In this document: positions 1 through 64,000 of the stretch, in pieces
How the letters are laid out: the number at the start of each line of letters is the position of its first letter
How positions within the stretch are numbered: the first letter of the stretch is position 1
From: Nitratireductor sp. XY-223
GTDB lineage: Bacteria; Pseudomonadota; Alphaproteobacteria; Rhizobiales; Rhizobiaceae
Direction of reading: 5' to 3'
Assembly (NCBI RefSeq): GCF_004959855.1
Contig: NZ_SPNT01000005.1
Span: 248,001-312,000 of the forward strand
Length of the DNA: 64,000 nucleotides
Notes under the pieces: generated by a model
Database searches by the model: none
Told to the model about the DNA's origin: nothing
Seen by the model: only the letters and a program-made list of their open reading frames with translations
Position numbers and translations under genes: made by a program

Positions 1-227
1 TTGAGGGGCGAACTGATTTCGGCGGCGACTCATTTGACGGTTTCCTGCTCGGCCAGCCGGTCAGCTTCGACAGTGGCGACGGAAATGCCATTGGCGGCTT
101 TGCCGGTCTGTCGGGCGAGTATGCCACGCCCGGCGGCTTGATCCTGCAGGCGGGCGTCGAAGGCCTCATCGAGACCGGCGGCTCCTACCAGTTCTCAGGT
201 CAGGTGGGAACCAAGTTCGAATTCTAA
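1..227 (+). CDS. Autotransporter-type outer-membrane protein, C-terminal end (partial)
   Basis: An open frame enters from the left edge, with codons starting at position 3, and stops with TAA at 225-227. The visible 74 residues are rich in Gly, Ser and aromatic residues, alternate polar and hydrophobic positions, and end in Lys-Phe-Glu-Phe. A terminal Phe after amphipathic strands is the usual signature of an outer-membrane beta-barrel recognised by the BAM machinery, so this is most likely the barrel end of an autotransporter or porin-like protein. The passenger part lies outside the window. The stop overlaps the convergent gene at 224-1009 by 4 bp. Confidence 0.55.
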   Translation, partial: EGRTDFGGDSFDGFLLGQPVSFDSGDGNAIGGFAGLSGEYATPGGLILQAGVEGLIETGGSYQFSGQVGTKFEF

Positions 228-1009
228 TCCCGCCTGAAGATCAGGCTGCCCAGCCAGCCCGTCAGCATGGCGAGAAGCACCGCGAGCACGCCGTAGACGA
301 ACGAGTGGTTCTGCGCCAGCTCGAATATGAACTGCTCGACGCCGGTCTTGACCACCCGCAGCCGAAGCTGCCGCTCCATGACGAATTCGTTGTTCTTGAA
401 GAGGAACGCGCGCAGCCGGTGCTCGCCGACCGGAATGTTCGCGGGCAGGCGCAGCGTGGCGCGGAACAGGCTGGAGCTGACGAACTCCACGCCGAGCGGT
501 TCGTCCTGGTAGATGCCGTCCTCCTCGCGCAGCCGCAGCAGCGCGTCACGGAATTCGGGCACGCGCGAGCCGTCGCCGACATTGCCGAGCGGCGTCAGGT
601 GGATGTGCTCGATGCCGATCGCCTTGCCGCTGAGTTCGATCTCCTCGGTAATGCGGTCGATCGGCAGCGTGCTTGACAGCGAATAGGATGCCGGCGCCGG
701 TGCGAAACGCATCGAATAACGGTTGATCCAGATACCGAACACCCGCTCCTTCCTGCGCACGACTGTTTCGCGCGCCGGGCCCTCGAGCGCGACAACGATG
801 TCGTATCTGCCGAGCTGAAGCAGCAGGTCGTCGGCATTGTCGAGCGCCCCGAACACCGTCAGATCGGCGCCGGCGAAGTCCGCCGTGATGGCGATCTCGT
901 TCGTGGATATGCCGATTTCAAGCCGTTCTTCCTGTGCCGCTGCGGGTATCGCGATCAGCAGCGCCACGAGCGCCAGCACGGCAAGGCCCATGGATCCGTG
1001 CCGTCCCAT
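224..1009 (-). CDS. TIGR02186 family membrane-anchored periplasmic protein
   Basis: This 261-residue protein has an N-terminal signal peptide (cleavage likely after the AAA near residue 25), a soluble domain of about 200 residues and one C-terminal transmembrane segment (about residues 236-257) ending in Arg-Arg-Asp. The layout and sequence match the alphaproteobacterial TIGR02186 family, found beside TauE/SafE sulfite exporters; its biochemical role is unknown. Its ATG overlaps the stop of the upstream TauE gene (ATGA overlap at 1007-1010), so the two are almost certainly translationally coupled. It may help sulfite or sulfoacetate handling, but that is inferred from the neighbour only. Confidence 0.8.
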   Translation of the reverse strand: MGRHGSMGLAVLALVALLIAIPAAAQEERLEIGISTNEIAITADFAGADLTVFGALDNADDLLLQLGRYDIVVALEGPARETVVRRKERVFGIWINRYSMRFAPAPASYSLSSTLPIDRITEEIELSGKAIGIEHIHLTPLGNVGDGSRVPEFRDALLRLREEDGIYQDEPLGVEFVSSSLFRATLRLPANIPVGEHRLRAFLFKNNEFVMERQLRLRVVKTGVEQFIFELAQNHSFVYGVLAVLLAMLTGWLGSLIFRRD

Positions 1010-1935
1010 CAGAAACCCGCCCCGGTGGTGACGATCGAGTAAAGCTCGTCGGGGGTCACGATCAGGTCGCGGGCCATGCGCACGCCGACGCCGAGCACGA
1101 TGATCGCCAGGAGGGCCCGCAACTGCTCGCCGCGCAGCTGCTGGCCGACGCGCACGCCATACTGCGCGCCGATGACACCGGCGATCATCAGGAGGCCGGC
1201 GAGGAACACATCAACCGACTGGTTGGTCGTCGCCTGAACGACGGTCGTGAACCCGGTCACGAATATGATCTGAAACAGCGACGTGCCGATCACCACATTG
1301 GTCGGGATGCGCAGCAGGTAAATCATCGCCGGGACCATGATGAAGCCGCCGCCGACGCCCATGATGGATGTCAGCACGCCGACCCCGAAACCGAGGACGA
1401 TCACCGGGATGACGCTGAGATAGATCTTGGAGCGCTTGAAGCGCATCTTGAACGGCAGGCGGTGCACCCAGTTGTGCTGACCCGGTTTGCGCAGCGAGAC
1501 CGGCTTGTTGGCGGCCGCCCGGCGCAGCGCATTGATGCTCTCGACCAGCATCAGCCCGCCGACGACGCTGAGGAAGGTGACGTAAAGCAGCGAAATGATC
1601 AGATCGAGCTGACCGAGCTGTCTCAGCAACGTGAAGAGATAGATCCCCACCGACACGCCGGCGAGGCCGCCGGCCAGCAATGTGAGCCCCAGCTTGACGT
1701 CCAGCGAGCCGCGCCGGAAGTGCGACAGCGCCCCCGAAAAGGACGATGCGACGACCTGGTTCGCGCCGGTTGCAACGGCAACGGCCGGCGGGATGTTGTA
1801 GAAAATCAGCAGCGGCGTGATGAGAAATCCGCCGCCGACGCCGAACATGCCAGACAGAAAGCCGACAGCAGCGCCCATGCCCAGGATAATAAAGACATTA
1901 ACGGACAGTTCTGCTATGGGCAGATATATGGTCAT
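1009..1935 (-). CDS. TauE/SafE family sulfite exporter
   Basis: A 308-residue polytopic inner-membrane protein. It has the internal duplication typical of TauE/SafE (DUF81): the Gly-rich motif GMFGVGGGF at residues 29-37 recurs as SIMGVGGGF around 190-198, each followed by a Pro-containing hydrophobic helix. Family members export sulfite or related sulfonates in sulfur metabolism. It is the first gene of a two-gene operon with the TIGR02186 protein. A 233-bp region separates it from the PodJ-like gene, which lies upstream on the same strand. The substrate cannot be read from sequence. Confidence 0.88.
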   Translation of the reverse strand: MTIYLPIAELSVNVFIILGMGAAVGFLSGMFGVGGGFLITPLLIFYNIPPAVAVATGANQVVASSFSGALSHFRRGSLDVKLGLTLLAGGLAGVSVGIYLFTLLRQLGQLDLIISLLYVTFLSVVGGLMLVESINALRRAAANKPVSLRKPGQHNWVHRLPFKMRFKRSKIYLSVIPVIVLGFGVGVLTSIMGVGGGFIMVPAMIYLLRIPTNVVIGTSLFQIIFVTGFTTVVQATTNQSVDVFLAGLLMIAGVIGAQYGVRVGQQLRGEQLRALLAIIVLGVGVRMARDLIVTPDELYSIVTTGAGF

Positions 1936-2109
1936 GGCAGGTCTAAGCGGCTATTCCCAAAAGACAAAAGACCGGATACGGCGGGGCATCCAAGACTGTC
2001 ATGCGCCTTATGATCTGCTAAGTCAATCGCCGTGATTGGGACCAGACGCGGCTGTTCATGGAACCAGATTGAGCCGGCTCACGATTTGCGCCGAAAGGCA
2101 GAACGGAAG

Positions 2110-2139
2110 CGGCCGCCGGATCGTGTGAACCGGCGGCCG
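2110..2139 (-). terminator. Strong hairpin after the PodJ-like gene
   Basis: Perfect 10-bp inverted repeat CGGCCGCCGG / CCGGCGGCCG with a 10-nt loop, about 30 bp past the stop codon of the PodJ-like gene. There is no clear T-run on the minus strand, so it may be a processing or stabilising hairpin rather than an intrinsic terminator. Confidence 0.4.
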
Positions 2140-2168
2140 TTCCCGTGTATCGGTTGAGGCGCGAACGC

Positions 2169-5100
2169 CTAATTGTTGCGCGCGATCAGTTCCTTGACCA
2201 ACGCGTCATCAACCTCGCCGGTGGGCTCCAGGCCGACCGATTCCTGGAACGACTTGATGGCGCTGACCGTACGGGCACCCATGATCCCGTCGACGCCACC
2301 GGTGTCGAATCCGTTCTTGGTCAGGATCGCCTGGATGTTCTTGACCGCCTTCGTCATGTCTACCGAAGCGGTGCGCGTCTCGGCACCGCGCCATTCCGGC
2401 GGAATATGCGTCGCGTTCGCCGCCTCGACAAGCGGCGCCGGCTTCCAGAGCTCGACCTTGGCCCGGGCACTTTCAAGCTGTTCAGGCCGCAAGGCGTTGG
2501 CAACCTCGTCGCGCTTCTTGGCGGCATCCTTGTCGCCCGATTTGGCAGCGATGGCGAACCACTTGTAGGTCTCCTCGAGGTCCTGCGAGACACCGCTGCC
2601 GCGGGCGTGCAGGATGGCCAGGTTGAACTGGCTGTCCTTGACGCCGAGATCGGCTGCCTGCGTGAACCATTTGCCGGCCGCATCGTAGTCGGCGGCTCCG
2701 CCGGGTCCCATCGCATAAAGGACGGCAAGATTGTGCATGGCGCTGGCATTGCCCTGCTCGGCCGCCTTCTCGTACCAGTTCATCGCCTTGTCGACGTCGC
2801 GGTCGAGCCCCGAGCCCTTCTCGTAGAAATTGGCGAGACGGTACTGCGCCGGGGCGAATCCGCGGTCGGCGGAGCGCTGATACCATTTAGCGGCCTCGGT
2901 CAGGTCGGTCGCGACGCCGCGTCCTTCCGTGTAGCGTGCGCCGATTTCGAAAAGCGCCAGGCTGTCGCCATTGGCAGCCGCTTCGCGCAGCGCCAGCGGA
3001 CCGACCGATTCCGGCGGCAACTCGACATCCATGACCGGGATGGCCGGCTCAGCCGGAATCGCAGCCACCTGCGTTTCGGCGGCCGGTTCGGCCGGCTGGA
3101 AGGCCGAACTCGGCTGGATCTCGTTTTCGGCCGACATGGTCTGTGCCGGGGCCGGATCGCTTTGCGATGCCACGACCGGCGCAACGGTCTCCTCGGCCTG
3201 CCGCTCGATGACCTCCACCTTCGGCAGTTCCGGTTCGGCAACGTTTACCGGTTCGGTCACCGGCGGATCCGCAGGCTCGACCACGGCCGGCTGCTCTATG
3301 GATGCCGTCTCGACCGGTTTCTGTTCGCCGCCGACGAATCCGGAAAGCAGCGGATAGGATATGATGGCCAATAAAATGGCGCCCGCCGCCAGCAGGATGG
3401 GCTTGCGGCGCCGGCTCACCGCCTCGATCAGCGGCGAACGGCCCTTCTCCTCTTCCTCCCTGGCGCTTTCCAGCTCCGCGGCTTCAGCGGCGGCGGCCTG
3501 CGCGGCGCGGCGCGCCGCGGCAATGAAATCCGCCTTGCCGTTGGCCGACTGCTCGGACTCGGCCGAAAACGCGACATCCTGTTCGGCCATGTTCTGCGCG
3601 TGGCGGACCTTGGCCATGATCTTCTTGATGTCGGGAGCGCCGGAACCGGGTTCGAGCGGCATATTGGCGGTTTCGGGATCGATATCGCCGACCGGATCGA
3701 TGGACGGCGCCGGCTCGACATTTTGAAGCGCGTGGTCCCGCGGCTCAGAGTCGGCCGTCGATCCGTTGCTGCCGGCAAAGCGCTTCTTTAAGCCGGACAG
3801 CAGCGACTTTCCCGCAGGGGCTTCGCCCTCCTTCAGCGCGTCGTCGTCTTCCAAAGGAATCACCCGGTCGCGGTCATCGGGATGGACCATGGCCTCGGGC
3901 GGGTATACAGCCGATGCGGACAGCGGCTCGTCGGCTTCGAATTCGGCCGGCTCATCCGCGCCGTAGTCGATCGGCTCGTGCGAGGTGGCCGAAAAGCCTA
4001 CAGGATCCGTTTCGTCGGCACCGAAGTCCATGGACCGGTTATCGGCGTCGCGGAAGTCGGCGAGGCCACGGTCCTCGACCCCGTAGTCGGCCTGCGGGGC
4101 CGGTGGGACGGGGCTGCCGGTGGTTTCCTCGAGCTTCTCCAGCCGGGTCGCGATCTTCAGCAGGGTGTCGTGCACCGCATCGATGGTGCGCGCGCTGCGC
4201 TCCTCGCTCTTGCGGCTGAGATCCTCCAGCGAGCGCAGGTCGCCGACCAGCGATTCGATGGCGGCCATGTCGGCAGGCGGCGCACCGTTTTGCTGGAAGG
4301 ATGAAACGGCGGTTTCCGCTGCCTGACGCGCGGCCTCGATCACCAGGTCCTGGCTGTCCGCCTTGCTTGCCGACAGATGGTCCTCGATGGCGGCGAGCCG
4401 CGGCTCGAGAACGGCGGCCGACTCCTCGTTGGGGTCGGGATTGTTCAACAAATGCGACAGGCCCGCCACCTGATCCTCGAGATTGCGGATCGCATCGTCG
4501 CTGACATAGTTCGGCGACTGCGTTTCATCCAGTCGCGCTGCCAGGTCGGCCAGTCGCATCTCGATGGGGCTGAAATCGACCACCGCTTCGCGCGCTGCGC
4601 TTTGCTCCACCCGGTCCGCCAGTTCCTCGAGGCGGCCGTAGAGCTGGTCCTGGTTACCGTTCGTCGCGGTCAGGTCCGTATTGATGTTGTCGATGCGCAG
4701 CGACAATTCGTTGAGCTGCTGCGCAATCTGCGCGTTGACGCTCTCCAGATCGATGGTGTCGACCTTGCGGGACAGTTCGTCGATCTGGGCGATCAGATGC
4801 GGATCGGTGCTTGAGAACTGTTGGACCAGCGTATGGGTCAGCGTGTCGAGGCGCTCGGCCACGGCACTGATCGCTTCCTCATGGGCCAGTTCCTCGACCC
4901 TGCGGGTCAGGCCCTCGAGACGCTGCGACAATTCATTGTGCGCCTCGCTCTGGCGGCCGATCTGGGTCTGGTTGGACTGTCCGATCTGGCCAATGCGGTC
5001 GACGAGGGCGTCCATGCGGTTTTCCAGCCGGTCGATCGCTTCCTGGTCCACCGACGAAGCCTGTGCGTTCTGGGTGGCGACGATCGCGCGGCTGATCTCG

Positions 5101-5978
5101 TCGAGCCGGTCGTCGAGCAGTTCGAACTGGCGCGCGACCTCCGGATCGGAGGCCGCCGGCTGCCGGGCCATGGCGTCGATCGCGCCGACAAGCATCTTGA
5201 TCTTGTCCTCCAGCGCATGCAGCGGCAAGGCCGAGGGAAGCTGGCCGATGGAGGATTTGATGTCGTCCAGACGATAGGAGAGCGTGATCAGCTCCTCGCG
5301 CACGGCGGCCGGATCGAGATCCGAAATCCGCTCCTCAAATCCGTCCCAGCGGTTTTCGAGCCGGCGCATGCTTTCCTCGCGCGCAAGCTCGTTGACGAGG
5401 GCACGCAGTTCGTCGAGTTCGCGGTGCAACTCGCCGGTCCCGTTGCCCGGACGCGCCGTCTCGAGCGCCTCGAGCTGGCCGGCGAGACGCGCAAGGTCGC
5501 CACGGATTTCACCCGGCATCGCGGCCGATCCGGTCATGGACTTGATCTCGTCCACGTCGCGGCGCATGTCGTCGCGCATCGCGGCGAGCGCTTCGGCGAT
5601 CTCGCGCATGGCGTTGCTCGTCTCCGGCGACGCCGCCTTGGCGGCGCGGCGGCCGCGGCTGGTGCTGCCCGGCGGAATGGCATTGGCCGCTTCGCGCTGC
5701 ATGGCTTCCCGCTGCATGGCTTCACGCTGCATCGCTTCCCACTGCGTCAGTTCCCGCTGCGGAAGCGGCTGCTGCGGCGCGCTGCGCATTTGCTCGGCCT
5801 TTTGCTGGCGCATGTCGTGCTCAGGCGTATGCGCCTGCGGCCGTGCCGGCTGCTGACGGTTGCGACTGTTCAGCGCGTCGATGCGCGCCTCAAGGTCGGC
5901 GATCGACTGGTTCAGGACGTCAACGGAGTTTTGCCGGGAGTTCTGCCAGTTTTTCGGAGGTCTTGATCTGTTCATCAT
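2169..5978 (-). CDS. podJ: PodJ-like polar localisation protein (coiled coil, TM, Sel1 repeats, peptidoglycan-binding domain)
   Basis: A 1269-residue protein with the PodJ layout. Residues 1-150 are Gln/Ala-rich, about 150-650 are heptad-like coiled coil, and 650-850 are acidic and disordered. One transmembrane helix lies near 855-878 and a Pro/Glu-rich periplasmic linker follows. Three to four Sel1 repeats span about 995-1160 (for example AAKWYQRSADRGFAPAQYRL), and a PG_binding_1 domain (DGIMGARTVSAIKSFQ) occupies about 1203-1269. In Caulobacter and Agrobacterium, PodJ is a polar scaffold that recruits pole-development proteins; the same role is likely here. The gene stands alone, divergent from the fatty-acid operon. 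The start at 5978 begins directly before the first coiled-coil segment. A scaffold paralogue of the same architecture cannot be excluded. Confidence 0.82.
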   Translation of the reverse strand: MMNRSRPPKNWQNSRQNSVDVLNQSIADLEARIDALNSRNRQQPARPQAHTPEHDMRQQKAEQMRSAPQQPLPQRELTQWEAMQREAMQREAMQREAANAIPPGSTSRGRRAAKAASPETSNAMREIAEALAAMRDDMRRDVDEIKSMTGSAAMPGEIRGDLARLAGQLEALETARPGNGTGELHRELDELRALVNELAREESMRRLENRWDGFEERISDLDPAAVREELITLSYRLDDIKSSIGQLPSALPLHALEDKIKMLVGAIDAMARQPAASDPEVARQFELLDDRLDEISRAIVATQNAQASSVDQEAIDRLENRMDALVDRIGQIGQSNQTQIGRQSEAHNELSQRLEGLTRRVEELAHEEAISAVAERLDTLTHTLVQQFSSTDPHLIAQIDELSRKVDTIDLESVNAQIAQQLNELSLRIDNINTDLTATNGNQDQLYGRLEELADRVEQSAAREAVVDFSPIEMRLADLAARLDETQSPNYVSDDAIRNLEDQVAGLSHLLNNPDPNEESAAVLEPRLAAIEDHLSASKADSQDLVIEAARQAAETAVSSFQQNGAPPADMAAIESLVGDLRSLEDLSRKSEERSARTIDAVHDTLLKIATRLEKLEETTGSPVPPAPQADYGVEDRGLADFRDADNRSMDFGADETDPVGFSATSHEPIDYGADEPAEFEADEPLSASAVYPPEAMVHPDDRDRVIPLEDDDALKEGEAPAGKSLLSGLKKRFAGSNGSTADSEPRDHALQNVEPAPSIDPVGDIDPETANMPLEPGSGAPDIKKIMAKVRHAQNMAEQDVAFSAESEQSANGKADFIAAARRAAQAAAAEAAELESAREEEEKGRSPLIEAVSRRRKPILLAAGAILLAIISYPLLSGFVGGEQKPVETASIEQPAVVEPADPPVTEPVNVAEPELPKVEVIERQAEETVAPVVASQSDPAPAQTMSAENEIQPSSAFQPAEPAAETQVAAIPAEPAIPVMDVELPPESVGPLALREAAANGDSLALFEIGARYTEGRGVATDLTEAAKWYQRSADRGFAPAQYRLANFYEKGSGLDRDVDKAMNWYEKAAEQGNASAMHNLAVLYAMGPGGAADYDAAGKWFTQAADLGVKDSQFNLAILHARGSGVSQDLEETYKWFAIAAKSGDKDAAKKRDEVANALRPEQLESARAKVELWKPAPLVEAANATHIPPEWRGAETRTASVDMTKAVKNIQAILTKNGFDTGGVDGIMGARTVSAIKSFQESVGLEPTGEVDDALVKELIARNN
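5689..5748 (-). repeat. Four tandem 15-bp units inside podJ
   Basis: Four consecutive 15-bp units of the form GCTTCNCGCTGCATG (plus-strand reading; the last unit diverges) begin at 5689, 5704, 5719 and 5734. On the coding strand they encode repeated Gln-Arg-Glu-Ala-Met blocks in the N-terminal region of the PodJ-like protein. Being a multiple of three, the array could change copy number without breaking the frame. Confidence 0.8.
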
Positions 5979-6396
5979 TTTGTCCGTATCGAATTAAGAA
6001 CGGTGTGTTCCAACCTCTGGCCGCATGCGGGTTCTCTGCCGGGCAATCAGACAGAAAGTCCGATGCGATTGGTAATCCGTCTTTGACGAAGAACGGGAGA
6101 ATCGGGATTTACCGCCGCTAAGGCACATTCGCGAAACGTGGTAAACAACCCGTTAACCTAGGTTACTTTTTGGCAAATTTCTTAACCGACAGGCGTCGGC
6201 GCGGATGCGGGCATGAACGCCGGAAACGACAACCGCGGCGCGCCGGGCGCGGCAGGCACCCGCCATCAAAGCGCTTCATTCGAAGTGCTTTTTAGTCGCG
6301 CAGAAAATGCAAAATTTTGACGTTTACGCAAACGTCAATTAATTGTATAGAGCGTCAACCACCTCCAGACACCTCGGACCAGACAAGAGAGCCCCA
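5979..6396. other. Divergent regulatory region between podJ and the fatty-acid operon
   Basis: There is no convincing gene in these 418 bp. The podJ-proximal half has AT-rich patches and a perfect 12-bp palindrome TAACCTAGGTTA at 6154-6165. It is flanked by TTAA elements that loosely resemble half-sites of the cell-cycle regulator CtrA, but the spacing is not the canonical N7. One GANTC site is at 6099-6103. The operon-proximal end carries the operator at 6317-6338. Confidence 0.5.
6317..6338 (+). promoter_or_regulatory. Operator/promoter of the beta-oxidation operon (TTGACGTTT-N4-AAACGTCAA)
   Basis: Perfect 9-bp inverted repeat TTGACGTTT / AAACGTCAA separated by ACGC, 58 bp before the first start codon. 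TTGACG can serve as a -35 box, and TTGTAT at 6343-6348 gives a 20-bp spacer, the long spacing favoured by MerR-family regulators. The core ACGTTT-N4-AAACGT recurs before the nitronate monooxygenase gene at 59324-59339. MerR-type LiuR regulators of acyl-CoA and branched-chain amino acid catabolism bind similar sequences; that assignment is inference. Confidence 0.65.
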
Positions 6397-8196
6397 ATGC
6401 CCAGCTATCAGGCCCCGGTTAAAGACACGCTTTTCATCCTCAATGACGTGCTCGGCTATGAGCGATACAACAACCTCCCCGGCTTTTCCGACGCGACGCC
6501 CGACATTGTCGAAGCCATATTGCAGGAGGGTTCGAAATTCGCCGAAGAGGTCCTGCTGCCGCTGAACCAGGTCGGCGACCAGGAAGGGTGCGTTCGCCAC
6601 GACGACGGCACGGTGACGACGCCCAAGGGCTTCAAGGAGGCCTACGACATCTACCGCGAAGGCGGGTGGATGGGCCTTTCGGCCGATCCGGAATATGGCG
6701 GTCAGGGCCTGCCGCTGGTGCTGCACACGGCCATCGGCGAATATCTTTCGGCGGCCAACATGGCGCTGATGATGTATCCGGGCCTGACCCAGGGCGCGAT
6801 CGCCGCGATCAGCGAGCACGGCAGCGACGCGCAGAAGGCGAAGTGGCTGCCGAAGATGATCGAGGGCTCCTGGACCGGCACCATGAACCTGACCGAGCCG
6901 CATTGCGGAACCGATCTCGGCCTGCTGCGCACCAAGGCCGCGCCGCAGGAAGACGGCAGCTACAAGATCTCCGGGCAGAAGATCTTCATCTCCGCCGGCG
7001 AACACGACATGTCCGACAACATCATCCATCTCGTACTCGCCCGCATCGACGGCGCGCCCGAGGGGGTCAAGGGCATTTCGCTGTTCATCGTCCCGAAGCT
7101 GAAGGTCGACGATGCCGGCAACGTCACCGATCCCAACGGGGTCTCCTGCGGCTCCATCGAAGAAAAGATGGGCATCCATGGCAATTCCACCTGCGTCATG
7201 AACTATGACGGAGCGACGGGCTATCTCATCGGCGAGGAAAACCGCGGCCTCAACGCCATGTTCGTGATGATGAACGAGGCGCGTCTCGGTGTCGGACTGC
7301 AGGGGCTCTGCCAGTCGGAAATCGCCAGCCAGAATGCCGCCGAATACGCGCGCGAGCGCCTCCAGGGCCGGTCGCTGACCGGCGCCAAGGAGCCGGAGAA
7401 GAAGGCCGACCCGATCATCGTGCATCCGGATGTGCGGCGCACGCTCATGAACAACCGCGCCTTCAACGAGGCAAGCCGCGCCCTGGTCCTGTGGACCGCG
7501 CTCAAGGCGGACCTGAAGCACCGCTCGGATTCGGAAGAAGACCGCCAGGCCGCCGACGACGTGCTCGGCCTGATGACGCCGATCCTCAAGGGCGTCCTGA
7601 CGGACCGTGGCTTCGACAACGCGGTCGCCGCCCAGCAGATGTTCGGCGGCCACGGCTATATCGAGGAATGGGGCATGAGCCAGTATGTGCGCGATGCCCG
7701 TATCGCCATGATTTACGAGGGCGCCAACGGCATCCAGGCGCTCGATCTCGTCGGCCGCAAATTAGGCGCCAACAATGGCCGCGCCGTGATGGCCTATTTC
7801 AAGGAAGTCGGTGACTTCTGCGAGGAGAACCGCAACGACGAGGCGATGGCGCCGTTCACCAAAGCGCTGAAGAAGGGGCTGAACGACCTGCAGGGCTCGA
7901 CCATGTGGTTCATGCAGAACGGCATGTCCAATCCGGACAATGCCGGCGCCGGCTCGACCGACTACATGCATCTCTTCGGCGTGGTGGCGCTCGGCTATAT
8001 GTGGGCGCAGATGGCCAAGGTCGCGCAGGACAAGCTGGCAAACGGCGCCGGCGCCGGCGATACCGACTATTTGCAGAACAAGCTGACGACGGCCCGGTAC
8101 TATTTCGAGCGGATCATGCCGGAGACGGCCCTGCGGCGGCAGCGCATCGAGGCCGGTTCCGAATCGATGATGGCGCTCGACGCCGCGGCATTTTGA
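6397..8196 (+). CDS. Acyl-CoA dehydrogenase (long form, about 600 aa)
   Basis: FAD-dependent enzyme catalysing the first, alpha-beta dehydrogenation step of beta-oxidation. At 599 residues it belongs to the long bacterial ACAD type with an added C-terminal domain after the usual 380-residue core. Visible family motifs are the FAD/substrate loop around [15 protein letters not shown] and the catalytic-base segment [13 protein letters not shown], where the Glu is the expected base. The ATG at 6397 is chosen because family members begin with a sequence like [10 protein letters not shown]; an in-frame upstream start at 6343 would overlap the operator. First gene of a four-gene operon. The chain-length preference is unknown. 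Confidence 0.9.
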
Positions 8197-8200
8197 GACC

Positions 8201-8266
8201 TGCCGGGCTTGCAGCCCGGCACACCGGCACCACATTGGATATGACGGGTCCGGCTTCGCCGGATCC
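8201..8266. repeat. Pair of palindromes between the two acyl-CoA dehydrogenase genes
   Basis: Two hairpins lie in the 87-bp gap. TGCCGGGC/GCCCGGCA has 8 bp and a 5-nt loop (8201-8221). GGGTCCGGC/GCCGGATCC has 9 bp with one G-U pair and a 3-nt loop (8246-8266). Neither has a T-run. They look like dispersed intergenic palindromic elements, or RNA stability structures, inserted within the operon. Confidence 0.6.
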
Positions 8267-8283
8267 CCAGCGGAGGACAGTGC

Positions 8284-9456
8284 ATGAACACCATGCCCGA
8301 GCAGGTTCTGGGCGTTCCGAAGCCCGACTGGATGAGCGACGACCTGTCGATGCTCCAGGATATGGCGGGCCGTTTCATGGAAACGGAAATCGCGCCGCAT
8401 TACGACCGCTACGAGAAGCAGCAGGTTGTCGAGCGCGAGGCGTGGGAAAAGGCCGGCGCGGCCGGGCTGCTTTGCGCATCGATGCCCGAGGAATACGGCG
8501 GCGCGGGCGGCACCTACGCCCATGAGGCGATCATCACCGAGGCGATCGGCCATACCGGCGTCGACGGTTTCGGCATCGCCCTGCACAATGCCATTGTCGC
8601 CCCCTACATCCTCAATCACGGTTCCGAGGAGCAGAAGCGGCGCTGGCTGCCAAAGCTCGCCACGGGCGAACTGATCGGCGCCATCGCCATGACGGAACCC
8701 GGCGCCGGGTCCGACCTGCAGGGCATCAAGACGAGCGCCCGCAAGGACGGAAACCACTACGTCATCAACGGCTCGAAAACATTTATCACCAACGGCCAGA
8801 ACGCCAATCTGGTGATCGTCGTCACCAAGACCGATCCGGCCGCCGGCGCGAAGGGCACATCGCTGATCGTGGTCGAGACCGACGAGGTCGACGGTTTCGA
8901 GCGCGGCCGCAACCTCGACAAGATCGGCCTGAAGGCCAACGATACGTCCGAGCTGTTCTTCAACGATGTGCGCATCCCGACGGCAAACCTGATCGGGCCT
9001 GAAGAAGGACAGGGTTTCGTCCAGCTCATGACCGAACTGCCGCAGGAGCGCCTGCTGATTGCCAACCAGGCGATCTCGATGATCGAGCGGGCACTGGCGA
9101 TCACCATCGACTATGTGCGCGAGCGCAAGGCGTTCGGAAAACCGGTGATCGAATTCCAGAACACGCAGTTCAAGCTGGCCGAGCTGAAATCGGAAGCGAC
9201 CATGGCGCGGGTGTTCGTCAATCACTGCGTCGAACAGCACCTGAAGGGCGAACTGACGCCGACGACGGCCTCAATGGCCAAGTACATGCTCACCGACCTG
9301 CAGTGCAAGCTGGTGGACGAATGCCTCCAATTGCATGGCGGCTACGGCTACATGAACGAATATCCGATCGCACGCATGTACCGGGATGCGCGCGTGCAGC
9401 GCATCTACGGCGGCACGAACGAAATCATGAAACTGCTTATCGCACGGAGCCTTTAG
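8284..9456 (+). CDS. Acyl-CoA dehydrogenase (standard 390-aa form)
   Basis: Typical-length acyl-CoA dehydrogenase with the signatures [14 protein letters not shown] (FAD/substrate contact) and [20 protein letters not shown] in the C-terminal helical domain. At the place where short and medium-chain enzymes carry the catalytic Glu (IYEGTNEI), this protein reads IYGGTNEI. In isovaleryl- and long-chain-type enzymes the base sits on a different helix, so this enzyme probably belongs to that group. It is the second gene of the beta-oxidation operon, 12 bp before the thiolase gene. The two dehydrogenases presumably cover different chain lengths. Confidence 0.92.
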
Positions 9457-9468
9457 GAGATTTAGACA

Positions 9469-10677
<1,209 letters not shown>

Positions 10678-10694
10678 AGACAGGGACTGACCAG

Positions 10695-12908
10695 ATGAGC
10701 TACAAGAACTTTTCCATCGAGACCGACTCGGACGGCATCGCCCTGATCACCTGGGACATGGCCGACAAGACCATGAATGTCTTTACCCTGGAGGTGATCG
10801 AGGAACTCGACGCAATCGTCGATCAGGTCACCAATGACGAGGCCGTCAAGGGCGCCGTTATCACCTCGGGCAAATCGACCTTCTCCGGCGGCGCGGACCT
10901 CACCATGATGAACGCGGTCTTCGAGCGCATCCGAGAGGAACGCGCCAAGGATCCGGACGGTGTCTCAAAGGCGCTGTTCGAACAGGTCGGGCGCATGACG
11001 GGCCTGTTCCGCAAGCTGGAAACCTGCGGCAAGCCGTGGGTCTCGGCAATCAACGGCGTGTGCATGGGCGGCGCGTTCGAGATGTCGCTCGCCTGCCACG
11101 GACGCGTCGCCGCCGACGGCAAGGACGTGAAGATGGCGCTGCCGGAGGTCAAGGTCGGCATCTTCCCGGGCGCCGGCGGCACCCAGCGGATTCCGCGCCT
11201 GACCAATCAGCAGGACGCGCTGATGATGATGACGACGGGGCAGAATCTCGTACCCAAGAAGGCCAAATCGCTCGGCCTCATCCACGAGATCGCCGAGCCG
11301 GACAAGCTGGTCGAGACGGCAAAGCAGATGATCCGCGACGGCCTGAAGCCGGTTCAGCCGTGGGACGAGAAAGGCTTCAAGCTGCCGGGCGGCAATATCT
11401 GGAGCCCGCAGGGCGCGCAGCTCTGGCCGGCGGTGTCGGCCAACCTGCGCAAGCAGTCCTACGCCAACTATCCGGCGGCGATCGCCATTATTAAATGCGT
11501 CTACGAGGGCCTGCAGGTGCCGTTCGACACCGGCCTGCGCATCGAGCAGCGCTATTTCACCGAGATCCTGCAGACACCGGAAGCCTACGCCATGGTGCGC
11601 TCGCTCTTCGTTTCGCTGCAGGAGCTCAACAAGGGCGCCCGCCGCCCGGCCGGCGTCGAAAAGACCGAATTCTCCAAGATCGGTGTCGTCGGCGCAGGCT
11701 TCATGGGTGCCGGCATTGCCTATGTCACGGCGAAGGCCGGTATTCCCGTCGTCCTGATCGACCGCGACCTGGAAGCGGCCGACAAGGGCAAGGCGCACTC
11801 GGAAGACCTCGTTGCCGCCGCGGTCAAGAAGCGCCGCATGAGCCAGGAACAGGGTGACGCGCTCTTGTCCCTGATCACGCCGACCTCTGACTACGCGGCG
11901 CTCGACGGCGCGGATCTCGTCATCGAGGCAGTGTTCGAGGATCGGGGTATCAAGAAGACAGTGACGGAAGCGGCCGAGGCGGTGCTGGCGCCGGGATCGG
12001 TGTTCGCGTCCAACACATCGACCCTGCCGATCACGGGCCTGGCCGAAAATTCGCAGCGCCAGGACGACTTCATCGGCATTCACTTCTTCTCGCCCGTCGA
12101 CAAGATGATGCTGGTCGAGATCATCCTCGGCGAAAAGACCGGCGACAGGGCGCTGGCGGTGGCGCTGGACTATGTCCAGGCGATCAAGAAGACGCCGATC
12201 GTCGTCAACGACACGCGCGGCTTCTACGTCAACCGCTGCGTCATGCGCTACATGACTGAAGCCTATAGCATGCTGGTCGAAGGCATTCCGCCGGCGATGA
12301 TCGAGAACATCGCCCGCATGGCCGGCATGCCGGTCGGCCCGCTGGCGCTGAACGACGAAGTCGCCATCGACCTTTCCCAGAAGGTTCAGCGCGCGACCAT
12401 CGCCGATCTGGGCGAAGGCGCGATCGACCCGCGCCATGTCAAGCTCATCGACACGATGGTCGACACGCACGGACGCCACGGCCGCAAGAACGGCAAGGGT
12501 TTCTACGACTATCCGGCAAAGCCGGCCAAGAAGCATCTTTGGCCGGAGCTGAAGGACCTCTATCCGCAGCAGGATCCGGACGATGTGAGTGTCGACGAGG
12601 TCAAGAAGCGCTTCCTGGCGACCATCGCCCTTGAAGCGGCGCGGACCATGGAGGAAGGCATCGTCACCGATCCGCGCGAAGCCGATATCGGCTCGATCCT
12701 CGGTTTCGGCTTCGCGCCCTATACCGGCGGCGCGCTGTCCTATATCGACGGCCTCGGCGTCGGCGCCTTCGTCGAAATGTGCGACGACCTTGCTTCACGG
12801 CATGGCGCGCATTTCAAGCCGACGCCGCTGCTCAAGGAAATGGCCGCCAACGGCGAGACCTTCTACGGCCGTTTCGGGGCCGGCGCCGGGATCGGCAAAG
12901 CGGCCTAG
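10695..12908 (+). CDS. fadB: FadB/FadJ-like enoyl-CoA hydratase / 3-hydroxyacyl-CoA dehydrogenase
   Basis: A 737-residue fusion enzyme for the two middle steps of beta-oxidation. Residues 1-190 form a crotonase fold with the oxyanion-hole segments [10 protein letters not shown] and [10 protein letters not shown] and the catalytic region [16 protein letters not shown]. Near residue 328 starts a Rossmann NAD-binding domain ([15 protein letters not shown]), followed by two C-terminal 3HCDH domains. The length is close to that of E. coli FadJ and FadB. The ATG at 10695 starts the crotonase domain; the longer open frame upstream overlaps the thiolase gene and is not used. Last gene of the operon, followed by a strong terminator. 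Confidence 0.92.
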
Positions 12909-12932
12909 GCCGCAGGCAATGCGAAACAAAAG

Positions 12933-12958
12933 GCGGGCCGCACGGCCCGCTTTTTTTT
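12933..12958 (+). terminator. Rho-independent terminator of the beta-oxidation operon
   Basis: 7-bp GC stem GCGGGCC / GGCCCGC with a 4-nt loop followed by eight T residues (12951-12958), 25 bp after the stop codon of the FadB-like gene. A textbook intrinsic terminator. Confidence 0.92.
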
Positions 12959-13051
12959 GCGGAAATCCCCGATACCGCCTTGCCGTAATTCGTTCGGGTG
13001 CTACTTCGATGGCAATGGGCGTTGTCCGGAATGCCAAATCGGGGGAAAAGA

Positions 13052-13666
13052 ATGGCTGTCATCGACTACTATTTCTACGGCGCTTCGCCTTTCACCTATC
13101 TCGGCCACGAGGCGCTCGGTGAAGCGGCGCGGCGCCAGGGCGCCGAAATCAACTTCAAGCCCGTCAATCTCTTCGCGCTGTGGGAAGTGTCCGGCGCGGT
13201 TCCACCGGCAAAACGACCGCCGGTCCGCCAGCGATATCGCCTCATCGAACTGCAGCGCGTCGCCGAGTTCCGTGGGCTGCCCATCAACACGAAACCGAAA
13301 TTCTTTCCCGTCGACACAACGCTTGCCGACCAGGCCGTGATCGCCCTGACAGAGGCGGGCCATGACCCGTTCGACTACATGCGCAAGGTCCTTGCCGGCG
13401 TGTGGGCGGAAGAGCGCGACCTTGCCGACCGGGGCGTCATCGCGGGCATCCTGACCGATTGCGGCTTCGACGCCGAAGCCATCCTGGAGCGCGCGCAATC
13501 GGACGCGGTGGGCGCCGTGCGGACACGCAATTCCGAGGAGGCGGTCGCCGCCGACGCGGTCGGCGTGCCGGCCTATGTGCTCAACGGCGAGGTGTTCTGG
13601 GGCCAGGACCGTATCGAACTCCTGGAACACGCACTAAAATCCGGGCGGGCGCCATACACGCCATAG
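13052..13666 (+). CDS. 2-hydroxychromene-2-carboxylate isomerase family protein (DsbA-like)
   Basis: A 204-residue protein of the DsbA/GST-kappa thioredoxin-like family. The start IDYYFYGASPFTYLGHEAL matches the active-site loop of HCCA isomerases, where Ser/Pro replace the redox Cys pair, so glutathione-dependent isomerisation rather than disulfide chemistry is expected. The conserved cis-Pro region GVPAYVLNGEVFWGQDRIELL is near the C-terminus. The start at 13052 is preceded by a GGGGGAAAAG ribosome-binding site. No naphthalene or aromatic pathway genes are nearby, so the true substrate is unknown. Confidence 0.85.
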   Translation: MAVIDYYFYGASPFTYLGHEALGEAARRQGAEINFKPVNLFALWEVSGAVPPAKRPPVRQRYRLIELQRVAEFRGLPINTKPKFFPVDTTLADQAVIALTEAGHDPFDYMRKVLAGVWAEERDLADRGVIAGILTDCGFDAEAILERAQSDAVGAVRTRNSEEAVAADAVGVPAYVLNGEVFWGQDRIELLEHALKSGRAPYTP

Positions 13667-13744
13667 CTTCAATTTGAACGCAGCCTGGTCTAAAAGTGGT
13701 TGGATGCAATCGGCTTGATCGGTAAGCCCAACCGGAACCAGGCG

Positions 13745-14383
13745 ATGTTGTCGCACAAGCAGATATGGTCGGCCATCGACGCGCTCGCGGAGCATAACGA
13801 TCTGTCCGTCTCGGCCCTTGCACGCCGCGCCGGGCTCGATCCGACCGCGTTCAACCGGTCGAAACGACTGGCTGCCGACGGCAGACAGCGCTGGCCGTCG
13901 ACGGAATCGGTCTCCCGCATTCTCGAGGCGACCGGCTGCTCGCTCGCCGATTTCGCCGGACTTGCCGACGACACGGATGCCGGAACCGACCCGGCATCGT
14001 CCGCCGTGCCGCTGCTCGGCTTCGCCAAGGCCGGCACCGGCGGCTATTTCGACGACGGCGGCTTTCCCACGGGCCATGGCTGGGATGTGGTCGACCTGCC
14101 CGCGGCGAGCGCCCGCCACGCCTATGCGCTGAAGGTCCAGGGCGAATCCATGCTGCCGCTCTACCGCGACGGGGACACGCTGATCGTCGATCCCGAAGCG
14201 ACGGTCAGGACCGGCGACCGGGTCGTGGTCAGGACGCTGGACGGGGAGATCATGGCGAAGGTGCTGCGCCGCAACGGGCCCGGCACCGTTGAACTCGCCT
14301 CGCTCAATCCGGACCACGCCGACAGGACATTCGATAGGGACGAGATCGACTGGATCGCCCGTATCGTCTGGGCCAGCCAGTAA
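13745..14383 (+). CDS. LexA-like transcriptional regulator, HTH plus S24 peptidase domain
   Basis: A 212-residue protein with an N-terminal helix-turn-helix (ALARRAGLDPTAFNRSKR, about residues 25-42) and a C-terminal S24/LexA-type serine protease fold. The nucleophile is Ser135 in VQGESMLPLYRDGD and the general base is Lys172 in IMAKVLRR. This is the CI/LexA repressor layout, though it is not LexA itself. The start at 13745 is preferred because the earlier frame lacks a conserved extension. Its TAA overlaps the ATG of the next gene (TAATG at 14381-14385), so the two are translationally coupled. Targets are unknown. Confidence 0.85.
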   Translation: MLSHKQIWSAIDALAEHNDLSVSALARRAGLDPTAFNRSKRLAADGRQRWPSTESVSRILEATGCSLADFAGLADDTDAGTDPASSAVPLLGFAKAGTGGYFDDGGFPTGHGWDVVDLPAASARHAYALKVQGESMLPLYRDGDTLIVDPEATVRTGDRVVVRTLDGEIMAKVLRRNGPGTVELASLNPDHADRTFDRDEIDWIARIVWASQ

Positions 14384-15153
14384 TGCTCCGGTCACGGTTC
14401 AGCGCAGTTCTTCGGCCGGTGGCCATACTGATCGCGGTGATTGCCGGTGCCTCCGCACTCTATCAACTGGCGCGCGATCCGACGGATTCGCGGCAAGGCA
14501 AGACACCGGGTGCCGTCTGGTCCGGGAACGAAGCCGGCGAAAACGGGGGCGTTGCCGATGCGGCGGCGCCGCGCGCCATCGCGCCGGAACAATTCGCGAC
14601 GCCCTTTGCGCAAAATGCCGTCCAGCTTGAACGCATCGCGCCGCGGGCGCCGTTGACGCCGACGGTCGAACGGGACACCGGCCCGCGCCCGACCCTGCTG
14701 CACAAGCCGCTGGTGATTGCCGCCGGGGAGATCGTCTTTCCCGAAGGCGGGCTGCGCCTGAAAGGCATTGTCGTCACCGACCCGGACGACATCTGCTCCG
14801 ACCAGGACGGCCGGCTGTGGCCCTGCGGCATCATCGCGCGCACCGCGTTTCGCAACTTCGTCGGCGGGCGCTCCCTGTCATGCAACCTGCCGGAGGAGCG
14901 ATGGAAAGAGATCGTCGTCGTCTCCTGCCTCGTCGGCAAACAGGATCCGGCGGCATGGCTCGCCAGCAGCGGCTGGGTCAGAACATTCGTCGGCAGCAAA
15001 TATGCCGACCTGGAACAGGACGCACAGAAGGAAGCCAAGGGCATATTCGGCAGCGATCCGCGCGGCCTGGCATCCGTTCCGGACAGCGGCCGGGTGGTCT
15101 CCCCCGACGGGGTCAGCCCTTTGCCAGATCCCCTGCCAGTGCCTTTGCGATGA
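14383..15153 (+). CDS. Membrane-anchored thermonuclease-family protein
   Basis: A 256-residue protein with an N-terminal signal anchor (about residues 8-26) and a Pro/Ala-rich spacer. From about residue 110 it has an SNase-like segment ([14 protein letters not shown], ending in [18 protein letters not shown] and AQKEAKGIF), which resembles the thermonuclease/TNase family common in Rhizobiales. The usual catalytic Arg/Glu triad of staphylococcal nuclease is not obvious, so catalysis is doubtful. Cysteines ([13 protein letters not shown]) may form a disulfide, in line with an export location. It is coupled to the S24 regulator and overlaps the convergent lysS 3' end by 41 bp. Confidence 0.65.
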
Positions 15154-16777
15154 GCGCACGGGTCTCGCCGATGCCGTAAAGGGCGACGAATGATCCGAAC
15201 CGTGGGCCGCGCTCCTGGCCCAGAAGCACCTGATAGATCATCTGGAAGAAGGCGATCGACACGCCCGGCCCGCCGTCGGGGCTCTTCTTGTTCGGGTCCT
15301 GATAGCGCTCGATGGCGCGTGCGACATCGAGCACGGCATCCTGGATGACGGCGCCGTCGGCATCAGCGGGCAGCGCCGCCAGTTTCTGATCGAGCGCGGT
15401 CAGCGCCTGGCGCTCGACATCGTCGGCCGGCCTGAACACCTTGGTCGGCTTGACGAAATCGTTGAAGTAACGGATCGCGTAGCCGACCAGCTGGTCGAGC
15501 TTCGGATGGGTCTGCGGCGTGACGCCAGGCGCGTAGCGGGAAATGAAGCCCCACAACACGTCGCTGTTTTCGGCGTTCGAGGCGCTGACGAGATTGAGCA
15601 GCATGGCGAAAGGCACGGGGTTTTCAATCGCCGGCGGATTGCCGTCGTGCAGGTGCCACACGGGATTGCCGAGCCGGTTCTTCCAGTCCTGGCGCGGATA
15701 GGCCGAAAGAAACGAGAAATACTCGTCGACCGCCTTCGGGATGACATCGAAATAGAGTTTCTTGGCCGTCTTCGGCTTCTGGTACATGTACAGCGCCAGG
15801 CTCTCCTCGGACGCGTAGGTCAGCCACTCGTCGATCGTCAGGCCGTTGCCCTTCGACTTGGAGATCTTCTGGCCGTTCTCGTCCAGGAAGAGTTCGTAGT
15901 TGAAACCCTCCGGCGCGGGCTTTCCCAGCGCCCGGCAGATCTTCGACGACAGGGTGACGCTGTCGATCAGGTCCTTGCCGGCCATCTCGTAATCGACGCC
16001 GAGCGCATACCAGCGCAGTGCCCAGTCGGCCTTCCACTGGCACTTGACCCGGCCGCCGGTGACCGGGGTCTCGACCGCTTCGCCGGTCTCCGGATCGATA
16101 TAGGTGACCGTGCCGGCGTTGACGTTGCGGCCGGTCATCGGCACCTGCAGGACCTTGCCGGTGCGCGGGCAGACCGGAAGGAACGGCGCGTAGGTCGCGC
16201 GTCGTTCCTCGCCCAGCGTCGGCAGGATGATGGCCATGACGTCGTCATAGACCTCGAGCATGCGCAACAGCGCGGCATCGAAGCGCCCGCCCTTGTAGTA
16301 TTCCGTCGAGGACGCGAATTCGTAGTCGAACCCGAACCGGTCGAGGAAGGTGCGCAGGCGCGCATTGTTGGCGGCGCCGAAGGACGGGTACTCGCTGGAG
16401 AACGGGTCCGGCACGCTGGTGAGCGGCATGCCGAGATACTCCTGAAGCATCTCCTGGTTGGGCAGGTTCGTCGGCACCTTGCGGAAACCGTCCATATCGT
16501 CGGAGAAGCACAGGATCTTCGTCTTGACGGCATCGCGGGTCAGCACCCGGAAGGCGTGGCGCACCATGGCGGTGCGGGCGACCTCGCCGAACGTGCCGAT
16601 ATGCGGCAGTCCGGACGGGCCGTAGCCGGTTTCGAAGAGAACGGTCTCGGGATAGCCGGCCTTCTCGCAGCGCTTGACGATTTTCCGCGCCTCCTCGAAC
16701 GGCCAGGCCTTTGCGTCGGCCGCTGCCGCAATCACATCCTCGTCGAGGTTGATCTCAGTCTGGCGGTGCGTATTCAT
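15113..16777 (-). CDS. lysS: Lysine--tRNA ligase, class I
   Basis: A 554-residue class I lysyl-tRNA synthetase, the archaeal-type enzyme that many Alphaproteobacteria use instead of class II LysRS. It charges tRNA-Lys with lysine using ATP. The Rossmann signatures are present: HIGT at residues 59-62 (in [13 protein letters not shown]) and KISKS near 305 ([12 protein letters not shown]). The start at 16777 ([14 protein letters not shown]) is chosen over a longer GC-rich upstream frame. A GAAAGAAAGACG purine-rich stretch precedes it. The 3' end overlaps the convergent thermonuclease-like gene. Confidence 0.93.
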
Positions 16778-17094
16778 CGTCTTTCTTTCAGCGTTCCTGC
16801 GAAATTTGGGCCGGGCTGCGGCCGTGCCGTGCAACGCCGCCGGCGGGTGTTCGATTTGCCCGGATTTGCCGATGCCGCGGCCTGTCCATGCTGCAGCGCA
16901 GCGGAACCTATGCCCTGCGCCGGTTCGCGTCAATGCGGCGCGCGCGCGCTTTTTGCCGTTGTGGCGGAAAATACGGTAGATTTTGCTTCAAAATGACCGA
17001 TTCGCAGATTATGAACCACCTTGCACTCACTCGCGCCGCTCCATAGTTTAGGCTCAACCAAATCAGCCGGACGCAGACGAAAGAAGGACCTCGC
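16778..17094. other. Divergent intergenic region between lysS and terB-like gene
   Basis: No gene is seen in these 317 bp. The lysS side is very GC-rich, and the terB side turns AT-richer from about 16965. A possible terB promoter is TTGCAC (17021-17026) with TAGTTT (17044-17049) at 17-bp spacing, but the -10 is weak. No palindromic operator was noticed. Confidence 0.4.
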
Positions 17095-17508
17095 ATGTCA
17101 TCCCCGATCACCATTCAGGACGCGCTTATCTACGTCATGGTCACCATGTCGGCTGTCGACCGGACCATGACCGATGCGGAACTGGCGCAAATCGGCAATG
17201 TCACGCGCACGCTGCCGATCTTTCAGGATTTCAACGAGGAACGGCTGGTCCGGGTGTCGAAGGATTGCGGCGCGATCCTGAGCGAGCAGGACGGTCTCGA
17301 CACGGTTCTTCTGATCATTCACGACGCCCTGCCCCACAATCTCTACGACACCGCCTACGCGCTGGCGGTCGAGGTCGCGGCGGCCGATCTGCACGTGGAA
17401 CAGGAGGAGCTCAGGCTGCTGCAGATCCTGCGCGACCGCCTCGGCCTCGACAAGCTGACATGCGCCGCCATCGAGCGCGGCGCCATGGCGCGCTACCGCA
17501 CCCACTGA
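17095..17508 (+). CDS. TerB family (tellurite resistance) protein
   Basis: A 137-residue all-alpha protein with the TerB fold: an acidic N-terminal helix region (VDRTMTDAELAQIGNV) and the conserved AVEVAAADLHVEQEELRLLQ segment, whose acidic residues bind metal in characterised members. No other ter genes are nearby. In Alphaproteobacteria, lone TerB-like proteins are common and their link to tellurite is unproven. The ribosome-binding site AAGAAGG lies before the ATG. Confidence 0.83.
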   Translation: MSSPITIQDALIYVMVTMSAVDRTMTDAELAQIGNVTRTLPIFQDFNEERLVRVSKDCGAILSEQDGLDTVLLIIHDALPHNLYDTAYALAVEVAAADLHVEQEELRLLQILRDRLGLDKLTCAAIERGAMARYRTH

Positions 17509-17569
17509 CCGGCACATGCGCGTCGCTTTGTCCAGTGGCATTCCGCCGTTTCGGCGCTAAATCTTGAGC

Positions 17570-18397
17570 ATGGACCCGGAAATCCAATTGCAGCTGTTCG
17601 GGCTCTCGGAGCCAACGGTGCGGCTTATCGCCTTTGCGGCCATCTTCATATCGATGGCGGCCTTCGAGCTTTTCAGCCCGCGGCTTGAGCGCAACGAGCT
17701 GGTCGGCGCGATCAAGGCCAGGCGCTGGTTCACCAATCTGTCGATCCTGGTGCTCTCGTCGATCGCGCTCAGGGTGATCTTCCCGCTCGCCGCCGTCGGC
17801 ACGGCGCTGTGGGCGCAGGAGCGCGGCTACGGCCTCTTTACCGTGCTTGAGACGCCGCCCTGGATCGCCGGCATCATCGCCTTCGTCATTCTCGATTTCG
17901 CCGTGTGGCTGGAACACGTGGCGAGCCACAAGTTCCACATCCTGTGGCGCATCCACCGCATGCACCATTGCGACCCGGGCTTCGACGTGACCACGGCGCT
18001 CCGCTTCCACCCGCTGGAGATCCTGATTTCCATGGTCTGGAAGGCGCTGATCATCCTTGCCCTCGGGCCGCCGGCCATAGCCGTCCTGATCTTCGAGATC
18101 GTGCTCAACGGCACGGCGATGTTCAACCATTCCAACATCAAGCTGCCGCTGCCCGTCGACCGGCTGGTGCGCCTCGTGCTGGTGACGCCCGACATGCACC
18201 GCGTCCACCATTCGAGCGACAAGCGCGAGACGGATACGAATTACGGCTTCAACTTTCCGTTCTGGGACCGGATCTTCAGGACCTATTACGCACAGCCGCG
18301 GCTCGGCCATCAGGAAATGGATATCGGGCTGGAAGACTATCGCGGGGATGCGCCGACGAAGCTCGGCTGGTCACTGCTGCTGCCGTTCCGGAAGTAG
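17570..18397 (+). CDS. Sterol desaturase / fatty acid hydroxylase family protein
   Basis: A 275-residue polytopic membrane di-iron enzyme. The three histidine boxes are visible: HVASH (116-120), HRMHH (129-133) and HRVHH (210-214), with an additional H-x-x-N-H type region around FNHSN. Family members hydroxylate or desaturate lipids using O2 and an electron donor; the lipid substrate is unknown. The ATG at 17570 is preferred over a TTG two codons earlier. Downstream lies the edge of the AT-rich insert. Confidence 0.88.
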   Translation: MDPEIQLQLFGLSEPTVRLIAFAAIFISMAAFELFSPRLERNELVGAIKARRWFTNLSILVLSSIALRVIFPLAAVGTALWAQERGYGLFTVLETPPWIAGIIAFVILDFAVWLEHVASHKFHILWRIHRMHHCDPGFDVTTALRFHPLEILISMVWKALIILALGPPAIAVLIFEIVLNGTAMFNHSNIKLPLPVDRLVRLVLVTPDMHRVHHSSDKRETDTNYGFNFPFWDRIFRTYYAQPRLGHQEMDIGLEDYRGDAPTKLGWSLLLPFRK

Positions 18398-18534
18398 CTT
18401 ATGTTAGGGCCAGTTTGGTCATATGACCGTGGTGACTTTTTTCTGGCTGGTGTGGATCCACCGTGAGCGCAAGCGCGGAGGCCATCAAACGTTGTGTTGA
18501 ACCTTCGGAGTGTTACTCCGTGTCGATCAGCCTT

Positions 18535-19965
18535 CTAAACAACCCCAAGATATGAACGAAGAGCTGGATGCACTACCAAAATTGAAGATTTAAGCTCCCT
18601 AAGTGAAATAATTCTCTCTTCCATAGAATAAACTATTCTATCTTTCCTTTTTATTCCCAATATACCTGTATCATATAATACCTTAATTCTGTCATTTGTG
18701 CCTTTTACAGAAAACCATTGATGCTTTCCAAGCGCGTCCATAATGTTGTTATTACCAGATATATTCGCTATTCTTTCCTTCAAAATATCAAATTCAAAAG
18801 AAGCCTCGCTATCATCCAACACATACTTCGCAAACAAATCTAAATCTGGATATATGTCTCTGTATTCAGCGCAAACATCTGAAAATTTTTCGGTTGAGAA
18901 ATCATCCATCACTCTTTCAAAATTGGCCCAAGATATTTTCTTTCCTTCCATATTAGCAGCTGCGAGATTGCACAAAAAAATGAAATCCCTTGGACCGTTG
19001 CGGCATAGCGATACAAGTTCAGCAACCCTTTGATTCCATGACTTCATGTCGCCCAAGTTGAAAAACAACAACCATACTCTATACAGACTTTTCTCTTCAA
19101 CATCAGTTATTGCATTTTTTACTTTATCTACATGAAATACTGAAATTCTCTTTGCCAACATCTGCTTATATTGGTATTCGTTCCAGTCTAAAAACTCGAA
19201 TTGATCTCTAACTTTGTCGTACTCGCGTCTACCTTCTGAAAGAATTTTCCACAATCCAAGCTTCATGCAGAGAAGAACGTGAATCTTATTACCGGTTCGC
19301 TTGTTTATGTCCGACACTGCTCGGACCAATCCTTCTATAAAAACCGGATTCTCTTCAATTCGATTGAATACCTCTTCCAGATCATCGATCTGAATATATA
19401 CTCTTCTAGAACCAATTGTATTAATAAATCTTTCCACTAATGAATTAAGAGAATTGTTTACTATAGCATTAGATTGGCTGGAAAATAATTTATCTAAGCT
19501 AATAGTTGCTCCCGCAACCGATATTTCTACTTTTGATACACTTTTTGCGGCTGTTTTAATTTTTTTGAATGTACTGCTCAAAATTCCGCCAAAATCTTTC
19601 CAGTCAAATCCACCCTGCTCTTCGATAATAGATGCAACCTTTGTTAGAATATAAAACTGAATTAGATGGGAAGCTCTCCCGGACTTGATGGAAATTTCAC
19701 TGGCATCCAAATCAAATACGTTTTCCCGTTCATTAAATCCGACAACAATGTCTTGATCACGTACATGACCATCAATTAGCATTCTGAAATGTGTTTTTCC
19801 GTATCCCTTCGGCGCGACCAAAACACATTTGCCGGTGCTTCGGTCACCATATTTCATTCTATCTTCAAATCTTAGTTGAACATGTAGGGAATCACGCAGG
19901 TCCTTCTGTATTTCTATATCGTCTAGAGGACCGAAAAAATCATTTGCTGGATACTCATGTGTCAT
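18535..19965 (-). CDS. P-loop ATPase, Sll1717-like family
   Basis: A 476-residue predicted NTPase with Walker A APKGYGKT (residues 51-58) and Walker B IQIDDLEEVF with Asp194/Asp195. The C-terminal half is helical and ends in SLRELKSSILVVHPALRSYL. The layout fits the AAA/STAND-like P-loop ATPases annotated as the Sll1717 family, often found in accessory DNA. The base composition and codon use are clearly AT-rich compared with the flanking genes, a sign of transfer. It is the second gene of a pair, overlapping the small upstream gene by 11 bp, so the two products probably act together. Function is unknown; a phage-defence role is a hypothesis. Confidence 0.72.
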   Translation of the reverse strand: MTHEYPANDFFGPLDDIEIQKDLRDSLHVQLRFEDRMKYGDRSTGKCVLVAPKGYGKTHFRMLIDGHVRDQDIVVGFNERENVFDLDASEISIKSGRASHLIQFYILTKVASIIEEQGGFDWKDFGGILSSTFKKIKTAAKSVSKVEISVAGATISLDKLFSSQSNAIVNNSLNSLVERFINTIGSRRVYIQIDDLEEVFNRIEENPVFIEGLVRAVSDINKRTGNKIHVLLCMKLGLWKILSEGRREYDKVRDQFEFLDWNEYQYKQMLAKRISVFHVDKVKNAITDVEEKSLYRVWLLFFNLGDMKSWNQRVAELVSLCRNGPRDFIFLCNLAAANMEGKKISWANFERVMDDFSTEKFSDVCAEYRDIYPDLDLFAKYVLDDSEASFEFDILKERIANISGNNNIMDALGKHQWFSVKGTNDRIKVLYDTGILGIKRKDRIVYSMEERIISLRELKSSILVVHPALRSYLGVV

Positions 19966-20476
19966 CTTTGATTACATATACGTATACAGGTTTTCGCTTT
20001 AATTTACCTATTCCAACTAGCAAAGAAAGTATACGTTGTATTTCCTCTGCGGACAACCCATGCGTTTTGCCCTTGAGAGTTGAAACCAAATTATCGACAA
20101 CTCGATTTTCGAGGGCGGATTTGCTACCGCAAACTTCAATTATCTGTTGATACTCCATTCCATTGGCCGACATGTAGTCTTTGCAAGCGTCGAACAGGCA
20201 ATTGTTAAACGAAATATCGTCTTTAGCAGCGTTACGGGCCCGGTTTTTCACCTCAATGTGCTCATCTTGATCGAATGACACAAACTCTAATTGGTGCATC
20301 CACATTAGGTTATTCGAAACGGAACCTCGGCTAACCGGATTACCATTAAAACGCAAAGCACGTGGCGCATTGTCTCTAATCGAAGAGTAGAAGTCCTCAA
20401 AGACAATTCGGTCTTCCTCAAACATACAAAGAACGGCGTTAAGCGCCTTTATTTTTTCATAAAGAGTTACAGACAT
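19955..20476 (-). CDS. Hypothetical protein, partner of the P-loop ATPase
   Basis: A 173-residue protein that I do not recognise. No signal peptide or membrane segment is present. The N-terminal 75 residues (SRGSVSNNLMWMHQLEFVSFDQDEHIEV) have the pattern of a winged helix with a beta hairpin, and the C-terminal part is helical and charged. It is the first gene of the AT-rich pair; its TGA lies inside the start of the ATPase gene (overlap 19955-19965), which implies translational coupling. It may be a DNA-binding or sensor subunit, but that is inferred from context only. Confidence 0.65.
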   Translation of the reverse strand: MSVTLYEKIKALNAVLCMFEEDRIVFEDFYSSIRDNAPRALRFNGNPVSRGSVSNNLMWMHQLEFVSFDQDEHIEVKNRARNAAKDDISFNNCLFDACKDYMSANGMEYQQIIEVCGSKSALENRVVDNLVSTLKGKTHGLSAEEIQRILSLLVGIGKLKRKPVYVYVIKDDT

Positions 20477-20717
20477 TATTCGATTCTTACCCCAATTTCT
20501 TTTAGATAAGCCGCGCCTGCTTATTTTGGCAAACTTGCTAAATTATGCAGATTGTAGCAACACACACAACTTAATTGATCTGCTAATCGTGTGTGAAACA
20601 ATTTAAGGTAGTTACCTATTTCCCGGCCATAGCTGCCAACTTGAAGTGAAACACTCGGGGCAGGGAATCGTGTTGGATGCAATAACTGACAATGCCGATC
20701 TCATTCTGCACGAACAA

Positions 20718-21572
20718 CTAGTACAATCCGTTGGGGAAATAACGCAGGTAAAGTTCGCGCATGCGGCCGTCCTTGCTGATCGCGTGGATGGCGTGGTCGA
20801 AGGCATCGGCAAGGTCCGGGCTGTCGCGGCGCACGGCGATCGCCAGCCCCTCGCCCAGGAAGGCCGGGGCGAAATATGGCCCGTCGAAATAGGAACAGCA
20901 TTCATTGGCCGAGTTGCTGATCAGCCAGAAGGACAGTTGCACGCCGTCGCCGAAAACCGCGTCGACCTCGCCCGTCTTCAGCCCGTCGAACATCCATTCG
21001 TCGCGCTGGTAGGTAACCGGCTGGATGTCCGGGAAATAGGCGCGCAGCATGGCGGCATGCGCGGATCCCGCCATCACGCCGACGCGGCGGCCGGCCAGCG
21101 CCGAGGCGTCCTCGCCGTCGATCTCGACCCGGTCGGCGCGCACGAAACGGGCCGGGAATTTCAGGAACGGCCGGGTGAAGATGTAATCGTCCCGGCTCAG
21201 CACATTGATGGCGACACCGGCGATGAGCGCATCGCCCTGGCCGCCGGCGATGGCGGTGGACAATTCGCTCCACGGCAGGACCTGGATCTGGCACTTCTGC
21301 GCGATGTTCAGCTCGGCGCAGATTTCCCGCGCCAGGTCGACATGGAACCCGGACACGTGTTCCTGCTGGTCGAGGAAGTTGAAGGGCGGGAAATCATGGG
21401 TGGTCAGGAAGCGGATGCGGTTGCGCGCCGAAAGGTCCGGCACCTCGACCCGCTCGCGCGGGTCCCAGTAGTTCGGGTAGGTCGCGGTTTGCGCCTCGCC
21501 GGACTGCTGCGCGGCGGCAGGAAACACCAGCAAGGCGGCCAGCAGCGCAAGCCAGGCATTCGGTCGTGTCAT
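20718..21572 (-). CDS. Periplasmic substrate-binding protein, family 3 (amino-acid type)
   Basis: A 284-residue secreted protein with a signal peptide (cleavage near FPAAAQQ) and the SBP_bac_3 bilobal fold. Visible segments are IRFLTTHDFPPFNFLD, then GFHVDLAREICAELN, and GDALIAGVAI followed by FTRPFLKFPARFV. No ABC permease or ATPase gene is adjacent, so it is an orphan receptor. Three Cys residues (KCQ, NECCSYF) may form a disulfide. It starts 33 bp downstream of tRNA-Gly on the same strand and may be read from the tRNA transcript. The ligand is unknown. Confidence 0.8.
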   Translation of the reverse strand: MTRPNAWLALLAALLVFPAAAQQSGEAQTATYPNYWDPRERVEVPDLSARNRIRFLTTHDFPPFNFLDQQEHVSGFHVDLAREICAELNIAQKCQIQVLPWSELSTAIAGGQGDALIAGVAINVLSRDDYIFTRPFLKFPARFVRADRVEIDGEDASALAGRRVGVMAGSAHAAMLRAYFPDIQPVTYQRDEWMFDGLKTGEVDAVFGDGVQLSFWLISNSANECCSYFDGPYFAPAFLGEGLAIAVRRDSPDLADAFDHAIHAISKDGRMRELYLRYFPNGLY

Positions 21573-21604
21573 TGCCGGGTCCTGAATTTCATTCCATTCG
21601 GCGC

Positions 21605-21678
21605 TGGAGCGGGTAGCGGGAATCGAACCCGCGCGTCAAGCTTGGGAAGCTTGCAGGCTACCATTACATCATACCCGC
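21605..21678 (-). tRNA. tRNA-Gly (anticodon CCC)
   Basis: On the minus strand the acceptor stem GCGGGTA pairs with TACCCGC. The anticodon stem CAAGC/GCTTG encloses the loop TTCCCAA, so the anticodon is CCC. The T arm contains GGTTCGATTCC. The CCA end is encoded (minus-strand reading of 21605-21607). Total 74 nt with CCA. Confidence 0.93.
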
Positions 21679-21768
21679 AACTCTATGTTTTCATTTCGCA
21701 TTCTTAAAGAGTCTGCAGAATACAAAAACTAATTCGCGCTGCATCGCACCGCCGCAACGAGGCATCTA

Positions 21769-22596
21769 TTACGCACGCGGCGGGATGCTTTCCATCTTGT
21801 CTAGCATTTCTTTGACATCTGCATCCAGACTAAGTTGGTCAGTTGTGTGTACACAATAAATACCCGCGTCAACAACCATGTTTGTGTCTGGATGACCGAA
21901 GAATCGATCTGACAATTGTCGAAGGTAACGGGGCTCGACGAAGTGATGATTCCCAGAATTTTTATCTACGCATCTGTACAGGGCATGTGCGACAAGATCA
22001 GCTATCTTTAGCAAAGGTTCCTCACCCTTCTTACGGGACACAATCCGATCCACGTCTATGTTTTGCAACATTCCGGTTCTACGTCGCCTAGGATTGCGTT
22101 GGCACGCCCGAAGGAGATTCTTCATCATCTCATAGTCCACTTTTGCCTCTTCAAATACTATGTCGAGGTTTTCCGGCGGGATGCCGCGTGCATGCATAAA
22201 CCAGCCTACGCGCTCAAGCAGGTACTGCGCACATTTGTTGTAATACATAGTGTGAGCATTGCCGATGCGCTTCCTGTAGTCGCCAAGTGTGCTCTTCTTT
22301 GAGATCACGCCAAAAAGACGCATTTTTCGTTTCGCAATGCTGCGTGCACAGTGGAGCAGTTGATAGTGGTTCAGCCTAGAACAATGCAGCTCTTTTCCTA
22401 CTTCAACCTCTATTTTGGAAAGCGCGTCTTTTGTTGTATTGAGTGAACGATTCCGCATTAAGGATGCACCCAACGTCATATAGGGCGACGCACCCGCTTG
22501 ATCGGCATCTCGGACCTTGCCAATGCCCGCCTCCCCACTTTCATCGATGAATACTGTAAAGCGCGTTTTCAATTCGAGAACCTTTTCGGTCACCAT
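21769..22596 (-). CDS. DUF3800 domain-containing protein
   Basis: A 275-residue protein with the DUF3800 hallmark FIDESGEAG near the N-terminus (acidic pair at about residues 18-19) and the matching C-terminal element LLKIADLVAHALYR. The conserved acidic residues suggest a metal-dependent nuclease-like fold, but no activity is established. DUF3800 genes are frequent in mobile and defence-rich regions. The ATG at 22596 is taken; a TTG lies one codon earlier. It faces away from the AbiJ-type gene across a 171-bp region and lies 90 bp from tRNA-Gly. Confidence 0.85.
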   Translation of the reverse strand: MVTEKVLELKTRFTVFIDESGEAGIGKVRDADQAGASPYMTLGASLMRNRSLNTTKDALSKIEVEVGKELHCSRLNHYQLLHCARSIAKRKMRLFGVISKKSTLGDYRKRIGNAHTMYYNKCAQYLLERVGWFMHARGIPPENLDIVFEEAKVDYEMMKNLLRACQRNPRRRRTGMLQNIDVDRIVSRKKGEEPLLKIADLVAHALYRCVDKNSGNHHFVEPRYLRQLSDRFFGHPDTNMVVDAGIYCVHTTDQLSLDADVKEMLDKMESIPPRA

Positions 22597-22767
22597 CAAA
22601 TCTGGCTAACACATACTACCGCCTGCAATCATACATTGCGATATATCCGGTCCAACAAGCCCGGACTGCCGAGCCTTTGTCATGCGTCGACTAGGGAGTG
22701 CTGTCTTGGTTACATCGGACATGAGTGCTACACCTGCGAACTTAAACGCAGAGGTTCGACCGCCGAG

Positions 22768-23658
22768 ATGACCGAGGAAGAAGATCCGTTTGAAGTACGG
22801 AAGCGACTGACATTTGAGCAGGCGGAAGGAGCGGCACCGCTTCCCACACAGCTGAAGCCAAAGGAGATAACCCAAGAACTTCGGGCGGTGTTGTGGCGCA
22901 CGGTCCACGTCAGTTTGAAATCTTGTCGGGTGTCTCCGCGTCCGGGCGGTTATGTCTATACATTGAAAGACCCTTGGCGAAGGATCTTGTTGGCACTTCA
23001 CATCTATCGCGATTATCGCATGGACGACGATTTCGTAGAAGACGCAGATGAGCAAATTAAGTCCGTGCGGGCAATCTTCGAACAAGGCGACTACTTGGCG
23101 ATCTTTGGCTGGCTGCAGGAAGTTCTGCGGCGTGATCCTCCTCACCGCTTCCCCGAGTCGATAATCCGGGCGCTTACCTATAGCCGCGCACCTTACAGGG
23201 TAATAGCTGGCAAGACGATCGTACCCATTAGCAGCGATACTGAACTAGAAACACTGAAGAAGGCGTTCGCTGACATCACGGCTGCAGAGTTTCATGGTGC
23301 GCGTGCCCACCTTCACAGGGCGGCAGAGTTGCTTACGGAGGGCAATTGGGCAGATAGCGTGAGGGAAAGCATACACTCCGTTGAATCTGTGGCGCGGGTC
23401 TTAGATGGTTCCGGAGAGTTTTCAAAGGCGCTCGCGCGGCTTGAGAATACTGTTGGCATCCACGGCGCGATGAAGGAAGGTTTTAAGAAGCTGTATGGAT
23501 ATAGCAGTGATGAACAAGGCATCCGACATCCCCTGCTAGATGACGGGGCCGCTTCAGTTGACGAACAGGACGCTATGTTCATGATCGGCGCGTGTGCCTC
23601 GTTTGTCTCTTATCTAATCAATAAGGCAAGGGTTGCGGGCCTGTTGTCAGCCACATAG
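22768..23658 (+). CDS. AbiJ-NTD4 domain abortive-infection-like protein
   Basis: A 296-residue protein. The N-terminal part (EITQELRAVLWRTVHVSL) matches the AbiJ N-terminal domain 4. The C-terminal part has the conserved run of the family: DSVRESIHSVESVARVL, SKALARLEN, KKLYGYSSDEQGIRHPLLDD and FMIGACASFVSYLI. This half resembles HEPN-type domains, which are RNases in several toxins, although a clear R-x4-6-H motif is not seen. The ATG at 22768 fits the domain start; a longer frame upstream overlaps the divergent gene. Such proteins are linked to abortive infection against phages; activity here is inferred. Confidence 0.82.
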   Translation: MTEEEDPFEVRKRLTFEQAEGAAPLPTQLKPKEITQELRAVLWRTVHVSLKSCRVSPRPGGYVYTLKDPWRRILLALHIYRDYRMDDDFVEDADEQIKSVRAIFEQGDYLAIFGWLQEVLRRDPPHRFPESIIRALTYSRAPYRVIAGKTIVPISSDTELETLKKAFADITAAEFHGARAHLHRAAELLTEGNWADSVRESIHSVESVARVLDGSGEFSKALARLENTVGIHGAMKEGFKKLYGYSSDEQGIRHPLLDDGAASVDEQDAMFMIGACASFVSYLINKARVAGLLSAT

Positions 23659-23962
23659 CCTAGTATCGGCTCAGCGTAGGAGAGATTAAAGAACAAGTCC
23701 GCGGGTCTAACCGCGTAGGTCCAGTCCATAACGGCCAGTACTGTGCCGCGCAGTGCGCCTACAGCTGCGGTAATGACCGTGACCTCACCAGCCGGCCGGT
23801 GTAGAAGACGTTGGGCTACATGCCCGCACCTTTGACGCTGCAATCGACCCGCCATTGCCTCGCCCGACAAGAGTGAAGCACTCCATTTCTGTCAAGCACA
23901 GCTTGACTCCGGCCAAACCCGTTGCCATGTGCATGTCGTCCCAACGCACCGACCGGCCCGCC
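23659..23962. other. Gap after the AbiJ-like gene
   Basis: About 304 bp with no supported gene. GC content rises back to the level of the core genome around 23750, so the right edge of the inserted segment probably lies here. A short minus-strand open frame (23610-23870) resembles nothing I recognise and is not called. Confidence 0.4.
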
Positions 23963-24751
23963 ATGCAAGCCCTGAAAAACCTGCTCGAAACCCGCAAATT
24001 CGAATGGTTCATCACCGCCATCATCATCGTCAATGCGATCACACTCGGCCTCGAGACGATCCCGGCGGCAATGGAGCGCGCGGGCCCGCTGCTTTTGACC
24101 ATCGACCGGCTGATTCTGGCGATCTTCGTCGTCGAGCTGGTCTCCAAGATGGCCGTCTACAGGGCCTCCTTCGTCAAGGATCCGTGGCGCATCTTCGACT
24201 TCATCGTCGTCGGCGTCGCGCTGCTGCCGGCAACCGGCAGCCTCTCGGTGCTGCGCGCGCTGCGCATCCTGCGGGTGCTGCGGCTGGTTTCGATGGTCCC
24301 GTCGCTGCGCCGCGTCGTCGGCGGGCTGATCGCCGCCCTGCCCGGCATGGGCTCCATCGTGCTGCTCCTGGGGCTGGTGTTCTACGTCTTCTCGGTGATG
24401 GCGACGAAGCTCTACGGGGGCGCCTTCCCGCAATGGTTCGGCTCGATCCCGGCGTCCGCCTATTCGCTGTTCCAGATCATGACGTTGGAGAGCTGGTCGA
24501 TGGGCATCGTGCGCCCGGTGATGGATGTCTATCCGATGGCCTGGGCCTTCTTCGTGCCCTTCATCGTCGCCACATCGTTCACAGTGCTGAACCTCTTCAT
24601 CGGCATCATCGTGTCGGCGATGCAGGCCGAGCACGAGGCCGAAGCGTCCGCAGACCGCGAGATGCTGCAGAACGAGCAGGAGATGATCCTCAATGAAATC
24701 AAGGCGCTGCGGGCCGACATCGCGCAGATGAAGGCGGAAAAGACGTCCTGA
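23963..24751 (+). CDS. Voltage-gated sodium channel-like ion transporter (NaChBac type)
   Basis: A 262-residue six-helix channel subunit. S1 begins at FEWFITAIIIVNAITLGLET. S4 carries the regularly spaced arginines of a voltage sensor (RALRILRVLRLVSMVPSLRR). The pore loop has TLESWSM, which matches the selectivity filter TLESW of bacterial Nav channels. A C-terminal coiled coil (EQEMILNEIKALRADIAQMK) would assemble the tetramer. The start at 23963 (MQALKNLLETRKFEW) resembles NavAb-type N-termini; ATGs at 23927 and 23933 are possible alternatives. Probably linked to motility or pH homeostasis, as in other bacteria. Confidence 0.87.
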   Translation: MQALKNLLETRKFEWFITAIIIVNAITLGLETIPAAMERAGPLLLTIDRLILAIFVVELVSKMAVYRASFVKDPWRIFDFIVVGVALLPATGSLSVLRALRILRVLRLVSMVPSLRRVVGGLIAALPGMGSIVLLLGLVFYVFSVMATKLYGGAFPQWFGSIPASAYSLFQIMTLESWSMGIVRPVMDVYPMAWAFFVPFIVATSFTVLNLFIGIIVSAMQAEHEAEASADREMLQNEQEMILNEIKALRADIAQMKAEKTS

Positions 24752-24760
24752 CGCGCGGCC

Positions 24761-25849
24761 TTACTGCTTGAAATGCTTCGAGAGCTTCAGGCCCTGCGCC
24801 TGGTAGTTGGAGCCGAGATCGGCGCCGTAAAGCGCCTTCGGGCGCTCCAGCATGTGCTCGTAGACCAGCCGGCCGACGATCTGCCCGTGTTCGAGGATGA
24901 ACGGCACCTCGTGGCTGCGCACCTCGAGCACGGCGCGGCTGCCCGAGCCGCCGGCCGCCGTGTGGCCGAAGCCGGGATCGAAGAAGCCGGCATAGTGCAC
25001 CCGGAACTCGCCGACCAGCGGATCGAAGGGCGTCATCTCGGCGGCATAAAGCGGCGGCACGTGCACCGCTTCGCGTGAGACGAGGATGTAGAACTCGTCC
25101 GGGTCGAGGATGATATAGCCGTTGCCGCGCGTGTAGATCGGCTCCCAGAAATCGAGAACGTCGTGGGCAGCCTTGCGGTCGACATCGATCACCGAGGTAT
25201 GGTGCTTGCCGCGATAGCCCGCGAGACCATCCGGGCCGCTCTCCAGGTCGACGGATAGGGCAATGCCGCCGCCGGATATATTCGGCGTCTCGGACGCGAC
25301 GAGCACTTCGCTTTCGTGCAATTGCGCCAGTGCCGCCTCGTCGAGGCCGGCGCTGCCCTTGCGGAAACGGATCTGCGACAGGCGCGAGCCGGTGCGCACG
25401 ACGATGGGAAATGTCCGCGGGCTGACCTCGAGGAAGAGTGGGCCGCTGTATCCGGCGGGCATCTTGTCGAATTCCTGGGTATTGTCGGCCATGACGCGGG
25501 TGAAGATGTCGAGCCGCCCGGTCGAACTCTTCGGATTGGCCGACGCGCTGATGTCGCCCGGCAGATCGAGGCTTTCCAGCAACGGCACGATATAGACGCA
25601 GCCCGTCTCGAGCACCGCGCCCGAGGTCAGGTCGATTTCGTGCAGCTTGAGACGCTCGAGCTTGTCGCCGACCCGGTGACCGGGTCCGGGAAGGAAGCTG
25701 GCGCGCACGCGGTAGGCCTTTTCGCCGAGGCGCAGATCGAGGCTCGCCGGCTGGATCTGGTCGTCGTCAAGCGCGCGCGGCGCCTTCAGGCGGCCGGCGT
25801 CGAACAGCCCCGCAATGTCCAGATCGGCCAGAATGCCTGCCTTCGCCAT
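24761..25849 (-). CDS. 2'-deoxycytidine 5'-triphosphate deaminase (double-domain type)
   Basis: A 362-residue enzyme converting dCTP to dUTP for thymidylate synthesis. It is about twice the length of E. coli Dcd: two trimeric dUTPase-like domains are fused, a form common in Alphaproteobacteria. The first half has the nucleotide-binding segment SANPKSSTGRLD and the catalytic-Glu region GPLFLEVSPRTF. The second half repeats the fold around GYIILDPDEFYILVSREAV. It is convergent with the ion channel gene, with 9 bp between the stops. Confidence 0.88.
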   Translation of the reverse strand: MAKAGILADLDIAGLFDAGRLKAPRALDDDQIQPASLDLRLGEKAYRVRASFLPGPGHRVGDKLERLKLHEIDLTSGAVLETGCVYIVPLLESLDLPGDISASANPKSSTGRLDIFTRVMADNTQEFDKMPAGYSGPLFLEVSPRTFPIVVRTGSRLSQIRFRKGSAGLDEAALAQLHESEVLVASETPNISGGGIALSVDLESGPDGLAGYRGKHHTSVIDVDRKAAHDVLDFWEPIYTRGNGYIILDPDEFYILVSREAVHVPPLYAAEMTPFDPLVGEFRVHYAGFFDPGFGHTAAGGSGSRAVLEVRSHEVPFILEHGQIVGRLVYEHMLERPKALYGADLGSNYQAQGLKLSKHFKQ

Positions 25850-25930
25850 GCCTTTCCCCTGTTTTCGGGTCTATCAAATACAGCGCGCCACGATTGACGC
25901 AAGGAAATCGGGGCTGTAAAGAGGCCTTAT

Positions 25931-26028
25931 CCCGTGGTGATTTGGCCGACCGGCTTGCTGCCACGTTAAACAAGTCGCTAAAAGGTCGGGAATCCAACCG
26001 GCTGGCGACGTTCGCAGGCCGGTTTTTT
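25931..26028 (+). promoter_or_regulatory. SAM-II riboswitch with intrinsic terminator, upstream of metZ
   Basis: The stretch CCCGTGGTGATTTGG to GCTAAAAGGTCGGG matches the SAM-II (metA/SAM-alpha) riboswitch. P1 pairs CGTGG (25933-25937) with CCACG (25961-25965). The pseudoknot helix pairs CCGACC (25946-25951) with GGTCGG (25984-25989). A terminator follows: AACCGGC (25996-26002) with GCCGGTT (26018-26024) and a T-run to 26028. High S-adenosylmethionine should switch off metZ. An alternative pairing of ACCGGC (25949-25954) with GCCGGT (26018-26023) could act as antiterminator; that is inferred. Confidence 0.88.
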
Positions 26029-26041
26029 GTTGGGTGAAGAC

Positions 26042-27250
26042 ATGACCGATAAGAGTACAGACGGAACGGCAAACGCGGCAAACTGGCGTCCGGCGACGCA
26101 GATGGTCCATGGCGGCACGAGCCGCTCGCAATTCGGCGAGACCTCGGAGGCGATGTTCCTGACCCAGGGCTTCGTCTATGACAGCGCCGAGGCAGCGGAA
26201 GCCCGCTTCAAGGGCGAGGATGAGGGCTTCATCTATTCGCGCTACGCCAACCCGACGGTCGACATGTTCGAAAAGCGCATGTGCGCCCTGGAAGGCGCCG
26301 AGGACGCGCGCGCCACCGCGTCGGGCATGGCCGCCGTTTCCGCGTCGCTGCTGTGCCAGCTCAAGGCCGGCGACCACGTAGTCTCCGCGCGGGCGCTGTT
26401 CGGCTCCTGCCGCTGGGTGGTGGAAACGCTGATGCCGCAATACGGCATCGAAACCACGCTGATCGACGGTACGGACCTTGAAAACTGGCAGCGCGCCGTG
26501 CGCCCCAACACGAAGGTCTTCTTCCTGGAAAGCCCGACCAATCCGACGCTCGAGGTGATCGATATCGCGGGCGTTGCCAAAATCGCCGATGCGATCGGCG
26601 CCAAGGTGGTCGTCGACAACGTGTTCGCCACACCGCTTTACCAGAAACCGCTGGAACTGGGCGCTCATATCGTCGTCTACTCGGCGACGAAACACATAGA
26701 CGGCCAGGGCCGGTGCCTCGGCGGCATCGTGCTTTCCTCCAAGGACTGGATCGACGGGAACCTGCACGACTATTTCCGCCACACGGGGCCTTCGCTGTCG
26801 CCATTCAATGCGTGGACGCTCCTGAAAGGGCTCGAAACGCTGCCGCTGCGCGTGCGCCAGCAGACGGAAAGCGCCCGCAAGATCGCCGACCACCTGGCGT
26901 CGCTGAACTCGATCAAGCGGGTGATCTATCCCGGCCGGCCCGACCACCCGCAGGCCGATCTGGTGCAGAAGCAGATGTCCGGCGGCTCGACCCTCGTCGC
27001 CTTCGAGATCGAAGGCGGCAAGGCGGCGGCCTTCGCCTTCGAGAACGCGCTGCAGATCATCCGCATCTCCAACAACCTGGGCGACGCCAAGAGCCTGATC
27101 ACCCATCCGGCGACGACGACGCACAAGAACCTGGCGGAAGAGGCGCGCGCCGAGCTCGGCATCACCGATGCGACGGTGCGGCTTTCCATCGGGCTGGAGG
27201 ACGCGGACGACCTGATCGCCGACATCGACCGGGCGCTGGCGGCGACGTGA
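26042..27250 (+). CDS. metZ: O-succinylhomoserine sulfhydrylase
   Basis: A 402-residue PLP enzyme of the Cys/Met metabolism family that makes homocysteine directly from O-succinyl- (or O-acetyl-) homoserine and sulfide in methionine synthesis. The PLP lysine is in YSATKHIDGQGRCLGG, and the family motif FIYSRYANPTVDMFEKR is near the N-terminus. The ATG at 26042 is used; it lies 13 nt after the terminator T-run of the SAM-II riboswitch, with GGGTGAAG as ribosome-binding site. The riboswitch context supports the methionine role. Discrimination from cystathionine gamma-synthase rests on overall similarity. Confidence 0.9.
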   Translation: MTDKSTDGTANAANWRPATQMVHGGTSRSQFGETSEAMFLTQGFVYDSAEAAEARFKGEDEGFIYSRYANPTVDMFEKRMCALEGAEDARATASGMAAVSASLLCQLKAGDHVVSARALFGSCRWVVETLMPQYGIETTLIDGTDLENWQRAVRPNTKVFFLESPTNPTLEVIDIAGVAKIADAIGAKVVVDNVFATPLYQKPLELGAHIVVYSATKHIDGQGRCLGGIVLSSKDWIDGNLHDYFRHTGPSLSPFNAWTLLKGLETLPLRVRQQTESARKIADHLASLNSIKRVIYPGRPDHPQADLVQKQMSGGSTLVAFEIEGGKAAAFAFENALQIIRISNNLGDAKSLITHPATTTHKNLAEEARAELGITDATVRLSIGLEDADDLIADIDRALAAT

Positions 27251-27268
27251 GCCGCCGTGTCCCGGGGT

Positions 27269-27880
27269 TCAGCGCTGGCCGAACATGCGGCCGGCGATGA
27301 CGATGCGCGACAGCGCCGTATAAAGGCAGATTGCCGCGTAGACATAGGCGAGCCACACGAAACTGCCTGGGAAGATGCAGAAGACGGCGAAGACGGCGAT
27401 CGTCTCGGTCGCTTCGGCGAGCCCGGTGGTGAAATAGAGCGATTTCTCGCCGCGGACGGTGCTGTGCATGTCGTAGCGCTCCGCCATTATCGCATAGGCG
27501 AGAAATGTCGATCCGTTGATGTAGAACGAGAATATGAGCACGGCGCCGGCGACGGCGTTGACGCCGGGTTCGGCCAGCACGAAACCGAGCGGGATGGCGC
27601 CGTAGAAGACGAAGTCGAGCACGATATCCAGATAACCGCCGAAATCGGTCGATTCCGTCGCCTTGGCAATGGCGCCGTCGAGGCCGTCGCAAAAGCGGCT
27701 GATGAGGATGAGGACAAGGCCGGCCCAATAGGCCTGCTGCCAAATGGCATAGGCGGCAACGAGGCCGATGACGCAGCCGATAATGGTGACCGCATTTGCG
27801 GAAACCCCGAGGGCCGCCACCCGCCGGCCACAGGCATCGAGCGGCGGGTTGATGATCTTTCTGACGGCGCCGTCGAGCAT
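27269..27880 (-). CDS. CDP-alcohol phosphatidyltransferase family protein
   Basis: A 203-residue integral membrane enzyme that transfers a phosphatidyl group from CDP-diacylglycerol (or similar) to an alcohol. The family motif D-x2-D-G-x2-A-(R/K)-x8-G-x3-D-x3-D is seen as DGLDGAIAKATESTDFGG followed by YLDIVLD, with Lys in place of the usual Arg. Six hydrophobic segments are present. The ATG at 27880 is chosen because AAAGGAG lies just upstream; an in-frame start 11 codons earlier lacks one. The alcohol substrate is unknown. It is convergent with metZ, 18 bp apart. Confidence 0.86.
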   Translation of the reverse strand: MLDGAVRKIINPPLDACGRRVAALGVSANAVTIIGCVIGLVAAYAIWQQAYWAGLVLILISRFCDGLDGAIAKATESTDFGGYLDIVLDFVFYGAIPLGFVLAEPGVNAVAGAVLIFSFYINGSTFLAYAIMAERYDMHSTVRGEKSLYFTTGLAEATETIAVFAVFCIFPGSFVWLAYVYAAICLYTALSRIVIAGRMFGQR

Positions 27881-28099
27881 GGCCTCTCCTTTCGCGCAAG
27901 CGCGAACATGCATACAGCTTTCACGGGCAATCGAAAGCCATCATTTGTCACAATCGCGTCAGCTTTATTTGACCGCCGGGCGGATTTCCAGCGTTAACCG
28001 CACCACCATCGCGGAGCGAAAGCGAATTCACCTTTGGCCGTTGATGTTATATAGACGGCAGTAGGATATTGCGGGAATCAATGGGAAGCGCGAACAAGC

Positions 28100-28492
28100 A
28101 TGTACCGGGCGCTGACACATGATATCGAGATCACGGTCGAGCCGTTTTATCTTGAGGAACAGTCCGAACCGGAAGAAAACAGGTTCGTCTGGGGCTACCG
28201 CATCGTCATCGTCAACCATTCGGACGACACCGTGCAGTTGCGCGACCGCTACTGGCGCATCACCGACGCGGTCGGCCAGGTCGACGAGATCACCGGCGAG
28301 GGTGTCGTCGGCGAACAGCCGGTCCTGGCGCCCGGCGACCAGTTCGAATATTCCTCCGGCTGCCCGCTCGACACCTCCTCCGGCATGATGGTCGGCCAGT
28401 ACCGCATGGAACGCCAGGACGGCGAAAGTTTCATGGTCGATATCCCCGCCTTCTCACTCGACGTTCCGGGCATGGCGAGAACGCTCAATTGA
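28100..28492 (+). CDS. apaG: Co2+/Mg2+ efflux protein ApaG
   Basis: A 130-residue ApaG with the complete fibronectin-III-like fold ([20 protein letters not shown], then [17 protein letters not shown] and MVGQYRME). ApaG affects Co/Mg resistance in Enterobacteria, but its molecular activity remains unsettled. The length is normal. The TGA overlaps the TTG start of the next gene (trkH-like), so the two genes are probably coupled. Confidence 0.93.
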
Positions 28493-29946
28493 ACGGAGCG
28501 CTGGATTTCCGTCCCGTCATACTGGTCACGGGTATCCTGATCGCAACGCTCGGCGTTGCGATGCTGCTTCCGGCCATCGTCGACCTTGCCGCGGACAACA
28601 AGGACTGGATGGTGTTCTTCGCATCGTCCATGCTGACGACGCTGATCGGTCTTTCGCTGTTTGCCGCCACGCGCGGATCGCCGCGCGGCCTCTCGACCCG
28701 CCAGGCGCTGCTGATGACGGTCGTGTCGTGGCTGGCGCTGGTGGCCTTCGGCGCGCTGCCCTTCATGTGGTCGGGCGTGGTGCCGAGCTATACCGACGCC
28801 TTCTTCGAATCCATGTCGGGACTGACGACGACGGGCGCGACCGTCATCGAGGGACTCGACCACGCACCGCCCGGCATCCTGTTCTGGCGCGGGCTGCTGC
28901 AATGGCTTGGCGGCCTCGGCATCATCGTCATGGCGATCGCGGTGCTGCCGATGCTTCAGATCGGCGGCATGCAGCTGTTCAAGGCAGAGGCCTTCGACAC
29001 GGCGGAGAAGATCCTGCCGCGGGCGACGCAGATCTCAAGTTCGATCACCCTCGTCTTCATCGGCTTCACCGTCGCGTGCTGCGTGCTGTTCATGGCTGCG
29101 GGCATGCCCTTCGCCGACGCCGTCATCCATGCCATGACCACCGTCGCGACGGGCGGCTTTTCCACCAAGGACCTTTCCATCGGCCATTTTGACAGCGCCG
29201 CGATCGACTGGATCACGATCGTCTTCATGATCCTGGGATCGATCCCGTTCATTCTCTATGTCCAGATGCTGCAGGGACGCGTCCGGCCGATCTTTTTCGA
29301 TTCGCAGGTGCGGGTATTCCTCGGCCTGCTCGCCATCGCCACGCTGATCGCCTGGCTGATGGCCCATTACGGCGAGTATCACGTCGGCCTCGACGGCCTG
29401 CGCTTCGCGGCCTTCAATGTCGTGTCGATCACCACCGGCACCGGCTACGCGACGACCGACTACGGCATCTGGGGACCGCACGCGATTTCGTTCTTCTTCG
29501 TGATCATGTTCATCGGCGGCTGCGCCGGCTCGACCTCCTGCGGCATCAAGATCTTCCGTTTCCAGGTGCTGTTCGAGGCAATCCGCCAGCACATCAACCA
29601 GGTGATGTATCCGCACGGCATCTTCCGCCCGCAGTTCAACGGCCGGCCGATCGATCCGCGCGTCATCGCATCGGTGATGAGCTTCATGTTCCTCTATGTC
29701 GTCAGTTTCGGCGCTATCTCGATCGCGCTGATCATGACCGGCCTCGACACGACGACGGCGCTGTCCGGCGCCGGCTCGGCCATCTCGAATGTCGGACCGG
29801 GTCTCGGAACGATCATCGGGCCGGCGGGCAACTACGCGCCGCTCAATGACACCGCCAAATGGACACTCGCCGCCGGCATGCTCCTCGGACGGCTGGAGCT
29901 GTTCACGATCATGGTCCTGTTCCTGCCGCGCTTCTGGCGCACCTGA
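28489..29946 (+). CDS. TrkH family potassium uptake protein
   Basis: A 485-residue membrane subunit of the Trk potassium transporter. Four pore-loop filters are visible: [36 protein letters not shown] and [11 protein letters not shown]. They match the four-fold internal repeat with conserved glycines. No trkA is in the window. The start is TTG at 28489, overlapping the apaG stop; the next ATG would cut into the first transmembrane helix. Convergent with the MOSC gene. Confidence 0.9.
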
Positions 29947-29964
29947 ACCCGGCCGGCGATCGCC

Positions 29965-30855
29965 TCAGAACAGACCCTCGACCTGGTCGCTGACGCGCGC
30001 CTCCTGCAGAATGAGCCTGTCGCCGGGCCTGACGACGCCGCCACGCACGACTTCGGCGTAGACCCCCATGTCCAGGTGACCGTAGTTCTTGCGCAGGAGG
30101 AACGGCACCCGCAGGTCGCGTTCCGCCGTCTTGGGGTTGACCTCCGTGGCCGCACAGCGCTGGGTTCTCTTCAGCAGTTTCAGGAGCACGTCGCCGATAC
30201 GGACCGTTCTGCCGATACATTCCAGTTCCGAGAATGCGGGCCATCCGCGAAAGTAGATGTTGGCGCGGAAGCGCAGCGGGTCCACAGGAGTTTCGACACG
30301 GCCGGCAAACGCCTCGACGGAGTCCAGATTGATCAAGGATACGGCGTTCATCATGGTTTCCGACACGACAGACACATCGGTGAACCGGTGCGGCGAGCCC
30401 TCGACGAATTGCGGCCGCTCGGCCTCGGAAAGGTCGAGCTGCTCGAACAGGAACGCCGCCGCCTGTTCCTTGCCCGCCGGTGATGCCAGGTCGAAACGTT
30501 GCGTCTGTCCATCCAGCAACACGGTCAGCACACGGGCGGAATCGTCGAACTCCGTTATGAGACCGGCAAGCCTGGCATGCTCCATCAGAACGACGAAGCT
30601 GGTTTTCGGCAGCGGTTTCGGATCCTGCGGGTCGAAACCGCCATTCGCCTTGGCAAAACCGAACAGCCGGTCTCCGGGAAAGCCCTGGCCCGCCTCCAGA
30701 TCGACGCTTTCGAGCGGGCGCGGGCTCAGCCCCTTGATCGGATAGCTGTAGAGATTTTCGATTCGACCTGCATCTGGCTTGTCCTCGCGATGTGCAACGA
30801 AACACCGATGGCAACAAATGCGACCCGATTCAAGCGGCGAATTGTGGTCTGACAA
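29965..30855 (-). CDS. MOSC domain-containing protein (YcbX/mARC-like)
   Basis: A 296-residue protein with an N-terminal MOSC beta-barrel (IENLYSYPIKGLSPRPLESV) and a C-terminal MOSC domain with the invariant Cys in KRTQRCAATEVNPKT. MOSC proteins bind the molybdenum cofactor and reduce N-hydroxylated bases or similar compounds. The first 30 residues (Cys/His-containing) are not conserved, so the true start may be further in. No redox partner domain is fused. Its 5' end faces the RND permease gene across a 42-bp gap. Confidence 0.83.
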   Translation of the reverse strand: MSDHNSPLESGRICCHRCFVAHREDKPDAGRIENLYSYPIKGLSPRPLESVDLEAGQGFPGDRLFGFAKANGGFDPQDPKPLPKTSFVVLMEHARLAGLITEFDDSARVLTVLLDGQTQRFDLASPAGKEQAAAFLFEQLDLSEAERPQFVEGSPHRFTDVSVVSETMMNAVSLINLDSVEAFAGRVETPVDPLRFRANIYFRGWPAFSELECIGRTVRIGDVLLKLLKRTQRCAATEVNPKTAERDLRVPFLLRKNYGHLDMGVYAEVVRGGVVRPGDRLILQEARVSDQVEGLF

Positions 30856-30897
30856 ACAAAGACCGCATCAGCGGCGACGCGCCCGGGCAGAACCGCG

Positions 30898-33800
30898 TCA
30901 GGCGGAGCCGGTGCGGGGATGGTGGCCGAATACCGCGATGGCGGAGTTGCGGATATCGTTGCCGATGCCCATCAACGCGGGCACCAGGAACAGGACAAGC
31001 AGCGTCGCCATGGCAAGGCCGAATACGATGGTGATCGCCATCGGCAGCAGGAACTGTGCCTGGCGGCTCGTCTCGAACAACAGCGGCAAAAGGCCGCCGA
31101 TGGTCGTCAGCGATGTCAGCAGCACCGCCCGCAGCCGGTCGCGGCTGGCCCCGGTTGCGGCGGCCGCGAGGTCCTCGCCCTGGCGCAGCCGCTCGTCCAG
31201 GCGGGTAACGAGAATAATCGAATCGTTGACGAGGATACCGCCGAGACCGAGCAGCCCGATCCAGGACAGGATCGTCAACTGGAATCCCATGATCCAGTGG
31301 CCGAACACAGCGCCGACGACACCGAACGGGATGATCAGCATGACGGCCAGCGGCCGCGCATAGCTGGCGAAGACCCAGGCGAGGATGATGTAGATCACCG
31401 AGAGCGCGACGATCATGCCGAGCTGCAGGTCGGCGAATGCGGTTTTTTGTTCCTCCGCGCGGCCGCCATAGCGGTAATCGACGCCGTAGCGGGACGCGAT
31501 CTCCGCGATGACGCCCGTCGATTCCAGCTCGTCGATGACGCCGTCGGTCGTGTTGACCTCGCTGTCGATGTCCCCGGTCACGGAGATCTTGGTCTTTCCG
31601 TCCTTGCGCGAGACATAGGCGAAGCCCTGGCGTTCGGTCAGGCGCGCCACTTCGGTCAGCGGCACGAAATCGCCCGTCGGGCTCCTGAGCTCGAAATTGC
31701 GTAGCGCGGCGGTTCCGCCAACGCGCATCAGCTGCGACACGCGCACCGTTACCTCGTCGTCGCCGCGGGCGAAGCGGAACGGTATCTGGCCGTCAAACGC
31801 ATTGCGCAACTGCCTTCCGATATCGTCCGCGGTGAAGCCGAGCGCGGCACCGCGCGGCAACATCTCGACCACCAGCTCCGGCTTGCCGTAGGGAAGGTTG
31901 TCATCGGCACCCGACACGCCGGCAACGGACCCGAGGATCGGGATCATCTCGGTCGCCGCGGCCTTCAATTCGTTGATCCTGTCGCCGCGCAACTCGATGT
32001 CGATATCGCGTCCCGGCGGCCCGCCGCGCGACTGGAATATGGCGAACCGCGATACGCCCGCGACATCGGGCACGGCCCGCCGCCAGGCGCGCACAACGTC
32101 CGCGGTGCGCACGGTGCGCGATTCCGACGAGGTGAGCTGAACCTTGATCGTCGCGCTGGTTCCGCCGAAGCGGCTGGCCTTGGAGAACATCACGAAGATC
32201 GACTCGGCAAGCTCTTCATTGCCGCCGGTCAGTTCCTGCTCCGCCTTGCGGAATGCGCCCTCGATTTCGGCGATGGCCCTGATCGCATCCGCCTCGGGCA
32301 ATCCGGCAATGAAGCTGACATTACCGCGGATGTTCTCGGCTTCCGGTGACGGGAAGAACACGAACTCGACCCGCTTGCCCTGGATGAGACCCACGGCGAT
32401 GACCAGCGCAAGACCGATCGCTATGGACACGGTGACGTAGCGCCAGTGAAAAGAAAGGGTGACAAGCCTGTTGAACGGGCCGTCGCGAAAGCGCACGAAA
32501 TTGCGGTCGAACCAGCGGCGGAAACCGCCGGGTTTGAGCGTTTCGCCCCGCTTCGGATCGGCGCGCCCGGCCGAGATCCTGCGGCGCAAACCGAGGATAA
32601 TGGCCTCGATGACCGTGGCAAACACCAGCGCGGCGCCGGCAACCAGGATCATGCGCACCGGCAATTCGAGACTGTTGAGGCCGGCCAGCCAGGTCCTGAC
32701 TGCGGAGTCTTCAGGCGCCAGTCCGAAAAGCGGCGAATAGGGCGTCGCGGCCGTGGTGATCGCCACGACGGCAACAAAGGCGAAGAAGAACTGCCGCCAA
32801 TAGGACCAGCGCGGTCCGTTTTCGCGCTGCATCGCGTGCGCGAGATGGCCCGGCAGCACATAGAAACACTCCAGCAGGCTGGCAATGATGACGGCAATGA
32901 CCACCAGGGGAAGCACGCCCATGATCTGTCCGATCGTGTCGGTGATCAGCATCATCGGCGCGAAGGCGGCGATGGTGGTCGTCATAGCGGCAAGCACCGG
33001 CCGGATCATCATGGAAACGCCGTTCTCGGCGGCGGTCATCGGATCGTCGCCCATCTCGAGGCGCGTGTAGGTGTGTTCGCCGACGACGATCGCATCGTCG
33101 ACGATGATGCCGAGCATCATGATGAGCCCGAACAGGGAGATCATGTTGATCGTCTGGCCGGACATGAACATGAAACCGACGGTCGCGAGCAGCGCGACCG
33201 GGATGCCCGCCGCCACCCAGAAGGCAATGCGCCCGTCCAGGAACAGGAAGAGAATCGCCACAACGAGGATCAGCCCGCCGAGACCGTTCTTGACCAGCAA
33301 CATGATGCGCTCGAGCAGCGAATCGGCCGCCACTTCATAGGTTGTGATCTCGATATTGTGCGGCAGTTGCGGGCGCAGTTCCTCGAGATATTCGTCAAGG
33401 ACGCGGGCGGTGCGCAGCGTGTCGGCGGTGGCGGAACGGCGCACGTCGATCTCGATGGCGACTTCGCCGCCGGTAAAGCCCCGGGTCTCGGTGGTGTCGA
33501 AACCGTTGGCGATGGTGGCGATGTCCTTGAGCCGAACCTTCTCGCCGGAGGAAAAAGCCAGCACCTCGATATCGCCAAGCGTCTGCGGGCTTTCGGCGTC
33601 GGCGAGCGAGCGCAACTGGCGTTCGACGGCGCCTTCCAGCGTTCCGGAGGGAAGATCGCTGCTGTTATCGGTGACCGCGCGGGAGACATCGTTGATAGTC
33701 AGACCCAGACGCCGCAGCTCGCGCTCGGGAATATCGATGCGGATTTCCCGGTCGCGCAGCGCGGTGAAATCGACCTTGTCGATGCCGCGCGATATCAGCT

Positions 33801-34338
33801 CGTCCCGGATGTGCTTGGCCCATTCGCGCTTGATCGCCTCCGGCGCGGAGCCGCCCACCGAAAGGCTGGCGATGCGGTCGAAGAAACTTGCCTTGGAGAT
33901 GCTCGGCGTGTCTGCGTCTTCCGGCAGCGTACTGACGCCCGTGACGGCCGTCTCGACATCGGACAGCGCCTTTTGCATGTCGGAGCCGTCCTCGAATTCG
34001 AGGCGGATCGAACCCGATCCCTCGCGCGCCGTCGAGGTCATGACATCGACGCCCTCGACAAAGCGCACCTCCGGCTCGATCACCGCCAGCAGATTGGCCT
34101 CGATATCCTCGGCGCTGGCGCCGGACCAGGTGACGGAGATGTCGATGCGCGGGCGGTCGACGGAGGGGAAGAACTGCGTGTTGATTCTCATGACGCTGAA
34201 AACGCCGATGAGGATCATCAGCATCATCAGCAAATTGGCAGCATTCGCGTGACGGATGAAGGTGCGAACCAGGCCGCCGGTGCCGCGCAGGTCCTCGGCC
34301 GCGTGTTCAATTGCCTGGCGCACGCCGCGTTCGGCCAT
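30898..34338 (-). CDS. Efflux RND transporter permease subunit
   Basis: A 1146-residue inner-membrane drug/proton antiporter of the AcrB/HAE1 type. The N-terminal helix precedes FFPSVDRPRIDISVTWSGAS. The proton-relay Asp pair is expected in GIIVDDAIVVGEHTY, and the second half has the matching GILVNDSIILVTRLDERL. It is about 100 residues longer than AcrB: an insertion near residues 505-590 holds two extra hydrophobic segments (FFFAFVAVVAITTAA and MILVAGAALVFATVIEAII). Its ATG lies 2 bp from the adaptor stop. No outer-membrane channel gene is adjacent. Confidence 0.92.
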   Translation of the reverse strand: MAERGVRQAIEHAAEDLRGTGGLVRTFIRHANAANLLMMLMILIGVFSVMRINTQFFPSVDRPRIDISVTWSGASAEDIEANLLAVIEPEVRFVEGVDVMTSTAREGSGSIRLEFEDGSDMQKALSDVETAVTGVSTLPEDADTPSISKASFFDRIASLSVGGSAPEAIKREWAKHIRDELISRGIDKVDFTALRDREIRIDIPERELRRLGLTINDVSRAVTDNSSDLPSGTLEGAVERQLRSLADAESPQTLGDIEVLAFSSGEKVRLKDIATIANGFDTTETRGFTGGEVAIEIDVRRSATADTLRTARVLDEYLEELRPQLPHNIEITTYEVAADSLLERIMLLVKNGLGGLILVVAILFLFLDGRIAFWVAAGIPVALLATVGFMFMSGQTINMISLFGLIMMLGIIVDDAIVVGEHTYTRLEMGDDPMTAAENGVSMMIRPVLAAMTTTIAAFAPMMLITDTIGQIMGVLPLVVIAVIIASLLECFYVLPGHLAHAMQRENGPRWSYWRQFFFAFVAVVAITTAATPYSPLFGLAPEDSAVRTWLAGLNSLELPVRMILVAGAALVFATVIEAIILGLRRRISAGRADPKRGETLKPGGFRRWFDRNFVRFRDGPFNRLVTLSFHWRYVTVSIAIGLALVIAVGLIQGKRVEFVFFPSPEAENIRGNVSFIAGLPEADAIRAIAEIEGAFRKAEQELTGGNEELAESIFVMFSKASRFGGTSATIKVQLTSSESRTVRTADVVRAWRRAVPDVAGVSRFAIFQSRGGPPGRDIDIELRGDRINELKAAATEMIPILGSVAGVSGADDNLPYGKPELVVEMLPRGAALGFTADDIGRQLRNAFDGQIPFRFARGDDEVTVRVSQLMRVGGTAALRNFELRSPTGDFVPLTEVARLTERQGFAYVSRKDGKTKISVTGDIDSEVNTTDGVIDELESTGVIAEIASRYGVDYRYGGRAEEQKTAFADLQLGMIVALSVIYIILAWVFASYARPLAVMLIIPFGVVGAVFGHWIMGFQLTILSWIGLLGLGGILVNDSIILVTRLDERLRQGEDLAAAATGASRDRLRAVLLTSLTTIGGLLPLLFETSRQAQFLLPMAITIVFGLAMATLLVLFLVPALMGIGNDIRNSAIAVFGHHPRTGSA

Positions 34339-34340
34339 GA

Positions 34341-35741
34341 TCAGCTTCCCTGGGTGCGCTGGCCGGCCACGCCGTCGCCGCGCGGACCCGCCGGACGGGC
34401 GCCCGGCTCCCTGACCTGAACGCCGTCATCGGCCTGTGTCAGATGGGTCGTCATGACAACATCGCCGGACTGGAGACCGCCGAGGACAATGACGTCCTCG
34501 CCGTCGAACGCGGCGATCTCGACGATCCTGCGGGCGAGTTTTCCGTCTTCGACGACGAACACCTCGTTGCCGTTGAACAGCGCCGTTTCGGGGATCCGGA
34601 AGGAGCTGTCATAGGTGCGGTCCGGAACGTCGATCTCGACGAACGCGCCGGGCCGTAACTGGACCGGGGAACTGTTCGGATCGAGACGCGCGACAACCTC
34701 GACACCGCCGCGCTGGGAGGCGATCTCGGCGGCGATCCGGTCGATCCTTCCGGAATATTCGTAGCTGCTCAGCCCGACCACCCAGACGACGCCGATGGCA
34801 CGGCCGATCAGCGGATCGGCGTCGGTGGAAATGCGCCCGTACTGGGCATCGGTCAGGGTGAAGCGCACCTCAAGCGCTTCGTCGTCATAGAGCGAGGCGA
34901 CAACGTCGCTGCTGCTGACATAGCGTCCGGGTTCGGCGTTTTCCGAATTGACGACCCCGGTGAAAGGCGCCCGCAGGACCGTGTTCTCCAGGTTGCGCTC
35001 GGCCTGCTGCACCTTCCAGGTCAGGCTCTCGATGCTGGCGATCTGCTGTTCGCGCTTGGCGTCCTCGATGATCTGGTTGTTGCGGCGCTGGCTGACCGCC
35101 TGTTCACGCTGCGAGACGATCAGGCGCCGATCCTCGACCTGTTTCTCGGTGAGCGTTCCGCTCTCGACCAGCGATTCGGCCCGCTTGAGATCGCTCTCGG
35201 CGAGCGCCAGCTGCATTTCCGCGCCCTCGAGCTGATCCTTCTCGGCGACAATGCGGGCCTCCGTTTCGGCAAGGGTTGCGCGCGCCTGCGCGAGATTGGC
35301 CCGCGCCTCCGACAACGCGCCCTTGAAATGGAAGGAGTCGATTTCCATCAACTCGTCGCCGGCGGCGACATGGGAACCGGCCTTGAGATCCGGATTGACG
35401 GCAATGATCTCGCCGTTGACCAGGGGACGCAGTTCCACGGACCGTGCCGCCTGCACTTCGCCGTAGAGGAGCAGCTGCGGCCGGTTGGAGGCCGGGGTAA
35501 CGGCAACCGTCTCGACCGGGTAGACCGTGGGGCGAAAGGTGCGCGCGCTGCGTTCCGGCTGCGATTCGATGATCCGGTTCATGATCACGTAGGAACCGCC
35601 GAGCACCGCCATCATCAGCACGACCTGCAGCACGACGCGCCCGCCGCTCAGCAGCGGGGAGCGTCTGTCCTGAGGGCGATCGGGCGTGTCCCCGACCGCG
35701 GCAGAATCTGCTGCTTCTTCCTCGTTTATCGATTTCAGCAT
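34341..35741 (-). CDS. Efflux RND transporter periplasmic adaptor subunit (membrane fusion protein)
   Basis: A 466-residue membrane-fusion protein. A cytoplasmic N-terminus is followed by one membrane anchor (VVLQVVLMMAVLGGSYVIM, about residues 38-56). Next come a lipoyl half (GEVQAARSVELRPLVNGEI), a long alpha-helical hairpin rich in Ala/Glu/Arg, the second lipoyl half (VLRAPFTGVVNSENAEPG) and beta-barrel domains. It links the RND pump to an outer-membrane channel. The start at 35741 is preceded by GGAG; the longer frame (35765) is not. First gene of the two-gene efflux operon. Confidence 0.91.
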   Translation of the reverse strand: MLKSINEEEAADSAAVGDTPDRPQDRRSPLLSGGRVVLQVVLMMAVLGGSYVIMNRIIESQPERSARTFRPTVYPVETVAVTPASNRPQLLLYGEVQAARSVELRPLVNGEIIAVNPDLKAGSHVAAGDELMEIDSFHFKGALSEARANLAQARATLAETEARIVAEKDQLEGAEMQLALAESDLKRAESLVESGTLTEKQVEDRRLIVSQREQAVSQRRNNQIIEDAKREQQIASIESLTWKVQQAERNLENTVLRAPFTGVVNSENAEPGRYVSSSDVVASLYDDEALEVRFTLTDAQYGRISTDADPLIGRAIGVVWVVGLSSYEYSGRIDRIAAEIASQRGGVEVVARLDPNSSPVQLRPGAFVEIDVPDRTYDSSFRIPETALFNGNEVFVVEDGKLARRIVEIAAFDGEDVIVLGGLQSGDVVMTTHLTQADDGVQVREPGARPAGPRGDGVAGQRTQGS

Positions 35742-35928
35742 GCAGGATGCTCCGGCTCGACCCACGCAGTCTACTAATGTAGCGGCCCAGTGCAGAAATT
35801 AAAGATTCGTAATTCTTGTTACATTTTGCCGTTTTCTCGGCTAAATGCCAGATTTCTGAGCCGAATTTTACATTACTTTACATTGCGCGCTCCGATTTGG
35901 CGGCACCGACACCACCTTTCGGCCGCCG
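35742..35928 (-). promoter_or_regulatory. Promoter region of the RND efflux operon
   Basis: AT-rich 187 bp between hslO and the adaptor gene. TTACATT occurs three times (35819-35825, 35868-35874, 35878-35884), and a TCGGCT/AGCCGA inverted repeat lies between them (35837-35842, 35859-35864). These are plausible operator elements for a local repressor, which is not encoded next to the operon. Confidence 0.45.
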
Positions 35929-36927
35929 CTATTCCGGTATTTCCGGAATCTCCGAGGGATCGAAGCTGTAGTTCGCCGAGCAGAATTCGCACTTCACCGA
36001 GATCCGGCCGTTTTCCACGCTCTGCGCGATTTCGTCCTTGTCCAGCCCGGCAAGCACCGAGCGGATCTTGTCACGCGAACAGGAGCAGTTGTCGCGCACG
36101 GCAACCGGTTCGAAGACACGAACGCCGCGCTCATGGAACAGGCGGTACAACAGCCTTTCGGAGCCGACCTGCGGATCGGCAAGCTCGTCGTCGGCGATCG
36201 TCTCCATAAGCGCCTTCGCCTCTAGCCACTCCTCGTCCTCCTCGAAATCAACCTGTTCGGCATCGTCGGGAAGATCGCCGCCCGGCAGGTCGGCCTGGCG
36301 CATGCGCTCGGGCGATTCCGGCAGGAACTGCAGCACGACGCCGCCGGCACGCCACTGGTGCTCGCGCTCGCCGCCATTGCCGGAACCGTAAAGCTGTGCG
36401 GCCGCGAGCCGGACCTCGGTCGGTATCTGCTCGGACTGACGGAAATAGGCGCGCGCGATTTCCTCGAGGGTCGACCCGTTGAGTTCGACGACGCCCTGGT
36501 AGCGCTGCATGTGGGCGCCCTGATCGATGGTAAAGGCAAGGATGCCGGTTCCGAGCAGATCCTGCGGCTCGAGCCGGTCCTGCGCCACCGCCTCGGCGAG
36601 GGCGCGCTCGTCATAGCGCGCATAGGCACGCAAGCTGTCGGGCGTCGTGAAATCGGCCACCAGCATGTCGACCGGGCCGTCGCTCTGCGTCTGGACGATG
36701 AACTTGCCGGTGAATTTCAGGGACGTGCCCAAAAGCACGGTCAGCGTCACCGCCTCGGCCAACAACCGGGCAACCGGCTCAGGATAGTCGTGGCGCGCCA
36801 GGATCGCGTCGAGCATGGGCCCGAGCTGCACGGCACGGCCGCGTGCATCGAGGCCCTCGACCTCGAACGGCACCACCTGATCGTCGCCGGCAAAGCCGAT
36901 CTCTCCAAGGATCATTTCGTCAGTCAT
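35929..36927 (-). CDS. hslO: Hsp33 family redox-regulated chaperone HslO
   Basis: A 332-residue Hsp33. The C-terminal zinc centre is complete: Cys-x-Cys in DNCSCSRDKI and Cys-x2-Cys in KCEFCSANY. Oxidation of these cysteines releases zinc and unfolds the linker to activate holdase function. The acidic insert around DLPDDAEQVDFEEDEEW in the middle is typical of alphaproteobacterial forms. It is the third gene in the argD-argF-hslO order on this strand, about 66 bp after argF. Confidence 0.94.
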   Translation of the reverse strand: MTDEMILGEIGFAGDDQVVPFEVEGLDARGRAVQLGPMLDAILARHDYPEPVARLLAEAVTLTVLLGTSLKFTGKFIVQTQSDGPVDMLVADFTTPDSLRAYARYDERALAEAVAQDRLEPQDLLGTGILAFTIDQGAHMQRYQGVVELNGSTLEEIARAYFRQSEQIPTEVRLAAAQLYGSGNGGEREHQWRAGGVVLQFLPESPERMRQADLPGGDLPDDAEQVDFEEDEEWLEAKALMETIADDELADPQVGSERLLYRLFHERGVRVFEPVAVRDNCSCSRDKIRSVLAGLDKDEIAQSVENGRISVKCEFCSANYSFDPSEIPEIPE

Positions 36928-36993
36928 CTTCTGTCAATCTAATGGAACACCGGGTGCCGTTGAAGCCGCTCGGGGCCGGCCTGCAGCACTTAG

Positions 36994-37920
36994 TTAGAGC
37001 CGGTCGAAGCACCAGGCAAGGATGGCCTTCTGGGCGTGCATCCTGTTTTCCGCCTCGTCGAAGACGACCGACTGCGGTCCGTCGATCACGTCGTCCGTCA
37101 CCTCCTCGCCGCGATGGGCAGGCAGGCAGTGCATGAAAAGCGCGGCCGGGTCGGCCTTCGCCATGAGCCGGGCATTGACCTGATAGGGCTTGAAAACGTT
37201 GTGTCCGCGCGCGCGCTGTTCCTGCCCCATTGACACCCAGGTATCGGTGAACACGCAGTCGGTTCCGGATACGGCCTGCTCCGGATCGGCGGTCAAGGAG
37301 ACGGTGCCGCCATTTTCACGGGCCCAGTCGGCGAAACGGCCCTCCGGCTCGGAACCCTCGGGAACGCCGACATTCATATTGTAGCCGAACCGCGCCGACC
37401 CCTCGATCAGCGAATGGAGCACATTGTTGCCGTCGCCGACCCACGAGAAGGTCTTGCCGGCAACGGAGCCGCGGTGCTGCTCAAAGGTCATGACATCGGC
37501 CATGATCTGGCACGGATGGGTATCGTCGGTCAGGCCGTTGATCACCGGGACGGTGGCATGCTCGGCCAGCTCGGTCAGCCGCCCGTGATCGGTTGTGCGG
37601 ATCATGACCGCGTCGACATAGCGCGACAGGACGCGCGCCGTGTCGGCGATGGACTCGGCGCGGCCGAGCTGCATGTCGTTGCCGGAGAGCAGGATGGTCT
37701 CGCCGCCCAGCTGGCGCATGCCCACATCGAAGGAAACGCGGGTCCTTGTCGACGGCTTTTCGAATATCATCGCCAGCACCTTGCCGGCGAGCGGCTTGTC
37801 GGCACTGCCGTCCCTGGTCGCAGCCTTCCGCTCGTGCGCATGGTCGAGTATGTCGCGCAGTTCGCTGCCGGCGACGGCGGAAAGGTCGAGGAAATGACGG
37901 GGGCCGTCACGTGTCGTCAT
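36994..37920 (-). CDS. argF: Ornithine carbamoyltransferase
   Basis: A 308-residue OTCase forming citrulline from ornithine and carbamoyl phosphate in arginine synthesis. The carbamoyl-phosphate loop [12 protein letters not shown], the ornithine-side motif ([13 protein letters not shown], then DTWVSMGQE) and the catalytic [11 protein letters not shown] are all intact. It follows argD by 53 bp on the same strand, which supports a biosynthetic (argF) rather than catabolic (arcB) role. Confidence 0.95.
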
Positions 37921-37973
37921 TGCAGTATTCCCTGTACGGGCGCGATTGCCGCCCGCTTCGAATCAAAGGCCTC

Positions 37974-39158
37974 TCAGGCGGTGCCGGAGATCGCCGCCGC
38001 GGCGGCGTCGAGGCGGGAAAGTCCGTCACGGGCTTCCTCGGCCGTTGTCGTGAGCGGCGGCAACAGCCGCACCACATTGTCGCCGGCCGGTGCGCCGAGC
38101 AGATGCTGGTCGCGCATGGCCACGAGCAGTTCGGCAACCGGCACCTTGCACTTGATGCCCAGCATCAGGCCGGCGCCACGAATTTCCTCGACGACGTCCG
38201 GGTATTTGTCGGCGATGGCGGCCAGGCCCTGCTTGAAAACCAGGCTCACATCGCGAACCTTGTCGAGGAAGCCCTCCTCCAAAAGCACGTCGAGCACGGC
38301 ATTGCCGACCGCCATGGCAAGCGGATTGCCGCCATAGGTGGTTCCGTGCGTGCCCGGCGTCATGCCGCTCGCCGCCTCTTCCGTCGCCAGGCACACGCCG
38401 AAGGGAAAGCCTCCGCCGATTCCCTTGGCAACGGCCATGATATCCGGTGTGATTCCGGCCCATTCGTGAGCAAAGAGCCTGCCCGTGCGGCCGACGCCGC
38501 ACTGCACCTCATCAAGAACCAGCAGCACGCCCTGTTCGTCGCAAAGCGCGCGAAGGTCGCGAAGATACTGGGCCGGGAGCTCGCGGATGCCGCCTTCACC
38601 CTGGATCGGCTCAACGAGCACGGCCGCCGTGGTTTCGCCGACAGCGCTCCGCACCGCATCGATGTCGCCGAAGGGAACCTGGATGAATCCGGGCGCCTTG
38701 GGGCCGAAGCCCTCGAGGTACTTTTCCTGGCCGCCGGCCGCGATGGTGGCAAGCGTGCGGCCGTGGAACGCGCCCTCGATGGTGATGATGTCGATGCGTT
38801 CCTCGTGCCCGTTGACATATTGGAAGCGCCGCGCCGTCTTGATGGCGCATTCCAGCGCCTCGGCACCGGAATTGGTGAAAAAGGCGCGGTCGGCGAAAGT
38901 CGCCCGGGTCAGCCGCTCGCTGAGCCGGGTCTGGTCCGGGATCTCGTAAAGGTTCGACAGGTGCCAAAGGCGGTCGGCCTGACCTTTCAGCGCTTCGACG
39001 AGGTGCGGATGCGAATGGCCCATGGACGTAACTGCGATGCCACCGGCAAAATCCAGGTAGCGCGTTCCGTCCTCGGTAACCAGCCAGACGCCCTCTCCCC
39101 GCTCGAAGCGGAGCGGGATGCGCTTATACGTGCTGTAAAGCGACGCATTTTCCGACAT
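37974..39158 (-). CDS. argD: Acetylornithine aminotransferase
   Basis: A 394-residue class III PLP aminotransferase. The PLP lysine is in [14 protein letters not shown], the cofactor Asp in [15 protein letters not shown], and the N-terminal motif [15 protein letters not shown] matches rhizobial ArgD. It converts N-acetylglutamate semialdehyde to N-acetylornithine and may also serve as succinyl-diaminopimelate transaminase. The ATG at 39158 has GGGAG at good spacing; earlier in-frame starts (39164, TTG 39167) are too close to it. First gene of the arg operon. Confidence 0.92.
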
Positions 39159-39589
39159 GACCATCAACTCCCAAATGCCGCGGTGCCTGCCGCGCGGCCG
39201 GACAAATTTTCGGAACGATCTGACCGGATCATCCGGCCAAAAACAAATAGCTGCCCGTGGAAGGCAGCCGTCGCCGTATCTTTATACCGTGTGTGGCCGT
39301 CAATCAACCACCGCGAATCGCGGCAGGCTGCCGCCTCATTGCGGTCGAAATGGGTCCGGAGACCGGGAAAACTGCCGCAAGTTGGGGAAAACTCAAAAAA
39401 GGAATCTTCTTGATTCACGGGACTCTTGTCACCGAGTCCCGCTGTCACTAGTTTATAGAGGAAGATTACGGACTGCATGCGGCGGACCTAGTGACCTTTG
39501 ACAAATAGAACGTTTCGGCTCCGAAATGATTTCGGAACGCGTTGAAGGATTCGGTCGTCCCCCGGATGCGGTGAAAGGGGTAAATGACC
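39159..39589. promoter_or_regulatory. Divergent argD/gcrA control region with clustered GANTC sites
   Basis: No gene lies in these 431 bp. Six GANTC sites are present, at 39315, 39402, 39412, 39421, 39434 and 39548, four of them within 37 bp. Two of these form the hairpin CGGGACTC/GAGTCCCG (39418-39441). A perfect -35 TTGACA is at 39498-39503, with the inverted repeat TTTCGG-CT-CCGAAA at 39513-39526 just downstream. GANTC is methylated by CcrM and read by GcrA in Alphaproteobacteria, so gcrA autoregulation by methylation state is a fair inference. Confidence 0.65.
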
Positions 39590-40108
39590 ATGAGCTGGAC
39601 TGATGAACGCGTCGATAGGCTGAAAAAGCTCTGGGCAGACGGGTTGAGCGCGAGCCAGATCGCAGCCGAACTGGGCGGCGTCAGCCGCAATGCAGTCATC
39701 GGCAAGGTGCACCGCCTCAATCTGCCGGGACGCGCCAAATCCGGCGGCTCGTCGGCATCGCGCGCGAAACGGGTCTCCTCGGCTTCCAGGGGCGGCAGCT
39801 ATGCCTCACGCGGTGGCGCAACACGTTCGATGCCCCGTACCCGCGGCGCGACAGCACTCAAGCCCGACCTCATTGCCGATGCGGTCGCCGAGATCGATAC
39901 TCGGCCGGTCGAGGATGTCGTCGTGCCGATTTTCCGCAAGCTGCCGCTGACCGAACTGACGGAAAAGACCTGCAAATGGCCGGTCGGCGATCCGCTGCAG
40001 GACGACTTCTATTTCTGCGGCGTCGAGTGCGACGACAGCGCACCCTACTGCACCTACCATTCGAAGCTGGCATTCCAGCCGACCGCTGACCGCAAGAGAA
40101 TGCGCTGA
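39590..40108 (+). CDS. gcrA: GcrA family cell cycle regulator
   Basis: A 172-residue GcrA. The N-terminal DNA-binding domain is nearly canonical (SWTDERVDRLKKLWADGLSA, then SQIAAELGGVSRNAVIGKVH). A Ser/Arg-rich linker follows, then the C-terminal region that binds sigma-70 (KTCKWPVGDPLQDDFYFCG), with conserved cysteines. GcrA stimulates transcription at promoters carrying CcrM-methylated GANTC sites. The start at 39590 follows AAAGGGG with 9-nt spacing and gives the family N-terminus; the ATG at 39584 is too close. Confidence 0.95.
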   Translation: MSWTDERVDRLKKLWADGLSASQIAAELGGVSRNAVIGKVHRLNLPGRAKSGGSSASRAKRVSSASRGGSYASRGGATRSMPRTRGATALKPDLIADAVAEIDTRPVEDVVVPIFRKLPLTELTEKTCKWPVGDPLQDDFYFCGVECDDSAPYCTYHSKLAFQPTADRKRMR

Positions 40109-40115
40109 GTAACCG

Positions 40116-40176
40116 GCAACTGGCGGGGACCGCGAAACGCCAGTTGCAAAGCGGCCCTCAGGGGCCGCTTTTTTTT
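40116..40176 (+). terminator. Double hairpin terminator after gcrA
   Basis: First a perfect 10-bp repeat GCAACTGGCG/CGCCAGTTGC (40116-40125, 40138-40147). It is followed directly by the intrinsic terminator AAGCGGCCC/GGGCCGCTT (40149-40170) with a T-run to 40176. The stop codon of the convergent gene (40158) lies in the loop of the second hairpin. Confidence 0.9.
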
Positions 40177-41198
40177 GTCCTTCCAAGCACCATCGGCGCA
40201 AGGAACGTCAGGATGACGAGCCGCCATACATGGTGCGCAGCCACGAAAGAAGGATCGGCACCGAGAATGACGGCCATCGCCGCCATGGCCTCGACCCCTC
40301 CGGGCGCGAAGGCGATCAGCACCTGCGGCAGCGGCAGATCGACAAACTGCACCAGGAGGACGGCAAAGACGATGGTCACGACAAAGGCAATCAGGGTTAT
40401 CGCAAGACCCGCACCGAACGCCTTTGCTAGGGTCTTCAACGCAACGCCGGAGAACCTGGTACCGATGAGGCTGCCCATGATCGCAAACGCGGGTATCGCG
40501 GCCCAAAGCGGAACGTGTCCGACGACCAGACCGCTCAGATGCGTGACGGTGGAGAAGATCATGCCGCCGAGCAGCAGCGCTGCCGGCACCCGCAAGCGGT
40601 GCAGGACCAGTCCCAGGCAAATCGCCAGAAGCAGACTGACGGCCAGCGGAACCAGCGCCATCTGGGCGCCCGGAAGACCCATGCGGGACGTATCGTAGCC
40701 GAGCAAGCTGACGGCGAACGGCACGATCAGCGTCAGCGCAAGCACGCGGGTGCTCTGAATGACGCTGATGGTCGGCAGGTCGCCGCGGGTCGCAGTGGAC
40801 ATGCCCAGCACGTAGCTCAAGTGGCCCGGAACGGCCGACAGGATCGCCGTTTGCCGGTCCTGACGCCAGAACAACCTGAGCGCCGATGCGCCGGCGGCGA
40901 AAATCATGCACACGCTGACCGCAAGGAAGAGGAAGCTCAACGGCCACTGCCTGGCAGCCTCGTAGACCTCCGGCGTTACGCCCGTTCCCAAGGACAGGCC
41001 GATAACAGCGAAGCAGATATGGCGCAGGATTTGCGGCACCCTGAGCCGCATCCCGGCGACGCACAGTATCGTTACGGTGAGCGCAGGCCCGGTGAGGGCA
41101 GGCGCGGGAAAGCCCAGCAGGAAAGCCAGCACCGCACCGGCGGCGCCAACGGCCAGCGTCAGAAGCGTCGTCGCCAGTTCATTCCCGGCATCCGCCAT
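40158..41198 (-). CDS. AbrB family membrane protein (TIGR03082 duplication)
   Basis: A 346-residue polytopic protein with an internal repeat of about 150 residues. The sequence PGGVEAMAAMAVILGADPSF in the second half corresponds to SAVPGHLSYVLGMSTATRGD in the first. It belongs to the AbrB/ammonia-monooxygenase-like membrane family, automatically named AbrB regulator but clearly a transporter-like membrane protein. It starts 9 bp after the TctA stop, so it is the last gene of the tct operon and may take part in the same substrate traffic. The function is unknown. Confidence 0.82.
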   Translation of the reverse strand: MADAGNELATTLLTLAVGAAGAVLAFLLGFPAPALTGPALTVTILCVAGMRLRVPQILRHICFAVIGLSLGTGVTPEVYEAARQWPLSFLFLAVSVCMIFAAGASALRLFWRQDRQTAILSAVPGHLSYVLGMSTATRGDLPTISVIQSTRVLALTLIVPFAVSLLGYDTSRMGLPGAQMALVPLAVSLLLAICLGLVLHRLRVPAALLLGGMIFSTVTHLSGLVVGHVPLWAAIPAFAIMGSLIGTRFSGVALKTLAKAFGAGLAITLIAFVVTIVFAVLLVQFVDLPLPQVLIAFAPGGVEAMAAMAVILGADPSFVAAHHVWRLVILTFLAPMVLGRTKKSGP

Positions 41199-41207
41199 CC
41201 GTCGCGA

Positions 41208-42743
41208 TCAGCCTCCCTCCCCGGCACGGTCGGCACCCTTCCTGAGCCGCTGGAAATTCGACCACAGGATGGGCGCGAACAGGCAGAACCCGGCGATGAC
41301 CAGGATCGTCAGCGTCAGCGGCCGCTGCCACAGGAACGACCAGCTGTCGTTGTTGATCAGCAGGGCGCGCCGCAGGTTCTCTTCCATCATGCCGCCCAGG
41401 ATAAAGCCCAGGATCATCGGCGCCATCGGAAAATCGAGGAAACGCAGGACCACCGCGATCAGCCCGAACAGCACCATGAGCTGAATGTCGAACGTGTTGA
41501 AGCTGACGAAGTAAACACCGATCAGCGAGAAGAACAGGATGAGCGGAAGCAGGAACCGGGACGGAATGGCAAGAATCTTCGCAATGTAGGGGATGAGCGG
41601 AAGATTGAGAATCAGGAGCACGATATTGCCGATCCACATCGAGACAATGACGGACCAGAACACCGCCGGCTGATCGATATAGAGGCGCGGCCCCGGCTGG
41701 ATGCCGTAGCCGATGAGTGCGCCGAGCATGATCGCCGTCGTGCCCGAACCCGGAATTCCCAGTGTCAGCAGCGGCACGAACGATCCGGTCGCGGCAGCGT
41801 TGTTGGCCGTTTCCGGCGCCGACAGGCCGCGGATGGATCCCTTGCCGAAGAGCTTGCCCTTTTCCGGCCCGGCCAGCCGCTGCTCGGTTCCGTAGGCGAG
41901 AAAACTCGCGATGGTGGCGCCGGCGCCGGGCAGGACCCCGATGATAAAACCGAGGATCGACGACCGTCCGATCACGGGCACCATCTCCTTGACCTCCCCG
42001 CCGGTCACCTTCATGGAGCCGAGCTTGGTCGATGCCTCCATCTCCTCCTGGCGCTTGTCGTCGCCGGAAGGCTTCAGGATGGCAATCAGCGCTTCGGACA
42101 GCGCAAAGGTGGCCATGACCAGCAGCAGGAACGAGATCCCGTCCGTCAGGTCGATGAGGCCGAGGGTAAAGCGAGGAACGCCCTGCGTCTGGTCGGTGCC
42201 GACGGTGGAGAGCATCAGGCCGATCACCGTCATCAGCAGCGCCTTGAGAACGTCGCCCTTGCCGGCGAAGGCGGCAACCGCGGTAAGGCCCAGCACCATC
42301 AGCGCGAAATAGTCGGCCGAGTGAAAGGACAGCGACACCGCCGCCAGGAACGGCGCGGCGACGAGCAGGAAGATGGCGGCAATCACGCCGCCGGAGAAGG
42401 ACGAATAGGCGGCAATGGCAAGCGCCTTGCCGGCCTTGCCCTGCTTGGCGAGCGGATAGCCGTCGAAGGACGTCGCCACCGTGCTTGCGACACCCGGCGC
42501 GTTGATGAGGATCGACGATGTCGAGCCGCCGAATATGGCGCCGTAATAGACCGCCGCCATCAGGATGATGCCGGTCGCGGGCTCCAGGCTCGCGGCAACC
42601 GGGATCATCAGGGCGATTGCCGACATCGGGCCGAGACCCGGCAGCATGCCGATGAAGGTGCCGATCAGGCAGCCGGTGAAAACGAACATGATGTTGACGG
42701 GTGTCAGCGCGGTTCCAAGACCGATCAGAATGCCTTCGATCAT
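41208..42743 (-). CDS. tctA: Tripartite tricarboxylate transporter permease TctA
   Basis: A 511-residue large membrane subunit of a TTT transporter. Family motifs are [20 protein letters not shown] near the N-terminus, [18 protein letters not shown], and [20 protein letters not shown] in the second half. It moves a carboxylate delivered by the TctC-like binding protein using the ion gradient. It follows tctB by 4 bp. The substrate (citrate, tartrate, aromatic acid or other) cannot be deduced. Confidence 0.93.
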
Positions 42744-42747
42744 CGTA

Positions 42748-43206
42748 TCAGCCTTTCAGGAACCAGGGCAGCGGCTCGATGAACACGTCGAGGCCCTGCG
42801 TCATCAACAGCCAGAAGCACACCACCAGGGGCACGGACACGAGCAGCAGCTTGGTCACCGAGCGCTCGCCGAGCATTGCGAACCCGAGGATCAGGAACAG
42901 CGAGGTGGAAATGAGGAAGCCGAAGGGGCGGATCGTCAGCCCATAGGCCGACATCAGAACGAGAAACAACACCGCCTTGCCCCAGTTGAAACCGGCGAGC
43001 TGCGGGCGATCGTGGGAACCGGGGAATATCAGCACGAGAAGCGAAAGGCCGATGCCGAGGACCATCAGCACCTCCGGCATGGTGCGGGCGGTAAAGGCCG
43101 CCTTGGCCTGAATGGGCAGCAGGGTGATGTTCTGGCTCAAGATGCCGTAGGTAATGCAGAAGGCCAGCAGCAGGATGCCGCCGATCCTGTCCTTGGAAAA
43201 CAGCAT
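42748..43206 (-). CDS. tctB: Tripartite tricarboxylate transporter small subunit TctB
   Basis: A 152-residue, four-helix small membrane subunit of the TTT transporter. The start MLFSKDRIGGILLLAFCITYG and the central LVLMSAYGLTIRPFGFLIST fit TctB. It sits between the binding protein gene and tctA, the standard order. The 101-bp gap to the upstream tctC holds a hairpin that may set the expression ratio. Confidence 0.88.
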   Translation of the reverse strand: MLFSKDRIGGILLLAFCITYGILSQNITLLPIQAKAAFTARTMPEVLMVLGIGLSLLVLIFPGSHDRPQLAGFNWGKAVLFLVLMSAYGLTIRPFGFLISTSLFLILGFAMLGERSVTKLLLVSVPLVVCFWLLMTQGLDVFIEPLPWFLKG

Positions 43207-43246
43207 AGGTTCCTCCCCGGGGGCGGCGTGTCGCCGTCCTCAAATC

Positions 43247-43275
43247 CGGCGGGGCAGCGCTGGGCGGCCCCGCCG
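43247..43275 (-). other. Intercistronic hairpin between tctC and tctB
   Basis: Perfect 9-bp GC stem CGGCGGGGC/GCCCCGCCG with an 11-nt loop, located between the binding-protein stop and the tctB start, without a T-run on the minus strand. It is likely to protect the tctC mRNA or attenuate downstream expression, so that the binding protein is made in excess. Confidence 0.6.
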
Positions 43276-43307
43276 TGGTTTTGTTCTTTGATCCGACGCG
43301 ACGGCGC

Positions 43308-44276
43308 TCAGAGGAAGCCGAGTTCCTTCATCAACCCGCCGACTTCCTCTTCCTGCTGCTCCAGGAAGGTCGAGAAGTCGTCGCCCGGGTTGAAGATCTC
43401 GACCCAGCCGTTGCGGTCGCGCACGGCCACCCATTCGGGCGTCGCGTACATGGCCTCAAGCGCGGCGATGTACTGGGCCTTCTTGTCGTCCGGCAGGCCG
43501 GGTGCGGCGAAGAAACCGCGCCAGTTGACGAAATTGGTGCCGGCCGAGCCGGATTCGTCGCAGGTCGGCGTGTCGGGTGCAGCGTCAAGCCGATTCAGCG
43601 CCGTGACGCACAGAATGCGGACTTCGCCCTGGCGGGCAAGTTCCAGCGCCTCGCCCAGGCCGGTGGTCAGGGCCGCGATCTCGCCGGAGAGCAGGCCAGC
43701 CATGGCCTTGCCGCCGGCATCGTACGGAATGTACTTCACGTCAGTCGGGTTTTCGCCGGCATTCTTCATGACGAGGGCGGCGACCAGATGATCCATGCCG
43801 CCAGCCACGGAGCCGCCTCCGATAGCGATCTTCGCGGGGTCCGCCTTGTAGGCGTCAACAAGCCCGCCAAGGTCCTGGATATCGGAGTTCTTGCCGACGA
43901 CCATCGCGCCGTAGTCACCGATGATTCCGGCGATCGGCGTCAGGTCGCGGAACGACTGCGGAAACACCTTCTGCAGGGACCGGATGACGATCGGCGTCGA
44001 GTTCACCATCAGGGTGCCCTGGTCCTTGGTCTCGATGATATGGGCGATGGCCTTGCCGCCGCCGCCGCCCGACATGTTCTCGTAGGACGCCGATCCAACG
44101 ATGCCGGACTTGGTCAGCGCCTCGCCGGTACCGCGGGCGGTGCCGTCCCAGCCGCCGCCTGCGCCGCCCGGAATCAGGAACTTGATCTCATCGACGGTCT
44201 GCGCCTGGCCGAGACCGGCCGACGCGCCGAGCGCAAATACGGTTACAGCGAGCGCCGCTGTCAGTTTCTTAAGCAT
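43308..44276 (-). CDS. tctC: Tripartite tricarboxylate transporter substrate-binding protein (Bug/TctC family)
   Basis: A 322-residue periplasmic binding protein with a signal peptide (cleavage near GLGQAQT). The Bug-family motifs are present: IKFLIPGGAGGGWDGTARG near the N-terminus, then SVAGGMDHLVAALVMKNAG and IPYDAGGKAMAGLLSGEIAA. It captures the carboxylate for TctAB. The ATG at 44276 follows GGGAGG; the longer open frame has no such site. First gene of tctCBA-abrB. Confidence 0.92.
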   Translation of the reverse strand: MLKKLTAALAVTVFALGASAGLGQAQTVDEIKFLIPGGAGGGWDGTARGTGEALTKSGIVGSASYENMSGGGGGKAIAHIIETKDQGTLMVNSTPIVIRSLQKVFPQSFRDLTPIAGIIGDYGAMVVGKNSDIQDLGGLVDAYKADPAKIAIGGGSVAGGMDHLVAALVMKNAGENPTDVKYIPYDAGGKAMAGLLSGEIAALTTGLGEALELARQGEVRILCVTALNRLDAAPDTPTCDESGSAGTNFVNWRGFFAAPGLPDDKKAQYIAALEAMYATPEWVAVRDRNGWVEIFNPGDDFSTFLEQQEEEVGGLMKELGFL

Positions 44277-44301
44277 GAGGTCCTCCCAGAAATGCTCTTT
44301 C

Positions 44302-44321
44302 CACGCCCGAGGGCGGGCGTG
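44302..44321 (-). other. Hairpin in the tctC leader
   Basis: Perfect 8-bp stem CACGCCCG/CGGGCGTG with a 4-nt loop, 26 bp upstream of the tctC start codon and 56 bp past the stop of the upstream solute-binding gene. It may end the upstream transcript or structure the tctC leader. There is no T-run. Confidence 0.5.
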
Positions 44322-44376
44322 AACCAAGCAAAGCAGGAAAAGCTGTCATGAAGCTGACACGCAACGCACCGGCGGC

Positions 44377-45441
44377 CTATTTGGTACGCAACGCCTCGTT
44401 CCACCGGGCAATGAACCGGGCGCGCTTGACCTGGTCCAGGTAGACGACAAGGCCGGGGCTGATCGAGATCGGCCGCAATTGCGCGCCGTAGCGCGCCCGC
44501 ATGGCCGATGCCGTGTTGGGGCCCTCCACGTCGGGATGCAGTGCCGGCAGGCGCACGTCGCGCGCCATGATCGTCTGGCCCTCGCGGGACATCAGGAACG
44601 ACAGCATGGCTTCACCGAGTTCCGGATGCTCGGCCGCCTGCGGCACCATCGCGATGCGCGACATGATGACGGTGTAGTCTTCCGGCAGGATGATGCCGAG
44701 ATCGGGTTTGCTGCTGGCCCAGCTCTCGGCGTAGGAGCCCAGAATGTTGTAGCCAAGCGCAAAGCGCCCGTCGGCGACACGGTCTAGAATGGCGGAAGAG
44801 TTCGAATAGAGCTTCACACCGGACGCACCGAAGGCCGAGACAAGCTCCCAGATATCGCGGTTGTGCTCCCGGTCGCGGGCAAGGAACAAGAAGCCGAGGC
44901 CGGCGCGCTCCACGTCATAGGTCGCGATGCGGCCGTAGAGCTCCGCTTCGGATGTCTTCAGAAGTTCGATCAGTTCGGCGCGGTTACGCGGCACATCCAA
45001 ACCCTCGAAGCTCGGCTTGTGGTAGACAATCACCGATGGCTCGAATGTCAGCCCGAAGGCCGCTCGCCGCCAGGCCGCCCAGTCCGGCCAGCGTGCGATG
45101 TCGATGCCGGAAACCGGTTGAGCGTAGCCGTCGTTGACCAGCTTGACCTGCAGATCCATGGCCGATGAGATCACCAGATCCGCGGTTTTGCCGTCTTCGT
45201 CGGTTTCGCGGATGACACGCTCGTAAATATCCAGCGACTGCGCCTCGTCGTAAATGACAGTGACGTCCGGGTATTGCTTCTGGAAGCCCTCGATGAGCGG
45301 GCGCGAGACAACCTCATCCAGGGTCGAATAGACCGTCAATGTCCGGTCCGGATCGGGTTCGCCCGACGCCGGATTGTAGGTCTCGGCGCGGGAGGCGCTG
45401 ACCGCAGCCAGGAGACACAGGATGAGCGTGACAATGCGCAT
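44377..45441 (-). CDS. Extracellular solute-binding protein (Fe3+/AfuA-like), orphan
   Basis: A 354-residue secreted protein with a signal peptide (MRIVTLILCLLAAVSASRA). It has the family-1 / COG1840 binding fold: LTVYSTLDEVVSRPLIEGFQ, VTVIYDEAQSLDIYERV and SDPDLGIILPEDY-type segments late in the protein. No ABC permease or ATPase gene is adjacent. It is divergent, by 74 bp, from a TctD/TctE-like two-component pair, so it may serve as periplasmic ligand receptor for the sensor kinase. The start at 45441 is chosen because it begins the signal peptide. Confidence 0.82.
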   Translation of the reverse strand: MRIVTLILCLLAAVSASRAETYNPASGEPDPDRTLTVYSTLDEVVSRPLIEGFQKQYPDVTVIYDEAQSLDIYERVIRETDEDGKTADLVISSAMDLQVKLVNDGYAQPVSGIDIARWPDWAAWRRAAFGLTFEPSVIVYHKPSFEGLDVPRNRAELIELLKTSEAELYGRIATYDVERAGLGFLFLARDREHNRDIWELVSAFGASGVKLYSNSSAILDRVADGRFALGYNILGSYAESWASSKPDLGIILPEDYTVIMSRIAMVPQAAEHPELGEAMLSFLMSREGQTIMARDVRLPALHPDVEGPNTASAMRARYGAQLRPISISPGLVVYLDQVKRARFIARWNEALRTK

Positions 45442-45515
45442 CCGCCGACATTGCCCGGCAATTTGTACATTCACAAGAGGCAATTGAGTATCTAACCTCT
45501 GGTCGCGGAGGAACC

Positions 45516-46190
45516 ATGCGCATCCTGATCGTGGAGGACAATCGCAAGCTTGCCGAAGGGTTGAAGACCCTGCTGTCGGAGAGCGGCTATGCGGTCGACT
45601 GCGTTGTCGACGGCGATTCAGCGCTGTCGGCGGCGCGGGCGCTCGACTACGATCTCGTCGTTCTGGACCTCAGCCTGCCGCAGATGGACGGGCTCGAAGT
45701 GCTGCGCGAGATGCGATCGGACCGGATTGCGGTTCCCGTCCTTATACTGACCGCGCGCGACGGGCTCGAAGACCGCATCCGCGGCCTTGATCTCGGTGCC
45801 GACGACTATCTGACCAAGCCGTTCGAATGGGGCGAGCTGGAGGCGCGCGTCCGGGCCCTGATCCGGCGCTCCACGGCGGTGCGCACCTCACTGATCGAGG
45901 CCGGATTGATCACCTTCGATCTCAGGAGCGGACAGGTGTTTGCCGGCGACACGGCCCTCGAAATACCGGCGCGGGAGACCGGCGTGCTGCGCGCACTGCT
46001 TCTGGCCAATGGGCGGATCCTGAGCAAGGGGCAGCTGATCGAGTCGCTCAGCAGTTTCGAGGAGGACATCAGCGAGAATGCCATCGAGCAATATGTCAGC
46101 CGGCTGCGGCGGCGACTGTCCGATCACGGCGTGTCGATCAAGGCGGCGCGCGGTCTCGGCTATTATCTGCGGACGGCGGACGAGAAGTGA
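45516..46190 (+). CDS. tctD: OmpR/TctD-type response regulator
   Basis: A 224-residue response regulator. The receiver domain has the acidic pocket (IVEDN), phospho-acceptor Asp51 (VVLDLSLPQMDG) and the switch Lys in DYLTKPFEWGE. The C-terminal winged helix ends in ENAIEQYVSRLRRRLSDHGV. It is strongly TctD-like and stands next to the tct operon, so control of tctCBA is likely. GGAGG lies before the ATG. Its TGA overlaps the GTG start of the kinase gene. Confidence 0.88.
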   Translation: MRILIVEDNRKLAEGLKTLLSESGYAVDCVVDGDSALSAARALDYDLVVLDLSLPQMDGLEVLREMRSDRIAVPVLILTARDGLEDRIRGLDLGADDYLTKPFEWGELEARVRALIRRSTAVRTSLIEAGLITFDLRSGQVFAGDTALEIPARETGVLRALLLANGRILSKGQLIESLSSFEEDISENAIEQYVSRLRRRLSDHGVSIKAARGLGYYLRTADEK

Positions 46191-47578
46191 CAGAGCACGC
46201 ATCCCGGCCGTCCTACTCCCTGCGCACGCGCCTTTTGCTGTGGCTGCTTGTGCCGCTTGTCGTGATCGGCCTGCTGGCACTGTTCGATTCCTACCGGTCG
46301 GCACGCGAGACCGCCGACGAGATCGCCGACCGCGTCCTGGCGGGATCGGCCCTGGCCATCGCCGAGCGGATCTTCGTCAACGACGACGGGCTTCTCGAAG
46401 TGGACATGCCTTATGTCGCGCTGGAGATGCTCACCTCTTCCGAGGAGGACCGCGTCTTCTACCGCATCGAGGGCGGCGGTTCGGAATTCATCACCGGCTA
46501 CCGGCAGCTCGCCGTCCCGGATGCGTTCGACAGGAGCGAACGGAACCTGCGCTTCGCGGATGCGCGCTTTCGCGATGTTCCCATTCGCATGGCTGTGCTG
46601 AACGACGCGGCCGCCTCCGACACCGTATCCCTCGCCTATCGGGTGATCATTGCCGAGACGACCAACGCGCGCGCCAAGATGGCCCGCGACATCCTGCTAC
46701 GATCGGCGCTGCGGCAGGGCCTGCTCATCTTCACGGCGGCGCTTGTCGTCTGGTTTGCGGTAACGCGCTCGCTGCGGCCGCTCTACCGCCTGCAGGAAGC
46801 GGTCGGGCGACGCAGCCCAAACGACCTGAGACCCATCGAGCACCGCGTTCCCGGCGAGGTGAGTGGCCTCGTCGCGACCATCAACGATCTCGTCAAACGC
46901 TTCGGTTCGTCCATATCGGCACTGCGCAACTTCACTTCGAATGCGAGCCATCAATTGCGCACGCCGCTCACCGTCATGCGCACCCAGCTTGAGCTTGCCA
47001 GCCGCGCAAAAACCGAGGCCGACCGCGAAAAGGCGCTGAAGGAAACGGACAACGCAATCGGCGAGGCCGAGCGCGTGCTGTCGCAATTGCTGGTGCTCGC
47101 GCGGGTCGATTCGACAGCCCGGGACGATCTCGCCCGCCACCGGTGCGACATCGCGACGATCAGCCGGGACATCTGCGAGGACCTGATTTCCGGCAACCTG
47201 CCGGCGGATATCGATCTCGGCTATGAGGGTCCCGAGCGGCTGGAAATCGCCGGTGACGAGGTGCTGACGCGTGAAATGATGCGCAATGTCATCGACAACG
47301 CCATCGTCCATGGCGGCCGCCCCATCGAGATCACCATTAGGGTTCGCCGGGAAAATGGCGGGGTCACCATTGAGGTCGAGGACAGCGGCACCGGTGTCGA
47401 TCCGAAGCAACTGAAGAATGTGCTCAGCCGGTTCCAGCGCGGCTCCGGCGGCTCCGAGGGCAGCGGCCTCGGGCTTGCCGTCGCCAAGGAGATCGCGGAG
47501 CTCTTCGGTGGACAGTTGGAGCTGGCCGCGCCTCTGCAGGGCGGATTTCTGGTGCGCATGCGCTTTCGCACAAGCTGA
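46187..47578 (+). CDS. tctE: TctE-type sensor histidine kinase
   Basis: A 463-residue membrane sensor with two transmembrane helices (about residues 14-34 and 165-190). They enclose a periplasmic domain of about 130 residues of the 2CSK_N type, followed by a HAMP-like segment. The phospho-acceptor is His255 in NASHQLRTPLTVMRTQ. The ATPase domain has the N box (NVIDNAIVHGG), G1 (DSGTGVD) and G2 (GSGLGLAVAKEIAELFGG). The start is GTG at 46187, overlapping the regulator stop (GTGA). It presumably senses the tct substrate, perhaps via the adjacent solute-binding protein. Confidence 0.88.
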   Translation: MTEHASRPSYSLRTRLLLWLLVPLVVIGLLALFDSYRSARETADEIADRVLAGSALAIAERIFVNDDGLLEVDMPYVALEMLTSSEEDRVFYRIEGGGSEFITGYRQLAVPDAFDRSERNLRFADARFRDVPIRMAVLNDAAASDTVSLAYRVIIAETTNARAKMARDILLRSALRQGLLIFTAALVVWFAVTRSLRPLYRLQEAVGRRSPNDLRPIEHRVPGEVSGLVATINDLVKRFGSSISALRNFTSNASHQLRTPLTVMRTQLELASRAKTEADREKALKETDNAIGEAERVLSQLLVLARVDSTARDDLARHRCDIATISRDICEDLISGNLPADIDLGYEGPERLEIAGDEVLTREMMRNVIDNAIVHGGRPIEITIRVRRENGGVTIEVEDSGTGVDPKQLKNVLSRFQRGSGGSEGSGLGLAVAKEIAELFGGQLELAAPLQGGFLVRMRFRTS

Positions 47579-47603
47579 ATACGCGGTCCTGCCTTCCCCT
47601 GCC

Positions 47604-47654
47604 TTGAATTTAGTTCGATATCGTATTATATAGTACGAAATCGAACTAAAGGAG
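47604..47654 (+). promoter_or_regulatory. Promoter and 40-bp palindromic operator of the nitroreductase-marR operon
   Basis: Arms TTAGTTCGATATCGTA (47610-47625) and TACGAAATCGAACTAA (47634-47649) form an inverted repeat with one mismatch around TTATATAG. A -35 TTGAAT (47604-47609) and -10 TATATA (47627-47632) at 17 bp lie inside it, and AAAGGAG (47648-47654) is the ribosome-binding site. Each arm is itself quasi-palindromic, fitting two MarR dimers. Binding here would block the promoter. Confidence 0.78.
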
Positions 47655-47660
47655 ATTGAC

Positions 47661-48767
47661 ATGTCCATCAGCAGACGCAAGGCACTGGCGATCATGGGCG
47701 GCGGCACCATTCTCGCGGCGACCGCCGCAACGGGCCTTTTCGCGGCAACCCGGCGCCCGGGGCGGGCGCTGGCGCCCTGGTCCATGGCGGGGGAGCCGAT
47801 CGAGCCGCGCCGGCACGCCCTGTCCTACGCGATCCTCGCGCCGAATCCGCATAACCGCCAGCCCTGGCTGGTCGAGCTCAAAGGCGCGGATACGGTGATC
47901 CTGCACCGCGACATGGCCCGCGACCTTCCCGAGACCGATCCCCATTCGCGGCAGTTGACCATCGGTCTCGGCTGCTTCCTCGAACTCATGGCGATTGCCG
48001 CGTCGCAGACCGGACATGCCGTCGACCTGGACGTCTTTCCGGACGGCGAAGACGGCCCGGTCGCCGTCGCCCGCTTCCGCGAAGGCGCAGACGCCGATCC
48101 GCTCTTTGCGCATGCTCTCGAACGCCGGTCCTGCAAGGAGCCCTACAGCGACCAACAGGTGCCGGCCGACCTGGTCGCAAGGCTGAAACCGCTTGCCGAC
48201 ATAAGGACCGATCCGCAGGAGGTTGCGGCGATCCGCGACCTGACCTGGAAGGCATGGGAAACCGAGGCGTTCACACCGCGCACGATGCAGGAGAGCGTCG
48301 ACCTGATGCGTTTCGGCAAATCCGAAATCAACGCCAATCCGGACGGCATCGATCTCGGTGGACCTTTCCTCGAAGCGCTCATGTTGGCCGGTGTCCTCAG
48401 CCGAGAGGCGCAGAGCGACCCGGAATCCGCAGGTTTCAAGGAAGGCGTGCGGATTTACCGGGAAATGCTGCACGCCACGCCGGCCTACGCGGTCGTCACC
48501 ACGCCGGGCAACAGCCGCGCCGACCAGATCGACGCCGGACGCCGATGGCTGCGGCTGAACCTGACGACGACGGCGCTGGGCCTGTCGCTTCACCCGGTCA
48601 GCCAGGCGCTGCAGGAGTTTGCCGAGATGAAGCCGCATTACGACGAGGCGCACAGGCTGCTTGCGGACACTGGCCATACCGTGCAGATGCTTGGTAGGCT
48701 CGGATTCGGACCGGCCGTCCAACCCTCTCCCCGATGGCCGCTGGAGACCCGGATAATCGATGGATAG
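47661..48767 (+). CDS. Nitroreductase-like (Acg family) FMN-binding protein
   Basis: A 368-residue protein with an N-terminal Arg-Arg export-type signal (SISRRKALAIMGGGTILAAT). The Acg/nitroreductase-like fold contains YAILAPNPHNRQPWLVEL and RRSCKEPYSDQQVP in the first half and QIDAGRRWLRLNLTTTALGL in the second. The duplicated nitroreductase layout suggests FMN binding, but with Acg-type proteins flavin storage rather than catalysis has been proposed. Tat export is suggested but not certain. It is the first gene of an operon with the MarR regulator, overlapping by 8 bp. Confidence 0.75.
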   Translation: MSISRRKALAIMGGGTILAATAATGLFAATRRPGRALAPWSMAGEPIEPRRHALSYAILAPNPHNRQPWLVELKGADTVILHRDMARDLPETDPHSRQLTIGLGCFLELMAIAASQTGHAVDLDVFPDGEDGPVAVARFREGADADPLFAHALERRSCKEPYSDQQVPADLVARLKPLADIRTDPQEVAAIRDLTWKAWETEAFTPRTMQESVDLMRFGKSEINANPDGIDLGGPFLEALMLAGVLSREAQSDPESAGFKEGVRIYREMLHATPAYAVVTTPGNSRADQIDAGRRWLRLNLTTTALGLSLHPVSQALQEFAEMKPHYDEAHRLLADTGHTVQMLGRLGFGPAVQPSPRWPLETRIIDG

Positions 48768-49224
48768 CAAAACGCTTTCGCTCTATTTCAGCCTGTTCAA
48801 CGAAGTCGGCATTATCGCCCAACTCAGCCGTGCCCTTTTCGAGGCGCGGCTGCCGAAGGGTTTCCTCGTCTCGCATTTTTCGGTGCTCAACCACCTGATC
48901 AGGGTCCGGGACGGACAGACCCCCTTGCAGATCGCAAACGCCTTCCAGGTGCCGAAGACCACGATGACCCACACGCTGTCGGTGCTCGAAAAGCACCGCC
49001 TCATCGAAATGCGGCCCAACCCGCAGGACGGCCGCAGCAAGTGCGTGTGGCTGACCGAGAGCGGACGCGCTTTCCGCGAGGACGCCATCGCGCGCATGGG
49101 CCCGGACATGGTCGACCTTGCCGCCCACTATTCACCCGAATTCGTCGGCGAGATCGTTCCGAAACTCGGCGAAATCAGAAAATTCCTGGACGCGCGGCGC
49201 GACGATCAGTTTTCGAGCGAATAG
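48760..49224 (+). CDS. MarR family transcriptional regulator
   Basis: A 154-residue winged-helix regulator: a dimerisation helix, a recognition-helix region (PLQIANAFQVPKTTMTHTLS) and the wing (RLIEMRPNPQDGRSKCVWLT). The ATG overlaps the end of the nitroreductase-like gene, so both are made from the promoter with the large palindrome at 47610-47649; autorepression relieved by a small ligand is likely. Its 3' end overlaps the convergent phoB by 19 bp. Confidence 0.87.
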   Translation: MDSKTLSLYFSLFNEVGIIAQLSRALFEARLPKGFLVSHFSVLNHLIRVRDGQTPLQIANAFQVPKTTMTHTLSVLEKHRLIEMRPNPQDGRSKCVWLTESGRAFREDAIARMGPDMVDLAAHYSPEFVGEIVPKLGEIRKFLDARRDDQFSSE

Positions 49225-49895
49225 CCAGCGCCGCGCACCGTGCGGATGACGTCGCGCATGTTGGAGAGATTGAGCGCCTTTCTCAGCCGTCCGACATGCA
49301 CGTCCACCGTGCGCTCGTCCACGTAGATGTCGTGACCCCAGACACCGTCGAGGAGCTGCGAGCGCGAGAACACGCGGGTCGGCGACGTCATGAAGAATTC
49401 GAGCAGCCGGAATTCCGTCGGCCCGAGCTTGATCTCGCGGCCGCGCCGGTACACGCGATGGGTCTCCCGGTCGAGCTCGATATCACCGCTCTTAAGGACC
49501 GTTGAAATCGATTCCGGATTTACACGGCGCAAAAGCGCGCGCACCCGTGCCATCAGTTCCGGCGTCGAGAACGGCTTGACGACGTAGTCGTCGGCGCCGG
49601 TCGACAGGCCGCGCACCCGTTCGCTCTCCTCGCCGCGCGCCGTCAAAAGAATGATCGGAAGCCGTTCGGTCTCCGGCCGCACCCGCAGCCGGCGGCACAA
49701 TTCGATGCCGGACAGGCCGGGCAGCATCCAGTCGAGGATCAAGAGGTCCGGCACCCGTTCCTGGAGCTTGATCTCGGCCTCATCGCCACGCAGCACGGTT
49801 TCAACCTCGTAGCCCTCGGCCTCGAGATTGTAACGCAGCAGGACGCTCAGCGCCTCTTCGTCCTCAACGACGGTAATGTGCGGTGCTATCCCCAT
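49206..49895 (-). CDS. phoB: Phosphate regulon response regulator PhoB
   Basis: A 229-residue response regulator. Phospho-acceptor Asp55 is in LLILDWMLPG, the switch Lys in DYVVKPFSTPEL, and the winged helix carries the PhoB-like recognition region VDERTVDVHVGRLRKALN. Phosphorylated by PhoR under phosphate limitation, it binds Pho boxes such as those before pstS. It is the last gene of the phoR-pstSCAB-phoU-phoB array, 39 bp after phoU. Confidence 0.94.
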   Translation of the reverse strand: MGIAPHITVVEDEEALSVLLRYNLEAEGYEVETVLRGDEAEIKLQERVPDLLILDWMLPGLSGIELCRRLRVRPETERLPIILLTARGEESERVRGLSTGADDYVVKPFSTPELMARVRALLRRVNPESISTVLKSGDIELDRETHRVYRRGREIKLGPTEFRLLEFFMTSPTRVFSRSQLLDGVWGHDIYVDERTVDVHVGRLRKALNLSNMRDVIRTVRGAGYSLEN

Positions 49896-49934
49896 ATCAA
49901 TTCTCCAGTGGCAGCCAAATCATTGACGCTCACC

Positions 49935-50669
49935 TTACTCCTCGGCTCCCACGGTCGCCGTCTCGTCATCCTTCGGCCGGTCCGTTGAGAGCTGATCGCC
50001 TGTCGCGATGTAATAGACCACTTCAGCAATGTTGGTGGCGTGGTCGCCAATACGCTCGATGTTCTTGGCGCAGAACAGCAGATGCGTACACGCGGTGATG
50101 TTGCGCGGATCTTCCATCATATAGGTCAGCAGCTCGCGGAACAGGGAGGTGTAGATCGCATCGATCTCATCGTCGCGATCGCGAATGGAATTGGCCAGTT
50201 CAGCGGAGCGCTGGGAATAGGCGTCGAGCACCTCCTTGAGCTGCGTAAGGGCCAGCTCTGCCAGATGGTCGATGCCGCGAACCAGTTTTTTCGGCTGGGA
50301 CATGCCCTGAACGGCAAGAACGCGCTTGGCGATATTCTTCGCCATATCGCCGACCCGTTCCAGGTCGGCGGCGATGCGGATGGCGCCGATCACGTCGCGA
50401 AGGTCGGCCGCCATCGGCTGCCGCTTGGCAATGATCAGCACAGCTTTTTCGCCGATCTGCCGCTCGGCCTCGTCGAGGAGCAGGTCGTCCGAAATCACCT
50501 TCTGGGACAGAGCCGCATCGGCGTTCACCAGCGACACGACGGCCTCCTCCAGCATCCGCTCGGCAACGCCGCCCATTTCGGCGATGCGGCGGACAAGATA
50601 CTGAAGATCCTCGTCGTAGGACGTGACGATATGCGCGGCGAGAGGAGCCTGGTTGGATTCGTCGGTCAT
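49935..50669 (-). CDS. phoU: Phosphate signalling protein PhoU
   Basis: A 244-residue PhoU with two three-helix repeats and the metal-binding motifs of the family (DLRDVIGAIRIAADLERVGD in the first half, ERIGDHATNIAEVVYY in the second). It links the Pst transporter to PhoR and damps the response in high phosphate. The start at 50669 (MTDESNQAPLAAHIV) is used; the open frame continues upstream into pstB without a conserved extension. It sits between pstB and phoB. Confidence 0.94.
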   Translation of the reverse strand: MTDESNQAPLAAHIVTSYDEDLQYLVRRIAEMGGVAERMLEEAVVSLVNADAALSQKVISDDLLLDEAERQIGEKAVLIIAKRQPMAADLRDVIGAIRIAADLERVGDMAKNIAKRVLAVQGMSQPKKLVRGIDHLAELALTQLKEVLDAYSQRSAELANSIRDRDDEIDAIYTSLFRELLTYMMEDPRNITACTHLLFCAKNIERIGDHATNIAEVVYYIATGDQLSTDRPKDDETATVGAEE

Positions 50670-50691
50670 GATCGTTCCTGTATGTTGCGCC

Positions 50692-51504
50692 TCAGCCAAA
50701 ACGGCCGGTGATGTAATCCTGGGTGCGCTGATCATCCGGATTGGTGAACATCTTGTCCGTGTCCCCCTCCTCGACAAGACTGCCGAGATGGAACATGGCC
50801 GTGCGCTGCGAAACACGCGCCGCCTGTTGCATGGAGTGGGTGACGATGACGATCGTGAAATTCTCGCGCAGCTCGTCGATCAGTTCCTCCACCTTGGCGG
50901 TGGCGATGGGGTCGAGCGCCGAACAGGGCTCATCCATGAGGATCACCTCGGGACTGACCGCGATGGCGCGGGCAATGCACAGGCGCTGCTGCTGGCCGCC
51001 CGAGAGGCCGGTTCCGGGCGCGTTGAGGCGGTCCTTGACCTCCTCGAAAAGGCCGGCCTTGCGCAGGCTCGTCTCGACGATTTCGTCGTAGTCGGCCTTG
51101 CTGCTGGCCAAGCCGTGGATGCGCGGACCGTAGGCAATGTTCTCATAGATCGACTTCGGAAAAGGGTTGGGTTTCTGGAACACCATGCCGACGCTGGCGC
51201 GCAGTTCGACCACATCGACCGATGCGTCGTAAACGTCGGCGCCGTCAAGCGTGATGCTGCCCTCGACCCGGCACCCGTCTATGGTGTCGTTCATCCGGTT
51301 GAGACAGCGCAGGAAAGTGGATTTGCCGCAGCCGGACGGCCCGATGAGCGCTGTGACCTGGTTCTTGCGAATGTCCAGGTTCACGTCGTAGAGGGCCTGC
51401 GAGTCGCCATAATAGACGCAGACCATGCGGCCCTGCATCTTGATCGACGGCTGTGTATCCACGTTGGCGCCAACCGCTTCTTCAACCGCTGCTTCAGACA
51501 TCAT
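50692..51504 (-). CDS. pstB: Phosphate ABC transporter ATP-binding protein PstB
   Basis: A 270-residue ABC ATPase: Walker [11 protein letters not shown]-loop VFQKPNPFP, signature LSGGQQQRL, Walker [14 protein letters not shown] and the switch His in [11 protein letters not shown]. The motif set and length are those of PstB. The start at 51504 follows GAGG at 6 nt; ATGs at 51510 and 51501 are alternatives. It powers phosphate import through PstCA. Confidence 0.94.
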
Positions 51505-51595
51505 GTTCATCCTCAAGACCCCGTATATCCGGTTTTTGCACCCATAACGGACGCACGCAACCGCGGCATTCAAACATTACGCAAGCGACCCGCCG

Positions 51596-52891
51596 CTACC
51601 AACGGCGCTCGAACCGGTTTCTCAGGAACACGGCAAGCCCGTTCATGAGAACCAGAAAGCCGAGCAGCACGAGAATGGCGGCGGACGTGCGCGAGACAAA
51701 GCCGCGCTCGGGACTGTCCGCCCAGATGTAAATCTGTGTCGGCAGCGCGGTGGAGGCGGAAAACACACCCTCCGGCGGGCTGGTGATAAAGGCATTCATG
51801 CCGATCAGCAGCAGCGGCGCCGTTTCGCCAAGCGCCTGGGCAAGGCCGATGATCGTGCCGGTCAGGATCGTCGGCATGGACAGCGGCAGCATGTGGTGCA
51901 GGATCGCCTCGTGCCGCGATGCGCCGATGCCGAGCGCCGCCTCGCGGATCGACGAGGGAACCGAGCGCAGCGCCGCGCGGGTGACGATGATCATCGTCGG
52001 CAGGGTCATGAGGGACAGCACCATGCCGCCGACCAGCGGCGCCGAACGCGGCAGGCCGAACCAGCCGAGGAAGACCGCCAGGCCAAGGAGACCGAAGACC
52101 ACGGAGGGAACCGCGGCGAGATTGTTGATGTTGATCTCGATGAGGTCAGTCAGGCGGTTCTTCGGCGCGAACTCCTCGAGATAGATCGCGGCCGCGATCC
52201 CCACCGGAAAGCTGATCAGGAAGCAGACGAGCAGCGTCCAGAAAGACCCCGAGATCGCACCGGCCAGGCCGGCGAGTTCCGGGAACCGGGAATCGGAATT
52301 GAAGATCAGGCCCCAGTTGAACGGCTTTGACACGATGCCCGACGCCTGAAGGTTGTCGAACCAGCCGATCTGCTGGTTGCTGACGCGGCGGCGGTCTTCG
52401 GGCGTGTCGCGCGATATCTGCCCCTTGGCGAACTGGTCGAGCGGATCGGAGAACGGTACCTCGAACTGGAAAGTCTTGCCGATCAGGTCCGGATTGGCGA
52501 TCACGTGATCGCGGACCAGGAACGGCGCGGACGACGTGAACATCCGGAAATAGGCCCGCCGGTCGGAACGCGGGATTTCCGTCGGCTCCAGAGCCAACAG
52601 CGAGCCCCGCACGATGCGGCGCCAGGGCGCGCCCATGAGATCGTCGGCAGAAACATCCGCGGACGTCAGGTCGATGGTCACGCGTGCCTTGGTCTGGATG
52701 AAGGCCGACGCACCGGTGTAGAGCAGCGACGCGACCAAAAGCACGAGAAAGCCGAGGGCGAATACGATCGCGGCCATGCCGCAGCGCTGCAGCCGGCGAT
52801 CGGCGGCGTAGCGCTTGCGGCGGCGTGCCGCCATTTCGGGAGATTTCCACGCCGGGCGCGGAATGGTCGGTGTCTCAGCCGCGTTGGACAT
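51596..52891 (-). CDS. pstA: Phosphate ABC transporter permease PstA
   Basis: A 431-residue permease. The C-terminal 250 residues carry the five or six helices and the EAA loop (EAALGIGASRHEAILHHMLP). The N-terminal extension with a large periplasmic loop after the first helix makes it much longer than E. coli PstA (296 aa), as is common in Rhizobiales. Its start codon shares a base with the pstC stop (52891), which implies coupling. Confidence 0.92.
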   Translation of the reverse strand: MSNAAETPTIPRPAWKSPEMAARRRKRYAADRRLQRCGMAAIVFALGFLVLLVASLLYTGASAFIQTKARVTIDLTSADVSADDLMGAPWRRIVRGSLLALEPTEIPRSDRRAYFRMFTSSAPFLVRDHVIANPDLIGKTFQFEVPFSDPLDQFAKGQISRDTPEDRRRVSNQQIGWFDNLQASGIVSKPFNWGLIFNSDSRFPELAGLAGAISGSFWTLLVCFLISFPVGIAAAIYLEEFAPKNRLTDLIEININNLAAVPSVVFGLLGLAVFLGWFGLPRSAPLVGGMVLSLMTLPTMIIVTRAALRSVPSSIREAALGIGASRHEAILHHMLPLSMPTILTGTIIGLAQALGETAPLLLIGMNAFITSPPEGVFSASTALPTQIYIWADSPERGFVSRTSAAILVLLGFLVLMNGLAVFLRNRFERRW

Positions 52892-54261
52892 TAGTACTTC
52901 TCCCGGTACTTGCGAACGACACGCAGCGCGATCAGGTTCAGGAACAAAGTGATGATGAAGAGCATCAGACCGAGCGCAAATGCGGCAAGCGTCTTCGGAT
53001 TGTCGAATTCCGAGTCGCCGATGAGCAGGGTGACGATCTGGACGGTCACCGTGGTCACCGAGTCGAGCGGATTGACCGTCATCTTGGCGATCAGGCCCGC
53101 CGCCATGACGACGATCATCGTCTCGCCGATGGCGCGGCTCAATGCCAGGAGAACGCCGCCGACGATGCCCGGAAGCGCAGCCGGCAGCAGAACCTTGCGG
53201 ATGGTTTCGCCCTTGGTGGCGCCGACGGCGAGCGAACCGTCACGGATCGCCTGCGGGACGGCGGCGAAGGCGTCGTCCGACAGGGACGAAATGAACGGTA
53301 TCAGCATGATGCCCATGACGCCGCCGGCGGCGATCGCGCTGTTGGGCGCCACATCGAGGCCGAGGCTGAGGCCCGCTTGGCGCAGCGCCGGCGCGACGGT
53401 CAGCACGGCGAAGAAGCCGTAAACCACGGTCGGAATGCCGGCCAGGATCTCCAGCATCGGCTTGACGACGGCACGGAAGCGCGGCGAAGCGTATTCGGTG
53501 AGATAGATCGCCGACAGAATGCCGACCGGCACTGCGACGGCCATGGCCAGGGCGGCGACAAGGATGGTGCCGACGAAAACAGGGATCGCCCCGAATGCGC
53601 CCTGACCGGCGATCTGGTCCTCGCGCAGCGGAATCTGCGGCTCCCAGCGCAGACCGAACAGGAAATCGGTGACCGGAACCCGCTGGAAGAACTGAAACGC
53701 CTCGTAGAGAAGCGAGGCGACGATGCCGATCGTCGTCAGGATGGCGACCGTCGATGCGAAGATCATGAAGATCGTCACCGAACGCTCGAAGCTGTGGCGT
53801 GCCAAAAAGCGTTTCGAAACCGAGGTGACCGCCAGCGCGGCGCCGGCCAGCGCGATAATCACCACCGCAGCCCCGAGCAGTATATTGGCCGTCGCGTTCA
53901 GCGACCTGATTTGCTCGACCGCCGCCGTGATCTCCGGGGTCGGCTCGCGGAAAATGTTGCCGACGGCCACCTGCCTGATCTCGCTGATCAGAAGGTCGCG
54001 CTCGGAGCCGGTCATCGCGTCGGCACCGGGATAGGCGCTCATCAGCATCATGTCGATGACCGAGCCTTCGAACAGAAGCCAGAGGAGAATGAAGATAAAT
54101 GCCGGGACGGCCGTGTAAACGAGGGCGTTGAGACCGTGGTAGATCGGCCGGGAATGCAGGCCGCGGGTGTCGTCTCCCGCAACGGCGACGGCCCGCCGCG
54201 ATGCGACGAAATAGGCGATGACCGCCGCGATCACTAGAAAGAGAACCAAATACGCGATCAT
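52891..54261 (-). CDS. pstC: Phosphate ABC transporter permease PstC
   Basis: A 456-residue permease, longer than E. coli PstC (319 aa) because of an N-terminal extension with extra helices and a periplasmic segment. The permease core is complete, with the coupling loop RDGSLAVGATKGETIRKVLL and the conserved ALPGIVGGVLLALSRAIGET. It follows pstS after a 57-bp gap that holds a strong hairpin. Confidence 0.92.
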   Translation of the reverse strand: MIAYLVLFLVIAAVIAYFVASRRAVAVAGDDTRGLHSRPIYHGLNALVYTAVPAFIFILLWLLFEGSVIDMMLMSAYPGADAMTGSERDLLISEIRQVAVGNIFREPTPEITAAVEQIRSLNATANILLGAAVVIIALAGAALAVTSVSKRFLARHSFERSVTIFMIFASTVAILTTIGIVASLLYEAFQFFQRVPVTDFLFGLRWEPQIPLREDQIAGQGAFGAIPVFVGTILVAALAMAVAVPVGILSAIYLTEYASPRFRAVVKPMLEILAGIPTVVYGFFAVLTVAPALRQAGLSLGLDVAPNSAIAAGGVMGIMLIPFISSLSDDAFAAVPQAIRDGSLAVGATKGETIRKVLLPAALPGIVGGVLLALSRAIGETMIVVMAAGLIAKMTVNPLDSVTTVTVQIVTLLIGDSEFDNPKTLAAFALGLMLFIITLFLNLIALRVVRKYREKY

Positions 54262-54279
54262 GTCGCCCCCTCACCCGTA

Positions 54280-54308
54280 AATTGCCCCGGCCGAGGGCCG
54301 GGGCAATT
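54280..54308 (-). other. Intercistronic hairpin between pstS and pstC
   Basis: Perfect 13-bp stem AATTGCCCCGGCC/GGCCGGGGCAATT with the 3-nt loop GAG, 11 bp after the pstS stop and before pstC. There is no T-run on the minus strand. It probably stabilises the pstS message or lets only part of transcription continue, giving excess binding protein over permease. Confidence 0.75.
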
Positions 54309-54318
54309 GCTGCAAGGC

Positions 54319-55356
54319 TTACATGGACAGTTTCGAAGCGTTCAGGACATTGTCCTGGACCTGCTTGCGGGCCGTGTCGTCGAGCGGCGTCAGGCCGCGC
54401 TCGGCGAGGTAGCCGTCCGGCCCGAGAGCGTCCTCGGACATGTACTCGACGATGAAGTCCTTCATGCCCGGGATGACTTCGCGGTGAGCGTTCTTGACAT
54501 AGAAGAACAGCGGCCGCGAAACCGGATAGGAACCGTCGGCGATCGTGTCGAAATCAGGTGCGACGCCGTTGATTTTGACGCCCTTGAGCTTGTCGGCGTT
54601 CTCGTAAAGGAAGGAATAGCCGAAGATGCCGATGGCATTCGGATCGGCCTCGAGACGCTGAACGATCAGGTTGTCGTTCTCGCCGGCTTCGATGAACGGA
54701 CCGTCCTGACGCATGCGCGAGCACTTTTCCTTCCAAGTAGCCTTGTCGGCCTTCTTCAGGTCCTTCATGCCGGCAAGTGCGTTGCAGCCGTCGTGCATGG
54801 CAAGCTCGACGAAAGCGTCGCGCGTGCCGGAGGTCGGGGGAGGACCGAAGGCGACGATCGGCGCGTCCGGCAGGGAAGCGTCGACGTCCGACCATTTCTG
54901 GTTCGGGTTGGCGACGAAGCCGCCGTTGCCATCCGGAAGCTCGGCAGCAAGAGCCCTGAAGATCTGCTCTTCGGTCAGGTCCCAGTCGGTGTCATTGCTG
55001 CGCGACACAGCGATGGACAGGCCGTCATAACCGATCAGGGCCTCGGTGATGTTGTCAACGCCATTGTCGGCGCAGAGCTTCTTTTCCGAGTCCTTGATGG
55101 CACGCGAGGCACCGGTGATATCGGCATGGGCCGGACCGATGCCGCCGCAGAACACTTTGAAACCGCCACCGGTTCCGGTCGATTCGACAACCGGAGCAGC
55201 GTTGCCCGTCTTGTTTGAATATTCTTCCGAAACAGCCTGCGTGTACGGAAATACAGTCGAAGAGCCGACGATCTTGATCTGGTCGCGGGCCGCGGCAGCG
55301 CCCGTGAAGGCGGCCGAAGCCACCAGGACGGCAGCGGTTACTTTAAGGGTTTTCAT
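54319..55356 (-). CDS. pstS: Phosphate-binding periplasmic protein PstS
   Basis: A 345-residue binding protein with a signal peptide (cleavage after AAARD region, MKTLKVTAAVLVASAAFTGA). The phosphate-loop motifs are IVGSSTVFPYTQAV and ESTGTGGGFKVFCGG in the first half, and PPPTSGTRDAFVELAMHDGC later on. Two Cys pairs could form disulfides. The ATG at 55356 has GAGAGGA upstream. It is the first gene of the pst operon, behind tandem Pho boxes. Confidence 0.94.
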   Translation of the reverse strand: MKTLKVTAAVLVASAAFTGAAAARDQIKIVGSSTVFPYTQAVSEEYSNKTGNAAPVVESTGTGGGFKVFCGGIGPAHADITGASRAIKDSEKKLCADNGVDNITEALIGYDGLSIAVSRSNDTDWDLTEEQIFRALAAELPDGNGGFVANPNQKWSDVDASLPDAPIVAFGPPPTSGTRDAFVELAMHDGCNALAGMKDLKKADKATWKEKCSRMRQDGPFIEAGENDNLIVQRLEADPNAIGIFGYSFLYENADKLKGVKINGVAPDFDTIADGSYPVSRPLFFYVKNAHREVIPGMKDFIVEYMSEDALGPDGYLAERGLTPLDDTARKQVQDNVLNASKLSM

Positions 55357-55448
55357 AAAATCCTCTCCCCTCAGTAGGGTCTGTTGATGCGTCCAAAATG
55401 ACGCAGCCCGTAGGTCTACCGGCACCCGACTTTTACCAGCCGGCTCAA

Positions 55449-55486
55449 CGCAGTTTTATGACAGAACCATTACAAGTTTGTGACAT
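55449..55486 (-). promoter_or_regulatory. Tandem Pho boxes upstream of pstS
   Basis: On the minus strand, ATGTCACAAACTTGTA (starting at 55486) and CTGTCATAAAACTGCG (starting at 55464) are two Pho boxes spaced by 22 bp, two helical turns, each made of 11-bp repeats. They lie about 95 bp before the pstS start, as expected for PhoB activation. An unusually AT-rich block (55490-55525) lies just upstream. Confidence 0.82.
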
Positions 55487-55533
55487 GCTATAATATTGTT
55501 TTTATTATATAATATAATCGTCTTAAATCCGGT

Positions 55534-56799
55534 TCATCGGCCTGAAACGTTGAATTTGACAATGAATTCCGATCCCTCGCCGACGGTCGAATGAACCACC
55601 AGCCTGGCACGGTGGCGGGTCAGGATATGCTTGACGATGGCAAGCCCGAGACCGGTTCCCTTTTTCGACCGGCTCGCTTCGACGCTGACCCGGTAAAACC
55701 GTTCCGTGAGCCGCGGCACATGCTCGCGCGGTATGCCCGGGCCATAGTCCTTGATACTGACTTCAACGCCCTTGCCGGCGGCATCGGCAGGCGTCATGGT
55801 CACGTCGATCCACTTGCCGCTCTGGCCGTATTTGCAGGCATTTTCGATGAGATTTTCGAAGACCTGGATGAGTTCGTCGCGATCGCCGGTCACGATCAGC
55901 GGCTCTTTCGGCGCGTGCACCCGGATCGCTACGCCCAGATCCTCCGCCAGCGGCCTGAGCGAATCCGAGATGTGGTCGATCAGCGGCACCAGGTCGACCT
56001 CGTCGGTCGGCACCATGTGCGCCTTGAGTTCAAGGCGCGACAGGGACAAAAGGTCGTCGACAAGCCGGGTCATGCGGCCGGCCTGTTCGAACATGATCTT
56101 CAAAAACCGGTCGCGCGCTTCCGGATCGTCCTTGGCCGGCCCGCGCATGGTCTCGACAAAGCCGGAAAGCGAAGCCAGGGGCGTGCGCAGCTCGTGGCTG
56201 GCATTGGCGATGAAATCGGAACGCATGCGGTCCATGCGGCGCGACTCGCTCTGGTCGCGGAATGTGAGCATGTAGAGTTCGCTGCCGCCGCGCATGTCGG
56301 CGATCTCGGCCATCGGCGCAATGCGCACGCGAAACCAGCGCTCGGACGGCACTTTCTCGACATGTTCGATGGAATTGGTGCCGCCCGACGCCATCGCCTT
56401 GCGCACCATGTTCAGGATCGCCGGCGAGCGCAGGAGCGACGACAGGTGGGCGCCTTCCTTCATCGGGCCGAACTGCTGCACCGCCGCGCGGTTCAGGTAT
56501 TTCAACGTGCCGCCGGGCGCCAGGATAATCGCCGGATCGTCCAGCGCCTCGCAGGTGGTGAAGACAATCGATTCCAGCGGCGCGCGCCCCTCCTGACGCA
56601 GCATCCTCTCGCGCTTGCGCGCGGCGCGCGAGCGCGTCGGCATGCCGGCCGCAACAAACACAAGGGCGAGCCCGAGAAGCGCCTGCCAAAGCGCGACCGG
56701 CGTGAACAGCGAGGCAAGCAGCGCCAGAACGGCGGCGACCGCAAGGATAAAGCGGGCATCATAGAGACGCTGTACTATTCTCTGGACCTGTTCCTGCAT
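55534..56799 (-). CDS. phoR: Phosphate regulon sensor histidine kinase PhoR
   Basis: A 421-residue kinase with N-terminal hydrophobic segments ([16 protein letters not shown] and [13 protein letters not shown]). A PAS domain lies around [20 protein letters not shown], and the H box is [18 protein letters not shown]. The N box is [12 protein letters not shown], and the G boxes are [10 protein letters not shown] and [15 protein letters not shown]. No periplasmic sensor domain is seen, as in other PhoR. The ATG at 56799 is chosen; a TTG start at 56904 would add 35 poorly conserved residues. It lies upstream of the pst operon on the same strand. Confidence 0.9.
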
Positions 56800-57027
56800 G
56801 CCTGCCGACGTGTCTGCTCCAAATATCTTCGTCGTTTGCAAAAGCGCCACTTCGCCTTCTATCACCTTCCTGCCGAATTGGGGATCGGATTGGAACAATG
56901 CCAAAGAAGCGTGTCGGCACTACACAAACCCGGTGACAAATGCATGACTGCCAAGGTGGATAACGCGGTTGCGCACCGCGGCCCCATCACGGATATATCA
57001 AACCGGAAACAAACGGGGAAATGCATC

Positions 57028-57912
57028 ATGGGAAACAAAGCGGGCGACCGGGCCGTGGACCTCGTTATCGACGGCAGGAAACGACGTTTCGACATCGACG
57101 ATACCGACCTTCCGGGCTGGGTGAAAAAGAAGGCGCTCGGATCGGAAAACTATCCCTATGACGACAAGCTCGACAAGGACGACTACCAGGACCAGCTCGA
57201 GGCGCTGCAGCTTGAACTCGTCAAGGTGCAGTCCTGGCTGAAGGAATCCGGCGAGCGGGTGATCGTGGTTTTCGAGGGCCGCGACGCGGCCGGCAAAGGC
57301 GGCTCGATCGGCGTCACCCGGGCCTATATGAACCCGCGCACAGCGCGCATCGTGGCGCTTCCCAAGCCGACCGAGCGCGAGCGCGGCCAGTGGTACTACC
57401 AGCGCTATGTCGACCATTTCCCGACGACCGGCGAATTCGTCCTCTTCGACCGGTCCTGGTACAATCGGGCCGGGGTCGAGCCGGTGATGGGATTTTGCAG
57501 TGAAAACGAGCACCGGCGGTTCCTCGCCGAGACACCGGATTTCGAGCGCATGCCGGTGCATGACGGCATCCACCTTTTCAAGTTCTGGCTGAATATCGGC
57601 CGTGAAATGCAGCTCGAGCGGTTCCATGACCGGCGCCACAATCCGCTCAAGGTCTGGAAACTGTCGCCGATGGACATTGCCAGCCTCAACAAGTGGGACG
57701 ACTACACAAAGATGCGCAACATGATGCTGGAGCACACACACTCGAACCATGCGCCGTGGGCGGTGGTGCGCGCCAACGACAAGCGGCGCGCGCGCCTTAA
57801 CCTTTTGCGGCACATTCTTTCAACGCTGCCCTATGACGGTCGCGACAGGGGCGCGATCGGCGAGATCGATGACAGGATCCTCGGCTTCGGACCGGAATTT
57901 CTGACCGACTGA
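57028..57912 (+). CDS. ppk2: Polyphosphate kinase 2 family protein
   Basis: A 294-residue class I PPK2, which uses polyphosphate to phosphorylate nucleoside diphosphates (or the reverse). Walker A is [12 protein letters not shown], the lid/arginine region [13 protein letters not shown], and Walker [18 protein letters not shown]. The ATG at 57028 follows GGGGAAA. It is divergent from phoR, which places polyphosphate metabolism next to the Pho regulon, although no clear Pho box was seen before it. Confidence 0.93.
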
Positions 57913-57920
57913 CGGCCCTG

Positions 57921-59108
57921 TCACTGCGGGCGCATGCGGATGGCGTAGATGTCGACGCCGCGCCCTGCGCCGCTAACGTCGCTGTTGAGCGCCAGGTAAC
58001 CGGGCGCACCGTCAGCCGCCGCGCCGGTCAGGTCGACGCTGAAAACGATGTCGCCGGCCTCGTAGTTCACGTCGAAACGGTGGCGCCCGCAATTGCCGTC
58101 GCCGGGCAGTTGGCACTTGACGTAGACCTGGGTCGGCTCCTCGGCGCTCGAGCGCAGCGTCATCGCCACCAGCGATTTGCCACCGGAAAGGTTCCGCAGG
58201 ACGCTCGGGTTTAATTCGAACAGGATTTCGCCGTCGGTGCCGGGATCCGATGAAACGACCTGCAGCGCCTGGGCGTCGTTGCTTTCGACCAGCGCCGCCT
58301 GCACGTTTCCGCGACGCGAGACCCGCGACATGTCGTCGGGCGTGAAAACCTCGATCCAGTCGCCGGAGAACGTGCCGTCGGTCACCGGATTGCCGGCGAA
58401 ATCGCCGCCGTCGATCGTCGCCGGCGGATTGGGAATGCTGGTGTCGCGCTGTTCGGCGCTCAGGAAGATGCCGTTGTAAACCGCCCAGAGGATGCCGATG
58501 CCGAGAAAGGCGATCGCCAGCGCACTCACCAGGATCAGGGAAAACACCGGCCGGCGGCGGCGCTTCGGCTTGCCGGACCGGCCTTCCGCGCCGATCTTCT
58601 CGCCGAGGAGATCTATGTCGGGCACCGAAGCCTTGGCACGTTTCCCGGACCGGCGTTTTTTCTTTTTGGGGGGCGGCGCGTCGACGGGGCCGATGCTCTC
58701 GATATCGAGGTTGGCGCCGACCTCAGGCTCGGGTTCGGACCAGCGGATCCGCTCCTTTGGCGGGCGCTTGGCCGGTTGCGCGGGGCGCGGCGGTGATGGC
58801 GGAGGCGGCGGCGGTGGTGGTGCGGCGGGTTCCACGGCCGGTTGCTCGGGAGCCGGCGGCCTCTGTCTGGCCGGCCGCGGCTTCGGTTCGGGCGCCGGCG
58901 GCGCGATATATTCGGCCTCAATGGAGGCGATCAGGTCCTGCAGGCGACGGTTCTGCGCCGCTGCAGCGTCGCTGCCCCAAATCCCCTGCTTGGCCTGACT
59001 GTTGGTCAAGGCGTCGCGGGCCGACTGGTAAACCCGTTCGCGCAGCTTCGGATTGGAGCCGTCAATCTTCAGCAGCGCCTTGCGGATCGCCGTCTCAAAT
59101 GCCTTCAC
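57921..59108 (-). CDS. Proline-rich membrane-anchored hypothetical protein
   Basis: A 395-residue protein with no recognised name. A small helical N-terminal domain (about residues 1-68, MKAFETAIRKALLKIDGSNP) is followed by a Pro/Ala-rich linker with an eight-proline run. Basic patches (PPPKKKKRRSGKR and KPKRRRR) precede a single transmembrane helix (VFSLILVSALAIAFLGIGILWAV, split by few polar residues, about residues 190-212). A periplasmic C-terminal domain of about 180 residues looks beta-rich and contains two Cys (KCQLPGDGNCG). The layout suggests a bridge between cytoplasm and envelope. Rhizobiales relatives are likely. The function is unknown. Confidence 0.7.
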   Translation of the reverse strand: MKAFETAIRKALLKIDGSNPKLRERVYQSARDALTNSQAKQGIWGSDAAAAQNRRLQDLIASIEAEYIAPPAPEPKPRPARQRPPAPEQPAVEPAAPPPPPPPPSPPRPAQPAKRPPKERIRWSEPEPEVGANLDIESIGPVDAPPPKKKKRRSGKRAKASVPDIDLLGEKIGAEGRSGKPKRRRRPVFSLILVSALAIAFLGIGILWAVYNGIFLSAEQRDTSIPNPPATIDGGDFAGNPVTDGTFSGDWIEVFTPDDMSRVSRRGNVQAALVESNDAQALQVVSSDPGTDGEILFELNPSVLRNLSGGKSLVAMTLRSSAEEPTQVYVKCQLPGDGNCGRHRFDVNYEAGDIVFSVDLTGAAADGAPGYLALNSDVSGAGRGVDIYAIRMRPQ

Positions 59109-59321
59109 GCGCTACTCCAGTCAGCCGGCCGGTCCGGCGGTCGGCGCGATCGGCTTCCGCGGTCGGTCATCGGCTGTGGTCCTGTCCCCGAATCTCTCAT
59201 AACAGTTGCGGCGGCAATTACAAACCCGCCCCGGACCGGCGGCCGCCGGCATTCACATGCCATTTCCCGGGCCGTGCGGAATTTGGACTTTTCAGGCCGC
59301 GCAAGGTCTGCTACCCCGTGC

Positions 59322-59341
59322 TTACGTTTCCGTAAACGTCA
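59322..59341 (+). promoter_or_regulatory. Operator upstream of the nitronate monooxygenase gene
   Basis: The inverted repeat ACGTTT (59324-59329) / AAACGT (59334-59339) with a 4-nt spacer lies 22 bp before the start codon. Core and spacer length equal those of the operator before the beta-oxidation operon at 6317-6338, and both end in AAACGTCAA. The same regulator is likely. Confidence 0.62.
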
Positions 59342-59361
59342 ATGAACAGGACCATCGCTCC

Positions 59362-60375
59362 ATGACGCTTCCCGCGATCTTGAAGGACAATCTTCGACTG
59401 CCGGTCATCGGCTCCCCGCTGTTTATCATCTCGCATCCGCCGCTGGTGCTGGAGCAGTGCAAGGCCGGGATCGTCGGCGCCTTCCCGGCACTCAACGCCC
59501 GGCCCGAGGCGCAGCTCGACGAGTGGCTTGCCGAGATGACCGAGGAGCTGGCCAGCTACAATGCGCAGAACCCGGACCGGCCGGCCGCGCCCTTCGCCGT
59601 CAACCAGATCGTCCACCGCTCCAATTCGCGGCTCGAGCACGATCTGAAGATGTGCGAGAAGTACAAGGTGCCGATCGTCATCTCGTCGCTCGGCGCGGTG
59701 CCGGAGGTCAATGAGGCGATCCATTCCTATGGCGGCATCGTCTTGCACGACATCATCAACAACCGGCACGCAAAATCGGCGATCAACAAGGGCGCCGACG
59801 GGCTGATCGCGGTGGCGGCCGGCGCCGGCGGCCATGCCGGGCCACTTTCGCCCTTCGCTCTGGTGCAGGAGATCCGCGAGTGGTTCGACGGGCCGATTGC
59901 GCTCTCCGGGGCCATCGCCAACGGCCGCTCGGTGCTGGCGGCGCAGGCGATGGGCGCCGACCTTGCCTATATCGGCACGCCCTTCATCGCCACCAACGAG
60001 GCGCGCGCCGTCGATGACTACAAGAAGATGATCGTCGACAGCGCGGCGGCCGACATCGTCTATTCGAACTTCTTCACCGGCATCCACGGCAACTATCTCA
60101 AGCCGTCGATCGCCAAGGCCGGCATGGACCCGGAAAACCTGCCCGAGGCCGACCCGTCGAAGATGAATTTCGACGAGAAGCAGACCGGCGCCAAGGCCTG
60201 GAAAGACATCTGGGGCTCGGGCCAGGGCATCGGCGCGGTCAAGGAAGTCCGCCCGGTGGCCGACTATGTCGCGCAACTGGACCGGGAATACAGGAAGGCG
60301 CTCGAGGACCTGATGAGCGCAACGGCGCAAACCGGCCATTCGGGCAATTTTCCCGCCGCCGGGCAATTTGGCTGA
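59362..60375 (+). CDS. Nitronate monooxygenase family flavoprotein
   Basis: A 337-residue FMN-dependent TIM-barrel enzyme of the 2-nitropropane dioxygenase / NAD(P)H-dependent flavin oxidoreductase family. Conserved parts are PVIGSPLFIISHPPLVLEQ at the start, the catalytic/FMN segment ADGLIAVAAGAGGHAGPLSP, ALSGAIANGRSVLAAQAMGA and IGTPFIATNEA. The ATG at 59362 begins the conserved sequence. In many bacteria such enzymes belong to fatty-acid or amino-acid catabolic regulons, which agrees with the shared operator. Confidence 0.9.
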   Translation: MTLPAILKDNLRLPVIGSPLFIISHPPLVLEQCKAGIVGAFPALNARPEAQLDEWLAEMTEELASYNAQNPDRPAAPFAVNQIVHRSNSRLEHDLKMCEKYKVPIVISSLGAVPEVNEAIHSYGGIVLHDIINNRHAKSAINKGADGLIAVAAGAGGHAGPLSPFALVQEIREWFDGPIALSGAIANGRSVLAAQAMGADLAYIGTPFIATNEARAVDDYKKMIVDSAAADIVYSNFFTGIHGNYLKPSIAKAGMDPENLPEADPSKMNFDEKQTGAKAWKDIWGSGQGIGAVKEVRPVADYVAQLDREYRKALEDLMSATAQTGHSGNFPAAGQFG

Positions 60376-60394
60376 ATTTGCATCTTGAAATGCC

Positions 60395-60416
60395 GGGCGA
60401 TTGCAGGTAATCGCCC
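60395..60416 (+). terminator. Hairpin after the nitronate monooxygenase gene
   Basis: 8-bp stem GGGCGATT/AATCGCCC with a 6-nt loop, 19 bp after the stop, followed by a pyrimidine-rich stretch (TGCATCCCTTTCC). A likely but not textbook terminator, just before tRNA-Thr. Confidence 0.5.
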
Positions 60417-60446
60417 TGCATCCCTTTCCTGCCGCCTCGGCAGCGG

Positions 60447-60522
60447 GCCGCTGTAGCTCAGTTGGTAGAGCACGTCATTCGTAATGATGGGGTCGGAGGT
60501 TCGAGTCCTCTCAGCGGCACCA
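60447..60522 (+). tRNA. tRNA-Thr (anticodon CGT)
   Basis: Acceptor stem GCCGCTG pairs with CAGCGGC. The D arm is AGCTCAGTTGGTAGAGC, and the anticodon loop TTCGTAA between CGTCA and TGATG gives anticodon CGT. The T arm contains GGTTCGAGTCC, the discriminator is A and CCA is encoded (60520-60522). 76 nt with CCA. An AT-rich insert starts right after its 3' end. Confidence 0.95.
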
Positions 60523-60851
60523 GTCCATTCGAGACTCCTGTTGGCCATATAGCAGGCCACCTATCCCTCAAATTCGAAGCACCGCCGATCGACTACCGGC
60601 TTCGGACGAACAAGCGCACCGGAGAGGAGCAACAGGTTCCGATCGGTGTCGATCCGGGGAAGGCCGACAAATCAAGTTTTGCCGCAAGCAGGCGCTGACA
60701 ACACACCTGTGCCGAGGTCGCATCTGCACACTACCATGCCATGCAACTATTTGGCGTTTTTGTTTGAACTAAACCCCAGATTGATCAATGATACGTCCGA
60801 GCCGTGGTCCAAAACATCGACCCCTTGATTTAAAAAAATGGGGTGGCTTCT
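60523..60851. other. Gap between tRNA-Thr and the AT-rich insert genes
   Basis: 329 bp with no supported gene. Composition drops from core-like to AT-rich around 60720. No integrase remnant or second copy of the tRNA 3' end was recognised here. Confidence 0.4.
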
Positions 60852-61436
60852 ATGTCTGAGAAAAAATCAAAATCAGGCGCCATATTGGTCGTATTGGGCA
60901 TTTTGTTGCCCGGTGGGCTAGTGGTTCTTTTATTCACGCATTTCTTCCCGATCGAATTTGTTCGTGGCGTTCGTGTCGAATGTTCAGTGGATTCTTATCA
61001 GGGGCCGTTGATTTTGGCGGTGGGAGAAGGGGAATATCTGATCAGATATAATCCACGACATCGTTTGGACCCGAATACCGGTTTTGACACGAAACTGGTC
61101 CTAACATCGGTTCCACCAGGCAACACCGATTACCCTGAGTTCACTTATTGCGCTGAGTTTTCGAAAACTGACGCATCGAATTGTAAGGATGCTTCATCAT
61201 GGCATGCGAGTAAGAATGACGGGAAGCTTGTCGAGGTAGCGGTGGCAAGGGACACCTACCATCTGGTTAATTTGGACGCCGGCGTTACGCTCCAAGGTAC
61301 TGTTGTAAGAACCGTCGGAGACAACAATCAACGCGTCGAAGGCACCAATGGTCTAGCAGTGGATGTTACGGTCTCAAAAAAGGGTTTGATCAACTATAAC
61401 CCGATCCTTCGGGAAAGATGTGCGGCACTACATTAG
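60852..61436 (+). CDS. Hypothetical protein with one N-terminal membrane helix
   Basis: A 194-residue protein that I do not recognise. After a short Lys/Ser-rich start comes one hydrophobic helix (AILVVLGILLPGGLVVLLF, about residues 10-28). The remaining 160 residues are polar, beta-rich and contain four Cys, so they probably face the periplasm. The ATG at 60852 is preferred over a GTG three codons earlier. Base composition is AT-rich against the core genes, like the next gene, which begins 172 bp later. Both may be cargo of the same insertion; a functional link is not shown. Confidence 0.6.
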   Translation: MSEKKSKSGAILVVLGILLPGGLVVLLFTHFFPIEFVRGVRVECSVDSYQGPLILAVGEGEYLIRYNPRHRLDPNTGFDTKLVLTSVPPGNTDYPEFTYCAEFSKTDASNCKDASSWHASKNDGKLVEVAVARDTYHLVNLDAGVTLQGTVVRTVGDNNQRVEGTNGLAVDVTVSKKGLINYNPILRERCAALH

Positions 61437-61608
61437 CAGAAGCATATAGGCGAGTGCCGATCGGCGTCGCTCTCGGGTGGGACTGCGATCCGGAAATGAA
61501 AGCACATCACTTCAACACTGACATACAGCAATTCTAGATCTACATCGTTCGCATAACCTGCACCCTTCATTTTTTTATTACTTAATCAATTTTTTTGCGA
61601 GATCACAA

Positions 61609-62868
61609 ATGCCGCACGACCATTCAAAAAAACAGGAAACCATCGATTACTTCGACGCCTATGTACAAGCTTTTTCGAGATATATGAGATTGCACGAGAG
61701 TGCGTTGAACAATTGTTTTTTGGGAGCCGCACGGCGGAAGGTTTCCATGCAACTCTACTTCGGCAACTCAGTTTTCTGCGCGCGCCTTCTCGGCTCATGG
61801 AAGGGAGCCCCGACCGTTGAATGGCAGCCGGACAATTTGACGGATTTGACCACTTGCAAGTACGAAATATCGATCAAAAAAATGAGAGCATACGACTTGG
61901 TGTTCGGTATCCAAGTTGCATTCGGAAAGCCCGATATTGATCCCAAATTTCTATGCGATGGCTCTGGTCCGAAATTTGACAATCAAAACCGTTTGAAGCT
62001 GTTCACACCGCAGGGAACATGTGGATTGTGGGTGACTGCGCCGCACCTTATTCCCAGCAGAATTAGAAACAAATATGAGAGCGGGAAGATCTCACGCCGT
62101 CAAGAATTAACACAATCAGCCAGGCTCTTCCGACCATCCTGGATTCTGCAGTGGTTTTCGACCGACCACGATCCGCTAAGAGGACTGGAAACTGATCCAA
62201 AAATTGCTGGTTATGGAGCGGCGGAGAATTTACTTGGATTGGCCGGTTTTAGAGAAGGATCACCAGAACAACGGTTCATTAAAGCAGGATCCGCCCTTGC
62301 ACTGGCGGTCGCTAGACAATCGAAAACGAATGAGCCGGCAATACATGATGTTATTTCCAAAAACCCAGAGATCCTTGTGATTGACTATGAATCATTCTAC
62401 TCGAAAAAGAAGCTCCGCTTCACAGAAAATGTCAAGAACGAGGACGGAACGCTAACTCCGGAAATACGAACGATAGTACCAGATTTCGTATACGTTACAC
62501 ACGACCAGAAAATTGTCTGTGTTGAAATCGAAGCGTATGGCAAGCGGCTATTTACAACGGGCGTGGAAACAAATTTTGCTGTGCCTTCCGCTGCAACCAA
62601 TAGAGCCTCCTATCAGATCGAGAACTACAAAACCATCATTGACGGTTACGGCGGAAACGAAATCAGGGAGCAGTTAGGTTGTCCATCGGTCGCTCCGGCA
62701 AGCTTTTTGTTGGTTGTGGGCAGCAAGGATCAAAAAGATTTTGATGAGCGGAGTTGGATGCATCGGCAGACACAACTGGCTAAAGCGGGAATTGAGTTAC
62801 AAAGTTGGGACTATTATCTGGACAGGTTGAGCAGACTCGCAAAGGCATCCGCGTTCTCTGTCTTGTAG
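61609..62868 (+). CDS. Shedu-like (DUF4263-like) predicted nuclease-fold protein
   Basis: A 419-residue protein from AT-rich DNA. The first 240 residues are not recognised. The C-terminal 180 resemble the Shedu/DUF4263 PD-(D/E)xK fold: NEPAIHDVISKNPEIL (Glu242), TIVPDFVYVTHDQKIV with Asp292, CVEIEAYG (Glu306-Ile-Glu308), YQIENYKTIID, ASFLLVVGSKDQ and QSWDYYLDRL. Where the family has E-x-K, this protein shows E-x-E, so catalysis may be altered. Shedu proteins act as single-gene anti-phage defence. The assignment rests on motif order seen by eye, and other restriction-endonuclease-like families are possible. Confidence 0.62.
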   Translation: MPHDHSKKQETIDYFDAYVQAFSRYMRLHESALNNCFLGAARRKVSMQLYFGNSVFCARLLGSWKGAPTVEWQPDNLTDLTTCKYEISIKKMRAYDLVFGIQVAFGKPDIDPKFLCDGSGPKFDNQNRLKLFTPQGTCGLWVTAPHLIPSRIRNKYESGKISRRQELTQSARLFRPSWILQWFSTDHDPLRGLETDPKIAGYGAAENLLGLAGFREGSPEQRFIKAGSALALAVARQSKTNEPAIHDVISKNPEILVIDYESFYSKKKLRFTENVKNEDGTLTPEIRTIVPDFVYVTHDQKIVCVEIEAYGKRLFTTGVETNFAVPSAATNRASYQIENYKTIIDGYGGNEIREQLGCPSVAPASFLLVVGSKDQKDFDERSWMHRQTQLAKAGIELQSWDYYLDRLSRLAKASAFSVL

Positions 62869-63324
62869 AACGCGAGTTCAATCCATTCAGCTGCTTCGTC
62901 TATTCGCTAGAGATTAATCACACCTTCCCAATTTCGCCGACCCCAATAAATCGCCACACAGCACCGCTTGCCAGCTCTGACGGCCGCGGCTACGTTGAAA
63001 CGGCCAAACGCGCGTCCTGCCCCATTTGAAACCCCTTTAATTTTGATTTGGGTTTGATCGGGCGACCCCGATTTTCGCGACTTTGGCGTCCACCCTTCAA
63101 ATCCTGCTCCATCGGACCTGTGTCCGACTGTTTTGACAGGTGCCCGCTGGCCCACATTGGCCATGACAACGCGGCTTGCTAAAAGCCAAGTCCACTCTCA
63201 TTAAACGGTTGATAGCGCCAACCGGACGCTTAGTTTCACGCGGCGACTCTGACAAGAGTTGTGCAGTTGCTTTAAGATTCAATCATCCCGGGATACGTGA
63301 ACTCCATAACCATAGGGAGGGGAT
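62869..63324. other. Gap after the Shedu-like gene
   Basis: 456 bp without a supported gene. The first part is of mixed composition and from about 63020 it is core-like. Overlapping short frames on both strands (for example 62907-63164 minus) show no recognisable motif. A GGGAGGGG ribosome-binding site at the right end belongs to the broken symporter gene. Confidence 0.4.
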
Positions 63325-63515
63325 ATGCAGGCACTGCAAGACCTTTTCGGCCTTATCGAATTTCTGACATGGGGATAGGCGCTGATCCCGCTCCTCGTGA
63401 TCTTCGGCGTCTTTATCACCGCCCTCACCAGTTTCGTGCAGTTCCAGTTCTTCAGGCGCATGTTCCGGGTTCTGTCGGGCGCCAACCAGACGGGCGGTTC
63501 GTTCCCGATAACTCA
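63325..63515 (+). pseudogene. Truncated sodium:alanine symporter (AGCS) gene remnant
   Basis: An ATG behind GGGAGGGG starts a frame with the N-terminal sequence of AGCS amino-acid symporters (MQALQDLFGLIEFLTWG, then IPLLVIFGVFITALTSFVQF and FFRRMFRVLSGANQTGGSF). An in-frame TAG interrupts it at 63376-63378, after 17 codons. The homology then stops abruptly near 63505-63515, where a full gene would continue for about 400 codons. The remaining sequence belongs to an unrelated regulatory segment, so a rearrangement or insertion has removed the rest. Confidence 0.75.
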
Positions 63516-63528
63516 TGTGGTTTCCACC

Positions 63529-63559
63529 TTGACCTTCCCCTTGGTGGAAACGCTATCTC
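63529..63559 (+). promoter_or_regulatory. MerR/CueR-type metal-responsive promoter
   Basis: -35 TTGACC (63529-63534) and -10 TATCTC (63554-63559) are separated by 19 bp. The spacer holds an imperfect dyad TTCCCCTTGGTGGAA. Long spacers with a TTCC/GGAA dyad are the hallmark of MerR-family metal regulators such as CueR. It reads toward the cytochrome c gene. The metal and the regulator are not identifiable here. Confidence 0.55.
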
Positions 63560-63665
63560 CCGTTGGAAAGCTGTCACAATGCCCCTGTTCAATGGCGTTG
63601 ATGCCAAACCGGAGCACATCTGGTGACACAGTCTGCGCCCGCACCATTTCTGCCTGAGTTCAAGG

Positions 63666-64000
63666 ATGTCTATTTTGTCCAATTTACCCAGATATGCCGT
63701 CGTCGGGATCCTCATTGTGGGTGGCGTTTTCACAATCAATAAGCTGATCGGCCGGAGCGATGGCCAGATGCCTGTGAACATAACGGTTCCCGAATTGTCT
63801 TCAGCCGCCGCAGCCGGCAAATCCCTGTTCGATGAAAATTGCGCAGCCTGCCATGGAAACAATGCCGCCGGCTCCCCGGATGGGCCGCCGCTGGTTCATA
63901 TTATCTACGAGCCAGGGCACCATTCCGATGCCTCGTTCTATCTGGCCGTCAGTCAGGGAGTGCGCCAGCACCACTGGACTTTCGGAAACATGCCGGCGCA
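63666..64000 (+). CDS. c-type cytochrome (3' end outside window)
   Basis: The visible 111 residues start with a membrane anchor or signal (YAVVGILIVGGVFTINKLI). They carry a haem-binding CAACH motif (Cys59, Cys62, His63, in FDENCAACHGNN), then PLVHIIYEPGHHSDASFY and VRQHHWTFGNMPA, where Met would be the distal haem ligand. A class I cytochrome c anchored in or exported across the inner membrane. It is downstream of the MerR-type promoter, so it may be part of a metal-related operon that continues beyond the window. Confidence 0.85.
   Translation, partial: MSILSNLPRYAVVGILIVGGVFTINKLIGRSDGQMPVNITVPELSSAAAAGKSLFDENCAACHGNNAAGSPDGPPLVHIIYEPGHHSDASFYLAVSQGVRQHHWTFGNMPA

Follow-up and report, generated by a model that had tools for sequence, protein, structure and literature searches.

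A laterally acquired gene pair in Nitratireductor sp. XY-223 encoding a divergent Sll1717-family ATPase and a small partner: a candidate anti-virus module

ORC/Cdc6 ATPases recur together with HTH or wHTH proteins in two groups of anti-invader systems, BREX and HerA/FtsK, as set out in the available part of PMC12839542. The same text describes BrxC and BrxD of BREX as ORC/Cdc6 AAA+ ATPases and BrxA as a DNA-binding protein with two or three HTH modules, and it reports HerA/FtsK systems in which nucleases, fast-evolving wHTH domains and ORC/Cdc6-like ATPases are recurrent components (PMC12839542). A further described unit, DS-41, belongs to the 42 cloned units that lowered plating or made plaques smaller in E. 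coli in the DefensePredictor study, and it has homologues in Halobacteria (PMC13092281). Judging from its name, the profile NF053860 (DS41_1 anti-phage protein) was made for that DS-41. We here describe a gene pair whose ATPase belongs to the Sll1717 family, on which our literature search (for Sll1717 and for the family) found no paper.

The window analyzed, a stretch of 64,000 nucleotides from the Nitratireductor sp. XY-223 genome, contains two adjacent genes on the minus strand. The upstream member, P0002 (19955-20476), encodes a small protein of 173 aa, and the downstream member (18535-19965) encodes a P-loop ATPase of 476 aa. The two genes share 11 bp, ATGACACATGA (19955-19965, minus strand), which hold the start of the ATPase gene and the stop of the small gene, and translation of the two may be coupled through this overlap. 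A sequence-only reading of the stretch had pointed to two genes overlapping by 11 bp and lower in G+C than both flanks, and the measured values bear it out, with a G+C content of 0.366 in the ATPase gene and 0.414 in the small gene, whereas the genes on either side have 0.626 and 0.654. Across the 64 kb, only 0.16% of 1431-bp windows reach the AT-richness of the ATPase gene, its own window counted. The ATPase gene lies more than 5 points of G+C below its flank in 38 of 40 family relatives (those flanked by 2 kb or more; L003 was dropped for its short flanks, and viral and plasmid loci fall outside the count), and AT-richness is therefore a habit of this ATPase family.

A score of 172.8 bits on the NCBIfam profile NF047389 (cut-off 75), with residues 43-473 aligned to profile positions 28-454 of 454, places the ATPase in the Sll1717 family. 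It scored 33.4 bits against NF053860, below the cut-off of 370; PADLOC listed no match for it up to E 10, and the Pfam family PF24389 (ORC-CDC6-like) was not listed for it. Weak matches to Paxt-1_C (E 0.0045), ECM29_N (E 0.079), NF047691 (E 0.22) and a PHROG (E 0.72) were set aside as chance. In 385 genomes of the class, the Sll1717 profile matched at E ≤0.001 in 83 and passed its cut-off in 16, the own genome included; 3 of 14 control genomes matched, none over the cut-off. A pattern scan of species genomes with a sub-alignment, which was not exhaustive, retrieved 89 stretches, 17 of them relatives (at 16 loci), which come from Pseudomonadota, Bacillota, Bacteroidota, Chloroflexota and others. 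Pattern searches of viral contigs, with alignment A3 and with the single ATPase, retrieved no relative. On a tree of 42 rows (omitting L054 and L055, near copies of L053 and L058), the window ATPase sits on a long end branch (3.24) and falls in no well-supported set of up to half the rows. Its highest identity in the tree set is 21% (to L063), and in local matches the identity rises to 27% over 215 residues, to about 30% over a stretch of 90 and to 50-52% over one of about 30.

The motifs that the first reading had called intact withstood comparison across a 17-sequence alignment (A7). In Walker A (APKGYGKT, residues 51-58; 19792..19815, minus strand) G54, G56 and K57 are invariant, and in Walker B (IQIDDLEEVF, residues 191-200; 19366..19395, minus strand) D194 is invariant and D195 nearly so. 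A PRD motif (residues 325-327; 18985..18993, minus strand), with P325, R326 and D327 invariant in the same alignment, is a possible arginine finger or sensor 2.

An AlphaFold2 model of the ATPase built from a 17-row alignment reached a pTM of 0.70 and a mean pLDDT of 69.7; it is poor at residues 1-20, 29-44, 80-93 and 136-164, and residues 370-476, where an ORC/Cdc6-like protein would have its C-terminal winged helix, are mostly well modelled as helices and short strands. The top Foldseek match was an archaeal Cdc6/Orc1 protein (2qby_A, E 9.5e-6), with SSO1545 (2fna) also at the top, and archaeal Cdc6/Orc1 and STAND matches ranged from E 9.5e-6 to 3.4e-4 with TM-scores by target of 0.43-0.50. 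The 32 matches at E ≤0.001 included ORC subunits, BrxC (9zdx, 9zll), PCH-2, FtsH, RFC and Avs3 (8dgc); those to BrxC had TM-scores by target of 0.28-0.32 and an rmsd of 16-19, with 9zdx_C at E 1.5e-4. The model supports an AAA+ protein most like ORC/Cdc6. Since the TM-scores are modest, this likeness reflects a fold class, not close kinship. A profile search of PDB sequences gave a best E of 0.0089 and no confident solved structure. Among viral proteins, five matched the model at E ≤0.001: two RFC large subunits, a KAP-type protein, an AAA-family ATPase and an uncharacterized protein.

This kind of ATPase is already known to databases, and its small partner is without a known relative. Searches of Pfam, NCBIfam, PADLOC and PHROGs with P0002 gave nothing near a cut-off. 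No relative of P0002 was found in plasmids or in 298 other genomes of the phylum, nor in genome contigs and viral contigs scanned with exact 8-residue patterns, a search that reaches close relatives only. PDB sequences contained no relative (one match, E 0.75), phages gave two weak matches to hypothetical proteins of Staphylococcus phages (E 0.04), and among 7316 ORFs from the relatives' loci the best non-self match had an E of 1.2. Weak matches to Tmn (E 0.0052), NF002265 (E 0.029) and NF050184 (E 0.1) were set aside as chance. The structure prediction recommended earlier for the 173-residue protein was carried out from the single sequence, and the resulting model (mean pLDDT 37.2) is unusable for assigning a fold, so that the description "winged-helix-like" rests on a sequence pattern. 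Read by eye, the pattern SRGSVSNNLMWMHQLEFVSFDQDEHIEV and, near the end, AEEIQRILSLLVGIGKLKRKPVYVYVIK look like a recognition helix plus wing, twice over, which suggests that P0002 comprises one or two winged helices.

As the sequence-only reading had supposed, the exact pair corresponds to no named system in the Pfam, NCBIfam, PADLOC and PHROGs profile libraries, and among the literature matches listed, no title or abstract start named it. The reading had also looked for a conserved pairing of the two genes, and this part did not hold: a P0002-like gene precedes the ATPase in 0 of 43 relatives. The four near copies L053, L054, L055 and L058 are all counted within the 43, and L133-L135 were assessed by position only, after the P0002 ORF comparison. 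Two further relatives from the window's taxonomic family (L139-L140) also lack such a partner; a different sort of HTH protein, of replication type by eye, lies 364 bp before the ATPase of L140. Because a P0002-like partner is absent from all relatives checked, the pair is unique in the data searched. Besides L139-L140, the 43-relative check and the tree leave out L067 (a 286-aa ATPase ORF after a 257-aa ORF), L066 (likely the same as L042 by its protein start), L056 and L057 (viral contigs) and the fragment L136, as well as the weak class-wide family matches other than L050, L051 and L052, which were kept.

At the family level the small gene is usually missing beside the ATPase, which the first reading had named as a result that would speak against it: an ORF of 60 aa or more that lies on the same strand and ends close to the start of the ATPase is present in 10 of the 43 relatives and absent from 33. 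These ten are the M28B gene of L048, like-sized genes in L051 and L052, a DUF4145 gene in L072, gyrB in L075, and five doubtful or nameless ORFs (L034, L039, L040, L044 and L047). In L050, the ATPase's own C-terminus has a winged-helix-type Dimerisation match (E 1.6e-5; 25.0 bits, cut-off 25.6). The absent pairing counts against a conserved two-gene system; the relatives are distant, and this particular lineage may depend on its partner.

These numbers raise another reading, in which the ATPase alone is the functional unit and the small gene is a local autoregulator or an antitoxin-like repressor of a costly ATPase, outside any defence complex. The 33 relatives without such an ORF speak for it, as does the lack of any conserved partner-like gene among relatives, and autoregulated operons usually open with a small DNA-binding-like gene that briefly overlaps the next one. 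Against this, DNA binding by the small protein is itself putative, and the solitary relatives are uninformative on what the window ATPase needs since it forms a separate long branch. We consider this reading unlikely, if the best placed of the alternatives.

The pair might also be a decaying or non-functional remnant that has lost its partner genes, and its small size and lack of an effector gene would fit, as would four changes at residues nearly invariant in the family (A59 to H, D197 to E, R235 to K and R324 to G). Both frames, however, are intact, and the Walker A lysine, the Walker B aspartates and the PRD motif are kept. The small ORF is moreover unlikely to have arisen by chance, since among 300 inserts simulated with an order-1 Markov model only 2 had a longest ORF of at least 173 aa, and in the other 298 it was shorter. 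A remnant is quite improbable in our judgement.

Comparison with other genomes of the genus showed where the pair sits. It supplies the only two genes of an inserted segment of about 2.3 kb (18401..20719) between two convergent conserved genes, one on the left (17564..18397, plus strand) that reads by eye as a sterol desaturase-type membrane protein and one on the right (20718..21572, minus strand) that reads by eye as a periplasmic solute-binding protein. Both flank genes have a DNA match in all 8 genomes of the genus (own included). In G007, which aligned to the flanks at 87% and 89% identity, positions 18400 and 20720 are separated by one base, and the flanks lie no more than 81 unaligned bases apart in G006, G002, G005 and G003; the site is therefore empty in 5 of 7 congeners. 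Searches with the ATPase matched 1 of 101 genomes (its own), 3 of 356 genomes of the family (its own and two remote ones at 20 and 25% identity) and 4 of 398 genomes of the phylum (its own and others at 23-27%). The pair is foreign, laterally acquired and non-core; a fixed core locus, the other outcome named in advance as contrary to the first reading, is not what the empty sites and the single match in 101 genomes show. In the two remaining congeners the site is occupied by 4609 bases (G004) and 13,333 bases (G001), and because this cargo reads as transport and metabolic genes and not as defence, the insertion site is not a dedicated defence hotspot.

That the pair is a fragment of a lost plasmid or transposon, with an ORC/Cdc6- or TnsC-like ATPase and a small DNA-binding partner serving replication, partition or target choice, is the least probable reading, a shade behind the remnant: the fold likeness to Orc1/Cdc6 initiators, the foreign insert and mobility-type genes near some relatives (a resolvase-like ORF by L065 and the HTH protein of L140, types by eye) agree with it, but no transposase or relaxase is among the listed ORFs, no exact end repeats of note were seen at the insert, its non-coding ends match nothing besides themselves in 61 genomes (own included), and several relatives have links to defence.

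Candidate defence genes do lie nearby, in keeping with the first reading. A second insert (21679..23886) adjoins tRNA-Gly (21605-21678) and carries a DUF3800 gene (21769-22599, minus strand; Pfam E 1.1e-12) and an ORF (22498-23658, plus strand) that matches the PADLOC candidate PDC-S32 at E 6.3e-52 and AbiJ_NTD4 at 27.5 bits, below the cut-off of 34. This PDC-S32 gene lies about 2 kb from the gene pair. The second insert is absent from G007, G004, G006 and G003, the four congeners aligned on both sides, where the tRNA and the next gene are adjacent. G007 has two genes in the interval from the right flank gene to tRNA-Gly, a DUF488 gene and one that matches PDC-M19A and PDC-M19B (E 1.2e-30 and 1.3e-35). 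With PDC-S32 here and PDC-M19 in G007, candidate defence cassettes recur within 6 kb at different insertion points; PDC systems are predicted, not proven, defence systems.

The ATPase family itself appears to be linked to defence through several relatives, the links being of mixed strength. L133 passes the cut-offs of both DS41_1 (396 bits, cut-off 370) and Sll1717 (112.6 bits, cut-off 75), so these two families are kin; the DS41_1 cut-off was passed in 1 of 299 genomes of the phylum. In L048 the ATPase is PADLOC PDC-M28C (E 7.4e-118) and scores 76.9 bits with NF047389, just over the cut-off, and the gene before it in the same operon is PDC-M28B, a KGGVGR ATPase. L051 and L052 share this layout and fall beside L048 on the tree. 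A third small gene opens the cassette in all three loci; in L052 it has a HEPN match below the cut-off (E 0.013-0.02), and in L048 and L051 it has none. In L072, HsdM- and HsdS-type genes are followed by a DUF4145 gene matching PD-T7-4 (E 4.8e-14), with the ATPase 20 bp further on. Other relatives carry extensions of the ATPase itself: N-terminal ones in L034 and L035 with nucleoside-deoxyribosyltransferase matches below the Pfam cut-off (L034 also with a weak TIR-effector match, E 3.9e-4), and a C-terminal one in L053 that matches PDC-M36A (E 1.6e-11) and shows, by eye, an acidic-and-ExK pattern. Relatives of the L053 type occur in 79 enterobacterial plasmid records (66 of them Klebsiella) and 2 records of Klebsiella phages, and the near copy L058 lies among phage structural genes, between two that read as P2-like tail genes. 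Ten neighbour genes checked with PADLOC were a hand-picked set, which gives no rate.

We propose that the pair is a laterally acquired, mobile two-gene anti-virus (anti-invader) module in which an ATPase switch works with a fast-evolving, possibly winged-helix partner, a reading whose chances we judge to be even. The phage-defence or conflict module of the sequence-only reading thus survives in part: the acquired insert, the family's defence links and the candidate defence genes nearby stand, and the conserved pairing does not. As its model and its family suggest, the ATPase would be a sensor or switch that binds ATP and oligomerises. The small protein would be a fast-evolving subunit for nucleic-acid or virus recognition or for regulation, made first and translationally coupled to the ATPase; it might engage, load or release the ATPase, which could then load onto or jam invading DNA or block its replication. 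Profile searches found no effector domain in either protein, and so either the ATPase is itself inhibitory, as the solitary relatives would suggest, or an effector lies concealed in the small protein, beyond what its sequence can reveal. We counted against the anti-virus reading the ATPase's shortfalls with NF053860 and PADLOC, the weakness of several family links (the L034 and L035 extensions and the HEPN match of L052), the small protein's lack of a homologue, a usable model or an established fold, the absent pairing, the cargo of G004 and G001, the modest fold match and the poor best E of the PDB profile search.

A narrower version, that this is an undescribed two-component immune system in which a divergent ORC/Cdc6-like Sll1717 ATPase acts only with a dedicated fast-evolving DNA-binding or virus-sensing partner, we hold as a tentative and somewhat doubtful possibility. 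If true, it would add a further outfit of the ATPase family, beside fused extensions and PDC-M28 and PD-T7-4-like partners. Should the pair protect, it would show that an unrelated small protein can arm or steer the same ATPase, and a two-gene system would make the question of whether the ATPase itself is the weapon directly testable. The pair also draws attention to a broad, little-studied, AT-rich ATPase family that spans several phyla and occurs with DUF4145, PDC-M28 or with extensions that match nuclease-type or TIR-like candidates, some of these matches being weak.

Among described systems, BREX resembles the locus through the Foldseek match to the ATPase part of BrxC and through the concept of pairing an ORC/Cdc6 ATPase with a partner rich in HTH modules, as presented in the available part of PMC12839542. 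BrxC, however, has 1200-1300 residues as compared to the 476 aa of the window ATPase, the small protein has no Pfam match, and where BREX calls for BrxC, PglZ and a methyltransferase the insert holds two genes only; the pair would work as a minimal form of the BREX and HerA-FtsK idea without being a BREX member. With the archaeal STAND and ORC/Cdc6 ATPases and Avs3 (2fna, 2qby, 8dgc) the modelled ATPase would share the AAA+/STAND fold with its ATPase motifs, but it has neither large C-terminal sensor repeats nor an effector domain in Pfam searches. DS-41 (NF053860) is alike in having a related ATPase, one DS41_1 member also passing the Sll1717 cut-off; the window ATPase reaches 33.4 of the required 370 bits, and that member, L133, has no same-strand gene at its start. 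The M28C subunit of PDC-M28, represented by L048, is likewise an Sll1717-like ATPase, but PDC-M28 is a three-gene cassette that also contains a further small gene and M28B, a KGGVGR ATPase, whereas the insert has two genes and the window ATPase no M28C match. By its model, the window ATPase has the fold, P-loop and Walker B expected of an ORC/Cdc6-like AAA+ protein, features with which FtsH, PCH-2 and RFC match too. From the Sll1717 family it differs in its identity of at most 21% within the tree set, its lone long branch and a P0002 partner absent from the 43 relatives, whereas in a profile score over the cut-off and in its Walker A, Walker B and PRD motifs it agrees with the family.

The window ATPase belongs to the Sll1717 family (NF047389). 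Among 40 loci of this family, which come from several phyla, 38 had an ATPase gene more AT-rich than its own flank. This bias may reflect repeated transfer or, alternatively, selection acting on composition.

Relatives of the window ATPase were also found beside other genes. On a viral contig (L058:5902-7971), a 689-aa Sll1717-type ATPase with a C-terminal extension is flanked by what we take to be P2-like baseplate and tail genes; this site among phage structural genes is likely a cargo position. At a second locus (L072:1413-6780), genes for type I modification and specificity subunits are followed by a DUF4145/PD-T7-4-like gene and then, 20 bp further on, by a Sll1717-family ATPase, a two-gene pairing unlike that of the window. 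A third locus (L067:1724-3426) carries a 257-aa ORF, which reads like a cold-shock-domain protein, upstream of a short (286 aa) Sll1717-type ATPase ORF; this arrangement may represent a split gene, a truncated gene, or another ATPase partner.

Elsewhere in the window, the longest ORF at 15113-16933 looks, by eye, like a lysyl-tRNA synthetase of class I (archaeal type). Since a tRNA-Cys call (16800-16870) lies within its 5' part, the actual start is probably later.

Candidate defence genes adjoin tRNA-Gly, where an insert (21769-23658) holds a DUF3800 gene together with a PDC-S32/AbiJ_NTD4-like gene in divergent arrangement; this insert was missing in all four congeners with both sides aligned. 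In the congener G007, a DUF488 gene and its partner (L113:5087-6383), with PADLOC PDC-M19A/B matches, occupy the interval between the solute-binding gene and tRNA-Gly.

A further AT-rich segment (60447-62868) lies directly past tRNA-Thr. It encodes a 419-aa protein (61609-62868) that matches the Shedu domain SduA_C at 39.1 bits, above the cut-off of 27, and PADLOC SduA with an E-value of 2.4e-9.
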